This document shows positions 1 through 64,000 of a DNA stretch of 64,000 nucleotides, in pieces. The position numbers were made by a program, and so were the translations under genes. The notes under the pieces were generated by a model that worked only from the letters and a program-made list of their open reading frames with translations, was not told the DNA's origin and made no database searches. Source of the stretch: Impatiens glandulifera (taxonomy: Eukaryota; Streptophyta; Magnoliopsida; Ericales; Balsaminaceae); contig NC_061865.1 in the NCBI RefSeq assembly GCF_907164915.1, positions 57,184,587-57,248,586 on the forward strand. The letters are read 5' to 3'. Position 1 is the first letter of the stretch. Each line of letters starts with the position of its first letter.

Positions 1-82
1 CTTTCTATAGCCATGAATTCTTTCATAAATATCTTGTGACATCTTATAAGCTGAAATAAAAGGATTAGGTGGGCACATTTGG

Positions 83-233
83 AACATTTTTTGAGTTGTA
101 TTTGTTCAATGTAACAAATTTATAATATATGTCGAATTAAGTATTTCTCATAACATTTTTGGAGTTGTATTAGTATCTGGAAAATGTAACAAATTTATAA
201 TATATGTCTAACTAAGTTAATTCTCATAACATT
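83..233. repeat. Short tandem duplication, about 70 bp x 2
   Basis: Two adjacent, slightly diverged copies share a block that runs from AACATTTTT to TCTCATAACATT and contains GTAACAAATTTATAATATAT. There is no coding potential. Confidence 0.75.
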
Positions 234-382
234 ATCACATTTAAATCAACATTCTCAACATCTTAACGAGATACTTTAGTGTTTTCAACTGAGTCCTATG
301 TTTGCATGTTGAGTCTATGACATAATTTCTTTCGTAAAAATGAATGTAATAGAAAATTTAAGAATAACTTACTTAGTTTGGG

Positions 383-442
383 CATACCTCGACTAATCTT
401 AGTCTCAGGAGAGTTTTGGACATACCTCGACTAATCTTAGTC
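383..442. repeat. 22-bp direct repeat, 38 bp apart
   Basis: A 22-bp block beginning CATACCTCGACTAATC occurs twice, at 383-404 and 421-442. This is a local duplication without an evident gene. Confidence 0.75.
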
Positions 443-544
443 CCAAGAGATACACCAACAACACACTGCTGACAAGACCTGACTTCAATCAAAGTGAAAT
501 AAGTAGAAATTGAACCAGAGACCTGGTTATTCTAGAACAAAAAC

Positions 545-945
545 ACAAAATTCAACCAAATATAGGTCAAGGCACAAGTTAGGAAATTGTCACTACCAAA
601 TGTATGTGGGCACAAGCCACAACTCGTCAACTTCCAAATCTCATAGTAAGACACTATTTCAAGAGCACGCATCCACAAGACATAAAAGTGGTTATAAAAA
701 ACACATACAAAATTCATAGAGGCTAGAACATGAAAAATCTAGATCATCCTAAGGGAACAAAGGAAACACACAATAATTCAACCAAAATGTAGGTCAAGGC
801 ACAAGCCACCTGATCACTACCCACCAAAACAATCCATAATCAAAGTGATGTTCCAAAGTTTCCAACACAACATTCAAATCTCACAGTAAGCATATTTGAA
901 TGTGCTTCCACCTAACAAAAATAGTCATCCACAAGACATAAGGAG
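545..945. repeat. Diverged direct repeat, about 225 bp x 2
   Basis: The block with AATTCAACCAAA, AGGTCAAGGCACAAG, a CACTACC segment and a CAAATCTCA-AGTAAG segment occurs at about 549-660 and again at about 775-890. Short reading frames here show no recognisable protein and differ between copies, so the region is treated as non-coding. Confidence 0.6.
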
Positions 946-1139
946 AGAAATTAACCTCAAAGTGAAAGGAACCAAAAGAAAGTTATAAAGATCAGGAGAG
1001 TTGCAACCCCAACCATATCCAAGGCAGATGTAGTAGACTTCTCTATGTCAACCCCCATGAGATGTCACACCTGAAAACTAGTATGAATACCAAAATAGAA
1101 TAGAAAGGCAAAATGCAAGAGGTATATTTTCTTCAATAT

Positions 1140-1260
1140 AAAATCAGGGTTTATTCCCTGAAGGAACCCTCACTTCAATTAAGGTGCTTTTAGTGAGAAT
1201 CGAACTTGAGACCTCAACCTCTCAAGCCCAAAAAATCCCACTTGAGCTACCTTGGGTGCA
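1140..1260 (-). mobile_element. tRNA-derived SINE-like fragment
   Basis: On the minus strand, GTAGCTCAAGTGG (about 1238-1252) resembles a pol III A box. About 35 bp downstream, AAGTTCGATTC (about 1197-1207) matches a B box. This spacing is typical of the head of tRNA-derived SINEs. The cloverleaf is not complete, so it is not called a tRNA gene. Tail and target duplication were not resolved. Confidence 0.5.
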
Positions 1261-1708
1261 TATATTTTCTCAATATTTACATATAGAAAAAGTGGCATCT
1301 TTAAAACTCTCTCCCCTTTGTTTGCTACAAAGCAATTACATATATTAAGAATGTCGGAATAAGAGTTACAAGCAGAAAAACAGGAATAATGCAAGTCTAC
1401 TTCTTACCAACTTTATGCAAGTGTTCTTTTGTAGCTTGTGACTACAAAATTGGAAAAATTGGAATGCAATGATATTTGGGGCAAAAAATAGAATCGACAA
1501 AAGGTTTAGAATTAAATTCATGAATATATCACTATTCAAAGTGAAATCTGGAACAAAGTTGCCAACACAGCCCATAATTAGCTAATATGAAGGAATGGAC
1601 ATTGATGATGATTGGCCAATTGATCTGACAAAGGAATATTGAAGAACAATTGTTTTCATTTGCATTTTAATAAAAGGATTCATCCTTTTCTAAAGAAAGG
1701 AAAACGGG

Positions 1709-1907
1709 GTTTGTTTGATTTGGAGTTATTTGAAAAATGATTCAAATCATCTTGTTTGGTGATAAATTATATTATTTTTAAATAGAATGATAAAAACATC
1801 CTATTATTTGGATAGAATAACCATTAATATTATACAGAAAAAACAAAGAAGGGTATTTTAATTGTAGACAATTGGATTTAATCCAAATAATCCACATCAA
1901 TCAAGTC
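1709..1907. mobile_element. MITE-like element (TTGTTTGAT-type ends)
   Basis: The left end GTTTGTTTGATTTGGAG (1709-) and the reverse complement of the right end (AATCCACATCAATCAAG, to 1907) form an imperfect terminal inverted repeat. The same type of ends recurs in an intron at 34,693-34,835, and a partial copy lies near 6,800. It is non-coding. Confidence 0.5.
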
Positions 1908-2058
1908 TCATTTCAGCTAGAATGGAGTAATGCAAGAATAAGATAATCCAAAATCAGCTAGCTAGTTGTACAAAGAAGAGATTGTTACTACTTAGCTGAA
2001 AGAGACTATGTCCAAATTAGCAACAACCAAAATAGAGTGTAATTAACCCTTCAAGGGT

Positions 2059-2620
2059 CTAACCTAAGAGTCCAAATGTCTCAGAGAGTTGTGCTAGCCA
2101 CCCAGGAAAGGAACCATCTTCATAACTATCTATCAAAACAGGTAAGACAAAAACTGCAGCAACAAATGGACTGAAACCAACCCAGCAGACAAAACTGTAG
2201 AAGCATAAGATAAGTCTAAACAGATGATAATTCCCATAAAAATATGCATAATTCGCCGGCCATATGTTGGCCAGTGAATTCAAATCTATCAAATAAACCA
2301 ATTGAATCCAGATATTCAAATTATGTAATTGGGTCAGAATAAACCAAACCCCAGAAGCAGCCAATTACTGGCCGAATTTGAGACCTAGCATCCCATGCCC
2401 TCCAAACTCCCAAATCTGAAAACCGAAGCCACGCTGAAACTGCAGATTCACAACAAGCTCGCCGAAGCCTAGATGTGAGTCGAGGCCATCGAAGTCCAGT
2501 TCCTGCAGGTGCGACGAGCCCGTTGACCGTCGCATAACCGGCCACCGGCCTTCCATGGCCGCCGGCGAGCTTCATAATCGGAAATCTCGTTGTGCCGAAT
2601 CTAATGTGTTTATGTAACAT
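2059..2620 (-). other. Unidentified GC-rich patch with overlapping minus-strand ORFs
   Basis: The stretch 2,360-2,600 is clearly more GC-rich than its AT-rich surroundings. It contains minus-strand reading frames at 2321-2620 and 2365-2556. A third frame at 2059-2364 encodes a roughly 100-residue hydrophobic peptide with at least two membrane-like segments. I recognise no family, and no single frame runs through the region. It could be a first exon, a truncated gene or the 5' end of a non-coding RNA. None is established. Confidence 0.25.
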
Positions 2621-2639
2621 TATTTTATTTAAACAATAT

Positions 2640-4490
2640 AAATAAATAAAAACAAAATTAATTATTCTAACAGAAAAATAATGGCTTTTGAAAACTGGTA
2701 TAACTGTCTGAGTTGGAATATTATTTGTTTTTTCATCCGTTTAATTAAACAAAAAAATAATAATAATATTTATTTGTTAATAATCAAAATTGATGTATTT
2801 AGAATAAAGTTTTGTATACAAATTTTTCATACATTTATTTATCTTAATTTAATTTCTAAAAAAACATATTAATTTAAATGAAAAAATATATAATTACTAT
2901 ATAAACCTTACAAAAACAAAATAAAATAAATTAAAAATTAAAGATATTTATTATAAAATAAAATATTTATTAAAATCTAATATTCTTATAAACTATTCAA
3001 TTTTAATAATTAAATTTAATTAAAAAAATATAGTTAACAAAATAATAAACATAAATATAATTTTCAGTTAGACTAATTAGACACGAGAGGGTATTTTGTA
3101 TTTAAGAGAATTTTGATAACATATTAGACTTAATTAGGTATTTAAGTCTATTTTGAAAAAAAAAACACTAAATAGAATTAATTTTATATCTTATAAAATA
3201 AAATGTCTAGAAAGCATATATTAAATCATATTATATTTAATTTAATTTTTAAAATAATATTTTTATAATTAAATTAATATTAAATATAATAGGTATATAT
3301 TTAATTTATAAATATTATTTTAGTATATTTTGATATACTTAAATTTTGTAATTTTCTTCTACATAGTTTGGAGGATACAATTTTTTATTACATTTATTAT
3401 TTTAAGTAATTTAGACAATTTCATTATTTTTCACTTAAATATAATAGAAATTGATTAAAAAATTAAAAATTAATACAATTTTTTAATTAATATGGAGTTA
3501 ACAAATTTTATTTTGTTAGATGAGAAAGTCATGCCTAACTCTGTAACCAAAAAAAAACACATTATATTTTTAATTTTAAGAAACTAACATTAATACTGAG
3601 AAGTATCTCTTTTTTAATTTGACATATTTTAATTGGAACTATATTTTAAATTAGAACTATTTTAGTAAATTATAAACATAATGTTAAAAAGTTATATATG
3701 AATCATAAAAAAATGTTATTTTTCAATTTTGTACAAATATTATTTACAGAATATTTTAAGTTAATAAAATGTCATTAATTTTTTTAATTAAATTTAAAAG
3801 TTAATTAAAATAGTCTTGTGTATATTAATGAGTATAGGTTCAATTCAAAATATTTATTTAGACATTTAAATATAAAACACTTTAAATATATTTTTATTAA
3901 ATTAATTTATTTCTGAATTATTCATATGAAATAAATTTAATTACATGTTAAATTCCTAGTTTTTCAATATATATACATATAAACTTAAATTCATATTATT
4001 TTTTTCTTTCTCCATAACCAACTCTCCCAAAATCTTATGATAATCAATCATAAACTTTAAATAAAATAATATTTTTTAAGTCATCCAAAACTTGTGGTGG
4101 TGTGTTAGGCATTGATATTATCAATATTATATTTTTGCCTACCGAATGGAATTGAAAAGTTATTATATAAATATAATATCATAGGTTGGTAAAACAAATC
4201 AACTTGCAAATATAACAAAATTAAATATGACTTTAACTAATATAATACATACTTAAATATGACTTTAACTATAATAATACATCTTTTCAATCTGTTCACT
4301 TTATAAAGCAAATATCTTTGCCTCAATACAAATTTACCCTAATCTACCTTTCTAAAATGATACTTATCAATTAAATGTTTTGATACAAAATTATGTTTAT
4401 GTAAAATGAATTACCATGACTTTGCACTTTTTTCGGTTAAAATATTATTTGAATAGTTTCCTTTTATTTTATATCATTTATAATGACTAT
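2640..4490. other. AT-rich intergenic spacer
   Basis: The sequence is very AT-rich with poly-A/poly-T runs. The only open frame (2681-2872, +) is low complexity. I see no gene, RNA or intact mobile element. Confidence 0.6.
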
Positions 4491-4499
4491 GAAAAATAA

Positions 4500-4735
4500 T
4501 ATTTTTTTTTTAATTAAAAGAGAACTAACATGACACATCACCGTTATGGTCCCCGCTTAAATTTAAAACGCTTTCAGATGAAATCGACAACAAATTAAAT
4601 ATGTAGCCCGCAAACACATTTAACCAGACGCAGAACTTGTCGGCTAACAGGCTCGAACTCAGAATTTTAAGGTGAGTATCCACCTCTTATTGTCGTTAAA
4701 CTAGAAGAGGGGACAATAATGGTCTATTTCATCTA
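4500..4735 (-). mobile_element. tRNA-derived SINE-like element, copy 1
   Basis: On the minus strand an A-box-like CTAGTTTAACGAC (about 4690-4705) precedes a good B box, GAGTTCGAGCC (about 4650-4662). The downstream body (GCGGG-ACCAT and an AGTTCTCTTTTAATT end) also occurs at 25,015-25,160. Similarity to a second locus plus pol III boxes supports a SINE. Confidence 0.5.
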
Positions 4736-5615
4736 GACATATTCTGAAAGAATTTTCAACCAATTCTTTTTAGTTAATAGAAACAAAAAAAAAATATTGT
4801 TAATTCAATTTTTCATATTTCTTGTTCGGCGTGACTTATCAACAATTATGTCATGCTACTTGCACCCTCAACATAATAGAATAACAATTTTTAATATTTG
4901 TAACAAATACATAATTCACAAGTCACAAAGTGATAATTTCGTAAAAATAATAGACAAAGAATGACTTTATTTAGTTTCACATAATCGCTACTAAATATAG
5001 TCATATAGAATATAAATAAAATCTCTGATTAAAAAACAAATAATTGATATTGAGTTATTTATTTTCAAGATAGTTATAATAATAATAACAATGAATATGC
5101 ATACAAATTACAGTCTTAGTGAAATTCATATATTGTGAAATTATTACAAATAACACAAGATCAAACAAGCTCTGGTGACAGTAAGATATTTAGTGAAATT
5201 AATAATTTCATTGAATTTATTATATGTCTACACACGAGATTTTGAATTTGTTTGTTTCTTTGAATTAAAGAATTTAGTCAATAATGTTTTCTTATATGAA
5301 AGGAAAAAATGACACTTTCTTTGACTTTGTGGTTTTGTGGAAAATTGTTAGGCCTGGTTTAATATTTGAATTTTTTGAAAATAAATATTATATATTATCA
5401 GATGTAAAAGTAAATTATTTGTATAAAATCCTTAAAATATTAAAAATATTAATATTTGAATTTATAAAAAGTAAAATAAATATTTTGATTAATAGTTTAA
5501 ACTTTAAATAATTTGATTAGATGTCTTAGTTAATTAAGTGATAAGTTACAAATAATAATTTTAGATAATTCCTTTTAAGTTTATTTTTTAAATTTAGAAA
5601 ATTAGAATCTCTGCA

Positions 5616-5881
5616 TTATATATAGGGGAATTTGAGGAGATGACCCTCAAAAATGGGGTAAATGCGGAAAGTGCAAAGGTTAAAAAAAAAGCGTTTGTGA
5701 CTCATTTTACTGTTTTTGAACGATTTTGCTCATGTCGGAGGTTGCGTGACGCAACCGGAATCGCGAGATTTTTTTTCGTCTCGCAACTGGGGTTGCGTGA
5801 CGCAACTGGGGTTGCGTGAGGGTTGTGTGACGCAACTGAGCCTATTATTGGGGTCATTTCCTAAAATTTCTCTTATATATA
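5616..5881. mobile_element. MULE-like MITE with 9-bp target duplication and GGTTGCGTGACGCAAC palindromes
   Basis: A 248-bp element (5625-5872) is flanked on both sides by TTATATATA (5616-5624 and 5873-5881), a 9-bp duplication as expected for Mutator-like elements. The ends are imperfect inverted repeats: GGGGAATTTGAGGAGATGAC on the left, GAGAAATTTTAGGAAATGAC reading inward from the right. The interior carries three near-identical copies of GGTTGCGTGACGCAAC, itself almost palindromic. An open frame through it (5716-5910) is incidental. The duplication is made of AT repeats, so coincidence is possible. Confidence 0.6.
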
Positions 5882-7503
5882 AGGTCACTCTTAAAGTTTG
5901 GAATGTTTAAGCTAAAAAAATATATGTATTATTAGTTTGTATTTATTTTGTTATATTTTATATTATATTAAAAACATATATAATATATAACAATTTTGTA
6001 TTATATTAATAAAAATAATATAATCTGGTTGTTAAATAGGGCCGGGTGGAAAGGGTGACCTTGGTTATACAGTTGATCATTTAAATATATATATATATAT
6101 ATTTATTTATTTATATTTTAAAATGATTTATTTAGATTAAAATATTAAAAAAAAAAAGAATAATTTGATATTTGATGGGTTATTAATTGTGATAGATAAT
6201 GATTGACTTAAATTGCTTATTTGTTTATTTAATAATGATGAGTGCTACTTCACTATGCAATACCTAACTTTTATTAGGAACGACTTTATTTTTTTTAACT
6301 AAAATTGTTTTATTCATATAATTAAAAAATAAATAAACACATAAAAAAAAGTTAAATAAGAAAAATCATAATTTCATTCCTTATCTTACTTAATTTATTA
6401 ATTAAAACATTAAATATCTTTTCTTTTATTTAAAAAAAATATTTTATTTACTACCTTCGCACCTTTTTATAAAAAAAAATATAATCCATTTATTGTTCCT
6501 ATAGTTCTATACCCTAAAAAGATATAAGACTTTTATAAACATAACAAAACATCAAGGCTTGACAACACCACATCTTTTTAGTTCAAAATCCTTTATTTTG
6601 TTTCTTAATTTTTCTTAAATTTTTTATTTAAAATTAAATCATTCCGTTATATTTTATTTTTCAATAATAAATTATTTAATTAGTTAATTAAAATATTAGA
6701 ACATTTTAATTTTATTTTTTATAAACAAAATAATATTTCAAAAAACACTAATTCAACTAACTAAAAAATCAAATAATTTAATAAAAAAAATCATTACAAA
6801 CTCTCAAATAATCCACATCAAACAAGTTTTTAATCATAGAAGGGGTCAAAATTTAAAATTAGGGAGCTTAAACTTAGTGTGATTTTTTTTTATAAAAAAA
6901 CACAAAGATAAATATATACAATTTATTAACCACTAAATCACTAATACAAAATTATTATTAAAAACATTGAGATACATACAAGTTTAATAGATAATATAAA
7001 AAAATGACTTAAATCCACTAAACATATACATAGATCAGTCCATATTGAATAATTCTTATTTATCTTGATATAATTTGGAAATAATATATTTTCAACCTCT
7101 CATCTACTCGGGGATTGACAATGGTATCTATATGTCTGATATTTGTCGGTGTCCAATGATTGGGTTCGAGTAATTTAAATTGGGATCGAAACGGGTATAA
7201 TGAAAGAAGAACGTACCCAATTGGGTACGGAATCGGAATTAAAAGTTTGCGAAACTCAAATTCGATACCCGTCTATATATATATATATCACGCACTTTTA
7301 AGTTGTACTAGTGTATAATCTATAATTTATGTTATTGTTTTCATTTTAATTTGTCAATCTTAAATTTATTATATTTATTAGGATGCAAATTCACTTAAAA
7401 TAATTTATATTTTTTTTTATCTCAATAATAATTTTAAAAAGATTGTTCTTCAAAATTCTAGTTTATTCTTTCTTTTTAAAATATAGACAGATGTCCATCT
7501 ACA

Positions 7504-7576
<73 letters not shown>

Positions 7577-10472
7577 GTTCCAAGTTTCAACATACAAAAT
7601 ATGAAAAGCTACACGTTTTGCACATTCCTTATTAAATATACTTCTGATTAAAAAGGCACTATAAAAAGTTACATACCAATTTCCTAGTTATTTCCTCTCA
7701 TTCTTCTTCATATTCTTTTTATTACTTGTTTATTTGATAACCAAGGTTTATTATTTAGTTTGCCTAATAAAATCCCTAAACATCTTATATAAATTAGAAC
7801 TTTTTAAAATTGAAATATGCATGAGATTATGATTGATTATTTTTAAGATTGGACAGAACTACATTATGTTTGATTTAAATATTATCTATTAAAAATAAGA
7901 TATTATACAAATTTCTAAATCGGCTCACACAATAACTCACGTAAAATTCACTTCATTTCAATATAAATTATTTATAAGCTCGATTATTATGTAGTGAACT
8001 ATCTAGAACAAGAAAATCAAAAGAGATTTGACAACAATGCTAGATTGACCAAGTTTATTAACACTTTATTCTCAAAGCTAGTTGAAAATTAATATTAGAT
8101 TTTCAGTTTTTATTGCAAACTTATCAATATGAACTCTTTTGATGAGTATAGACATATTTAATGTCATGCACCAAACCCGCCTAAACCCAAGATTTTCAAA
8201 AGGGCACATGCAGTATCTTATAAATCCATAACATGCAAGATTCTATTATATAATTCAAAATTCTCATCATATATCATTAGAGTATCAATTCAAAACTTAT
8301 ATACATCATATGTTATATTTAAAACTACTGACTATATTATCATCGTAACAAACTCTATATAGATGGTACCAACTCTATATAGATTTTACCGTCTCAGTAG
8401 TACGTCTTTTTTCAATATTCACGGCTTTACCTGTTCTTTATCTGAAGTGATAATCAATGGGGATTGGCTCAATTAGCTTAGTAATAAATACAATACCTGT
8501 TTATATCTGATCAAGTAACATATATAAAAGTTTAACAAATCCATTTCATCATTTAAAACTCATCTCATATATATATATATAGTAACCTAGCACTGACTCA
8601 TAACCATCAACCGAGACGGACTTAGAAGTCGCGCTGACTCATAACCTAGCACTAAATGCATAGATATTCATTATCAAATAAACTATCACATAATCATGTC
8701 TATAGTAATAAAAACAGTTATACTATTTTCTCAACTTCAACATAATTATCATATATCTTTTCTAAATTAATCTAACAACTAAATATATATTCTTGATTCA
8801 TATTTTCAATCAACATCCTTAATTTATAAACAAAATGATATTTTTTCAAATCTAAATTATCAAAATAAATATATAGAAATATAGTTGAACCGTAAATAGC
8901 TAAGAATTTCTTACTAATGATCCAAACTTATTATTCTATCAGAATTCCAAATAATTTCCTATTTTTCTTTTTGTTTCTCTTATGGATTTTAGGAATTGGG
9001 GCAGAGGAAACAGAACTGAAGTAGGCTAAACGAATAAGTGGAAGGATGATGAAGTTGAGGCGTTGGAAAGTGAAAATGTTTATATTAAATTAGTAGAAAA
9101 TGTCTATATTAAATTAATATAGAAATGATCAACATGCATAGACACCATGTGTCTATTTAATAATTAAACAGCACACACATACACTTAAGCACTACATTTA
9201 ATTGATAATTTTATTCATTCTTTTTCAATAAATTAAATTTTTATTACATTAAAATAAAAGTCACAATTATTGTTACATTAAAAAAAATAAATAAAAAAAT
9301 AAATAAAAAAATAAAATAAAATAATTGATTGATTCTTACCCAACTTGGTTTGTATTGACATATGTTTTCCACTTATTTGTATTCAATGTTTTATCTATAT
9401 ACTTTAATTTTACTTCATTTTGTGTATTTTTTTTAATCAATTTATTATATATTCCATCCTATTTTGGTTTGTTTTTGCTTTTTATAGTATAATTTTATAT
9501 TTAAAATAAATAAATCATGTTTTATTAATAGAAGATGTTAATAAGATCTCAAGCCTCAACCAATAAATCATGTTAACATGAATTCAATAATTTTATTGTT
9601 AACTAACTTTAAAATTTATGATGGTATATATGTTTTATATATTACTTAATATTGTATTGTAATATTCAAAATTTTATTTATAAATTAACCTAATAATATG
9701 ATTTATTATTATAATATATAAAATATAATTTTATATTTAACTACTCTCTTAAAAAGAATTTTAAAAATGAAACAATTGGTTTTTAAAAAGTTAATTTACA
9801 TTTTATTAAAAAGTATATCTCATATGTTCACATGTGAAGTGTTAGTCAAAGTCAAGCCCACACATTCACATTATTAGGCCTTGTTTGAAAAAGACTGAAA
9901 ATAGACTTTGTACTAATATTCAAGACCGGTCACTTCCAAACTGAACATATAGACTAAACCATTCCCAAACTGAACCGGTCGGTATTCCTGATTTGTTTAA
10001 GTTTTTACAATAATTGGTATTTATATTTTTTAATTAAATTAATTAATTTATTAATAAAAATATTAAAATGTTATATTTATTAAATATTAATATATTTTTA
10101 ATATTTTAATTGTTGATCAAGTCCAACAAAGACAGACTAAGTTTTAGAAAATGAAATTTGAACTGATTTTTATATTTGAATATATGAAAAGTTTATTTAT
10201 TTATTTTTTAAACTATTTTTTTAAGATAATGAGAATATAAGCAAGACACTTTTTTAAGATAACAGGATTTAATAAAATCATGTATGTTTATTTAAATTTA
10301 TAAATAACAAATGATAATTATAAGGTGCGATCTAAAAGATAGAAACTTTCAAAATGAAAATTAAAATAATAATATCAAACAAAACAACTAAAAGTGTTGA
10401 GCAATATTTTAATTACAAAAAATCATTCATACTAATTACTAATGTGAATTCTCTCTACTAATAGTTATTTTA

Positions 10473-10503
<31 letters not shown>

Positions 10504-11500
10504 TTATTTTGGATAATTTGAAAAATTATGGTTATGAATTTAAATATTATTTGATAAAAAAAATAGATTATTTGAGTTAAAATATTTTATATTTAAATTT
10601 TAAATTTTATAAAAAATCATTTTTTTTTTTAACTTTTTTTATTAATAATCCCATAATTGAGTGAGTTAAAACTTTATATATGAATAAATAATGTATTATT
10701 GTAAGTAATATACATATATATATATATATATATAATTGATTAACTTATTTTATATTTATAAATAAATAATTTATTTATATTATTAATTTAATTACCTCAA
10801 TTTCATCTAATTAAAAGATTTTGAGTACAAAATTTAATCTAATATACTTATATATTTTTTAAATAATAAAAAAATAATTCAGGATCAAACCAGCCTAAAA
10901 TCCTATCATCATAATAATCAGATACCTAAAATCTAAAATCCAAAATTTGAAAATAATCTATCAATGATTACTTTTGTGGTCCATAATTGTCTGGTATTGG
11001 ATTATTCAACTTGGTTTTTGTTTTTCTTTGTTTGATAGTGATTTTATAAAAATTATTTTGTTGTATAAAAATATTTAAAATAATTAATATATAATAATAA
11101 AATTATTTTAATAGTAATAAATTTATAAATATATTAATGAAAAATTATATTTAATTATAAACCAGGTTTAAATTAAATAATTAAATACGTCATAAATGAC
11201 AAAATCTAAGTATTGATCATTTCGTCATAAATATAACAATTCAATCACTCTCACAAGTCATGTTTGATGTGGGTTTTTATGATTAATTGAAAAGTGAATT
11301 TATGATATTAAAATATTTAATTAATTTATATAATTAATAATTTATTTATTTTTACCTTGTCAATAACTAGTATTATTAGTGTTTTTTAGATTAATTCTGA
11401 AAAGTCTGTAAAGTTAGTCGAGGTAGTTAATCGTTCTTCAATATCATTTTTAATAAAAATGAACATTTAAAAAAAAATTAATTATTTAACAAATAAATAA
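5882..11500. other. Long AT-rich intergenic region
   Basis: No gene is detectable over about 5.6 kb. It holds poly-A/T tracts, a long TA microsatellite (7507-7573), an ATT repeat near 10,480 and decayed repeat fragments. GGCCTTGTTTG at 9,877 and its inverse CAAACAAGGCC near 11,900 could be ends of a transposon, but the flanking triplets do not match. Confidence 0.5.
7507..7573. repeat. (TA)n microsatellite
   Basis: Uninterrupted TA dinucleotides over about 67 bp. Confidence 0.95.
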
Positions 11501-11550
11501 AATATTTTAACGGTTTGTTTTATAATAAATAAAAGAGGAGGGATAGGAAA

Positions 11551-11687
11551 GAGAATTTGAGAGAAGGAATGATGTGTCACTATAGTTGAAAAAAGATAAA
11601 AGTTGAGAAGAGAGAAATTTTGTTATTTTTTTGGCTAATCAAATTGGGCCACATCATTCTCTCCTCAATTCCCTTCCTCAAATTCCC
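11551..11687. mobile_element. Foldback MITE, member of the GGAATGACGTGGCA family
   Basis: The left arm GAATTTGAGAGAAGGAATGA (from 11552) and the right arm read on the other strand (to 11687) form an imperfect hairpin. The sequence is related to the better preserved copy at 26,363-26,510 and a partial copy near 46,600-46,700. There is no coding capacity. Confidence 0.5.
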
Positions 11688-11949
11688 GCTGCCATAGCTC
11701 AAACGAAAGTGAAAAAACTTTTAGTTTCTTGTTTTCCTATAGAAAGAAGAAAGAAAACACTTTGTTTCAACTTGGCTTGACCTGATCTTAAAGTCTCCCA
11801 ATCATTTTTTTAAATAAAATTTAATAAGTGAAACAATATATAAAAGTAAAATTATTTTATATTTAAAAATGGAATATTTGAGAGATGAATCCTCCCCCAA
11901 ACAAGGCCTTTAATCGTCGGTGAATGTAATTTGACCCTTCATATTGAAA

Positions 11950-12223
11950 GTCATCACTCTCTCTTTCCTGGCTTCCCGCCCCTATATATGTCTGCATCAA
12001 CCTTTCTCTTTCTAAAACTAAAAGCTTTGTGATTAATGGAAATTGATCGATTCAGGCCAGAAAGTTGAACTGTATACAAGGAATTTCATTCTTATCAAGC
12101 TATTTACATGCGCAGCGATAGTAAGATCATGTTAAACTAGTTCATTTCATCCGATTCAGACGAACTGATCAAGTGAGATGCTACCAGAAAGATCCTTGAA
12201 GCTTTGAATCCGGCATCACAGTG
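11950..12223 (+). promoter_or_regulatory. Core promoter and 5' leader region of the CAMTA gene
   Basis: CTATATATG near 11,982 is a plausible TATA box about 240 bp ahead of the start codon. It is followed by a CT-rich stretch (TTTCTCTTTCT). The transcription start was not determined, and an intron in the leader cannot be excluded. Confidence 0.4.
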
Positions 12224-15200
12224 ATGGCGCAATCAGGTGAACTCTCAATCACTTTTGTTGTTGTTGTTGTTGTTACGCGGATACTGAATACGAATTATAG
12301 CTAGTAACTTTTAGGTTTTAGTGTTTTACTTGCTGGAATTGAGTCAAAGAAGAGTTGATTTAAGTTCAAATCTTCACATAGGTCAATCAAGAGAATTGAT
12401 AAGGTTTTGACTGAATCGTTTCAATTGTTGAAGGATGTGGAAAGTCAGGATACAGCTAAATTACTTTATTTCCATAATTTTATATTACAATTTCAGCCGA
12501 ATGGCTTCAGTAAGAGTCCAATATCAGTGCTAGATAATGGATAATTGTTTTTCTTTTTTTTATCACAAGATAAAGCTAAAATTACTTTATTTCTAGGTTA
12601 TAATATCAGTGATCTTTTTAAAGAAGCTCACAACCGTTGGCTGAAGCCTGCAGAAGTGCTCTTTATTTTACAGAATTATGAGGAAGATCAACTCAGCCAT
12701 GAGCTTGCTAAGACACCACCAGCAAGTATGTTTTCTTTTCCTTCAACATCAAGATGAGTCTTGCTTTTGTTTGTTGTTTCTCTGGTTCTATATTATTAGA
12801 CTACATCCCTTCATTCTGTGACATGATTCCTCAATAGGTGGATCATTGTTTCTTTACAATAAGAGGGTGCTTCGATTTTTCCGTAGAGATGGTCATTCAT
12901 GGCGCAAGAAGAAGGATGGAAAAACTGTTGGAGAAGCACACGAAAGGCTTAAGGTTCGGAACATAATTTTAAGCAACATGATATGTTTGTTTTCACGGTT
13001 CTTATCAAATTCCCTATTGCTACGTTGAACATTGGTAAATATGCAAGTAAGACATTAAATTTGAAAGATACAAATAACCCAAAACTATTACAAATTTTAT
13101 AAATATCTTGAACATACACGTTCAAATGATGTTTCTTTATTCAAGGTCTTCCTGAAAGGCATCTTTCCACCATTGTCCAATTGACTTTCAAGTCCTACCG
13201 AGTGCATTTATTACACAAAGTTTCTCTTGCCACAAATAATGCAAGAAAACCTGCACCCATATCAACATCATGACACCCAACAACCACTAAGCCCACATCA
13301 GTTACTGCCTAACCTAAGCCCACATCAGTTACTGCCTAACCTAACCAAGTCAGAACCTCTTACTTGGACAACTTTCCATGTGCCTGTCAAACTTCGGATA
13401 TTATCCCATCTTGTGTATAAATGTTATTTTCTTGTGAGTTCCAACTGCTAATGTTATCATGTGATTCAGGAATACCACCATGATTGGAGAAACTGAAAAT
13501 CCAATTGCTAATTTTATCACATGACCATTAAACCTGCAATCAGACATCCCTCTAGATCTGGCTACTGAACCACGCCACTAACATAGCCAACCCATATAAC
13601 TGGTTGGTCAAGAGTCAATGAGGGCATATCAGTTATGATCTCAATCTGACCAACTACATTATGTACTTTTAGAAGTTTAGAGCATCCCAAGTTATCAACT
13701 TGGAAAATTTTAAACTTCTGGCGCAAAGTGCAAAATGCAGACATATCATAAATATCTCCATTACTAATCAACCTTATTATTTTTTATTTTGAATTTAGGA
13801 AGCTAGCATCACACACACAAACACAATCATGGCCCCTACTCCATTACTAATCAACCTTCTTTGTGAAGCGGTCTCTATTTACATTTTACAGTTTTCAATA
13901 AATCATAGCCATCTTAACTTAAATTACACATGTAAACAGCTAAGGATGACTTGACTAAATTCTCAAATATGCTACAAACAATGTTATAATTCAACATGTT
14001 TGAGAATTTATATTTATCGTTATGTAATGGGAGAATCTGAAATTATAGATTTGTTCCTAATTGCACTATCTTGTATGGCCCCTGATTTGTAGGTTTCTGT
14101 ATTCCTCTTAATCATGATTCTTCTACACCTTTGTGACTAGAGACGTCTGTTGTTAATCTCATTTTTATAAGAGGCTCAGAAGATTTGGTTGTATGGGAAA
14201 GTGAAATGAGAGAAACTTTTTCATTTTGAGATTATATTCTAGACTCAGAAGTTTGGTTATATGCCTAAATGTGGACTGATGTGTTTACTTATGAGGCAAA
14301 GATTATAATGAATTGCCCATATAAAGCTTGGTATCCTCCACCTTTCCGTTTCTGATGCATCATTTGGTTTTGGGAAATGGATAACCTTAATTTTGTTTTT
14401 GTGAGAAGGTGAAACCATTTCATTGATCACAAAGTACGTAAAAGTGAAGGGGTTACCTTCTTAGAAGCCAAAACATAAAGGGACAATAATAAAAAACCAT
14501 CCAAGATGAAATTACAACCAAGATAAATCAAAGAAGGGATAAGCTTAATATCTGTAGGAACATTATTAAGGATTATGTTATGTACAAACCTTCTAATGGT
14601 ATAGAATGATCCTTCCTTTTTACATGCACTTTCTCTATGTTTAATGATTTTGAAAGGGAACTACACAAGTCAATCATATATTTCATGTGTATCATTAATA
14701 TTGAATTGAATCAGCTGGTGTGGAAATTTATACTATACATTCACTTGTATTTTCAGTATAGTTGGTATTGGTTATCGTTACCAAAGTGGGTATAAAACAT
14801 TGGTAATTGTTGCTTCAATGCTAACTTCTTTTATTACACAGGCTGGTAACATTGAGGCTCTTAACTGTTACTATGCACATGGAGAGCAGAATCCCAATTT
14901 TCAGAGACGTAGCTATTGGATGCTGGACCCGTGAGTGTACCTTGCACTTATGAACTGATTGTGACATTATAGAGATTATAGTCAAAAGCTAGTAAATCTT
15001 ACATTTGTTTACTCATATTTTTTTTTTGTTTGTAATCAAATAGAGAATTTTATTTCTTACTGTCCATTCATTTAAGTTATATACATGTCCCTCTTACTTA
15101 CTTTTATGCTTATATTTACTCTTGGAACTTTGGCAGGGCATACGAGCACATTGTCCTTGTTCACTATAGGGATATAATCGAGGTTAGTTCCTTGAGTTCA

Positions 15201-18200
15201 TTCCTGTAAAATAAGGTTTCATGACAATAATATTGACTTTTTTTAAGCTTATGAGTGGTGGGGATCTGGGGGCATGACAATATTATTGACTTTGTTCTTG
15301 GATTCATTATTTTGAATAGCATTTTCCCCTAGTCGTGTTGTTTGTTTTGCCTGATGAATTTGATTTCCTCATTCTAGACACGGGGGACCTGCAACTATAT
15401 TTTGACTGATTTGCCCCTAGTCACTAAATAGATGCTGTGTCAAAATATAGTTTCAGGTGCTGAAATTCATCAGGCAAAATTCCCTTATCTAATTTCCCAA
15501 AGAGGAGATAAGGGCATTTTCGTCACCCAAATTCTACAACGAAGTACTCTGATATGAATAATAAAGGGCTGGAGAAAGAACCCTTATCTCAAAGTTTTCA
15601 AGTTAAAACCTCTTGTGAGAAGCACATGTCAATGTCTACCTCTCTCTCATCATTTAAACTACATGCGAGCTGCACATGTCAAGGTCATATATAATAAAGA
15701 TATATCATGTATTTTCAGTTTAGATTTTATGCATAGTTTAAGAAAACTATCTGAGTCTTTTCCCCTTTTCAAGATTCTCTTGTATTGTTTCACTATTTTT
15801 TAATAAAGTCAGTTCTTCTTTTCAAGAAAGTGTCAAGATTATTTTGAGATACTACAGTTTTTAATACAAATCCCACAAAGAGTTTGTATCATACTCTTAA
15901 ACTCTGTGTAACAGAATTTGTGTTGTAAAGTCAGGTAGAGAGTACATAATTTTGTACCTACTACTGGCCCATGTATAACAAAGCAAGTACGCAGTGAACT
16001 TGTGATTTATGAACATCAATATGCGGAGATCTAATTATTATCTTACAAACTTATGATTACAGATTTTGGTTTTCTAATTGCTAGCCCTTGTATACAGGGA
16101 AGGCAGAGTTCTGGATCCAATACACAATTCTCATCAGGGACCTCTGTCTCTTTGGGTCAGAGTTCTAATTCATATATACATCCTGGTTCCAGTAGCACCA
16201 TAAGTGGATTATATGAATCAAATCAGAGTCCACAGTCTGTGGAGTTTGAGTTTGCTTCTGATGTAGAAATGAAGAGCAATAGGCTGGAGCGATCTCTTGG
16301 AATTCGTAGAGAATCATCTGGTCTTGAATTGAGCAAAAACCTGCACAGAATCGAGGTGCAGTTAAGTCTGAATGATGAAACATTGGAAGATCCACACTAT
16401 TATGATTGTCAGGATCCTGCTGATTTAGAACATGCATGGAAGGATCATAGCGAGTCTTCCAATTCAGTACATGATGCAAATGATTTTCTAATGCTTCAGA
16501 ATTCAGGTTTGTGGACTAATGAAGTTTTTGGATTTTCCTGAAAGCAGTTTACACGCCTAGTGTTCATAATATTCAATATTTGCTGGCTGTTTCACTGCAT
16601 TTAATTTCTTGTGCTTCAGGTAACAATGCCCAATATCATCACCATGGGTTTGCACCAGAGCTAACACCCGACCATAAAGACCAACTTTTTTGGAATGAAA
16701 TGCTGGACTTTTCCAAGAGTTCAGTCGATGTTAATAGCCAAGAGAATAACTTGCTCACATTAATTGAAAATGTAAGTTCCTCTCAATATCTCTTTGGCTA
16801 TGTTTGGTTAGGGTGGAATTGGAATTGGGCTCCAATTCCAAATTCTTTGTTTTTAGATGATATAATATAAGGAATTGGACATGGAATTATAATTCCTGGA
16901 ATTGAATGATATATGATTTTTTAAAGTTTCAGTCCCATCATTTCCACTTCGGCAATTCTATGATTTCTTATCAAATTGGAATTATGACTAAATTTCAATT
17001 CTAATTCCAACACAGCCTTTGAGTTTTTTTTTGGCGAAAAGGGAAAACCTTTGAGTTAATCAAATAATAGAATTAATCTTTGCCCAAGTTGACATTTCTT
17101 GTGTTTTAGTTACAAGATAAAAGTGATTCTTGTGAAATGGCATCCACTTACACATCAGCTTGATATTTTTAGCAGGAGAAGGAATTCCTGCCCACACGAA
17201 GTCTAGTCGAAAAAGAAGCTGACCAGTGGACAAATTTGGAAGGATCTACTTCATATAACGATAATGATGTTACCAATTGTGATGTTCATACAACTTTGCA
17301 ATATGCAGTATCCAGCCAAACTACTGCAAGTTTTGACAACAATCTTGTCTTTCCAACTTCAAGATTTATATCTCATGACGTTGAAAATTTCAATCTTCCT
17401 GCCTACAACTCTATTCAAACCATGGATGACTACAATGAAACATTTAACCAAGATCAGAGTGGGATACATCTGGAAGCAGATCAATTTTCTATCTCTCATA
17501 AGCAAAACTGCACAATCAGAGAAGTATCCCCCGAGTGGGGTTATGCCTTTGAAACTACAAAGGTATTCTCTATGAATGAGATCTTAATACTAATAATGCT
17601 TTAAGTGCTTTGTTTCCTTCTTTTTCAGACAGTTTAAAAAATAGCGTAATTTGGATAGCAGATTTTAATGATAAACTATTTTATTGTTGGATGATTATGT
17701 TTTGAAAAGGTGTAGTCATTTATCTTATTTTCTTAGCATTTTTTTATCTTATTTTGAAACACTTTGGCTCCTTAATTTGAATCCAGTTATGAAGTTCATC
17801 AATGAATTTCTGGATACAGAATGATCCAACCCTCCGATTAACTAGAATTTGGACAATTCGTAGATCTGTTGACCCTCACTGAGCTCAATTATACACCGCC
17901 TCCACCCAGGAGACCAATTCTACCGTTGTCCCCATTTAGAAATTTCTATATCTGGATACGATTTGTATAAACATTTAAAAGCTAATCTAGTTAGAAACAA
18001 AAACTATTTATGTTTTGTACCTGGAAATGAATCCAGATCGAGATACGCCTAATGTGATCACATATGGATGAGAAATGTGGCCAAAGTGTGTTTTTCTTTT
18101 CCTCTTTGAAGGATAATGCTTTTCTAAGTGGTCTTTTGTCCAAGATCCACTTTAAGATATGCTAAACTGTTTGCTGATTGTGCTGCAGGTTGTCATAGTT

Positions 18201-21200
18201 GGATCATTTCTTTGTGATTCGCCAATATATGCATGCAAGTTTGGTGACACAGAAGTGCCAGTTGAGGTTATTCAAGCTGGTGTCATCTGTTGCCTTGCTC
18301 CTCCTCTATCTCCTGGAAAGGTCACTTTCAGTATTACTTGTGGAAATCAGGAATCCTGCAGCGAAGTCAGACTTTTCGAGTTCCGTAGTAAAGAAAGTAG
18401 TAGTTTAGAGGATGCATCATCTAAGAGTCCTGAGGAGCTGTTGTTACTTGTTAGGCTTGTACAGATGCTCCTAATCGAAGGATATTCTTCGAAAGGGGAT
18501 ACAGACAGTAACGAACCAGGAAGTGATCTAATGGGAAAACTCAAGGTTGGTGAAGATTCATGGGACCAAGTTATGGGGGCAGTTTTAGATGGCAGTTGGA
18601 CTTCATCTAGCACTATAGCTTGGCTTCTTCAAGAACTTTTGAAAGACAAATTGCAAAAATGGCTTTGTACCCGGTCTGGAGGATGCGAACAGTTTGATTC
18701 CTTGTTATCCAAGAAAGAACAGGGGATGTTACATCTAGTTGCTGCATTGGGGTTCGAGTGGGCCTTAAACCCAATTCTCAATTCTGGAGTCAACATAGAT
18801 TTCCGAGACATTAATGGTTGGACTGCTCTTCATTGGGCTGCTCGGTTTGGACGGTAATGAAAGCATCAATTTATTGTTCTGTTTAATTCTATTATATTTT
18901 TCTCATGATAAATAAGTAAGAATGCCATTTGGTTGGGTTTGAGAAGGCTAACTCAACCCTTAAAGCTTGGTTTAGGATCGTGCCCACTGGGTCAGATCCA
19001 AACCATCCCTTCCAAGTGCCAATATTATGCATGGCCAAACCATTGAAACACTTTCTTGTTGTGGATATGAATCAAGATCTAGGTGAGAAATGGATAACAA
19101 ATTTCTTTTAAAAAACATTTTCTATGAATTATCTAATCTGGATGTGGATCCAAATGGAGATCACACATGCAAGTAGATCTTAGTCTAGATCTGGAGCCAG
19201 AAAGTGTTTTCTTTACACAATTTTTTTTTTTTGTAATTATCTAGTATGGACGAGAATTCAAATGAAATTAGGTTTGGAAATAGCTTAGACACATATTTTT
19301 GTATGTTCAGATCCGGAGCCAAAAAGTGTTTCCAAATAGCCCAAGATTTCACAATTGAAATTGTTTTTTTTATTATTTCATTTGGTATACAAAATCGCTT
19401 TTTTTATATCCTGATCCAAATTACAGTGTAATAATGTTTCATTTTGGTATGTACAACTTTTTCTTGATTAGATTATTTTTATCATTTTTGTTACAAAAAT
19501 AATAATAAATGTACATTTTTTCGGTTCACGATGAACACGAAACAAATTGATATCAAAACATCATATTTTTACAACAGGGAAAAAATGGTAGCTGCATTAG
19601 TAGCTAAAGGTGCATCAGCCGGTGTAGTAACAGATCCAAACGGTCAAGATCCAGACGGAAAAACACCTGCTAAAATTGCTTCATCCAACGGCCATAAAGG
19701 TCTAGCTGGTTATCTATCCGAGATCGCACTCACTAGTCATCTCTCATCTCTTACATTGGAAGAAGATGACGATTCTGAAATCTCTGCTAAGATGGAAGCG
19801 GGGATTAGAGTGAACGACATCGCACAGAGAAGTCTTAACGGAGTTGACCATCACAGTTTAGCCGCAGTTTGGAATGCATCTCAGGCTGCTACGCGAATAC
19901 AAGCTGCATTTCGTGCTCATTCTTTTAGGCAGAGGCAACAGAGGGTAGCTGCTGCTTCTTCTCCAGGTATAATAGATGAGTATGACATCTTTTCAGGTAA
20001 CATTGAAGGCCTTTCTGCTGCATCAAAATCGGCTTTTGGAAAAGCTAGAAACCATAATACAGCTGCATTATCTATTCAGAAGAATTATCGAGGTTCTAAA
20101 GTTCGCAAGAACTATCTAGCCTTCCGCCAGAAAGTCGTCATGATACAGGTATCAAAATTAATAATACTAAATATTGTAAGTTTCAGTATTTTTTTTTAAA
20201 ACAAAATATTTGTTGATAGGCACATGTGAGAGGTCGTCAAGTGAGAGCACAGTATAAAGTAGTCTGCTGGGCTGTTGGCATTATGGAGAAAGCTGTTATA
20301 CGTTGGCGTCGCAAAGGAATTGGTCTGAGAGGATACAGACCCGAGTTAGAGTCCATTGCCGAAACTGAAGACGAAGACATTCTCAAAGTATTCCGCAAGA
20401 AAAAGGTTGATGGTAATGTTAAAGACGCCTTGAAAAGAGTGCTCTCTATGGTTGAACACCCCGAAGCTCGTCAACAATATTGTCGCATGCTTGTTAAGCA
20501 TCAAGAAGCTACTCAGGTAAAACTCGTTAAACCCTCTAATATAGAAATACTTTTGTTTTCGAAAAAATTTATGGATAAAAATCTAGTTTTGGCTGGATAA
20601 ATCGGAAATCAAGTCTTCATTAGAAGTGGTAAAAAATTTGTTCTCTAGCATCACAAACTCGTTTTTCTTTTAAAAATAAATCAAATTACTCACCGTTGTC
20701 AGTTTATTTTTTTGGTTAATTCCGGTTAATGTATATACTTTATCGGAGTTACCAAAAATATGGCTGGTTAAAAATAAAATCAAACATCGAAAAGCAAAAT
20801 GAACTTTTACGATTTTGTTTTAGCATATCTTTATTTTTTCAACGACTCAATTCACTAACACATATTCTCGTCTTATAAAATTTTTAAATAGAAAAGAACT
20901 TTATAGTAATTCAACCAATTAAAAATCCAAATAATTTATTTTTCAAATAACCCAAACATCAAAGAAGCTTCACCTTTTTTTTTTTTTTTTTCCATTTAGG
21001 TGTATCTAGAACATGTATATGATTATACTCAGTGTTCGGATCGATCTTACACATAAGTATTATTGTCATTATAGCTCCGGTAGATTTAAACTCTAACTCC
21101 GCCCTAATTAGTTCTCGATTTTTTTTTTGGTCAAGAACTCTGAATCTACCCTAATACTTTGTGCAGGCAGAAAATGAGGCAGAATTTCAAGATATAGATA

Positions 21201-21256
21201 GTGAAATAAACATGATAAATGAAAATGATGATCCATATCAATATATAATGTTGTAG
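12224..21256 (+). CDS. CAMTA4: Calmodulin-binding transcription activator, CAMTA4-like
   Basis: A predicted nuclear, calcium/calmodulin-responsive transcription factor; the family binds CGCG-type promoter elements in stress responses. Exons: 12224-12236, 12597-12725, 12838-12953, 14842-14930, 15137-15182, 16098-16506, 16620-16771, 17173-17562, 18189-18853, 19578-20148, 20220-20516, 21167-21256. All phases agree and give 988 residues, close to Arabidopsis CAMTA4 (about 1,016). Domains: CG-1 DNA-binding (about 1-131, with WLKP, NKRVLRFFRRDGH and YYAHGE); TIG/IPT (about 445-520); ankyrin repeats (about 625-740, GWTALHWAARFG); IQ motifs (RIQAAFRAH near 773, SIQKNYRG near 831, MIQAHVRGRQ near 858); and a calmodulin-binding helix (KAVIRWRRKG, about 883-905). 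The start MAQSGYNI follows the family pattern. Introns carry several MITE-like insertions, described separately. Exon 8 has a tandem NAG acceptor. Confidence in the family is high; single exon edges could shift. Confidence 0.93.
13288..13340. repeat. 26-27-bp tandem duplication in CAMTA intron 3
   Basis: AAGCCCACATCAGTTACTGC plus a short extension occurs twice in a row. It lies inside the 1.9-kb intron 3, and the short ORF across it is not an exon. Confidence 0.8.
15345..15479. repeat. Hairpin-forming inverted repeat in CAMTA intron 5
   Basis: TTTTGCCTGATGAATTT (15345-15361) is perfectly inverted at 15463-15479. An inner pair, AACTATATTTTGAC (15393-15406), is inverted at 15439-15452. Together they form a long imperfect stem, suggesting a small foldback element. 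Confidence 0.7.
16793..17020. mobile_element. Tourist-like MITE in CAMTA intron 7, TTT target duplication
   Basis: A 222-bp element (16796-17017) starts with GGCTATGTTTGGTTAG. Its other end read inward is GGCTGTGTTGGAATTAG. TTT flanks both ends. The interior is rich in GGAATT repeats. The G-rich ends and 3-bp duplication suggest a PIF/Harbinger-type MITE. It begins 24 bp inside the intron. Confidence 0.65.
17754..18096. mobile_element. MITE-like element in CAMTA intron 8
   Basis: GAAACACTTTGGCTCC (near 17,755) is inverted relative to GGCCAAAGTGTGTTTTTC (18,079-18,096). The same GGAGCCAAAAAGTGTTT end recurs twice in intron 9, so this is a repeated family within one gene. The target duplication was not resolved. 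Confidence 0.5.
18920..19345. mobile_element. One or two related MITE-like elements in CAMTA intron 9
   Basis: AAACACTTTC (about 19,047) faces GGAGCCAGAAAGTGTTTTC (about 19,192). A second GGAGCCAAAAAGTGTTTCC occurs at about 19,314 with the suffix CAAATAGCC, which mirrors the CCATTTGGTTGG near 18,924. Nested or tandem copies are likely; exact borders are unclear. Confidence 0.45.
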
Positions 21257-21578
21257 CAAGAAATGATTATCAGATTCCACAGGTAAGCATGTATGTACAT
21301 TGTTGAAATAATTTAATATTTTTCTTCCTTGTTTCTATGTGCTCTTCTTATTGTTGATATTTGAACATATTATTTTGGGAACTACTATCTTTGTTCATTA
21401 CATGCATGTTGGCAGATTGAGTAAATTTCAGAGATGCCTTACAAAACACATAGAATACCATATTCAATAGGATAAGATCATAAAAAGTTCTTGTTCTTCC
21501 ACAAATTCAAATGAACAAAAAAAAACCTGGATCCGTTCTTAGCTAGCTACTACTACTACACATTCATCCATATCCTCC

Positions 21579-22034
21579 TCATGCGTAGTTGAGACGGAAA
21601 ATGTCATTCAGTACATAATAGCTACCTTGTGGCGTTGGCATAAGATGAAACATCTGAGAAGAAGAAGGAATAACTGATTCAATTATACATAAGAAAGAGA
21701 TCGGAGATCGGGGATGGAAGAAGACAGACGTAAACGTACCTGGCTGAACTTGAGAGCGTGTTGCTCGCCTGAGAGTTGGAGATTTCCACAAACGAAGACA
21801 ATCATTCCACCGGAGGGACCAGAAGGCTGAGTATCAACGTTGCTGATGATGTGCTGACATTGTTGAAAAGGGAGAGAAGTGAGTTTAGCGACTATGTTCG
21901 CCGATCCTTGAATCTTCTGACCTTCGAAAGTTAACATGGACGAATCCTGATAGAGATTAGCGAGACTGGATCGATTCGTATCGAATGTGGAATAGTAATG
22001 ATCAACGAACGCCTTTGAAACGGCATCTGGACAT
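21579..22034 (-). pseudogene. Nuclear transport factor 2 (NTF2) gene with disrupted start
   Basis: NTF2 carries RanGDP into the nucleus through nuclear pores. Two coding exons are clear: 21740-22034 and 21579-21653, joined at FSQ/MFHLMPTPQG. The body from DAVSKAFVDHYYSTF to IFRLNYA covers the whole NTF2 fold and is close to the usual 123 residues. The conserved start MDPDA should read ATGGATCCAGAT, but the sequence has ATGTCCAGAT (ATG at 22032-22034). Two bases are missing, so this ATG is out of frame and stops after 10 codons. No other in-frame ATG lies between the body and an upstream in-frame TAA. Translation could only begin at the internal ATG of MLTFEGQ, losing about 33 residues. It may be a recent pseudogene, a sequencing error or a gene with an unseen 5' exon. 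It converges on the CAMTA gene, with 322 bp between the stops. Confidence 0.75.
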
Positions 22035-22139
22035 TCGCCGCAAACCCGCTCTTAACCGTGTCTTCTTCTTCCCCTGTGTAAGCTTTGCCTTCCTCCTGCT
22101 GCTTAGGTTTGACGCTGAATTGAATATATGAGGATAGAT

Positions 22140-22780
22140 AGATATATAATCTAAATAACTTTTATAGAGCGCGAAGCGGATTTTTTATTTATTTAATTTG
22201 GAAAATTAGTTCAATTATCTTTTTATTAAGGAAAGACATATCAGTTTTCTAAAATTACGATTTGATTTTTTTTTGTGTGGTAAACTAAATTAAGGAAAGA
22301 CGTATCACTTTTCTAAAATAATAAAAAAACAATCTCACTGACATACTATATCATATTTATATTTATTTATTATATATAATATAATTTAATACCCACTTGG
22401 TTTAAAATTTCAATAAAATTATTAAATTTATAGACAAGATTAGAAAACCTAGTAAATCTTTTGTATTTGCATATATATATATATATATAAATATAAAAAA
22501 ATATTATTTATTTATAAATATTAAATATTTTAAATAAATTAATATTATTCAAATTTAATTAATTCAAAATTAGTTTTTGTTGTAAAAATTAAGTTCAATT
22601 CAAAAATTAATATTAATATATATTTTAAAATTTATTAAATATTTAAAGTTAAAGAAAATTAATTTTATGAGTTTAAAAAGTACTTCAAAAAAATGTAGAT
22701 TTTTTTTTAATAAAAATCAAGTCAATTACATAATTTATCTAGTTAGTGACTAAAGATCGATCTAAAGTTTTTACTTAAAT
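22140..22780. other. AT-rich spacer
   Basis: No gene was seen. It contains a short TA repeat near 22,470 and A/T homopolymers. Confidence 0.6.
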
Positions 22781-24745
22781 TTGTGTCATACATTTTGATT
22801 TTATCTAAAATAATGTTAGACGTGTTTTATACTATTACCAATCTATTATCCATTATCGCGACTTTTTTACCACTATTTCGACAAACCAACTACCAATCAA
22901 ACACTTTCACACACCTATTATCTCTCGTCAAATCAACCATCAATCTCAATCGACTTCTTATATCATGACCTCACATTTTTCACATGCTTTTTATCATACT
23001 AGACAAATTAACCATAAATCTCAATCGACCTCTAGTATCATGAACTCACATATTTTACATTTCGGTCAATCAAAATTTCATTCATATTATTTTTAACCAC
23101 TGATATCTCATTTATTATCGGTCTCTTATCCCCACAAATCTCACCTCTAATCTCATAATTTTTACCTTCATCGCGGCCTCTTTTACCACTAATCGACTTC
23201 TTTATCCACTCAAAAAATCACCCATAAATTTCAATCAAACATTAATCTTGTGACCTCATATACTCTTACAGTTCGATTAATAACCATCTTATTCATATAT
23301 TTTAACCACTAATATCTCATTTATTACCATCCTCTTTTATATTACCGCGACCTCTTTTTTTTACTCCACTTGGGTAAATCAACCACCAAATTTCAATCGA
23401 CATCTCATCTCACATACTTTCACACACCTCTTATCCTCGTCAAACCAACATCAATCCCTCAATCGACCTCTCATCTTGTGACTCACTTTTTCATATGTCT
23501 CTTTGTCTTCTCGACAAATAACTCACCAATCACAATCAATCGACCTCTAATCTCGTGACCACATACACTCTTACATTTCGGTCAATCAACATCTCATTCA
23601 TATATTTTTAACCACTAATATCTTATTTGTTTCTAATCTCTTAAATTATTCTCCACATCTGGAAACCAACCACCAAATCTCAATCAACATCTCATCTCAA
23701 CTTATAACTTTACACACACTTTCACACACCTCTTATCCCTCGTCAAACCAAACATCAATCTTCTTAACCGAACTCTTATCTTGTGACTCACACTTTTTCA
23801 TATGCTTCTTTATACCCTCGGTAAACCACTCACTAATCATAATTTCGACATCTAATCTTGTGACCTCACACACACGTTTATATTCCGATCAATCAACATC
23901 TCATATATATATTTTTAACCGTTGATATATCCTTTTATTATCGGTTTCTTATCCCGACAAATCAACCACAAATCCCCACCTCACATCTCATCATATTTAC
24001 TTTTATCGCGACTTCTTTTACCATCCACTTCAACAAATCAATAAGTAATCCTCAATCGACCACTTTAGTCAATCAACATCTCATTCATATAGTTTTAATC
24101 ACTAATATCTAATTTGTTAAGAAAACCTCTTATATGTCCTCTCACTTCGGCAAATCAACTACCAAATCTCAATCGATATTTTATCTCGTGACCTCGTACA
24201 CTTTTACACACTTCTTATCACATCGGTAAACCACCTACCAATCTCAGTCGACCTCTTGTGATTCACAATTTTTCATATGTCTCTTTATCCATTTGAAAAA
24301 ACACCCACCAAATCTTAGTCGACCTCTTGTGACACACAGTTTTTCATATGTCTTCTCGACAAACCACCCACCAATCTTAGTCGACCTCTTTTACCCAACT
24401 TCAACAAATCAATAAAAAAATTCAATCGATCACACATTTTTTATCCATCGTCAAACCAACCACTAATCCCCTAATTAACCCTCATCTTGTGACTCACACT
24501 TTTTCATATGCCTCTTTATCCCCTTATATGCATATTTACCCCCTCGGCAAACAACCCACCAATCATAGACGACATCGTTTACCCCCACTTAATAAATCAA
24601 CAACCAATACCAATTGATCAAACACCTTATATACCTTGTCAAACCAACCACTAGCCCATCAAATTTTAATCGACATTTCATCTCGTGACCTCACACACTT
24701 CTTATCCCCTCGGCAAATCACTCACTAATCTTAGTCGAACAATTT
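22780..24745 (-). repeat. Degenerate satellite array (GTGAGGTCACGAGA family)
   Basis: Read on the minus strand, this 2-kb block is built from diverged modules of about 70-75 bp. They carry recurring words such as GAGGTCACGAGAT, AGAGGTCGATTGAGAT, TTGTCGAGGGGATAAGAG and AATGAGATATTAGTGGTTAA. The same modules lie in plus orientation at 49,400-49,800 and 55,170-56,830. The small frames here are products of the repeat. Confidence 0.8.
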
Positions 24746-25014
24746 CCCAAACTAACCTGGTTTGTCGTTCAACTTCTCAAACTAACCTACTTTGTTTATT
24801 TATTCTCAAACTAACCTAGTTTACTTTAAACTCATTTTTTTTTAAATTCATTATATATATCAATATTTTATTTAAACCGGTAAAGTTTATTTTCAAACAA
24901 TATTAAAATTATATATATATATAATTAAGAACTTTTGTATATTAGACATTTAAAAAAAAAATAGAGGAGGTTAGCATAACACCAACATTCATAATGACAT
25001 TTATTTTATTTTAT

Positions 25015-25160
25015 ATTTTGAATTAAAAGAGAACTAAAATAACACCCCACAACCATGATTCCCGCTTAAATTCAAAGCACTCTCAGATTTAATCGAACCC
25101 GTAACATTTTGATCTCTTAAGCTGACTTTTACCACTGAATTACCTTGATAGAGTAACATT
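25015..25160 (-). mobile_element. tRNA-derived SINE-like element, copy 2
   Basis: On the minus strand GGTAATTCAGTGGTAAAA (A-box-like, near 25,131-25,148) is followed by GGGTTCGATTA (B box, near 25,090-25,100). The body then matches the element at 4,500-4,735, including AAGCGGGAATCATGG and the AGTTCTCTTTTAATTC end. Confidence 0.55.
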
Positions 25161-25453
25161 TACTTCAAATTAAGGTGTTTTAAGAGAAAATCCGTAACAT
25201 TTAGCTTACCACTCTAACTAATAATAAATATATTATATTATAAAGAGGGTATATTTAAAAAATTAATATATTAATTTATTTATTTGAATAAATAATAATA
25301 ATTATAAATATTTCTTCCTATAAAAAAATCGAATATATTTATAAATTCCAAAAATCTTATAATCATACAATTTAAAATTGTAAAAATTCAAACTAAATTA
25401 AAAGCGTGTCTAAATCAAATTTAATCTTGTCTAAAATAGTATCATACTAAAAC

Positions 25454-27081
25454 TTTGGGCTAGTTTGATTCAGCTTATTAACGCCAGCTTATCCAGTTTA
25501 TTCTTAGGTACATTTAATATGATCTCAACTTATTTAATGACTAAGCAGCTTATTCTTAGGTACGTTTGATATGATCTCAACTTATTTCATCATTAAGCTT
25601 GAATATGTTTGATAAAACTTATACGCCCAGCTTATTTATTTTTAATATTTACAATATATTATTTAATAATTAATATTATATATAGATATAATGTTATATA
25701 TATTTATTAATTTAATTTTAAATATTAATAAATGATTTAAATTAAAAAATTATATATATTTGAAAATAAATTATATTAATATATTATTGTTTATAAATTT
25801 TTATAAATATATAATTTAATTATTAATAAATGACTTAAATTAAAAAATAATATATTTTAAAATAAATGATATAAATATATTATTTCTATAAATATATAGT
25901 TTTAAATATATTTAATATAAATATGATATAAAAAATATATAGATATATATAAAAGTATTTAATAATATATCTTTTTTACATTTTCACACTTCCCTCTCTG
26001 ACCTAATTTTTCAATTGTCAATTTATTTTTCTGCACTCACACACTCTTAATATTATCATTCATTTTAGGATTCATCTAAATTGTAATCAGTATTTTAGAT
26101 AATTAATTAAGATTAGTTTAATTTTTAAAACTATAATTATGAATAAAAAAATATCAAAGTGTATTTATTTTTCATATTTTGCTTCATTATTTTATATATT
26201 AAGATATATATTATAAATAATAAATAAAAATATATTTAAATGTATCTTTTTTATTATAATAATTTTATATAAAAATATTATAAATATATAGAATAGATGA
26301 GAGAGAATGAATAAAATGATTAGAAATAAATGAAGATGAGTGATAGAGTGAGGGAATTTAATGAGGGAATTTGGTGAGGGAATGACGTGGCATCACCTTC
26401 ATTGGTTGGTTGGAAAATGTAAAAGTAGGAGGAAAGAGAGAAAAGAAATAAATTATTTGATTTTTTCAGCGAATAAAATTATGTCACGTCATTCCCTCAC
26501 CAAATTCCCCCACCTAATCATTTCTCATAAATGAAATAGATGAGAAAGAATGAATAAAAAAATATTTAAAAATGATGAGAGAGAGAAACGCTGAGATTAT
26601 AATCTTAAACGCTGAGGAGAGAGAAACGAGTAAGAGACCTTTCTCTTGTTTCTTGGCTTGATGCTCCCGAGAGCGATTCTTTGTTATTCTTCATTCGGAC
26701 AAGGGTGTTGGCAACGGTGAAGACATTGTACACTCAGTAGAGTTGATCGGCTCCGAATCCCCCATGGGGACCTCTAAATGTTTCAACATACGACTTAGTT
26801 GAGCAGCAAAACTCACACTTTCCTTGTTCTCTTGATTAATAGTTGAGCACAAGTTCAGGTACAAAGTTGAGGCCCAGTTGACCTGAATCCCTTTGAGATA
26901 GCCGACATATAGTCAAAACGGTCTTGACTATAAAGATGGAAAGAACCCGCCTTCCCTTGAAGCGCTTTAGAGAGAAAATTGAGTTCAAACGCAAAAATGT
27001 GTTTGGTTGTAATTTTTTGCGTAAACTTATTACGCAGACGCCCATATGCGGCTTATAAATGCTAAGTCAAACGAGCCCTTT
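25454..27081. mobile_element. Non-autonomous PIF/Harbinger-like transposon, 1,622 bp, TTT target duplication
   Basis: The element spans 25457-27078. The left end is GGGCTAGTTTGATTCAGC; the right end read inward is GGGCTCGTTTGACTTAGC. TTT flanks both sides. The uninterrupted target sequence (CATACTAAAACTTTAATAAT) is present about 100 bp to the right in a local duplication, which fixes the borders. No transposase frame was found. The interior has a 68-bp tandem repeat near 25,500-25,580 and a nested foldback MITE at 26,363-26,510. The superfamily is inferred from the 3-bp duplication and G-rich ends. Canonical Harbinger sites are TWA, so TTT is slightly atypical. Confidence 0.75.
26363..26510. 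mobile_element. Nested foldback MITE (GGAATGACGTGGCA family)
   Basis: AATTTGGTGAGGGAATGACG, part of a 30-31-bp arm at 26363-26393, is inverted almost perfectly at 26481-26510. The arms flank about 87 bp of A-rich sequence. Related copies lie at 11,551-11,687 and partly at 46,600-46,700. Confidence 0.7.
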
Positions 27082-27270
27082 AATAATCAACTTCAAATTT
27101 TAACCTAGAATTTGTACTTACCTTTATTAATGTAGCTCATAAATTAATTTAATCTTGTCTAAAATAGTACCATACTAAAACTTTAATAATCAACTTCAAA
27201 TTTTAACCTAGAATTTGTACTTACCTTTATTAATGTAATGTAGCTCATAAATTAATTTAGGTAGTGATCA
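27079..27270. repeat. Local tandem duplication, about 101 bp, holding the empty transposon site
   Basis: The block from TTTAATAATCAACTTCAAAT through TTTGTACTTACC and GTAGCTCATAAATTAATTTA recurs about 101 bp later. The right copy has CATACTAAAACTTTAATAAT uninterrupted. In the left copy the transposon at 25457-27078 splits this same sequence. Confidence 0.85.
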
Positions 27271-27289
27271 AATTTTTAGTTGGGTGGGG

Positions 27290-29640
27290 ACCATTATCAT
27301 TTAGGAACTGCACGAGTAAGATCAAATCAAATAAAGTATAATGTTAAAAACATGTTATAAATTGTTATTGTTTCTATCTATTATTTATATATTATTTTTT
27401 TATAATTCAAATAGACTTAATCACGTAGCCGGCCATAGGATAAGAGGTCTCATCGTACTAACAGGTTTAATCCTAAATCAATATATTAACATGTCGGTTA
27501 ACCAACTAAATTATGTTATTTTTGTTTAAATTTACTTATTATTAGGCATTTTTAGCCATTGAAATCTAATACCATACCTATTTTAACTAAAAAAAATCAA
27601 GAACAATTTTTTTGTTTGCTAAAAAATGTTATATATTGCCTAATCATAACGTCTTAAAATTCCGAATAAGCACAATATAGATAAAAAAATTCTAAATATG
27701 ACAAATAATATGTTTTTTAAATAAATAAACACATAATATATATATATATATATATAAAATTAGAAATCACAAATATAAATACAAAAAAATACAATTGTTT
27801 TGATCGAATATGCCTAAAGAACTTTGAGTGGAAATTGATTCCACTTCTTAATTATTATTATATATTAAGAGATCAAGCAAGATTTGAAAATGAGTCATGA
27901 AATCTCTCTCTCTCTCCATTCATTTATTAATAATAATTATTATTAGGAAAATTAAAATCATAATTAATTAATTAATGTGGCCAACCTGAATCCACGTCAA
28001 AACCATTAAATTATAATTTTTGAACATAATAAATATTAATAACATGGGGCAAGTTGCAATCTTCATCTCTTTATGCATGATTTTGATTTTTCCCAAGAAC
28101 ATATATTAAAAATAATAATTGAACATGATACTGTTTCATGGTCCATCTATCTGTACTCTTTCTCTCTTTCTCTCTCTTCAACTATATATATTTATATATT
28201 ATAAATTTAAAATATGCTAAGCATAGCATGCGAGAAAAGAAAGAATATTAAAACTAGGGTTAGCTACAAAAAACAATTAGAACCTTAAACTGCTGACATT
28301 TGAATATTTTAATGATTAATTTATTTATATAATTTTAAAGCTTGATTTGGGAATCCTTAGAATAAATGAAACTTACCCAATTTGTTCATTACTATAATTT
28401 AAATTTAATTTAATTGAATTAAAATTGAGAAATGTGATTGTGTGGATTCATGCATCTATCTTAATTAATTAAACACACTTATCAGTAGTAATAGACAAAA
28501 TATTGCTGTCAAACACACTTTTCTCTTACATGAATCAGACCTTAGGACTCAGATTGTCCATCCATATATATTATATTATATATGTAAATAATATGTAGGT
28601 TATGATTTATTAATTAAGATGTTAAATTAATCCTTAAAGTTCTATACTTCTATTCTTATTTAACAATGTTTTAGATTGAGAAGGGATGTCTTGCTATCTT
28701 CGTTCAATTTTTTTATAAATATATATTTTGTTTCATGTTAAAATTGTATGATTTTACGATTTGAAAGGAGACTAATGAGTAATTTTTTTTTATCCAAGAT
28801 CTCGTTATTTGGATGAAGTGTTATTAATGGTGAAATTCTAACCGAAGATATGTACATAAAAAATGTTGTATTATGGCTAGTCGTTGTCATATGTGTCACG
28901 AAAATGTTGAATTAATACTTTAATCACTTATTTTTGCATTATCGATTAGTGATTAGTATTTTAAGTCTTTTATGAAATATTACTTAAATTCATTGGGTGA
29001 TGCTCAAGTCTTTAAATAATTGTTGAGAAATTTGAATTGATTCAACTTATATATATGAGAAACTTACATATTTGAGTTAAAATCTCAATTATTTGTTGAT
29101 GGATTATCTAGTTGGAGAGAAATCGTCAAACTATCAACGATTATATGTAGTCGGCCGATACGTATCATTTATAATATACTATAATTATGACATTTTCTGA
29201 GATTCGTCCAGAAAAGCTAATAGAATCTATCCGTGAGTTAATCGTTTTCTCAAAAATTTACAAACTCGATAACTTATTTGGTACTGTTTTTTCTTTTCAT
29301 TAAATGTTTTTTTTTTGTGTTTAAATAATTTTTTTTCACTTTTAGTAAAATATATATTTAAAAAAAAACTAATTAGCCAGATTTAGGTCAACTCTTAATC
29401 TTGGGTTGAATAAAAACACAACATTTATTTATTACTTTTTTTAAAGACCATAATACCTTTTGATTGTACTATAACTAGCATAGATAGTTAAAATTTCAAA
29501 AAAAAAATGAAAATGAGATTATTCATAGAACACCTAGAATCTTATTATTGTATTTTTTCTTTTTTCACCAAAATAAAAAAAAAAAAATCATATTATATTT
29601 GAATTAATGATAGTAAGTTGCAGAGGAGCACTGATAACAA
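27290..29640. other. AT-rich spacer upstream of the SPL gene
   Basis: No gene was found. It contains a TA run near 27,740, CT-rich stretches near 27,905 and 28,160, and A/T tracts. Distal regulatory elements of the SPL gene may lie here, but none can be identified by eye. Confidence 0.5.
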
Positions 29641-29737
29641 AGGTGTGGATCTTCACATGTGATTACAAACTCCTCTGAGCTTTGGTGGCTCCCACTTCTG
29701 CTTCTCACTTTTACCATAATTTCCTCACCTCCTTCTT

Positions 29738-29888
29738 CCATCTCTCTCTCTCTCTCTCTTCTTCTTCTTCTCTCTCTATATTTGCAGTGCGTGCTGTCTG
29801 GAAAGTGGATTTGACAAGGCGACCAACCGTCCGATCTTCTCACATCTCTTCTTCATCATCTGAATGAACTCAGTCCTTGTTCAAATCG
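29738..29888 (+). promoter_or_regulatory. CT-rich 5' leader exon of the SPL gene
   Basis: A (CT)n/(CTT)n tract (29738-29778) is typical of plant promoters and leaders. It is followed by a likely non-coding exon ending in the good donor CAAATCG/GTAAGT at 29888/29889. The intron would run to one of the acceptors in the repeat array from 30,670. The transcription start is not defined. Confidence 0.5.
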
Positions 29889-30639
29889 GTAAGTTTATCA
29901 TGATTCCGATTATCCTACTATTAGTAATTTCCAAACTATCACTACAGTAGTACGTAGTATAGTATACTAGTTGTTGTTTTCCTTTTCATCAACAACTGTT
30001 CAACTGTTCATCGCACGAGATTCTCTCTTTTTCCTGAGATGTAGGAACAATTTAAAGCTAATAATAATAGTTAATGATCGATATGACTTCGTATTGATGA
30101 TAATTTCATGTTTGCTTTATTTTCATATGTTTTAACTTCTTACAGCTCATTATATGCCCTAGAAAGTGAAAGTTATTGCTTATTATCAATCATTTTAGTG
30201 CATTTAATGGAGGTGTCAGGTGTCTCTATAGATATTTCCGATTTGAGTGATACAACCAGATTAGCTGGACGGATTGATTGAATGAACTCATCAAATCTTT
30301 AATACTTCCAAAATAGTAATGAATTTCGTGTTTGAATAAAGTAGAAGATGCTTTTGCCGAGTTATTCATATCCTTGGTTCGGTTATTTTTTTAGTTTATT
30401 TCTCTGTTCTTGATGATTTGAGTGCGTTCTTTCGTTGTACGGACGATATCGGAATGCCTTGATTCAATTAATCAGGCATGTAGAACTTCTTCATCATCAT
30501 TATCATCATAGCCGTAGTGTGTTATTAGATTTGGATTTTTTCATTATATTGTTGTGCCTGTATGAGATCTAGTTAGGGAGTTCAGTCCATGGTTGATAAT
30601 TGGAGGAATTAAGGCAATTTATGTTAGTTATTTTGGTTT

Positions 30640-31130
30640 GATTTCCTTGTTAATGATCTTTTGCTTGCAGATTAAACTACATGAATCTGCATTCTATGGA
30701 AAAACAGCTTTTGTGCAATTTCCATTAATCATTTTGGTTTGATTTCCTTGTAAATGATCTCTTGCTTGAAGATTAAACTACAAGAATATGCCTTCTATGG
30801 AAAAACAGTTTTTGTGCAATTTCTATTAGTCATTTTGGTCCTGATTTTCTTTGTAAAATGATCTTTTGCTTGCAGATTAAACTACAAAGAATCTGCATTT
30901 TATTGAAAAAAAACAGCTTTTGTGCAATTTCCATTAGTCAATTTGGTCTTATTTTCTTTGTAAAATGATCTTTTGCTTGCAGATTAAACAACAAGAATCT
31001 GCATTCTATGGAAAAACAGCTTTTGTGCAATTTTCATTAGTCATTTTGGTCTGATTTTCTTGTAAATGATCTTTTGCTTTTCAGATTAAACTACGAGAAT
31101 CTCCATTCTATGGAAAAACAGCTTATGTGA
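30640..31130 (+). repeat. Five tandem 101-107-bp repeats, each with a 3' splice acceptor
   Basis: The unit contains TGATCTTTTGCTTGCAG/ATT, CTGCATTCTATGGAAAAACA and GCTTTTGTGCAATTTCC. Downstream edges of the five AG acceptors are at 30671, 30772, 30876, 30983 and 31085. In copy 2 the acceptor is AAG rather than CAG; in copy 5 it is TTTTCAG. Each unit also carries an upstream ATG. The last ATG (31110) gives a seven-codon frame, stop included, that ends 17 bp before the SPL start. The array lies at the intron/leader border of the SPL gene, so it offers several alternative leader lengths. Confidence 0.85.
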
Positions 31131-31147
31131 AAAGATCTGGCCTTAAT

Positions 31148-33247
31148 ATGGACTGGATTGGGAAGTGGGACTGGGAAAACCTGGTCATGTTTAATCCGAA
31201 TTCCATTGATTGTCCTAGAAAGAATCCGACAGACTGGGGAGTTGAAGAAGAGAATGCAACATCATTTCACATATCTGGTGGAGGGGTTTGTTCAGGCTCA
31301 GAATTGGGACATGGTTCTTCAGCAAGAAGTTCAATATCAGTTTCCACTGATTCATCATCAAAGAATGCAATCAACGTATCAAAGACAATAGTTCAGCCAC
31401 CTCGAAAGCATTTGGTACAAACTGAGCAATCTGGAAACCCTAGAATTGCTTATGGTAGTGAACCAGTGATTGGTTTGAAACTTGGGAAACGTACATATTT
31501 TGAAAATAGTTCAACATCTACTACTACTAATCCTGTTTCATCTGTGTTATCGACTAAGAAAATCAAATCATCTGGTCAAAGAATACCTTCTCCACGATGT
31601 CAAGTCGAAGGTTGCAATCTCGATCTCTCGTCAGCTAAAGAATATCACCGCAAGCATAGGGTTTGTGATGCCCATTCAAAGTGCCATAAGGTGGTTGTTG
31701 GTGGCCTAGATAGAAGATTTTGCCAACAATGCAGCAGGTTATAGCTTTTATGTTTCTATGTATTGAATTTTCAAGTTAAGCAAGAAAAACTTTAACATTT
31801 AACAATAGTTTCTTCTTTTTTTAACAATGTGTGTAGGTTCCATAGCTTGTCGGAATTTGATGAAAAGAAACGAAGCTGCCGTAGAAGGCTCTCTGATCAT
31901 AATGCGAGGCGACGCAAACCGCATCAAGAAGCTATCCAGTTCAGTTCAACTAGAGTATCTGCTCCATTCTTAGGTATTATTTACTACTCGAAAGAAGTTC
32001 TTAAGGCTGCATATTAGGTGATTCTAAATAAATTGAACATACTTATAGGATTCACCATATAAATGTTTTGAATTAAAAGACCAATGTCTCAATTTCAATT
32101 CCTATTTAACCTCCTACATAAATAAAACTTTGGTCTAAGAAAAATATCTTTATTTTCTTAAATTGTCAATGGATAGAATCTAAATGAGAGTGAAGTCAAT
32201 GAAAAAAATCATTCTAGCATGTCCCACTGTCTTACTCAAGTAATTACAATATTACCCTTGTACCATTTTTTATTTATTTTTCCTTTTCCAGAATGTTTGT
32301 TTTAAATTTAGGCATGGTTACTCAACTAATTACAATATGACCTTTATACTAACTTTTTTTTTTACTTTTCCAGAATGGTAGTTTTAAGTAGATTTAGGAA
32401 TGGTTACTCAATTAATTACAATATTGCACAATTTTTTTTTGATATTTTTTCTTTTCCAGAATGATAGTTTTAAGTAAATTTAGGCATTGTTTTGAGAAAT
32501 GTCATTTTGTCCAATCATTTGATCAAATCATCAACCAAAATAGTCTTATAAAGTTAATCAAGTTTTTCATGAAATTAGATTATTTCCAAATAACTTTATA
32601 ATAATTGTGGCTATGTTAATATGTAACAAATCTGGTGAAAAAATTGCAGATGGGGGACATCAAATAAGTTTTATATTGAACAGTGCTCCTGTTCTTGAAG
32701 GAAGATCATATGAAATTCCTTTATGGGAAAGCACATGTAGTAGCAGCTCCTCTAAGTTTATGTTAACCAAGGAATACCCATGGAAATCTGAAGGCTTTCA
32801 ACCCCCGCAGCCTCCAATTTGGCAAGGTTCCGATCACTTACAATCCAAGGGCACCGCCAGTTCAATTATGAGCCAAGGTTTGTCTTTTAATTTTCGATAA
32901 AATAAGGGTATTTTAGTATTTTAATTGATGATTTGAATTATTCAGGTTTGAAGAAATCGATAGCATCTTCTTGTGACTTGGTTCCGGATAATAATAATAA
33001 TCACTGTGCTCTCTCTCTTCTGTCAACTAATAATAACGGTTGTCAACCGTCTAAGCCAGCAAAGTTTCCATTGGACTGCCCTCTTCCATCGATGATGACG
33101 AGGGCAGCCCCGTCTTTTCCAATGGCTTCATCGGTTACTCAGTACTGGCAAACTGCCCCTGATTCTGCGGTTCTTGAAGAAATACAGCTCCTAAAGCAAC
33201 AACCATCTTACTACACTGACATCTATTCCAACATTTTGAACAAATGA
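31148..33247 (+). CDS. SQUAMOSA promoter-binding protein-like transcription factor, SPL2/10/11 type
   Basis: A plant-specific SBP-box transcription factor; this clade promotes the juvenile-to-adult phase change and shapes leaf and reproductive development. Exons: 31148-31737, 31837-31973, 32650-32877, 32946-33247. Phases agree and give 418 residues. The N-terminus ([17 protein letters not shown]) fits the SPL2/10/11 clade, as does the GLKLGKRTY motif before the DNA-binding domain. The SBP domain (about residues 151-226) has the zinc ligands of both fingers ([26 protein letters not shown]). It ends in the bipartite nuclear signal [12 protein letters not shown] and is split by the usual conserved intron. 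Exon 4 carries a miR156 target encoding ALSLLS. I prefer the ATG at 31148 over the upstream in-frame GTG at 31127. The exact paralogue (SPL2, 10 or 11) is not settled. Confidence 0.93.
32235..32495. repeat. Three tandem diverged repeats in SPL intron 2
   Basis: The unit TTTTCCAGAATG-(G)TAGTTTTAAGT-AATTTAGGCATGGTTACTCAA-TAATTACAATAT occurs three times with about 80-92-bp spacing. Each has TTTTCCAG, a fair splice acceptor, though none restores a useful reading frame that I can see. Confidence 0.7.
33006..33025 (+). promoter_or_regulatory. miR156 target site in SPL exon 4
   Basis: GTGCTCTCTCTCTTCTGTCA equals the canonical miR156/157 target of SPL genes and is in frame to encode ALSLLS. Established knowledge: miR156 cleaves or represses such transcripts in juvenile plants. 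The site shows no mismatch to the common SPL target sequence. Confidence 0.95.
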
Positions 33248-34384
33248 AAGTTATTTGTCGATTTGGCTTCTTCTTTAACTTTTGCTTAGGTTTTTGGAGA
33301 ATCATGAACCATCATCATGTCTGTTCTTCTGTCTTAGCTATTGTTATTTTTTATTTGTACTGGATTCGATTTTAGGTTTTTGTATCGATAAACATCAAAC
33401 TTGCAATTTTTAATGAGCAATCGGCATATTTTAGGAAATTTTTCAATATTGGGTATAGTCATGCATATCAAATTTGTCACATTTAAGGTTGGCTTGTCAA
33501 TTTTTTTGAAAATCCAAATCGAAAAATCAATGCCTTTCCTTTCCTATGACCGACACCGTATATAAAGAGAAGAGACGCAATAACTAGGTGAAATATTTGC
33601 AAAAACGCCAACTGAAACTATGAGGTTGGTTCAATTATATAGCTAAATCAACCTAATAGATCGGTTTACACTCTATCAAGAACCTATATAATCGGTTGTT
33701 TTCGGCTTGAACCCTATGAACATCAATGAGCTTCATAAGTGAGGCTTACGGAATGCCAAAAGTGTTCAAAACATAGAAGGGGAAGCAACATTACAATATT
33801 ATTCTACTTTTCGATAGGACTTTTTACTCTTTGTTCATAAATAAGAAAGCCAGCAAAATAACTATAAGGATATATCATGTTATAAGGATGCATATATAGA
33901 TAGACAAATTAAATATTTTTCCAACAGACAGACAGACCTAAAACCGAAAATAGTCATGTTTTCAAGCAACCAACATAGTAGTTCAATTCACGATAACAAT
34001 CTAAAAAACAAAAGTATGGAGACCTATTATTGGCCGACACAATGTATCAGAACAAGGATTCCATAAAGTAAACCGACTGACCGACCGCTGCAAGACGAGG
34101 ATGACTGACATGACTGACTGACGACAACCCTGAACCAACCTTCTCAACCCCACAAAAATACCTAGTACTCACTGGAACAGGTAGACAGACAGACAGACGA
34201 TGGAAAATCAATAACCAGAAAAATTGAAACATGAATGCATGATAATAAAACGATTGATTAATACCCGGAACAATTTGTTTGAACTTATCTTATTATGTAC
34301 TACAACAATGATCATTTGAAATCTTATAAATGAAAAATCCACTGAAACTAAACTTATCATGGAACAACAACAACAAAAACGGAC
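33248..34384. other. Spacer and 3' regions between SPL and the RanBP2-finger gene
   Basis: The 3' untranslated regions of the two convergent genes lie here. A short GACA-type repeat occurs near 34,190. No further gene was seen. The last codon or codons of the minus-strand gene may also lie here. Confidence 0.5.
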
Positions 34385-37188
34385 CTGATCATTTCCATTT
34401 GTTGTTTCTGAAGGGGACTTTATATCTTCCTCAGATGGTTTCTCGGCCCCACAATTCTGTCTGTTACATTTGTTCCTAAACGGAAAATTCACATTGTTGC
34501 AATTTTCACACTTCCAGCTTCCCTCAGGCAACCTTTGCTCTGTTGACAATTGTTACAAACTTTATTGTAAGTAAAATATATCAAATAAGTAAAATACCAA
34601 AGTAAAAGACTTACTTGGATTCTTATCAGATTTGGCAACCTGCATTTCATGAAACTAGTTCATCAGTCAAGAATCACAATGTAGACCAAGTCCTTGTTTG
34701 ATGTTGGGTATTGAAAATCATGTTATTTGTGTAAATGTCATTAGGGGTATAAATATATAATGAATGATATGATTGATGAGTAGATTGTTAATTGGATTAT
34801 TTGAAACTAATCTCATATAACCCACATCAAACAAGCTCTTGTTGTTAGAATATCCTAAGACATATATAAAATGGCAATTCAAACCTGAGGTCCAGGCTTT
34901 GGAGTGTTGCACTTTCTCATATTGCAAACAGTTCTAAAAGAGAAGTTAACATTCCGACAATTGGGACATTTCCAGTCGTTATCGCGTGTTGCATCTAAAA
35001 AGAAAATAGGACAATATAATTATGATAAAAAAATTGCAAATGTCTAGTCATTAGTTTGGAATAAAAGCAGCACCTTTCTTATGGGGTTTCTCTTCAGAAA
35101 AATATTCAATCCTTGGACCCTGATGAAAGACCATTCATTAACTTAGCAACAAAAAAAATCTTCAAAAGACAATGCAGGACTTCTTCAAACAAATTATCAA
35201 AAAAGATTTCATAGTTTCCTAATACATAATTTTCGACCCACAAACATATGGAAGTGTTGCCATGTGAATAAGGGAGCGTATGTAGAAATATTGCACAAGT
35301 GGCCCATTAAAAAGACAATGCAGGACTTCTCCAGACAAATTATCGAAAAAGATTTCATAGTTTCCTAATACATAATTTTCGACCCACAAACATATGGAAG
35401 TGTCGCCATGTGAATAAGAGAGCGTATGTAGAAATATTGCACAAGTGGCCCATTAAAAAGACAATGCAGGACTTCTCCAGACAAATTATCGAAAAAGATT
35501 TCATAGTTTCCTAATACATAATTTTCGACCCACAAACATATGGAAGTGTTGCCAAGTGAATAAGGGAGCGTAAGTAGAAATATTGTACAAGTGGCCCCAT
35601 TTGAAAACACTTTTGTTTCTGTTTCTATATCTGGAAGCATTTCCAAAAACAAAAGTTTTTCCAAATAGGGAAAACTATTGACATACCATGGCAGTATGGC
35701 CCATAGGCATAATCAGGCCATATCGATCTATCATGGGTGGTGGCATACCGTACATTCCACCTGAAAAAAGTTAAGAACATTGATGCATAATAACCATGAA
35801 AATACATTGAACATAAAGTACATAGAGCAGTATGAAATAAAATATCCTCTAATACCTAAACCTGCACTACAAATTATCCTGCACATGAACTTGAATATTA
35901 TTTCAAATTTAGTAGTTGAACTTATGAGCTAGAAAGATATATTTTCATGAAAAATTTGAAAAGGGCAGTTCATCACACTATGCATGCCTGTTTTATTTAC
36001 AGTAACACTTATTTTCATTCTAGTAGTTCAATGCTCATCTTATGATGATTAATCAAAATATAATTATAATCCATTCTCAGTAATCTATGTTATACTTAGA
36101 AGTAGCAAATACATCAGTTCTCTCTTTTAACATATAACATTATTGGGACACGTTTTAAACAAGAGATTTGTTTATTTATTGGGACGGGTAAAAACTAGAT
36201 GAGGGTAGTTTAGGTAATGTAATGTTAAAAAGTGATTGAATTGACCCTAGTGATCTTATAAATTGGGATAATGATAAATTTTAGAAAGTTAAAGAGGCAA
36301 GAAAAAGTAAATACAAGTCTTAATGGACCTACCAGAATATGGTGGTGGACTAGATAGAGGCAGAGACCTATATGGGCTGCCTCCTGAAATATGGCGTCCA
36401 TATTCGTAAGGAAGATGTGAACCCCGAGCAAGAGGTACGTCATAACGAGGCATAGACGAACCATTATAAACCGAAGACCCATAAGGTGGAAGACCCATAT
36501 ACATCGAAGATGGTCCACCCGATCCAACATAAGGAACTGGAGGCAAGAAACCATGGGAATGGGAATGGGAATGTTGCATAGGATTACCCACCAATTTCTG
36601 ACAATTAAGAAGAAATTTTGCTTAAAACCACCTGTGTTCCATGAGATTATAATTCAAAGGAAACTTACTAAATTGTGATCAACTGGTCTAGACTGATGAC
36701 AATTGCGCATATTGCATGTTGTCCTAAACGAGAAATTGACATTTCCACAGCTAGGACATGTCCAATCATCTTCTCTTCGACCACCTACAACCATCAAGAA
36801 AAGAGAAACAAGATATATCATCTGCTTTGATTTGGATCTAGAGATCAAACAAAAATCGATAATATCATCGATTATGACGAGAAGATGTAACATACCATCG
36901 GTACGAGCTCGTTTAGATGTAGAAGAATTCCTGTAATCGACCTGAAACAAATCAAAATTATTATCAATATACATTCTGAAAATGCAATCAGCTAGAGATC
37001 AATCTATCAATGAACAATATAACACTTCTATTATGATATCCATCAAGCTATATACAGTACGAAAAGGAAGACAAACATGAATTCACTATACATTACCAAA
37101 TACGCCATGAAAATTTGATCAGAAATGAACAGAAAGAAGGAATTTCAAAAGATTAAACCTAGAAGACGATCTATCTAACCTTCGACAT
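34385..37188 (-). CDS. RanBP2-type zinc-finger protein with three fingers
   Basis: Likely an RNA-binding protein, since this finger type binds single-stranded RNA or ubiquitin. Exons on the minus strand: 37180-37188, 36896-36941, 36669-36784, 36333-36597, 35687-35760, 35074-35119, 34885-34994, 34615-34639, 34385-34539. All phases agree over 282 codons. Fingers follow W-x-C-x2-C-x3-N-x6-C-x2-C: DDWTCPSCGNVNFSFRTTC (about 24-50), DNDWKCPNCRNVNFSFRTVC (about 190-215) and SWKCENCNNVNFPFRNKC (about 236-262). Between fingers 1 and 2 is a Gly/Pro/Ser/Tyr/His-rich low-complexity linker. The C-terminus is uncertain: after NDQ a GT donor follows, and reading on reaches a stop at 34208. The Arabidopsis counterpart I recall ends close to this point, so a tiny last exon is likely. 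It is transcribed divergently from the ALKBH1 gene. Confidence 0.88.
34690..34838. mobile_element. MITE in the RanBP2-finger gene
   Basis: CTTGTTTGATGTTGGGTA (34693-34710) and TAACCCACATCAAACAAG (34818-34835) form a near-perfect terminal inverted repeat around about 107 bp. It is related to the element at 1709-1907. It is intronic. Confidence 0.7.
35165..35605. repeat. Three tandem 146-147-bp repeats in an intron of the RanBP2-finger gene
   Basis: The unit starts AAAGACAATGCAGGACTTCT and contains TTTCATAGTTTCCTAATACA and CATATGGAAGTGT. Copies begin at 35165, 35311 and 35458. They are highly alike, so the triplication is recent. It is non-coding: frames crossing it are repeat products. Confidence 0.9.
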
Positions 37189-37418
37189 GAGAAATCAGCT
37201 GATACTTGTTGGAGAGAGATTGAAGAATTCAGCCGATGAAGAAGAGGAATGAGGGTTTCGTTTTTTATTTATTTTATTTTATTTTATAATTTACGTACGG
37301 TGGAGGGGTAAAACTGTAATTTCCTATTCTGGAATGAAATCTAGAACCCTAATTCGGCGACTCATAGTTTAACTTTCTTCGTCTTCTCCGTTTTCTCCGA
37401 TTTTTTCTCCGATCGAAG
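37189..37418. promoter_or_regulatory. Divergent (bidirectional) promoter, 230 bp
   Basis: The RanBP2-finger gene and the ALKBH1 gene start back to back with only 230 bp between their ATGs. That space must hold both leaders and promoters. It has an A/T tract (37,260-37,295) and CT-rich sequence near 37,380-37,410, but no obvious TATA box facing either way. Confidence 0.6.
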
Positions 37419-39230
37419 ATGTACGGCGCCGATGATCTCGCCGGCGATTCAGAGCGAACTGCTTTCAGAAAATCAGAGAAGAAATACAAGTTATATTACG
37501 ATAATAGTTCAAAATCATCGAAAAAGTACTCACCGAACGATTTAACTTCATGAATTAAGGTATGTATATGCTTTGTTGATGTAATCAAATGATCAAACGT
37601 CATTTGTGTTCTTCTACAGGAAGAAACAACCGAAAGCTGTTGATTTATCAGATGTTCTTGATTTCCACTCCATTTTGGATTCGTACAAGGCAAATGGTGA
37701 ACTTCCTTCAGGAGTTTCAGTTCTTCAATGTGATTTTGATCGGTCTGTTTTCTGTTTAGATGATCATCCTGGTAAGGATTACAGTAATTGTTCAAGTTCA
37801 AGTTACCGCAATGAATCTGCGATTAATATGATTATTATGTAGGGTTTTATTTCATACCTAGGGCAATTGGAGTGGATGAGCAAACTCATTGGATAAAGGA
37901 GAGTTTGATCAATTTTCCTCAACCGCCTAATAGAACTAACCATAATGCAATTTACGGAACTATAAGCAATATCTTCGATGCAGCTCGAAAAGGGAACGTT
38001 TTAGTTGATTGTTCTTCGACTTCTCCTAATCCTCCTAGATGGATATTTTCGGATGAACAAGGAGATAATACAAGTAAATCAATCTCTGCTTCTGTTTTAT
38101 TGCGGAAGTTAAGATGGAGTACTCTTGGTCTGCAATTTGACTGGTCTAGGGTTAGGATTCTTTTCATTCTTCTATTTGATAGTTAAACATAATTGACTTT
38201 TGACTGTTTTCATCTCAATTTTGTAGAGGAATTACAATACGCTTTTACCACATAACAGGATTCCGGATGAACTTTGTCAAGTGGCTAAGAGAATGGCTGA
38301 TGTTGCGTTGCCTGATGGAGAAGGATTTCAACCTGAAGCCGCTATTGTTAATTACTTTGGACCAGGTTAACTATACCGTTTATATTTTCCTTGTTGAAGA
38401 ATGGTTTTCAAAATGGTTTATTTATTGCAGGTGATACACTTGGTGGGCATCGTGATGATATGGAAGTAGACTGGAGTAGACCTATTGTTAGCATGAGGTA
38501 TGAAATCATTTGAAAACTTTCTTGGGTGTTATTGATAAACCTGAAATTAAGTGTTTTAATGTTAAAAATTTGAACAACCCGTAAGTGGCAATAGTATTTT
38601 CTAAGATACCCAAATGTCTTAGATTCGATTCTCTTTAAGAACACGTTAAATTGAAGTGGGGTAATGATTTGTTGGGTTAAAGTTGTCTTTTGTTAACTTA
38701 AATTGAACTGACAAAATGAATTGTTTTCTACAAAGCTTGGGCTGCAAAGCCATATTTCTTCTTGGTGGAAAGTCAAGAGAGGATGAGCCAATGGCAATGT
38801 TCATGAGAAGTGGTGATATCATGTTAATGGCTGGAGAAGCAAGAGAATGTTTCCATGGTTAGTTTTCGGGTTTTTTCGAGAATTATTTGTCTTGAATAAC
38901 ATAAAGGCTAAAGTATATATATAACCCTTACAATCCTATCATCTTCCATAAAAATCAAAGAAAAATCATCAACCTAGAAATGTCCAATACAATCCAAAGT
39001 TCCATGGATGGACCGATGATGATTATGAGATATGAGATTATATAAAGCTGAGTAAACTTCATTTTGCTTGTTTACTTCTTACTTGGGCAGGTGTCCCAAG
39101 AATATTCACGGATGAAGAAAATGCCGAGATAGATTGTCTTGAGTCGCAGTTTTCGCATGAAGACGATAACTGCTTCTTGGAATATATAAGAACTTCGAGG
39201 ATCAATATCAACATCAGACAAGTTTTCTAA
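37419..39230 (+). CDS. AlkB-type 2-oxoglutarate/Fe(II)-dependent dioxygenase, ALKBH1-like
   Basis: An oxidative nucleic-acid demethylase; ALKBH1 relatives act on methylated bases in DNA and tRNA. Exons: 37419-37525, 37620-37771, 37843-38150, 38227-38365, 38431-38497, 38736-38857, 39091-39230. Phases agree and give 344 residues, the usual length for plant ALKBH1. The iron ligands H242-x-D244 (LGGHRDD) and H298 (CFHG) are present, with the 2-oxoglutarate arginines R335 and R341 (RININIRQVF). Other family motifs are FPQPPNRTNHNAIYG, LRKLRWSTLGLQFDW and LMAGEARECFHG. Exon 1 uses donor AA/GTACTC at 37526, which alone keeps the frame. A stronger-looking GTATGT at 37560 lies after an in-frame stop. 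It converges on the GT47 gene. It would act in nucleus or organelles; no targeting signal is obvious. Confidence 0.92.
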
Positions 39231-39698
39231 AGGAAATGAGGGTTTTTTTTGGTGATTTTCCCTTATTTATTTTCAATGAGTGTTTCTTTTGGCAGCTTAG
39301 ACAAGAGAATGTGAAGTTACAGGTTTTTGTGAGGAAAGAATAGAAAAATATATCTATGATTTGTATTGTATTTTGTTACATTTTTTAACTATAAGGTTTA
39401 TTTTCACCGATTAAGAAGTCTATTCAAGTTCGATTCTCATTAAAAACGCCTTAAAACATATAAAATCATCAAAATATTGTATTAGAGACAAACACGAGTA
39501 ATGTCTACAAAATCAACTAGAATGAATCAATGTACAGATTTTTGTAGTGAAAAAACTGGTGGATATACTATGTGCTAACTAGGTATTAGCTTTTCGAAGT
39601 TCCTGTAAATCTCCGGTTCCCAAATGAAAGACTTTCTCCGATTAGGGTTTCAACCCGTTAATTATTCGTGCATTAGTATGTAATGTATACAGTTTATA
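39231..39698. other. Shared 3' region of two convergent genes
   Basis: 468 bp separate the stop codons of the ALKBH1-like and GT47 genes. It contains a sequence (TCAAGTTCGATTCTCATTAA, near 39,424) resembling a SINE B-box region. No gene is present. Confidence 0.5.
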
Positions 39699-41303
39699 TC
39701 ACCTTCTCCCCCACCAATCTGGGATTTTCAGCCTCCGGTTTCTATGTACAGCCAGTTTCATCGCATTTAACTTGTGTTTGACCTGTCTCCATATCATATT
39801 AACCGCATCTCCTTCTTTAGGAGGATACTGGTATTCAAAGTGATGGGAGATTTTCACGAGCTGCTTCCACATTTCTAACCACTTCTCTTTAGGTAATTGT
39901 CGAAGCTGGTTTACCATATAACCCGGGATTAAAGCTTCCTTAACCGAGAAGAAGATTGAAAATTTTGTATAGTCCAGTTCATCCTCAAACGGGAGTTCAA
40001 TTTGGTCGCTCACTATCACAGGCACACAATGGCTCGCGATAGCATCAAACAGTCGGTTGGAAGATGGTGTGTCTCCTGCCGGAGTTAAACAGAACTTTGA
40101 CAATCGCATTCCCTCCGAGGACTGGAACCAAACCAAAACGAGTTATTCATAGACCTTTATGATTTCTGTCAAAAGGGAGAAAGAAATCGTACCACTTTTA
40201 TGCTTTCATCGTTTGCATAGCTGTTTTCGTAATGGACATCTTCATATCCAACTAATATCTTCTTCAGTTTAGCTCGAACAATCCCTTCCTACAAACATAA
40301 ACAAATCACCCAGAATAAACAATGTTACAGAAAACATACAACAAAAAACATAAAACTATTCTAAACATACATCTTTCCTCGCTGTTCTTCCTCGGAAGAA
40401 GAGTAGGGTAGTTCGAGTCTCGTAAGGATTAGGAGAGAAATCATCTGTAAACGAGTCCACCACATGTACATAAGGTGCCACTACATCTTTAGTCAAATTG
40501 GACACGATCCTTGAATAGCGACCAAAATCAGCTACTATGAGAATCGAAGAATTGATTTGATCTCTAAGGAATCTAAATGCATTTGGATGATGCATTGGAA
40601 TTACATGATCTCGACCCTGATTAGTCTGCCAGTAACTAGATTGCCTTAGAAATTTCATAACATCAACCTGAAATCGCATAAAACTAGCATATAAACAAAC
40701 AACAATTGCTAGTTAATTGTTCATTAGTATGAACAAAGCTATCATAACTGAAGAATCTAATCAATTCTAATCCAAATCCAATGAACTATGAAATTGAATT
40801 GTTATTACCTGTAATTGACGATCAAATTCCGTAGCTGGATCCGTCATATTATGTCCATGAGTATTGAAACTCAATGAAGAGAAGAAAGGAACGAAGAAAA
40901 CATCTGCGATTACCGGATCCAAAACCCTAACCGCCTCCCGATTCTCATCATTTCCACTCCATTCGTAAAGTAGCGACGCCATCATCCAATACTCAACACT
41001 ATGCTGCTTCTTAAGCCCCGAATTCCTCGGCCACGGCGGTAAATTCCTTGCGTTGACAGTTCCTTCTTCAGATCTCCGACGATTCATCATTCCGACGTGA
41101 AATCTCCGAGGGAGTTCATACATGTAAACCTTGAGAGGAACTTGAGAGTAACAAGGAGCAGATGAGAAGTTAACCTGCTGCGACTGCTGTAAAAGGGGGA
41201 AGAAGTAGGATCTCGGATCAACTGTTCCTGTAAAAGCGGTGTAGGTAATGAGAAGTACAACGATGAATAGCATCGAAATCGCTCCTTTCCAAATCGTTTT
41301 CAT
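39699..41303 (-). CDS. Exostosin-family glycosyltransferase (GT47)
   Basis: Probably a Golgi type II membrane glycosyltransferase of cell-wall polysaccharide synthesis. Exons on the minus strand: 40809-41303, 40371-40667, 40193-40288, 39699-40121. Every intron is phase 0, giving 436 residues. A single N-terminal membrane anchor (about residues 8-27) follows a short basic tail. The exostosin domain begins at [17 protein letters not shown]. It continues through [35 protein letters not shown] and [11 protein letters not shown]. It ends with the GT47 signature [19 protein letters not shown] and [10 protein letters not shown]. The closest Arabidopsis protein I recall is the At1g67410 type, related to but distinct from the arabinosyltransferase ARAD1. 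Donor sugar and acceptor are unknown. Start: first ATG of a frame with a clear anchor. Confidence 0.9.
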
Positions 41304-41479
41304 CGCGAAATGACTTTACTGGAATCGCCTACGTATGAACTGGAACAACGACAGTGGAGGCCATTGATTCTCTGGCTTGTAGCTCATGGAAATGGAGGTG
41401 AATGTGATTAGAGAAACGGAATGAACATCGAATCGAAGATGAAGAATGAAGATTGAAGATGAAGAAATTGCATTTACAG

Positions 41480-42770
41480 ATCCATAAATGTCACTTCTTT
41501 ACAAGCTCTGTAAATCTCTTTCTCGATCTTTCTTCTTCTATAATATCATTTCCATTATTTATTCAAGCTATGAAATTTCAAATAAACCAAACTAAATTAT
41601 ATTATACAGTGTATTAACTATTAAAACAATTGTTCTTAAATCTGTTTCTTAAAGAAATTATAAATATAGGTTTTTGTTATTAATGTTACTTTACTTTTTA
41701 TTATTATTATTATTATTAAAAGATATTGACATTTGACACCTATTAAATAAATTATTTGGCCCTGTTTGGTTTGCTGGGACCTGGGTTTGTATGATTTTTA
41801 TTTAAAAATTATTTAAAAATTATATTTTTCATAATATTTTGTTGGATATATAAATTTAAATAAAATAATGTTATGAAATATATTTTTAATTATATATATA
41901 TTAAAAAGTTAATAACATTAATTCGTTTAATTTCATTTATATCATTTATATATATATATATATACTTCAATAAAAAACCATAAATTCACACAAAAAAAAC
42001 TTAAAACAAAATCTTTACAGACATTAAAATGAAAATAAAATGGTAATAAATTTATTAAGTCAAATGGTTAGAGGGGAGATAATTGGGATTTCGGAAATGT
42101 TTAAATTTTATAATTAAAAGATTTTTATCGTTAAAATTTTACAAAACGAGGTTTTATTTAACGATTTCAAATGTTTTAAACTTATTATCCACGTGATGTT
42201 TATAAATAAATAAATGATCATTGTCACTGATTAGCTATCATTTTAGTGAATTAAGAGTTTTATTTTTTATTCTTTAAAATTCGATGATCAAAATTCTCGA
42301 TGTAATTCGGTAATTGAATTAGTGACATTGATGTTAAAATTATTTATTATTTATAATTTCACGTAGATAATTAACCAGTTAACGTCGTTTGAAATCGTTA
42401 AACAAAACTTTGTTTTTTATAACTTTATTCTCAAATTGTGAGGTTTGAAAAAAAAAACATATAATAATAAATTTAAATTTAGCCAAATGCCTTATCTAAT
42501 GCATTAAAGTGAGAGATCCTTAAAATTAATAAAAGTTACTAATTTAGTAAATTTAAAAACCTTAAAACAACCTTCATACATATAATGACCTAAAAAAATG
42601 CACATGCTCTTGTAACGTGCTTCATTTGTTAAAGAGAGTGATGCAATACAAAAAACATTAATTTGTTAATTAATTATATATTTTTTACAATCAACTACTT
42701 TAGTTAAGGATTTTTTTTTTAATAATTATATAGATGTATTTGTGTGTTAATTATAATGAACAAAATATTA
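41480..42770. other. AT-rich spacer
   Basis: No gene was seen. ATT/TTA triplet runs (41,700-41,716) and A/T tracts occur. The sequence leads into the left border of the 7-kb duplication. Confidence 0.5.
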
Positions 42771-42823
42771 TCTACATGTCATTTAATGGAATAGCATGGT
42801 GAACTCTGTTGGTGGGATCAATT

Positions 42824-42935
<112 letters not shown>

Positions 42936-43455
42936 ATTTAATAAAAAAAAATATTATGAATTTTCTAATAATTAAATGGTACATTGTTTTCTAAAATTCA
43001 ATTATTGAAACAAAAAATTTCTATTAAATTAAAAATTATAATACCAACCTAAAATGTTTTATAAATTATCTCATTTTTAAGCCTAATAAATATTTTATTT
43101 ATTATAACAAACTATAATTTATATATATATTTAAGTTATAATACAGGACAGAGATGTGAGATACATGTTTAAAAAATAAAATCAATCAATTCGGGTTAAA
43201 AGTCCACACCGAGTTAAAATAATATAAAGACTACATTAAGTTTGAGTAAATATAATAACTTTGTGTAAATAAAATAAAAAAAAAAAAAAAAAAAGCCGAT
43301 ACCCCCCGCTTCTTTACTATCTATAACCAACCCAAACAACTCTAAGAGAGAAGGTTCTCTTATTTTTATTTATTTTTTCATTTATATTGAATATTATTTT
43401 TAACTATGTTGTTTATTTGTTTATCTGAATATAAACAAAATTACAACCTCATAAC

Positions 43456-44632
43456 AATATTCGAGAAATGACAATACCCCAATTCCCGACTTAGTTTTTA
43501 AATATAAACCATCTCTGCCCCAATCGGGGACGTGGTTTCCCCGTGGTGCACCGAAACCGAATAACATTTTAAATTTAAAATATAAATAATAAAATAAAAT
43601 AATTCATATATTTAAAGTTATAAATTACCAAAATATTAAATACCAAACAAAACAACATTCAATAATAATAATTTTAAAATATTAAATACCAAAACAAATA
43701 AACTTCTAATAAAATAATAATAATAATGTTACAAAATGTTTCAAAATATAACCTACTCTAATATCTATTATCTAATAGAATATATCTGCATTCTTAATCT
43801 TCAAATAAATTCTTACCCTTAAAATGATTAAGATAACAATTTGTATTAATAAAAAATATATATTAATAAATAAAATGAAGTATTATTATATATTTAATTA
43901 TACATATTTAATAAAGAAATCTAACTTTCTTTCTCAAATTTTCATCATTTCAACATTTTACTATTATACGAAGTAAAAAAAAATATAACAAAGATGAAAG
44001 ATAGAAAAAACTCTACCTGAAGAGAAAAGATGTAATGACATATTGTTTATAATAATTAATAAGAAAATAGTAAAATAATATACAAAATAATATTAACAAA
44101 AAGTTAAATTAACATTCAACCTGAAAATATTCTCAAAACTCAAGAGAGAATTATGTATGTAGAAAAAAGAAGATGTAACTAAAATTATAATAAATTTTAG
44201 AGAGTCAAATATGTAATGATAAAGATAAAAAAAAAAAAGTAAAAAATAAGAGATAATTAAAAAAAAAATTTGAAAAAGGTCAACTAAATAATTTAGAAAT
44301 TGCGTGAGAAGGTAAAGAAAATAAAGAGTTTTTTAATAAAAGAGAAAATTAATCATTGCATTAAATAATGATTGCATTAAAAAATTCATTATATTTTATC
44401 GGTTCGGTTCGGTTCGGTTCGGTTCGGTTCGGTTCGGTTCGGTTCGGTTCGGTTCGGTTCAGTTCGGGGATCGGTTCAATGCATGTAAATACCATCCCCG
44501 TCCCGAACCCCAGTCAACATATTTCGGGTTTTTCCTAATCTGCCCCGATCCCCAGTCAAAGCGGGGGGAAAACTATACCAATCGGTTCGGTTCGACTCGG
44601 TTTTAACGGGGCTGTTTCAAATTATCATCCCT
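43456..44632. mobile_element. 1.18-kb insertion present only in duplication copy A
   Basis: Copy B lacks this stretch between its counterparts of ACAACCTCA and AGTCTTGAAAATAAA. ATAACAA occurs at both borders (near 43,452 and 44,632), a possible target duplication. The ends carry GAAATGACAATACCCC and, read inward from the right, GGGATGATAATTTGAAAC, so they may be inverted repeats. The interior is CCGAACCGG-rich with a GGTTC microsatellite. No protein is encoded. The class is not determined. Confidence 0.6.
44401..44460. repeat. (GGTTC)12 microsatellite
   Basis: Twelve perfect consecutive GGTTC units, with further imperfect CGGTTC units around 44,470 and 44,582. It lies inside the copy-A-specific insertion. 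Confidence 0.95.
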
Positions 44633-44831
44633 AATAACAAGTCTTGAAAATAAAATATGAATTAAAATTTAAGATATATTTATATTATTATAAAGGTCGA
44701 GATGTTCTTATTACATAATCAGATGAAAGAGAAAAATGTTGTGAATTCAAGCATTATAATCAACGACATTAACGACCATGTAAATGATATTGTAGAGATC
44801 TAATAAATTTCGGACTTTGATTATCAACCTC

Positions 44832-45050
44832 TTATTTATGCTCGCAAACACAATCACCAACAAACGTGCAATATGATCGGGTGATGACCGTCCAATAAAA
44901 CTATTTCACACATTTCTCGTGACATTCATCGCGATTGCATCTAATCCTTCTTGGAGGATTGGTAGCTTTAAATTTTGGTTCAACCATCAACAATAATGTT
45001 GCTACCACCAACACAATTAGAGTCATTGACATCATTTCTCTTTTACCCAT
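44832..45050 (-). pseudogene. Nonsense copy of the defensin-like peptide gene
   Basis: This is the 219-bp counterpart of the intact gene at 50,646-50,864, collinear with no insertion or deletion inside the frame. It keeps the same MGKREMMS start, signal peptide, first three cysteines and final stop position. Codon 50 is TAG (44901-44903) where the other copy has GAG. The product would end after the third of six cysteines and cannot form the disulfide-stabilised fold. The plus-strand frame over this locus (44935-45117) is a shadow. Confidence 0.85.
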
Positions 45051-45129
45051 TTTATTGCTTTCACTTGACCAATGTCTAATGGGTTTATTTTTTTTTATGT
45101 ATCAACTATTAACTTAAAAGAGTTATATT

Positions 45130-45871
45130 TATGCACTTCAAGAAGAGGCAGAATAATATGGATATTAATATAGAAAGATAAAGATACAGTGAGTGATTAT
45201 GATAATATATTTTTATTAATTAATAAATTATGTATTTTTAAATATAATTATAATTTATTTATTTGTCTTAAATATTATTTATTTTTAATTAAAATCTTTA
45301 ATAAAAATAATTTGAAGACTACTCTTTTAATATTATAATAATCTTTAATTCTCAAAAGATATAAAATTAGAAGTTTTATGTGTGTTTTTTTATTATCTAA
45401 TTTATTAATTTAAATTTAATTATGATCAGAGATGATTAATTCTATAAAAAAAGATAGAGTGGTCAATATTTTTTTACAAACTTGATTATGCTATTAAGGA
45501 ATTACATTTTTTTATTTATTTTTGTTAAACATTATTTATTTATTGATGTCTTTAATATAAATATTTGAAGAGTACAACTTTAAAAATCTCTTTTGATTTT
45601 ACTTTTAATATTTTAATAATCTATAATATTCTTTTTATTTTTCTAAATTTTATATTAGATTATTTGTTTATTTAATTAAAAATCAATGTTAGAGAAAATA
45701 TTAATCATAAATTTATAGATTTACTATATGCTCCTTCCAAAATTATCATCACTCTATTCTAAATATTTTATATTTTCCTAAATTATCAATTTCTCTCTTC
45801 CATAATTATAAATAATTTATATTTTTCTAATTATATTTAAAAATACAATACTATATATGTATTATATATTC

Positions 45872-45918
<47 letters not shown>

Positions 45919-47406
45919 ATTTTCTATATCTCCTAATTAATTTATTTATCTCTTATTATATATAATATATATATATATATATATATTCTTTTCAATTATT
46001 AATTTTATATAAAAATAACGCTTAAATAAAATTGCTTAAATAAAATTGTAAAGGTTTACCACATACGCTCTCCAAAATCATCATATATTTCTCAAATATT
46101 TTATCTTTTATAAATTATTATTTTTTTTCCTATAATTATAACTAATTTCTATTTTCTTAATTATATTTAAAAATTCAATCATATAGTATATTTAATTTTC
46201 TATATCTCAATGGTGAATAAATGGAATTACATTATTTTTTTCATTTCATAGTTATTATGTGTTTTCACATCCTAAAAATTGACAAATTCATTTTTTTTAA
46301 AACACTTATAAAATTCATTACTTTTTTTCTAAGTGGAGTGTCACTGAAACCATCTTAGATGTTAATCCAATTACTTTACCAGTAATGTAAGGTGTAAGCA
46401 CCCAAACATTCCCCTTAACCAGATCTAAAAAAGTTGTACACTACAAGTTCTTCATAATCATCTTATTTCTCTCTTAAATATTTTTTTTTAAATCATCATT
46501 TTCTCTTATTATAATTATAACTAATTTTTATTTTTCTAATTATATTTAAAAATACAATAATATATATATATATATATATTATATTTTACCATATATATAT
46601 GGTTGAAAAATGTAAAAGTGGGAGGAAAAAAAAAATAGAGAAATTATTTGTTTTTTTTAGCGAATAAGATTATCCAAGTCATTCCCTCACCTAATCATTT
46701 CTCATAAATATATTTTATTTCATTATTAATTTTTAATATATTTGAGTTTCTGTTTCCATAATTCACTCTCATCATTTTTTCTCTTTAATTTTCTCTCTCT
46801 ATAATATAAATATATATATATATATATATTTCTACTAATAATATAAAAAAATATTTTTGTATAAATAATATTTATATATATAATATTACATATTTATTTT
46901 TATATATATATATAAATAACACTATAATATATATATATATATATATATAAACAATTCTTATAAATACATTTACCTTATACCCTTATACATTAAATAATAA
47001 CTTATTTCTCATCTGCTCTTTTAGCATAGTTGACACCAATAGATAGATATTTTCACATAAAGTCAAGTAGAGACAAATTTTGTTAAATGTGTTTGTTCGT
47101 TGTCTCCTTTTTTATTTCCAAATAACTAATTTCTCTCTCTCTTTTTTTTTTTTTCTTTCTTATCATTTATTAATAATTAAATTTTTTATCTTTTCTAATT
47201 AATTATTTATATATTTTTAATTTTATATATTTTTTAATATTTTTTTCTTCACTAATTATATAAAATATATTGTATCATCATTTAATTTATTTTTATATTT
47301 ATATATATATAATATTACATATTTATTAATTTTTATGTATAAATATAATAAGACTAATAATAATTTATTTCTCTTTTCTAGTTATTTTATTTTTATTTTT
47401 TCTTTC

Positions 47407-47450
<44 letters not shown>

Positions 47451-47735
47451 TTAACTTTTTATACTTCTTAATTCATTTATTTCTCTCTCATTTCTATATA
47501 TTATATATATTCTCTTTCATTATTAATTTATTTATTATATTATATTTTATCTTATATTATATATATATAATAATCATATAAAATATATATTGATTTATCA
47601 ATAATTTATATATATAAATTTATATATAATATATAACACTAATATATACATATAAAAAAAAATAGTTCTTATAAATGTATATATCAAGTAGCTGGGCATA
47701 TCTGTTGTGCTAGGCCATGTATGTCCTTTCTTAAA
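45130..47735. other. TA-rich non-coding part of copy A
   Basis: Extremely AT-rich sequence with many TA microsatellites (for example 45,880-45,914, 47,411-47,445). Diverged internal repeats contain TTTCTAATTATATTTAAAAA. Fragments of the GGAATGACGTGGCA MITE lie near 46,600-46,700. No gene was seen. Confidence 0.6.
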
Positions 47736-47739
47736 AACA

Positions 47740-48855
47740 GTTTATATGATTGGGTATAAACGACCAACCCATAGCGGAGAGGGCTTACGCACCCAAACTC
47801 ATTATTTGACGGGTCGACTGCGAGCCGACCCACCATCTTGGCGGACTGAAAATCTCCAACCCAAGGTGGGTTACGGGTTAGGCGGGTCAGTCTGCGGATT
47901 GTCTCACTACAAATAAAAATTATTAATATTTCTAAAAAACAAGTGTTCAAAAACATGATCAAATAGTCATAATACACACTAAAAAAGAGTTTTGTCTATG
48001 GTTACATATTAATTGACTAAATAGTTCAACAAATTAACTCAAATTTAAAAAATTCATAAAATAGAAGTTTCAGTTTATATTATTTTTAATGTTCACCCCA
48101 CATTTATATTGTTTTTTTTACATCCATTACATTCATCTTTTTTCTATATTATCAATACCCTTCATTTTTTTAAAATACATCCAAATATCATAATATTTCT
48201 TAGACTTTTTAGACAACCCTTCATCATGCTTAGCACTTTCAAATTCATCAACATCTAAATTAATATCTTAATTTTGAGAAGAATCCATTTCAAAAATGAA
48301 TCTGTTATTTAACTGAATATTAAGTTTCAAACTTTCAGTGTGAAGATTTTAGAATTGGAACCAAGTTTGAATCCACGAACCCTTGAAGACGAGAACAAAG
48401 AAAAGAAAGGTGGAACTAATAACTTGTCAGCGTCCAATGAGCGAAATATTGAGTATTGACTACTGCAGTCTGGAACCAAGTTTGAATCAACGAACTCTTG
48501 AGGTGAGAACGAAGAGAAGAAAGACAGAACAAATAAGTAGCTGGCGACGGAGGTAAAAAGTATTGAGTATTGACTGTTGTAGTGCTATTTATGAGAGAGA
48601 GAAAAACTATAGTTATTCGGCATATGCCTATAAGGCGAGAAATCATATTAGATTTTATCCAACCCGCGGACAACTCAAGCCCGACCCGTCTAGGCCCACA
48701 GTCCGAGCGGGCTGGCCCGTGTATACCCACTTTCAAATGGGTTGCTAATATTTCAACCAAATCCATCTAAATTGTTTGGCGGGGCGGTCCAACCCAACAG
48801 GCCTAACCTAAATTGACGACTTTAATGGTGATATGTCATCCCCTCCCTCATTCCC
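47740..48855. mobile_element. 1.1-kb insertion in copy A, probable non-autonomous DNA transposon
   Basis: This GC-richer block is absent from copy B between GGCCATGTCCTT and the following spacer. Its ends are rich in GGGT/ACCC words (GGTATAAACGACCAACCCA at left, GGTTGGACCGCCCCGCC read inward from the right). It has an internal tandem repeat of about 115 bp x 2 (48,355-48,590) marked by GGAACCAAGTTTGAATC and AAGTATTGAGTATTGACT-type words. Short frames inside show no transposase. The hAT-like assignment is only a guess. Confidence 0.5.
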
Positions 48856-49064
48856 TGTTTGTAAAATGCTTTTATATGATACATCCGATCTGCCCCATCA
48901 TGTATTCTTTTGTAATTATTTTATCGATCATATATATATTTATTCTCATTAATCATATAAATTTTATATTTTTTAATCAATAAACTATATATATATATAT
49001 AATAATAATAATAACACTATATAATATATATAAACAAAGTTTTTATAAATACAGTTATCTTTTA

Positions 49065-49105
<41 letters not shown>

Positions 49106-49329
49106 TTATTTCATCAAAAAATTTATATAATTAAATTTTAATCATACATTTTTTTATCTAATCATATATATATATATTTCTTTTATATATATATATATAA
49201 TAATAATAATAATATTTTCTTTTATAAGTATGAATAATTTGTTTTTTAATATAAAGATAAATAATTAGTAATAAATATTAAATAAAAAATATATATAGAC
49301 ACCCAAATTTATAAAATTATTTTAAAATT

Positions 49330-49395
49330 TTCAAGTAGTCTAACGGTTAAAGTGTTCATATTTCATGATTAATACCAGAGTTCGAATTTAAAAAT
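49330..49395 (+). mobile_element. SINE-like head at the edge of the satellite (copy A)
   Basis: TAGTCTAACGGTTAAAGTG resembles a pol III A box, followed by CAGAGTTCGAATTT as B box. The same unit, more decayed, is at 55,122-55,180. Confidence 0.45.
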
Positions 49396-49399
49396 GAAT

Positions 49400-49820
49400 A
49401 TTATGATACGTGGGATTTGTAGTTGATTTGTTGGGATAAGAGTCCCGATAATAAATGAGATGTTGATTGACCACAGTGTAAAAGTATGGATTGTTGAGAG
49501 ATAAAAGGTGTGTGATTGATTGGTTGTATTTGTTGAAGTATGTGGTTTGTCGAGAGGATAAAGAGAAAGTGTGAGTCACAATATAAATGTTGCGGTAATA
49601 TAAAAGAGAATGATAAAAATGTGATATATGAATGAGATGTTTGATTAACCAAAGTGTTATGTATAAGGTCACGAGTTGATAATAAATGAGATATTGGGGG
49701 TTAAAATATTCGAATAAATTTTGATTGACCGGAGTGTGAAATTGTTTGAGCTCACGATATTAGAGGTTTGATTGAAATTGGTTATTACTTGTTGAAGGAT
49801 ATGAGACAGGTAAAAAAAAA
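49400..49820 (+). repeat. Satellite modules, copy A (short array)
   Basis: Modules with GATAATAAATGAGAT, GATTGACCGAAGTGTGAAA and GAGGTCACGA words match the longer array in copy B (55,170-56,830) and, inverted, the array at 22,780-24,745. The array is much shorter than in copy B, so the number of modules has changed since duplication. Confidence 0.75.
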
Positions 49821-50645
49821 GTGGGATTATTACGCGTCATTAATGGAATAGCAAGGTGGTGGGATAATTTGAGACAAAAAAAATTATTGTTTTATATATA
49901 AAAATGTTGTTTTTTATTTAGAATTTTGTTTATTTAATAAAATAAATATTTTATGAATTTTTTAGTAATTAAATGGTACATTGTTTTCTAAAATTCAATT
50001 ATTGAAATAAAAATTTCCTATTAAAATAAATATTATAATACCAACCTAAAATATTTTATAATATTGATTTATCCAATCTTATATTCTCACTTATAATTGT
50101 TAAGGCCCGGTCCCCTTTCCTTTGTGAGTAAAAAAAACTTTAGAATCCACGATAACCCTTAATAACATCTCATTTTTAAGCCCAACAAATATTTTATTTA
50201 TTTATAAATTAATCAACAAATTATAATTTATATATATAAGTTATTATACAAGACAGATATGTGGGATATTTGTTTAAAAAATAAAATCAATCACGACTAT
50301 CTAGAACCAACCCAAACGACTCTAAGAGAGAAGGCTCTCTTCTTTTTATTTATATTTAATATTGTTTTTAACTATGGTGTTTAATTGTTTATCTGAATAT
50401 AAAGAAAATGATGTTTTTCTTATACAGAATAAAACAGAACCTCAATGAGTCTTAAAAATAAAATACAAATATAAATTAAGATTTAAGATATATTTATATT
50501 ATTAGAAAGGTCGATATGTTCTTATTACATAATCAATTGAAAAGGAAAAATATTGTGAATTCAAGCATTATAATCAACGATATTAACGACCATGTAAATG
50601 ATATTGTAAAGATCTAATAAGTTTTGGACTTTGATTATCAACCGC

Positions 50646-50864
50646 TTATTTATGCTCGCAAACACAATCACCAACAAACGTGCAATATGATCGGGTGATG
50701 ACCGTCCAATAAAACTCTTTCACACATTTCTCGTGACATTCATCGCGATTGCATCTAATCCTTCTTGGAGGATTGGTAGCTTTAAATTTTGGTTCAACCA
50801 TCAACAATAATGTTGCTACCACCAACACAATTAGAGTCATTGACATCATTTCTCTTTTACCCAT
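50646..50864 (-). CDS. Small secreted cysteine-rich peptide, defensin-like (six-cysteine)
   Basis: Predicted secreted peptide of 72 residues; possible roles in defence or cell signalling are inferred from the fold only. The start MGKREMMS is chosen because it opens a typical signal peptide with a hydrophobic core (LIVLVVATLLLMV, about 10-22). A longer in-frame ATG at 50,918 would place a charged segment ahead of the signal. The mature part has six cysteines at 38, 43, 47, 61, 67 and 69. Their spacing C-x4-C-x3-C-x13-C-x5-C-x-C fits the CxxxC ... CxC core of cysteine-stabilised alpha-beta peptides. It is intronless, whereas many plant defensin genes have an intron after the signal. The duplicate at 44,832-45,050 is dead. 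Expression is unknown. Confidence 0.75.
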   Translation of the reverse strand: MGKREMMSMTLIVLVVATLLLMVEPKFKATNPPRRIRCNRDECHEKCVKEFYWTVITRSYCTFVGDCVCEHK

Positions 50865-50999
50865 TTTATTGCCTTCACTTGACCAATGTCTAATAGGTTT
50901 ATTTTTTTTATGTATCAACTATTAACTTAAAAGAGTTATATTTATGCACTTCAAGAAAAGGTAGAATAGTATGGATCTTAATATAGAAAGATAAAGATA

Positions 51000-51733
51000 T
51001 AGTGAGGGATTATGATAATATATTTTTATTAATTAATAAATTATGTATTTTTAAATATAATTATAATTTATTTATTTATCTTAAATATTATTTATTTTTA
51101 ATTAAAATCTTTAATAAAAATAATTTGAAGACTACACTTTTTTATATTATAATAATCTTTAATTCTCAAAAGATATAAAAATAGAAGTTTTATGTGTGTG
51201 TTTTTTATTATCTAATTTATTAATTAAAATTTAATTATGATCAGATGATTAAGTCTATAAAAAAATTAGAGTGGTGAATTTTTTTTTACAAAACTGATTA
51301 TGCTATTAAGGAATTACAATTTTTATTAAATATAATTTATTTATTTATTAATGTCTTTAATATAAATATTTGAAGAGTGTAACTTTAAAAATCTCTTTTA
51401 ATTTACTTTTAATATTTTAATAATCTACAATATTTTTTATTTTTCTAAATTTTATATTAAATTATTTGTTTATTTAATTAAAAATCAATGTTAGAGAAAA
51501 TATTAATCATAATTTTTGAGGTTTAATATATGTTCTTTCCAAAATTATCATATCTCTTTTTTAAATATTTTATACTTTCCTAAATTATCAATTTCTCTCT
51601 CCTATAATTCTAATTAATTTATATTTTTTTAATTATATTTAAAAATACAATACTATATATATTATATATTCTATATATATATATATATATATTTATTTAT
51701 TTTCTTTATCTCCTAATTAATTTATTTATCTCT

Positions 51734-51764
<31 letters not shown>

Positions 51765-51847
51765 CTTTTCCATTTATAAAAATAACGCTTAAAGTAAAAT
51801 TTGGAAGATTTACTATATAACTCTCCAAAATCATTATATATCTCTTC

Positions 51848-51892
<45 letters not shown>

Positions 51893-52740
51893 TTTTCCAT
51901 TATTATATATATATATATATATATATTTCCATTATTAATTTTATATAAAAAAATAACTTTTAAGGTAAAATTTTGAAGATTTACTATATACATGCTCTCC
52001 AAAATCATCGTATCTCTCCCTTAAATATTTTGTTTTCCTAAATTATTAATTTTTCTCCTATAATTATAACTAATTTATATTTTCCTAATTATATTTAAAA
52101 ATTCAATACTATATATATATATTATATTTAATTTTTTATATCTCCCAATTAATTTATTTATCTCATTATATATATATATATTATATTCTTTTCCATTATT
52201 AATTTTATATAAATATATTTAATTTTATATTATATATATCTTTTTCTTATCCATCATTTCTTCTTGCGCCAAAATTTTTACCTTACATTTATGAAGGAAC
52301 TCGAGTTACATAATTTTCATTTAAAAGTTCTTAGGTGTTTTCATGCCAAAAAGTTGACAAATTCATTTTCTTAGGAACACGTATAACGTATAAGATTCAT
52401 CACATTTTGGGAAGAGGTGGGAATGGGCCTGAGGTTAATTCAATTATATATATATAATATGATGCTTAATTTTTAAAGTGTTCGGATTGTCGGGTCGAAA
52501 GCTGTGGTTAATTTAGATATTTATGTTAAAGTAAATTGATACTTGGGTCGGATTGCGGGTTAACCCGCCCATAAATTTGAAACGGTTAAAAATAAAATTT
52601 GTATGTTTCGAACTTGCAATATAACCAAACAAATATAACTTTTTAACCAACTAAATTAATAATACTTTATATTTTAAATTCAACACTAAATTAGATAAAC
52701 GTGAGACATTTTAATAATATAAGTCCAACTTTTTAACTAA

Positions 52741-52794
<54 letters not shown>

Positions 52795-53589
52795 GATACT
52801 TATTTTTAAAGTGTCGGGATTGTTAAGTCGAGAGTTGTGATTAATTTGAATGTATATATGAAAATAAATAAATATTTGGGTTGGATTGCGAATTAACCAG
52901 TCCATAAATTTAAGATGATTAAAAATAAAATTAAAAATGTTATCATATTTTAATGTAATTTCTTTTTCTCAATTTTTTTCTCAATACAAATACAAGAACT
53001 ACCAAATATTTTATTCATAATGCAATGCATTTGTAAATACCCAAATATTCCTCATAATAGATCTCAAAAAGTTCTAAAATAAAATAAAATTGTACACTAG
53101 AAGATCTCCATAATCATCTTATTTCTCTCTTCAATATTTACTTTTTCCTAAATCAACATTTTCTCTTATTATAATTATTTTTTGTTTTCTTAATTATATT
53201 TAAAAATACAATACTACATTATTCTACCATATATTTCTTCATATAAATATAAATATATATATATATATTATTCTACCATATATTTCATCATATATATATA
53301 TATATAATTAAAAATAATAAATAATAATAAAAATTTATTATATATTTAAAAATAAAAAACTATATATATATATATATAAATATATAAATATATTATTTAT
53401 TTTATAATATATATATATATATTATTATGACAAAAATGAAATATAAATATAAAAGTGAATAATAATAACTAATTTCATTTTATTAATAATTTTTTTCTCT
53501 CCAAACCTATATAATATTATATATATTATTTCTCAATTAATTTTATCATTTATTTTTTCTTTCTCATCATATAAATATATTTAATTTCA

Positions 53590-53632
<43 letters not shown>

Positions 53633-53686
53633 ATTTACTCTTTTCATAATTTTCTTCATAATTTATCTTCTTTAATATTTTTTCTC

Positions 53687-53774
<88 letters not shown>

Positions 53775-54650
53775 TAATCATATAAAAATATATTTTTTAA
53801 TAAATAATATTTATATATAATATTATTTATTTATATATATATATAATATATATATATATTAAAAATTCTTATAAATATCTCTACCTTATAAACTAAATAA
53901 ATTATAACTATTTTTTAATCATCTAGCCTAGTTGCAACAAAAAAAATAGATATTATTATCCTAAAATGAGCTATATAGGTCTCATTTTAAATTTACAAAT
54001 TACTAATTTCTCTTTTTATTTTATTTTTTACTTTCTCATCATTTATTAATACAATATATATAATTTTCTATTTTTTCTAATTAATTTATTTCTCTCTCTA
54101 TATATTTTTAATTATATATATATTTTTATATTTTTTTTCTTCACTAATCATATAAAATATATTGTCTCATAAATTATTTTTATTTTTATATATATTTATA
54201 TATATATAATGTTACATATTTATTAATTTTTATGTATAAATATAATAAGACTATATTATATATATATATATATAAATAAATAAAGACAAAGATTTTATAA
54301 ATATACTTGATAAAATAGAATAATAATAATTTCTTTCTCTTTTTTAATTATTTTTTTTATTTTTTATTTTATTATATATATATATATATTATATTTAACT
54401 TTTTATACCTTTTAATTAATTTATTTCTCTCTCATCTTTATATATTATATATATTCTCTTTCATTATTAATTTATTTGAATATATTTTATCTTATATTAT
54501 ATATATAATAATCATATAAAATATATATTAATTTATCAATAATTTTATATATAAATTATATATATATAATAACATTGATAAATATATATATATAAAGTAA
54601 TTTTTATAAATGCATATATGAAGTAGTGGGCCAGATCTGTTGTGCTAGGC
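51000..54650. other. TA-rich non-coding part of copy B
   Basis: AT-rich sequence with long TA arrays (51,850-51,890, 52,742-52,791, 53,693-53,773 and others) and diverged repeats shared with copy A. No gene was seen. Confidence 0.6.
53693..53773. repeat. (TA)n microsatellite
   Basis: About 80 bp of uninterrupted TA. Confidence 0.95.
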
Positions 54651-54852
54651 CATGTCCTTAAAAATTATATAGAGAGAGAAGAATTGCAAAGTGCTTTTAA
54701 AAAGTGGACTCAACTATTTCTTAATTATTTTATCTATCATTCATATATATATATATATATTCTCTAATCAATAAATTATATATATATATTTATATATATA
54801 ATAGTAACACTATATAATATATATAAACAAAAAAATTTATAAACAAAGTTAC

Positions 54853-54897
<45 letters not shown>

Positions 54898-55169
54898 TAT
54901 ATTTTATTTCATCAATCATTTTATATAATTACATTTTAATTTTTATCATAAATTTTTATCTCAATGTATATATTTTTTTCTTATTTATATATATAATATA
55001 ATATTTTCTTTTATGAGTATGAATAATTTGTTAGTTAATATAAAGATAAATAATTGATAATAAATATTAAAAAAATATATATGGACACATAAATTTATAA
55101 AATTATTTTAAAATTTCAAATAATCTAACGGTTAAAGTGTTTACATTTAATGATCAAGACCATAATTTA

Positions 55170-56830
55170 AATTTAAAAGTGAGTATTATGATAGCTGAGA
55201 TTTGTGGTTGATTGTTGGGATAAGAGGTCCAGTAATAAATGAGATGTTGATTGACTAGAGTGTAAAAGTATGGATTGATTAGAAATAAAAGGGGTGTGAT
55301 TGATTGGTTGTATTTGTTGAAGTATGTGGTTTGTCGAGGGGATAAAGAGAAAGTGTGAATCACAAGATGAATGTCGCGGTAATATAAAAGAGAATGATAA
55401 CAAATGTGATATTAGTGGTTAAAATATATGAATGAGATGTTTGATTAACCAAAGTGTAAAAGTGTATGAGGTCACGAGCCGATAATAAATGAGATATTGG
55501 TGGTTAAAATATTCGAATGAAATTTTGATTGACTGAAGTGTGAAAATGTGTGAGATCATGATATTAGAGGTTCAATTAAATTAAAATTGATGCTGGTTTG
55601 GCGAAAGTATAAGAGGCGTATAAAATATTGTGAGGTCACGAAATGAGAAGTCGATTGAGATTAGTGATTAATTTGACGAGAGATAATAAGTGTGTGAAAT
55701 ATGTTAAGTCACGATATTAGAGTTGAATTGTGTGATTGGTAGTTAGTTTTTCAAAGTGGGGTAACAAATGCGATACTAGTGGTTAAAATATATGAATGAG
55801 ATGTTTGATTAATCGAAGTGTAAAAGTGTGTGAGGTCACGAAATTAGAGGTCGATTGAGATTTATGGGTGATTTTTCGAGTGGATAAAGAGGAATATTAA
55901 AAAGTATAAGTCAAAAGAGTCAATTGGTGGGATTGGTGGTAAAAGAGGTCGCGATAAGGATAAAAGTGTGAGAGGTGAGATCTGTGTTTGATTTATTAAG
56001 ATAAGAGGCCGATAATAAATGAGATATTGGTGGTTAAAAATATTTGAATGAAATTTTGATTGATCAAAGTGTGAAAATGTGTGAGCTCACGTTATTAGAG
56101 GTTCGATTGAAATTTGTTGTTGACTTGTCGAGGGGATAAGAGACGTGTAAAAAGTGGGAGATCACGAGATGAAAAATCGATTGAGATTAGTGGTTGGTTT
56201 TACGAGGAATAATATGTATGTGAAAACATGTGAGGTCACAAAATGAGATGTGGATTGTTTGATTGGTAGTTAGTTTTTTGAAGTGGGTAGCAAATGCGAT
56301 ATTAATGCTTTAAATATATGAATGAAATGTTTGATTAATCGAAGTGTAAAAGTGTGTGAGGTCACGAGATTAGAGATCGATTGAGATTTATGAGTAATTT
56401 TCTGAGTGGATAAAGAGGGATATTAAAAAGTATAAGTCAAAAGATAAGAGGTCAGTTGGTGGAATTGGTGGTAAAAGAGGTCATGATAAGGATAAAAGTA
56501 TGAAAGGTAAGATTTGTGGTTGATTTATCGGGATAAGAGGCCGATAATAAATGAGATACCAGTGGTTTGATTAACCGAAGTGTAAAAATGTGTGAGCTCA
56601 TTAGAGGTTCGATTGAAATTGATTGTTGGCTTTCGCGGGGATAAGAGGCGTGTAAAAAAGTGTGAGGTCACGAGATGAGAAGTCAATTGAAATTAGTGAT
56701 TGGTTTGACGAGAGATAATATGTGTGTGAAAATATGCAAAGTCACGAAATGAGGTAAAGATTGTGTGATTGGTAGTTAATTTTTTTAAATGGGGGTAAAA
56801 AAGGTCGCGATAAGGAATAAGATGTTGTTA
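55170..56830 (+). repeat. Satellite array, copy B (long array)
   Basis: About 1.65 kb of diverged modules in a two-part arrangement. One module carries GAGGTCACGAGATTAGAGGT, CGATTGAGATT and TTGTCGAGGGGATAAGAG. The other carries GATAATAAATGAGATATTGG, TGGTTAAAATATATGAATGA and GATTAACCGAAGTGTAAAAG. Together they give a higher-order unit of roughly 145 bp. The same family appears inverted at 22,780-24,745. Confidence 0.8.
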
Positions 56831-57669
56831 ATGGTGTAAAACACCCCTAGCATTATTTTAGATAAGAGCAAATGTTTGACTTAAAATTCAAATATTAATC
56901 TATCTTAACTAATAAGATAAATAGTGTAATTGATTTGATTTTTACAAAGAAAAAATATGTATTTCTCTCTTAAGTGTTTTTCAAACTAAAATTAATTTTT
57001 ACAAACTAAAACTAATTTTAAATTAATTAAATTTGAATAATATTAATTTTATTTAAAATATTTATACATAAATAATATTTTATTTATAATCTTATTTGTA
57101 CAAATGAACGAGAATCAGGTTAGTTATCTTAAGGATTGTAAATGTCTATTTGTTGATATAATTAGATGTAAGTATGAATAAAACTGGTCTCGATAATTAA
57201 TCAAAGCTAGCATTTGAGGTCAATATTGTTGGTAGCGTTTGGGGTGACATCTTTGTGATGTGGAAGTTTTTACGTGAGTAACGCATATTTTTGGTGAACA
57301 ACGACTACTTTTAACTTTTAAGACAATGTTTAGTGTAGAGTTAAAAGTTTTGCCTTGTCATTTTCGACATTTGCTTCGGCAGTAGTCGGTAAAAATACTT
57401 TGATCAAAAACTATTTGCTAGTAGAATGAGATAGATGAGAAAATTTAATTATAGTGAGTTTAGCTTAAATACAAGAGTATTATTTCTAGTGGTTCTAGTA
57501 GGACATAAGAGGGTGATTAAGTTTTCATGTGATATATTATATCAGAAAAATATGAATTATTTTAAGGTTTTATTGCTACACTTTATTTGTGGAGATTGTC
57601 TCTCAAAGACTTTTATTAAACTCCCTTCAAAGATTTTGTATTTTTGGATGCAATATGATTTATTAAAAT

Positions 57670-57836
57670 GATATGTTGAAAAACGCTGAGATTATAAACT
57701 TAAACGCTGATGAGGGATACAGAGAGAAAATTAATTTAAACGCAAAATGTGTTTGATTATAGTTTTTTTACGTGAACTTATTACGCAAAATTAATATATC
57801 AAACGCTCAAACTCAGCGTTTATCAAACTAAGCCTC
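57670..57836. mobile_element. Relic of the Harbinger-like family
   Basis: AACGCTGAGATTATAA, TTAAACGCTGA, a GAGAGAAAATT block, AAACGCAAAATGTGTTTG and TGAACTTATTACGCA follow the same order as the right part of the 25,457-27,078 element. The relic ends in ATCAAACTAAGCC, which corresponds to its right terminus. The left part was not found. Confidence 0.6.
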
Positions 57837-57839
57837 GAC

Positions 57840-59500
57840 ATAAAATTTGTAGTGACCCATAAAAGTATTTCAAAGAATTAAAAATCAAATATTTATTATT
57901 AAATTAAAGCGTATATAAACTAAATAGGGTGAGAATAAATAAGCTACCTTTTGAATACCAAGTTAACTTTACTCATACTAATTTATATTTATTATGTAAA
58001 TTTTATAAACAAAAATGTATAACTAATTATCCAATAAATTATTAAATAAATAAAAAATGAACCGTGAAAGTATGACCCAAGTCGACATCTATGTACAAAA
58101 TATTTAAACCGTACTAATTTTTATTCACGTATGCAGAAGTTAAAAAAATGAATTATCTAAAATGTAAAGGTTGTTTGGTTTTATTATTTAGAATTGTAAA
58201 TAAAAATAAAAATATAATATATATTAATTTTAAAAAAAGTGACATCAATTTTTAACTTTAAACTTAACAAAAAAAAAAAAATTAATTCAATAATATACAT
58301 GAATATTTAGTTTTAGTTCGATAATAAAATTAATCTTCATTCCATTAAAGTTCTTTATATAATGAATAAGAAAATGAATTGAAACCGCACCTTTGTCTAA
58401 TTCTATTTTTATTTGTAAGTTTTGACTTTAAATATTATTGGAACATTTTTCAACAAAAGATTTATATCCAAAGAAAGTAACATATGATGGGTTGATTTTT
58501 CAGATTGGTCTCTACTTTTCACCAGTTGACAAAATGTTGGATGGAGATCAAAATAATCAAATCTCCCATCAGATAAAGATTTATTTTTAATCACTTAATC
58601 TCCCTTTTCTCAATTCATAATGTCTCAAAAGATAACAAATTCAATAATATTTATTTTTTAACGACAATTATCAACTCATACTTTAATACTTTAATGATAG
58701 TTTTTAAACAAATAAAAAGAAATTATCTATTCATTTTAGAGATTTTCAAAAACCAAAAACCACATTTGAATTGAAATGAATTTCCCTTAATTAATTTTTT
58801 TTTTAACTCAAGACACCTATATTTATCATTATTCACTTCATTTATTTAAAAATCACAACATTTTTTACAAATATAATTCTAAGAAAAAAAAATGTCACAA
58901 ACGAGCTGAGTGTAAATTACGACACGTAGGCTTCCTACCTCCATACAAAAAAAATAATAATAAATAAAATCTTGCAAATAATAATAAAAACAACATTATC
59001 AATAATAATAATTTTATTTTTGCTGTTCTTTTCTTATCCTTATTTATCTCTAAATTAATTATAATACAATATTCAGCTATACTAATCAAAATGTCACATT
59101 CATTTACTCTACACAATTATTATTTTTTGTAACTATGTTTGATCAACCATATCTATCTAAATAGGATCATGTCTTGCTCAATTTGATATACTTTAATTTA
59201 CATATGATTATTTAATTCGCTTGAGTCCAAAAGTTGGTTTACTTGTGTAGAACAAAAGTCATTATCCAAAATTTAATACAATTTTGAACTATATAATAGA
59301 AAGCTTTCAAAATAATTGTTTGTTCTGCCTAAAAGTAGAAACCCTGAAAATTTTAAATTATTTTAGTTCATTTAAAAAAAAATATTTTTTTTTAATAGAA
59401 ACAAATTTTCTTAATATATATTCTATATAACAACAACAACAATAATAGTAAAATTGAAGCTTTTAGTAGTAGCAAGATATTCAAAAGGAATTTACCAAAG
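57840..59500. other. AT-rich spacer
   Basis: No gene is supported. The small frames here are low complexity. The 3' untranslated region of the DUF212 gene lies at the right edge. Confidence 0.5.
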
Positions 59501-59502
59501 TG

Positions 59503-61172
59503 TCAAGCTTCAGTATTAGATCCAACAATCAGATGCCCAATTGTAGCAGTCAATATTCCCAGTAATGAACCAACAATAACCTGAAAAATAATCGCATAAT
59601 CTTACATACAATGAAATGTGAATTGGGTGTGAAATTGTGAATGAATTGGGATGTGTTCTTCGGTTCTAGTTGCAAGACTAACATTACAAATTGACGGTTC
59701 TTTTTGTAGTTTGATATGATAGAACATTTACATAAACTAGTTGAATCTAGATGTTGGGTAGAACAAACCTGAGATGGTGTGTGGCCTAGAAGCTCGCGTA
59801 ATGGTATACTCTCGGCCAGAGGATGTTCGGGTGGGAGTTCATACACAATTTGGTTCAGAACCTGATAAATTTCCAGTTCAGAGCTGTGTAAGATGATGCA
59901 TCAATGTCTTGGGGAGATAAGAAGTAAATTAAAGAGAACAAAGATATAGAACCTCAGCTTGACGTCCAGCATGTAATCTTACACCAAAAGCATCATGCAT
60001 GACCTGTTTTTTACAGGAATTGAAGAACATATCAATAAATCTGATGAGAAAAGGAAGTGGATACAAAACTGATTAGACCATAACAACAGTTTTGGTAATT
60101 TCAGCCTTTATATGGATTCAAATGCTGAAAATGATGCGAGTATTTCAAATTACCAAACAAAGAGTATCAGACTTAGAGATGATTCATTATCAAAGAGGCG
60201 AAATTAGGCGATAGCAAATTGTAAATGAAGAATTGAGGCAGGGAACATACGACACATGCGAAGACTGATGCAGTTGCAAATAATGATCCTCGAAAGCCAT
60301 CTTGAAAACCAACAGCCAAAGCTAGTGCAGAGACAGTTGAAGAATGCGAAGAAGGCATTCCTCCAGATCCAATAAGTTGTTTTAAATCCCAACGCTTCTC
60401 TCTGTATCTGCAAATCTAATCAAGCTTAAGAATCTTAGGATAAACTAGCAAGCTAACAGCCTAACAGAAAAGAAAATGACATTGAACAATCGCATCAGCT
60501 TGTTCTATATCTGCAAATATCATCTATCTATTATCTATATACACTCATGTGAGCTACATGCTTAGTTTCATCATGAATTAATCTCTGTATCTGCAAATCT
60601 AATCAAGCTTAAGAATCTTAGGATAAACTAACTAGCTAGCTAGCTAACAGGAAAGAAAATGACATTGAACAATCGCATCAGAACTTGTTCTATATCTGCA
60701 AATATCATCTATTATCTATTATCTATACACTCATGTGAGCTACATGCTTAGTTTCATCATGAATTAATCTCTGTATCTGCAAATCTAATCAAGCTTAAGA
60801 ATCTTAGGATAAACTAACTAACTAGCTAACTAACAGGAAAGAAAATGACATTGAACAATCGCATCAGAACTTTGTTTTCTATCTGCAAATATCATCTATC
60901 TATTATCTACTATCTATTATCTATATACACTCATGTGAACTACATGCTTAGTTTCATAATGAATTAATCATTCAATCTACAGATCAGTAATCAATAGAGT
61001 TTGAAGAAGAGTTTAATTAGTACCTGGATACGAAGAGCTTGATAAACTGAGCAATACAAAAGGCAACGAGAGCAGATATGAGAGGATAGTTCGCTACTAT
61101 TGAATTAGCCGATGATGCTTCTTTTGCGTTGTTTTTCGCCATCAACCTAACCGAGTCTACCAACTCATCCAT
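59503..61172 (-). CDS. DUF212 / acid phosphatase-vanadium haloperoxidase-related membrane protein
   Basis: A small membrane protein of the PAP2-related DUF212 family; the substrate is unknown. Exons on the minus strand: 61024-61172, 60251-60407, 59953-60003, 59769-59861, 59503-59580. Phases agree and give 175 residues. It starts MDELVDSVRLMAKNNAKEAS. A first membrane segment (about 25-45, YPLISALVAFCIAQFIKLF) leads to the family signature SGGMPSSHSSTVSALALAVG, a second segment (SLFATASVFACVVM) and HDAFGVRLHAGRQAEVLNQI. A third segment (VIVGSLLGILTATIGHLIVG) closes the protein. The conserved GMPSSHS and HDAxGVRxxAGRQA motifs are intact. Intron 1 contains three tandem repeats that duplicate the exon 2 acceptor. 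The likely Arabidopsis counterpart is At1g67600 (from memory). Confidence 0.92.
60401..60967. repeat. Three tandem 183-186-bp repeats duplicating the exon 2 acceptor of the DUF212 gene
   Basis: Units begin with TCTGTATCTGCAAATCTAAT at 60401, 60584 and 60770. Each continues with CAAGCTTAAGAATCTTAGGA and ATGACATTGAACAATCGCAT. On the minus strand each unit carries AGATTTGCAG/ATACAGAG, which is the real exon 2 acceptor and first exon bases (60407) plus two decoys at about 60590 and 60776. Confidence 0.9.
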
Positions 61173-61499
61173 AATCCTTTCGCCGGTGTGATGTTTACGA
61201 AGAGGCGATGCGAGAACGAATGAAGAAGACGGATACTATGTCAAGTGGTGGCTCGTCGGTCGTCGTCGGCGGATCGCGATTGCGCCGGAGAATAAGAAAT
61301 AAACCGTCTGTTTCTCTCTCTATAACAACCAGTCTTTCAGCAGAGACTTGAATACTAGCTTTAGCTTGCAGGAAAAGAAGAACTGGATTGTTCGGTTGAA
61401 TATGCTTTGCTGTCAATGAAGAAATATATGATGGATTCCGTAGCATATACCTTTCTTTTTCAGTTTATTTTAAATTCAATTCTAAATTAAGTTTAAAAA

Positions 61500-64000
61500 A
61501 TAATATAAATTAGGAATTATACTAGGATATTTTTATTATACTCTTGTGATAAGAAATTAAATATTGAAGTGACCTTAGTTAGTTGAATCAAAAATATATT
61601 TATCTTAAATTTAATACATGTTATATTTGACTTTCAATGAAATCTTTTTTTAATTTGATTTTAGCTAAACTGAAATAATGTTTTCTTTCTTTTTTTTTTT
61701 TTTATTAAAAGAAAATTTTGTCTCATAAAAATCAATACTAATTATTATTTTCAAAACAAGGCCTAAATTAATAGAATTATTTGAAACTAATATTTTTGTT
61801 AAGATTATTTTCATCGAAATCACTTGTGAAATTTATTAAAACTAAAAATCCCATAAATTATTTTGTTTTCCTTTGGTATTAAATATGTGACTGAATTAGA
61901 TTTTTTTTAATTGAAAAGTTAATGAAAATAATAATTCTTCCAACTAATATCACTGCTTTTGAATTTTGCCAAAAATAAAATAGTGTAAATATATAACATT
62001 GTTGGATTTGGGCTTGATTACATGAGTTTACATTTTGTTGGATTTGGGTTTTTTTCTTACATGGAAATAGTTGAAACTCTATATTAAGTATGATATCTTC
62101 TATAAAAAAAAAATGGATGGGTTTGGTCTCTATATTTGTTAACCCAAAATGAAAATGAAAATAAAAATATGTTGGAATAGTCTTTTTCAGAAATAAACTA
62201 GTAAAAAAATTATACTAATCCTAAATAATATTATTTTGTCTATTTAATATTTATCATTTCCTCACCCATATATAGGTTCTTTGTGTTTGTCTAGTTTGAT
62301 GGATAATATTAATTTTAAAATTTTAATTTTACGAATTTTTAAGTACAAATGGCAACAAAAATATCAATTTTAAGATTGACTATTATCTACTTCAGTTTCC
62401 ATGATGAGATTGAATTCTCATTCAAATTCAAATATGCCTCAAAATTTTGAACTGTGATCATTCGAATATGATTATATGATTAGGAACTAAAAAACGGATT
62501 AAATATGTAGTTCGCGCAGAATGTGTCGCTTGACGGGCTTAATCTAAGAACTTAGGATTAGTATCAAGGAATTGATTAGGGACTAAGTGATATGATCTAG
62601 GATCCGACAACTAAAAATAAAGGGAGCAAATATGTTCCTATACTGTTAAGGTAATTGAATTAAATAAGTCTTTTGTACTTTCGTTTTATTTTTAAAGATG
62701 TCTGAAAGTTAGTTGAGCTCATCATTTAGTTCATTAGGCAGCTTTTCATTAATTAGTTACAATCAATTGGTTTGAACAAATTCAGGTCTAAACTATATAA
62801 ATATATACCCCATATCTATTGTTTAAATTGAAATTATGTTTGTTATTCTAAAATAATTTGATTTATTTTGAGTTAAAAAAAGATTGGATGCACTAATTTT
62901 AGTTTTAAAAAAAGTTGTTATTTTTTTTTCCTTATTTCCCATTCTAAACTATTTAACCAATTAAGATGAATTATTTTTTTTTTTATAATTTTAATGTTAT
63001 ATTAATATATTTTTTTATAATTTTACTTATTTTATTTGTTTTGAAATAAAGGAGAGTTATTTGCATTGTTTTTGGGAGAGATTTTGTTTGAAAACATTAA
63101 AATTGAAGTTGGATTTAAGTTTTAAAAAATTATTTTAAAATATTTATTTTAGTTAAGTATTTAATTCGAATATTAAATTATATTCATCATAATTATGAAT
63201 ATAGGAAAGTAGCCTAACTATTAGTAATAATGATATCAAGGACTACCCAATATTTAGAGTTCGGGTGGATTTAAAAAATAGTTATGATTGGCTTAAAAAA
63301 TATTTAAAAAATTCTAAATAAAATGAGTTTATAAATATAAATTTTATTATTTTTTTAAATAATAAAATAAATAAATATTGAATTATATTGTAAATTTGTA
63401 AAAAAATTAACCGGTATTATCAAATTTGAACCGTAAAAGAAAAAATTAAAAGAAAAAATAATTGTTAACAAATTTATAAATATTTATAAATAATTTAAAA
63501 ATAAATATATATACAACCAACTAGTCACTTAAATAAAGAAAGAAAGAAAATTTGAAAATCTTCAAAAGATTCAAAAATAATTTAACACTATATATACAAA
63601 CATACAAAATTCTGAAACATAAAGGAGACATTCCTAAAACAGAAGTGATAGGGTGCACATTCTACCAGGACCACCATTTTCTTAAATAATAATAGTAATG
63701 ATCAATTTTATAATCGCTAGAAACTACATAATAGATACAATATATAATAAAATAAATAAAACTAGGGATTTGCCATTACTTAGAACCCACTATCTTTCAA
63801 TCTCCTGCCCCCTAACTAGCAACAGTTCAAAATAATGAAAAAAAAAAACATTTATTTTTTAATTGGCACGCGATTTCGATTTAAATTGTCCCTTTATGAG
63901 CGGGTTTTTTTAGTTTATCCGGTGGTTGAATGATGTAGCGATGATGTTATTTGTATTCCCGTCCCGATCTCATCTCGATTCTGTTCCGAACACGATAAAC
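61500..64000. other. AT-rich spacer at the right end
   Basis: No gene was seen. A SINE-like fragment resembling 4,590-4,680 lies near 62,490-62,580 (ATTAAATATGTAG, GACGGGCTTAA). The last 100 bp (CCCGTCCCGATCTCATCTCG) resemble the ends of the copy-A insertion at 43,456-44,632 and may be the edge of another repeat cut by the window. Confidence 0.45.

Follow-up and report, generated by a model that had tools for sequence, protein, structure and literature searches.

A five-unit tandem array of candidate 3′ splice acceptors in the leader of Impatiens glandulifera SPL12

In the leader of the Impatiens glandulifera gene for squamosa promoter-binding-like protein 12 (SPL12), the end of the leader intron and the start of exon 2 are repeated head to tail in five units. 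We think it rather probable that one member of a duplicated pair of Impatiens SPL genes underwent tandem duplication of a segment across this border, which grew to five units, and that the spliceosome would now pair the 29888 donor with one of four acceptors that look workable (those of units 1, 3, 4 and 5), as tolerated splicing variation with little regulation. The likeliest to be chosen would be acceptor 1, the nearest and best-scoring, and acceptor 5, the original; the leader alone would then vary, with 2 to 11 exon-2 upstream ATGs, and the protein would stay constant. All positions refer to the window, the 64,000-nucleotide stretch of DNA that was analysed.

The SPL12 gene and its array

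The SPL coding model (31148-33247) gives a protein identical to the annotated NCBI squamosa promoter-binding-like protein 12 of I. glandulifera (P0001). The product contains an SBP domain (PF03110, E 1.1e-30), and its 7 PDB matches are all SPL proteins; among viral contigs, no relative of the domain was confirmed. The last exon has a site that is one mismatch away from the complement of what we take to be the miR156 sequence, and with the SBP domain this bears out the earlier note, which had placed the array in the leader of a miR156-targeted SPL gene. Sites for miR156 in 3′ UTRs are the subject of PMC5343461. The features of the gene, which lies on the contig here called C4, where the genome search puts the window at 57184587-57248586, are as follows (a slash marks a splice boundary; uORF, upstream open reading frame).

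29650-29888, + strand: leader exon 1, its start at 29650 being arbitrary; the 36-base block 29797-29832 and an upstream ATG at 29864 lie inside it
29889-31084, + strand: leader intron, as it would be with the last acceptor; donor CG/GTAAGT, common to the paralogue on contig C8
30624-31129, + strand: five-unit tandem array with a spacing of 101-107 bp, each unit being a leader intron end plus an exon 2 start
31110-31130, + strand: short uORF encoding MEKQLM and a stop; two synonymous codon changes and an L/M difference separate it from MEKQLL and a stop in the C8 paralogue
31148-31737, 31837-31973, 32650-32877 and 32946-33247, + strand: SPL coding sequence in four coding exons, 418 aa, equal to P0001
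33006-33025, + strand: last-exon sequence GTGCTCTCTCTCTTCTGTCA, a target site of the miR156 type

Tandem Repeats Finder reports the array with a period of 101, 4.9 copies and a score of 740, far beyond chance. The first exon bases after the acceptors are 30671, 30772, 30876, 30983 and 31085, exactly those that had been proposed, and their spacings of 101, 104, 107 and 102 agree with the fivefold array of 101-107-bp units described in the earlier note. The units are 82-93% identical in pairwise comparisons, and each is made up of a branch-point region, a T-rich intron end, the AG and about 55 exon bases starting with ATTAAAC. The proposal that every unit has its own upstream ATG holds in part: the segments of units 1-5 contain 3, 3, 1, 2 and 2 ATGs, so there is at least one in each, but the MEKQ start codon is no longer present in unit 3, whose sole ATG sits in the next pyrimidine tract.

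Tandem arrays are common in this window, since there are six with a period of at least 80 bp, totalling 2,193 bp. One array of 146 bp x 3 (35164-35597, 96% matches) is inside an intron (35120-35686, minus strand) of the adjoining gene, which encodes a RanBP2-type zinc finger protein, and another of 186 bp x 3 is found at 60399-60969 (91% matches).

The proposed donor at 29888 also has support. Its U1 pairing of -9.3 is the best among the four donors tested in the SPL12 gene (-5.6 to -9.3), and because both this donor and the 36-base exon-1 block recur in the C8 paralogue, the block with one difference in an exon 1 much of whose surrounding sequence differs, the donor and the upstream first exon are likely real. 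The uORF that begins at 29864 has 9 codons, spans the splice junction and stops at the TAA of ATTAA whichever unit is joined. With the first acceptor, the leader intron would be 782 bases long.

Origin and age of the array

The array is found in one (C4) of the three SPL paralogues examined. The closest paralogue (P0002, on contig C8) is 63% identical and is probably the whole-genome-duplication partner of SPL12. It has one matching acceptor, TTGCTTGCAG/AT, 62 bases before the ATG and aligned with the last unit; its donor, CG/GTAAGTTT, and exon-1 block match those of SPL12, and the acceptor, uORF and start codon follow in the same order. This agreement of donor, exon-1 block and uORF around a single acceptor that aligns with the last unit indicates that unit 5 occupies the original site and that units 1-4 arose from it by tandem duplication. 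The array itself consists of head-to-tail copies that hold both the intron end and the exon start of the native gene, and an origin by tandem duplication of the native acceptor module is well supported by these comparisons. Tandem Repeats Finder found no array in the C8 paralogue region (L032:1000-6000). The leader intron of that paralogue (L032:4120-4653) does contain decayed direct repeats 400-427 bp apart, 83-84% identical over 36 and 32 nt. In the C1 paralogue (P0013), the leader intron was judged by eye to have one acceptor, and blastn gave no convincing similarity to the units (best E 0.29). Of the two paralogues compared for the MEKQL peptide, C8 has it and C1 lacks it. Since the C8 leader is partly conserved, uORF included, changes in the leader may not be neutral.

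A genome search with the array as query returned five matches: the array itself and four others, 81-88% identical over 165-176 bp, on contigs C5, C1063, C1 and C3 (L006, L007, L008 and L009). Within 9.5 kb around each, tblastn found no SPL12 match at E 1e-3. The four sit in kilobase-scale shared repeats; identity is 91.7-95.4% in the six pairwise comparisons of the block that surrounds the fragment, and 86-95% for other co-linear blocks longer than 250 bp. The C5 and C3 copies start with CACTACAAAA and have unrelated flanks; the C3 copy spans 6,700 bp, finishes with TTTTAGTA and is flanked by GTT on both sides, the right end of the C1063 copy is TTTTAGTG, and the remaining copies are without one or both ends. 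Reading frames were looked for in L009, which has no stop-to-stop frame of at least 100 aa, and in L006, whose element part has one frame of 146 aa without a Pfam match. A 401-base interior piece of the family gives 8 matches on six contigs. Overall, the dispersed copies have the shape of CACTA-type elements. The piece that they carry begins in the exon part of unit 2 and runs through unit 3 (TTTTATTG) into unit 4 (CAATTTGGTCT):

30775-30954, + strand (boundaries approximate): segment also present in four CACTA-type copies, from the exon part of unit 2 to the start of unit 4

The presence of a similar segment in four dispersed elements could suggest that the array entered the gene with a transposon and that its splice acceptor is foreign, but we consider this very improbable. 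The C8 paralogue has a single, native version of the module in the same setting, and in a tree rooted on that paralogue the transposon units fall inside the array, joining unit 3 (bootstrap 64) within a unit 3-4 group (86) on a short alignment; together these lead us to disfavour a transposon-derived array. Furthermore, when L006-L009 were compared by blastn with window positions 26001-36000 (E 1e-6), the array was the only match, and related copies on C7 (L018) and C8 (L019) have no array match. The most likely direction of transfer would be from gene to transposon, after the array had arisen.

Because the transposon copies nest inside the array tree, the array appears old, and the presence of part of this tandem 3′ splice module in a transposon sets a minimum age for it. 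We applied a simple clock calibrated with the Ks of 0.25 and the 26.16 My given for I. glandulifera and I. noli-tangere in PMC12598466. Divergence between array units then corresponds to 7.7-21.5 My, a figure that gene conversion between units would make too young; the transposon copies are dated to 4.9-9.2 My, and the split between the fragment and the SPL gene to 13.1-22.3 My. We estimate the array to be roughly 8-22 My old, an age that argues against its core being a hypervariable minisatellite.

With 0.37-1.03 neutral hits expected on the ten AG bases, the probability that all five AGs survive is 0.69-0.36, so their survival is expected even without selection. All four transposon copies likewise keep CAG with no SPL gene nearby, although, being of common ancestry, they do not count as four separate tests. 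A further explanation, selection on the core of the acceptor, was also tested, and extra constraint there was not significant (5 of 24 core columns variable versus 28 of 76 elsewhere, Fisher p 0.21). The least variable 24-column stretches of the unit do cover the acceptor (4 of 24 variable), a low variability that could reflect weak constraint.

Candidate acceptors and their possible use

To score the acceptors we used a matrix from 22 introns of the window, defined by exact spliced matching of three proteins: CAMTA4 (P0121), the RanBP2-type protein (P0241) and SPL12 (P0001). When each was left out in turn, the 22 annotated acceptors scored 1.7 to 11.9, with a median of 6.47. The five sites of the array compare with them as follows.

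30651-30671, + strand: acceptor 1, CAG, intron end 30670; score 7.99, with 15 of the 22 annotated acceptors lower
30752-30772, + strand: acceptor 2, AAG, intron end 30771; score 1.2, with 0 of 22 lower
30856-30876, + strand: acceptor 3, CAG, intron end 30875; score 7.59, with 12 of 22 lower
30963-30983, + strand: acceptor 4, CAG, intron end 30982; score 7.59, with 12 of 22 lower
31065-31085, + strand: acceptor 5, TTTTCAG, intron end 31084; score 6.47, with 11 of 22 lower; this is the position of the single C8 acceptor

There are thus four CAGs and one AAG, as had been noted, and by matrix score acceptors 1, 3, 4 and 5 look ordinary, whereas acceptor 2, the AAG, is probably dead. Matches to the branch-point motif YTRAY lie 21 to 47 bases upstream in units 1, 2, 3 and 5; no upstream match was found for unit 4. 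Among the 342 AGs within the 22 introns, those that score at least as high as units 1, 3, 4 and 5 number 7, 9, 9 and 15, respectively, and of the leader intron's 40 AGs ahead of the array, two (30212, scoring 7.22, and 30044, scoring 6.48) reach the score of unit 5. Such AGs are uncommon rather than rare, and score alone is consequently no proof that any unit is used.

SPL12 has a second array, in one of its coding introns, that provides a control of sorts:

32232-32491, + strand: the other tandem array (86 bp x 3), inside coding intron 31974-32649; it holds three acceptor-like sites TTTTCCAG/AATG

The three TTTTCCAG sites have scores of 4.5-6.3. The annotated acceptor, at 6.03, is exceeded by one of them, which combines CCAG with a preceding CTAAC branch-point match and T-run. 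Nevertheless, the annotated SPL12 protein bypasses all three and uses 32649; splicing to any of them would bring a stop at codon 244-247. That a tandem-array site looks like a good acceptor is thus no proof of use, although this control is suggestive only, as the annotation is itself a prediction and favours open frames. Apart from one match of 45 bp, this array has no other match in the genome.

The five-unit array has no comparable supply of donors. The 21 GTs listed in 30600-31150 have a U1 pairing of -3.4 or weaker, so no new exon or intron is expected and the array would multiply acceptors only. An AG/GT recursive splice site is likewise absent, as all five acceptors read AG/AT, and among those 21 GTs we found no donor that pairs with a duplicated acceptor, as intron gain by tandem duplication would have it. 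A potato gene did gain an intron by duplication over the same type of border (PMC4974935), and on that precedent the Impatiens units could be extra exons, new introns or recursive splice sites; given the absence of good donors and the AG/AT context, we disfavour cassette exons, intron gain and recursive splicing alike and regard this reading as having next to no likelihood.

The earlier note had proposed that copy number sets both the choice of acceptor and the number of uORFs. If used, acceptors 1 to 5 would indeed place 11, 8, 5, 4 and 2 exon-2 upstream ATGs before the coding sequence, so that the load would rise from 2 to 4, 5, 8 and 11 as sites further upstream were joined; however, the five are not equivalent, acceptor 2 scoring below all 22 annotated sites. 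All of the uORFs listed close before the main ATG, and the longest have 35 and 36 codons. In tobacco, a 153-nt uORF triggered nonsense-mediated decay (NMD) and those up to 108 nt had no such effect (PMC3284524). The longest added uORFs are about the latter size, so decay is not the obvious outcome; reduced reinitiation would be.

How much of this is put to use is where the remaining explanations differ. The array might be a working regulatory device, in which alternative acceptors set uORF number and leader length and so tune expression on top of miR156 control. Four acceptors that are workable by score, an exon-2 upstream ATG load that would range from 2 to 11 and a short uORF common to two paralogues are in its favor, but unit 2 is probably dead, the retention of the acceptors fits neutrality and is seen in the transposon copies too, and the longest added uORFs are about the size that escaped NMD in the tobacco work (PMC3284524). 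We judge this unlikely, and the tunable layer over miR156 that had been suggested gains nothing from AGs whose survival is expected neutrally, from transposon copies that keep CAG or from second-array sites that are skipped; tuning by the array is possible but unsupported, as the sequence offers no positive evidence for it. A more specific version is a graded uORF-load switch, with C8 keeping a plain leader and C4 split among leaders with 2-11 exon-2 upstream ATGs, which would lower or condition translation independently of miR156, and with CACTA-borne pieces that could also yield small RNAs against the leader; it is a shade more doubtful again.

Another alternative is that one acceptor alone is used, either the first, as the nearest, or the last, as the original, and that the rest are silent intron or leader. 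The annotated protein that passes over three second-array sites, one of them scoring above the acceptor it uses, speaks for this, but that annotation is a prediction favouring open frames, units 1, 3 and 4 outscore unit 5, and the units have a common sequence context, so that a strict choice would need another cause. Although this is a serious contender, we think it probably wrong, and we favor a duplicated native module whose four workable acceptors would share the donor with little regulatory consequence.

Relation to known systems and meaning

Alternative splicing in plant leaders can change upstream ATG content. What sets SPL12 apart from plant leader splicing in general is that its candidate acceptors recur about every 100 bp as copies of a single module. 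Judged by titles and the starts of abstracts, no publication was found that deals with an SPL leader's tandem acceptors or uORFs.

The nearest parallel is the potato gene mentioned above, in which, as described in PMC4974935, a tandem duplication spanning the junction between intron 1 and exon 2 copied the 3′ splice site together with its branch site and pyrimidine tract, and a cryptic GTAAG donor was activated to create a new intron. The SPL12 array also duplicates an intron/exon 2 border with its 3′ splice site, but in five copies, with no good donor and in an untranslated leader, where acceptors would multiply without intron gain. By its sequence, it is a five-fold counterpart of that duplication minus the new intron.

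The dispersed copies recall the Pack-CACTA elements of Arabidopsis, which have the ends CACTACAA and for which a 5 nt duplication is reported (PMC8903248): the Impatiens copies on C5 and C3 start with CACTACAAAA, and the copies have a host gene fragment inside and, where looked for (L009 and L006), no long frame. They differ in that the captured piece is non-coding intron and leader from units already in tandem, not coding DNA, and in that the C3 copy, the only one in which both ends can be seen, has a duplication of 3 bp rather than 5 nt.

Use of the upstream acceptors would leave the protein as it is and change the leader length by 0 to 414 bases. The array would then be a natural cis-competition, with near-identical acceptors in series behind one donor and a paralogue that represents the single-acceptor state, and counts of junction reads would directly rank similar tandem plant acceptors by distance.
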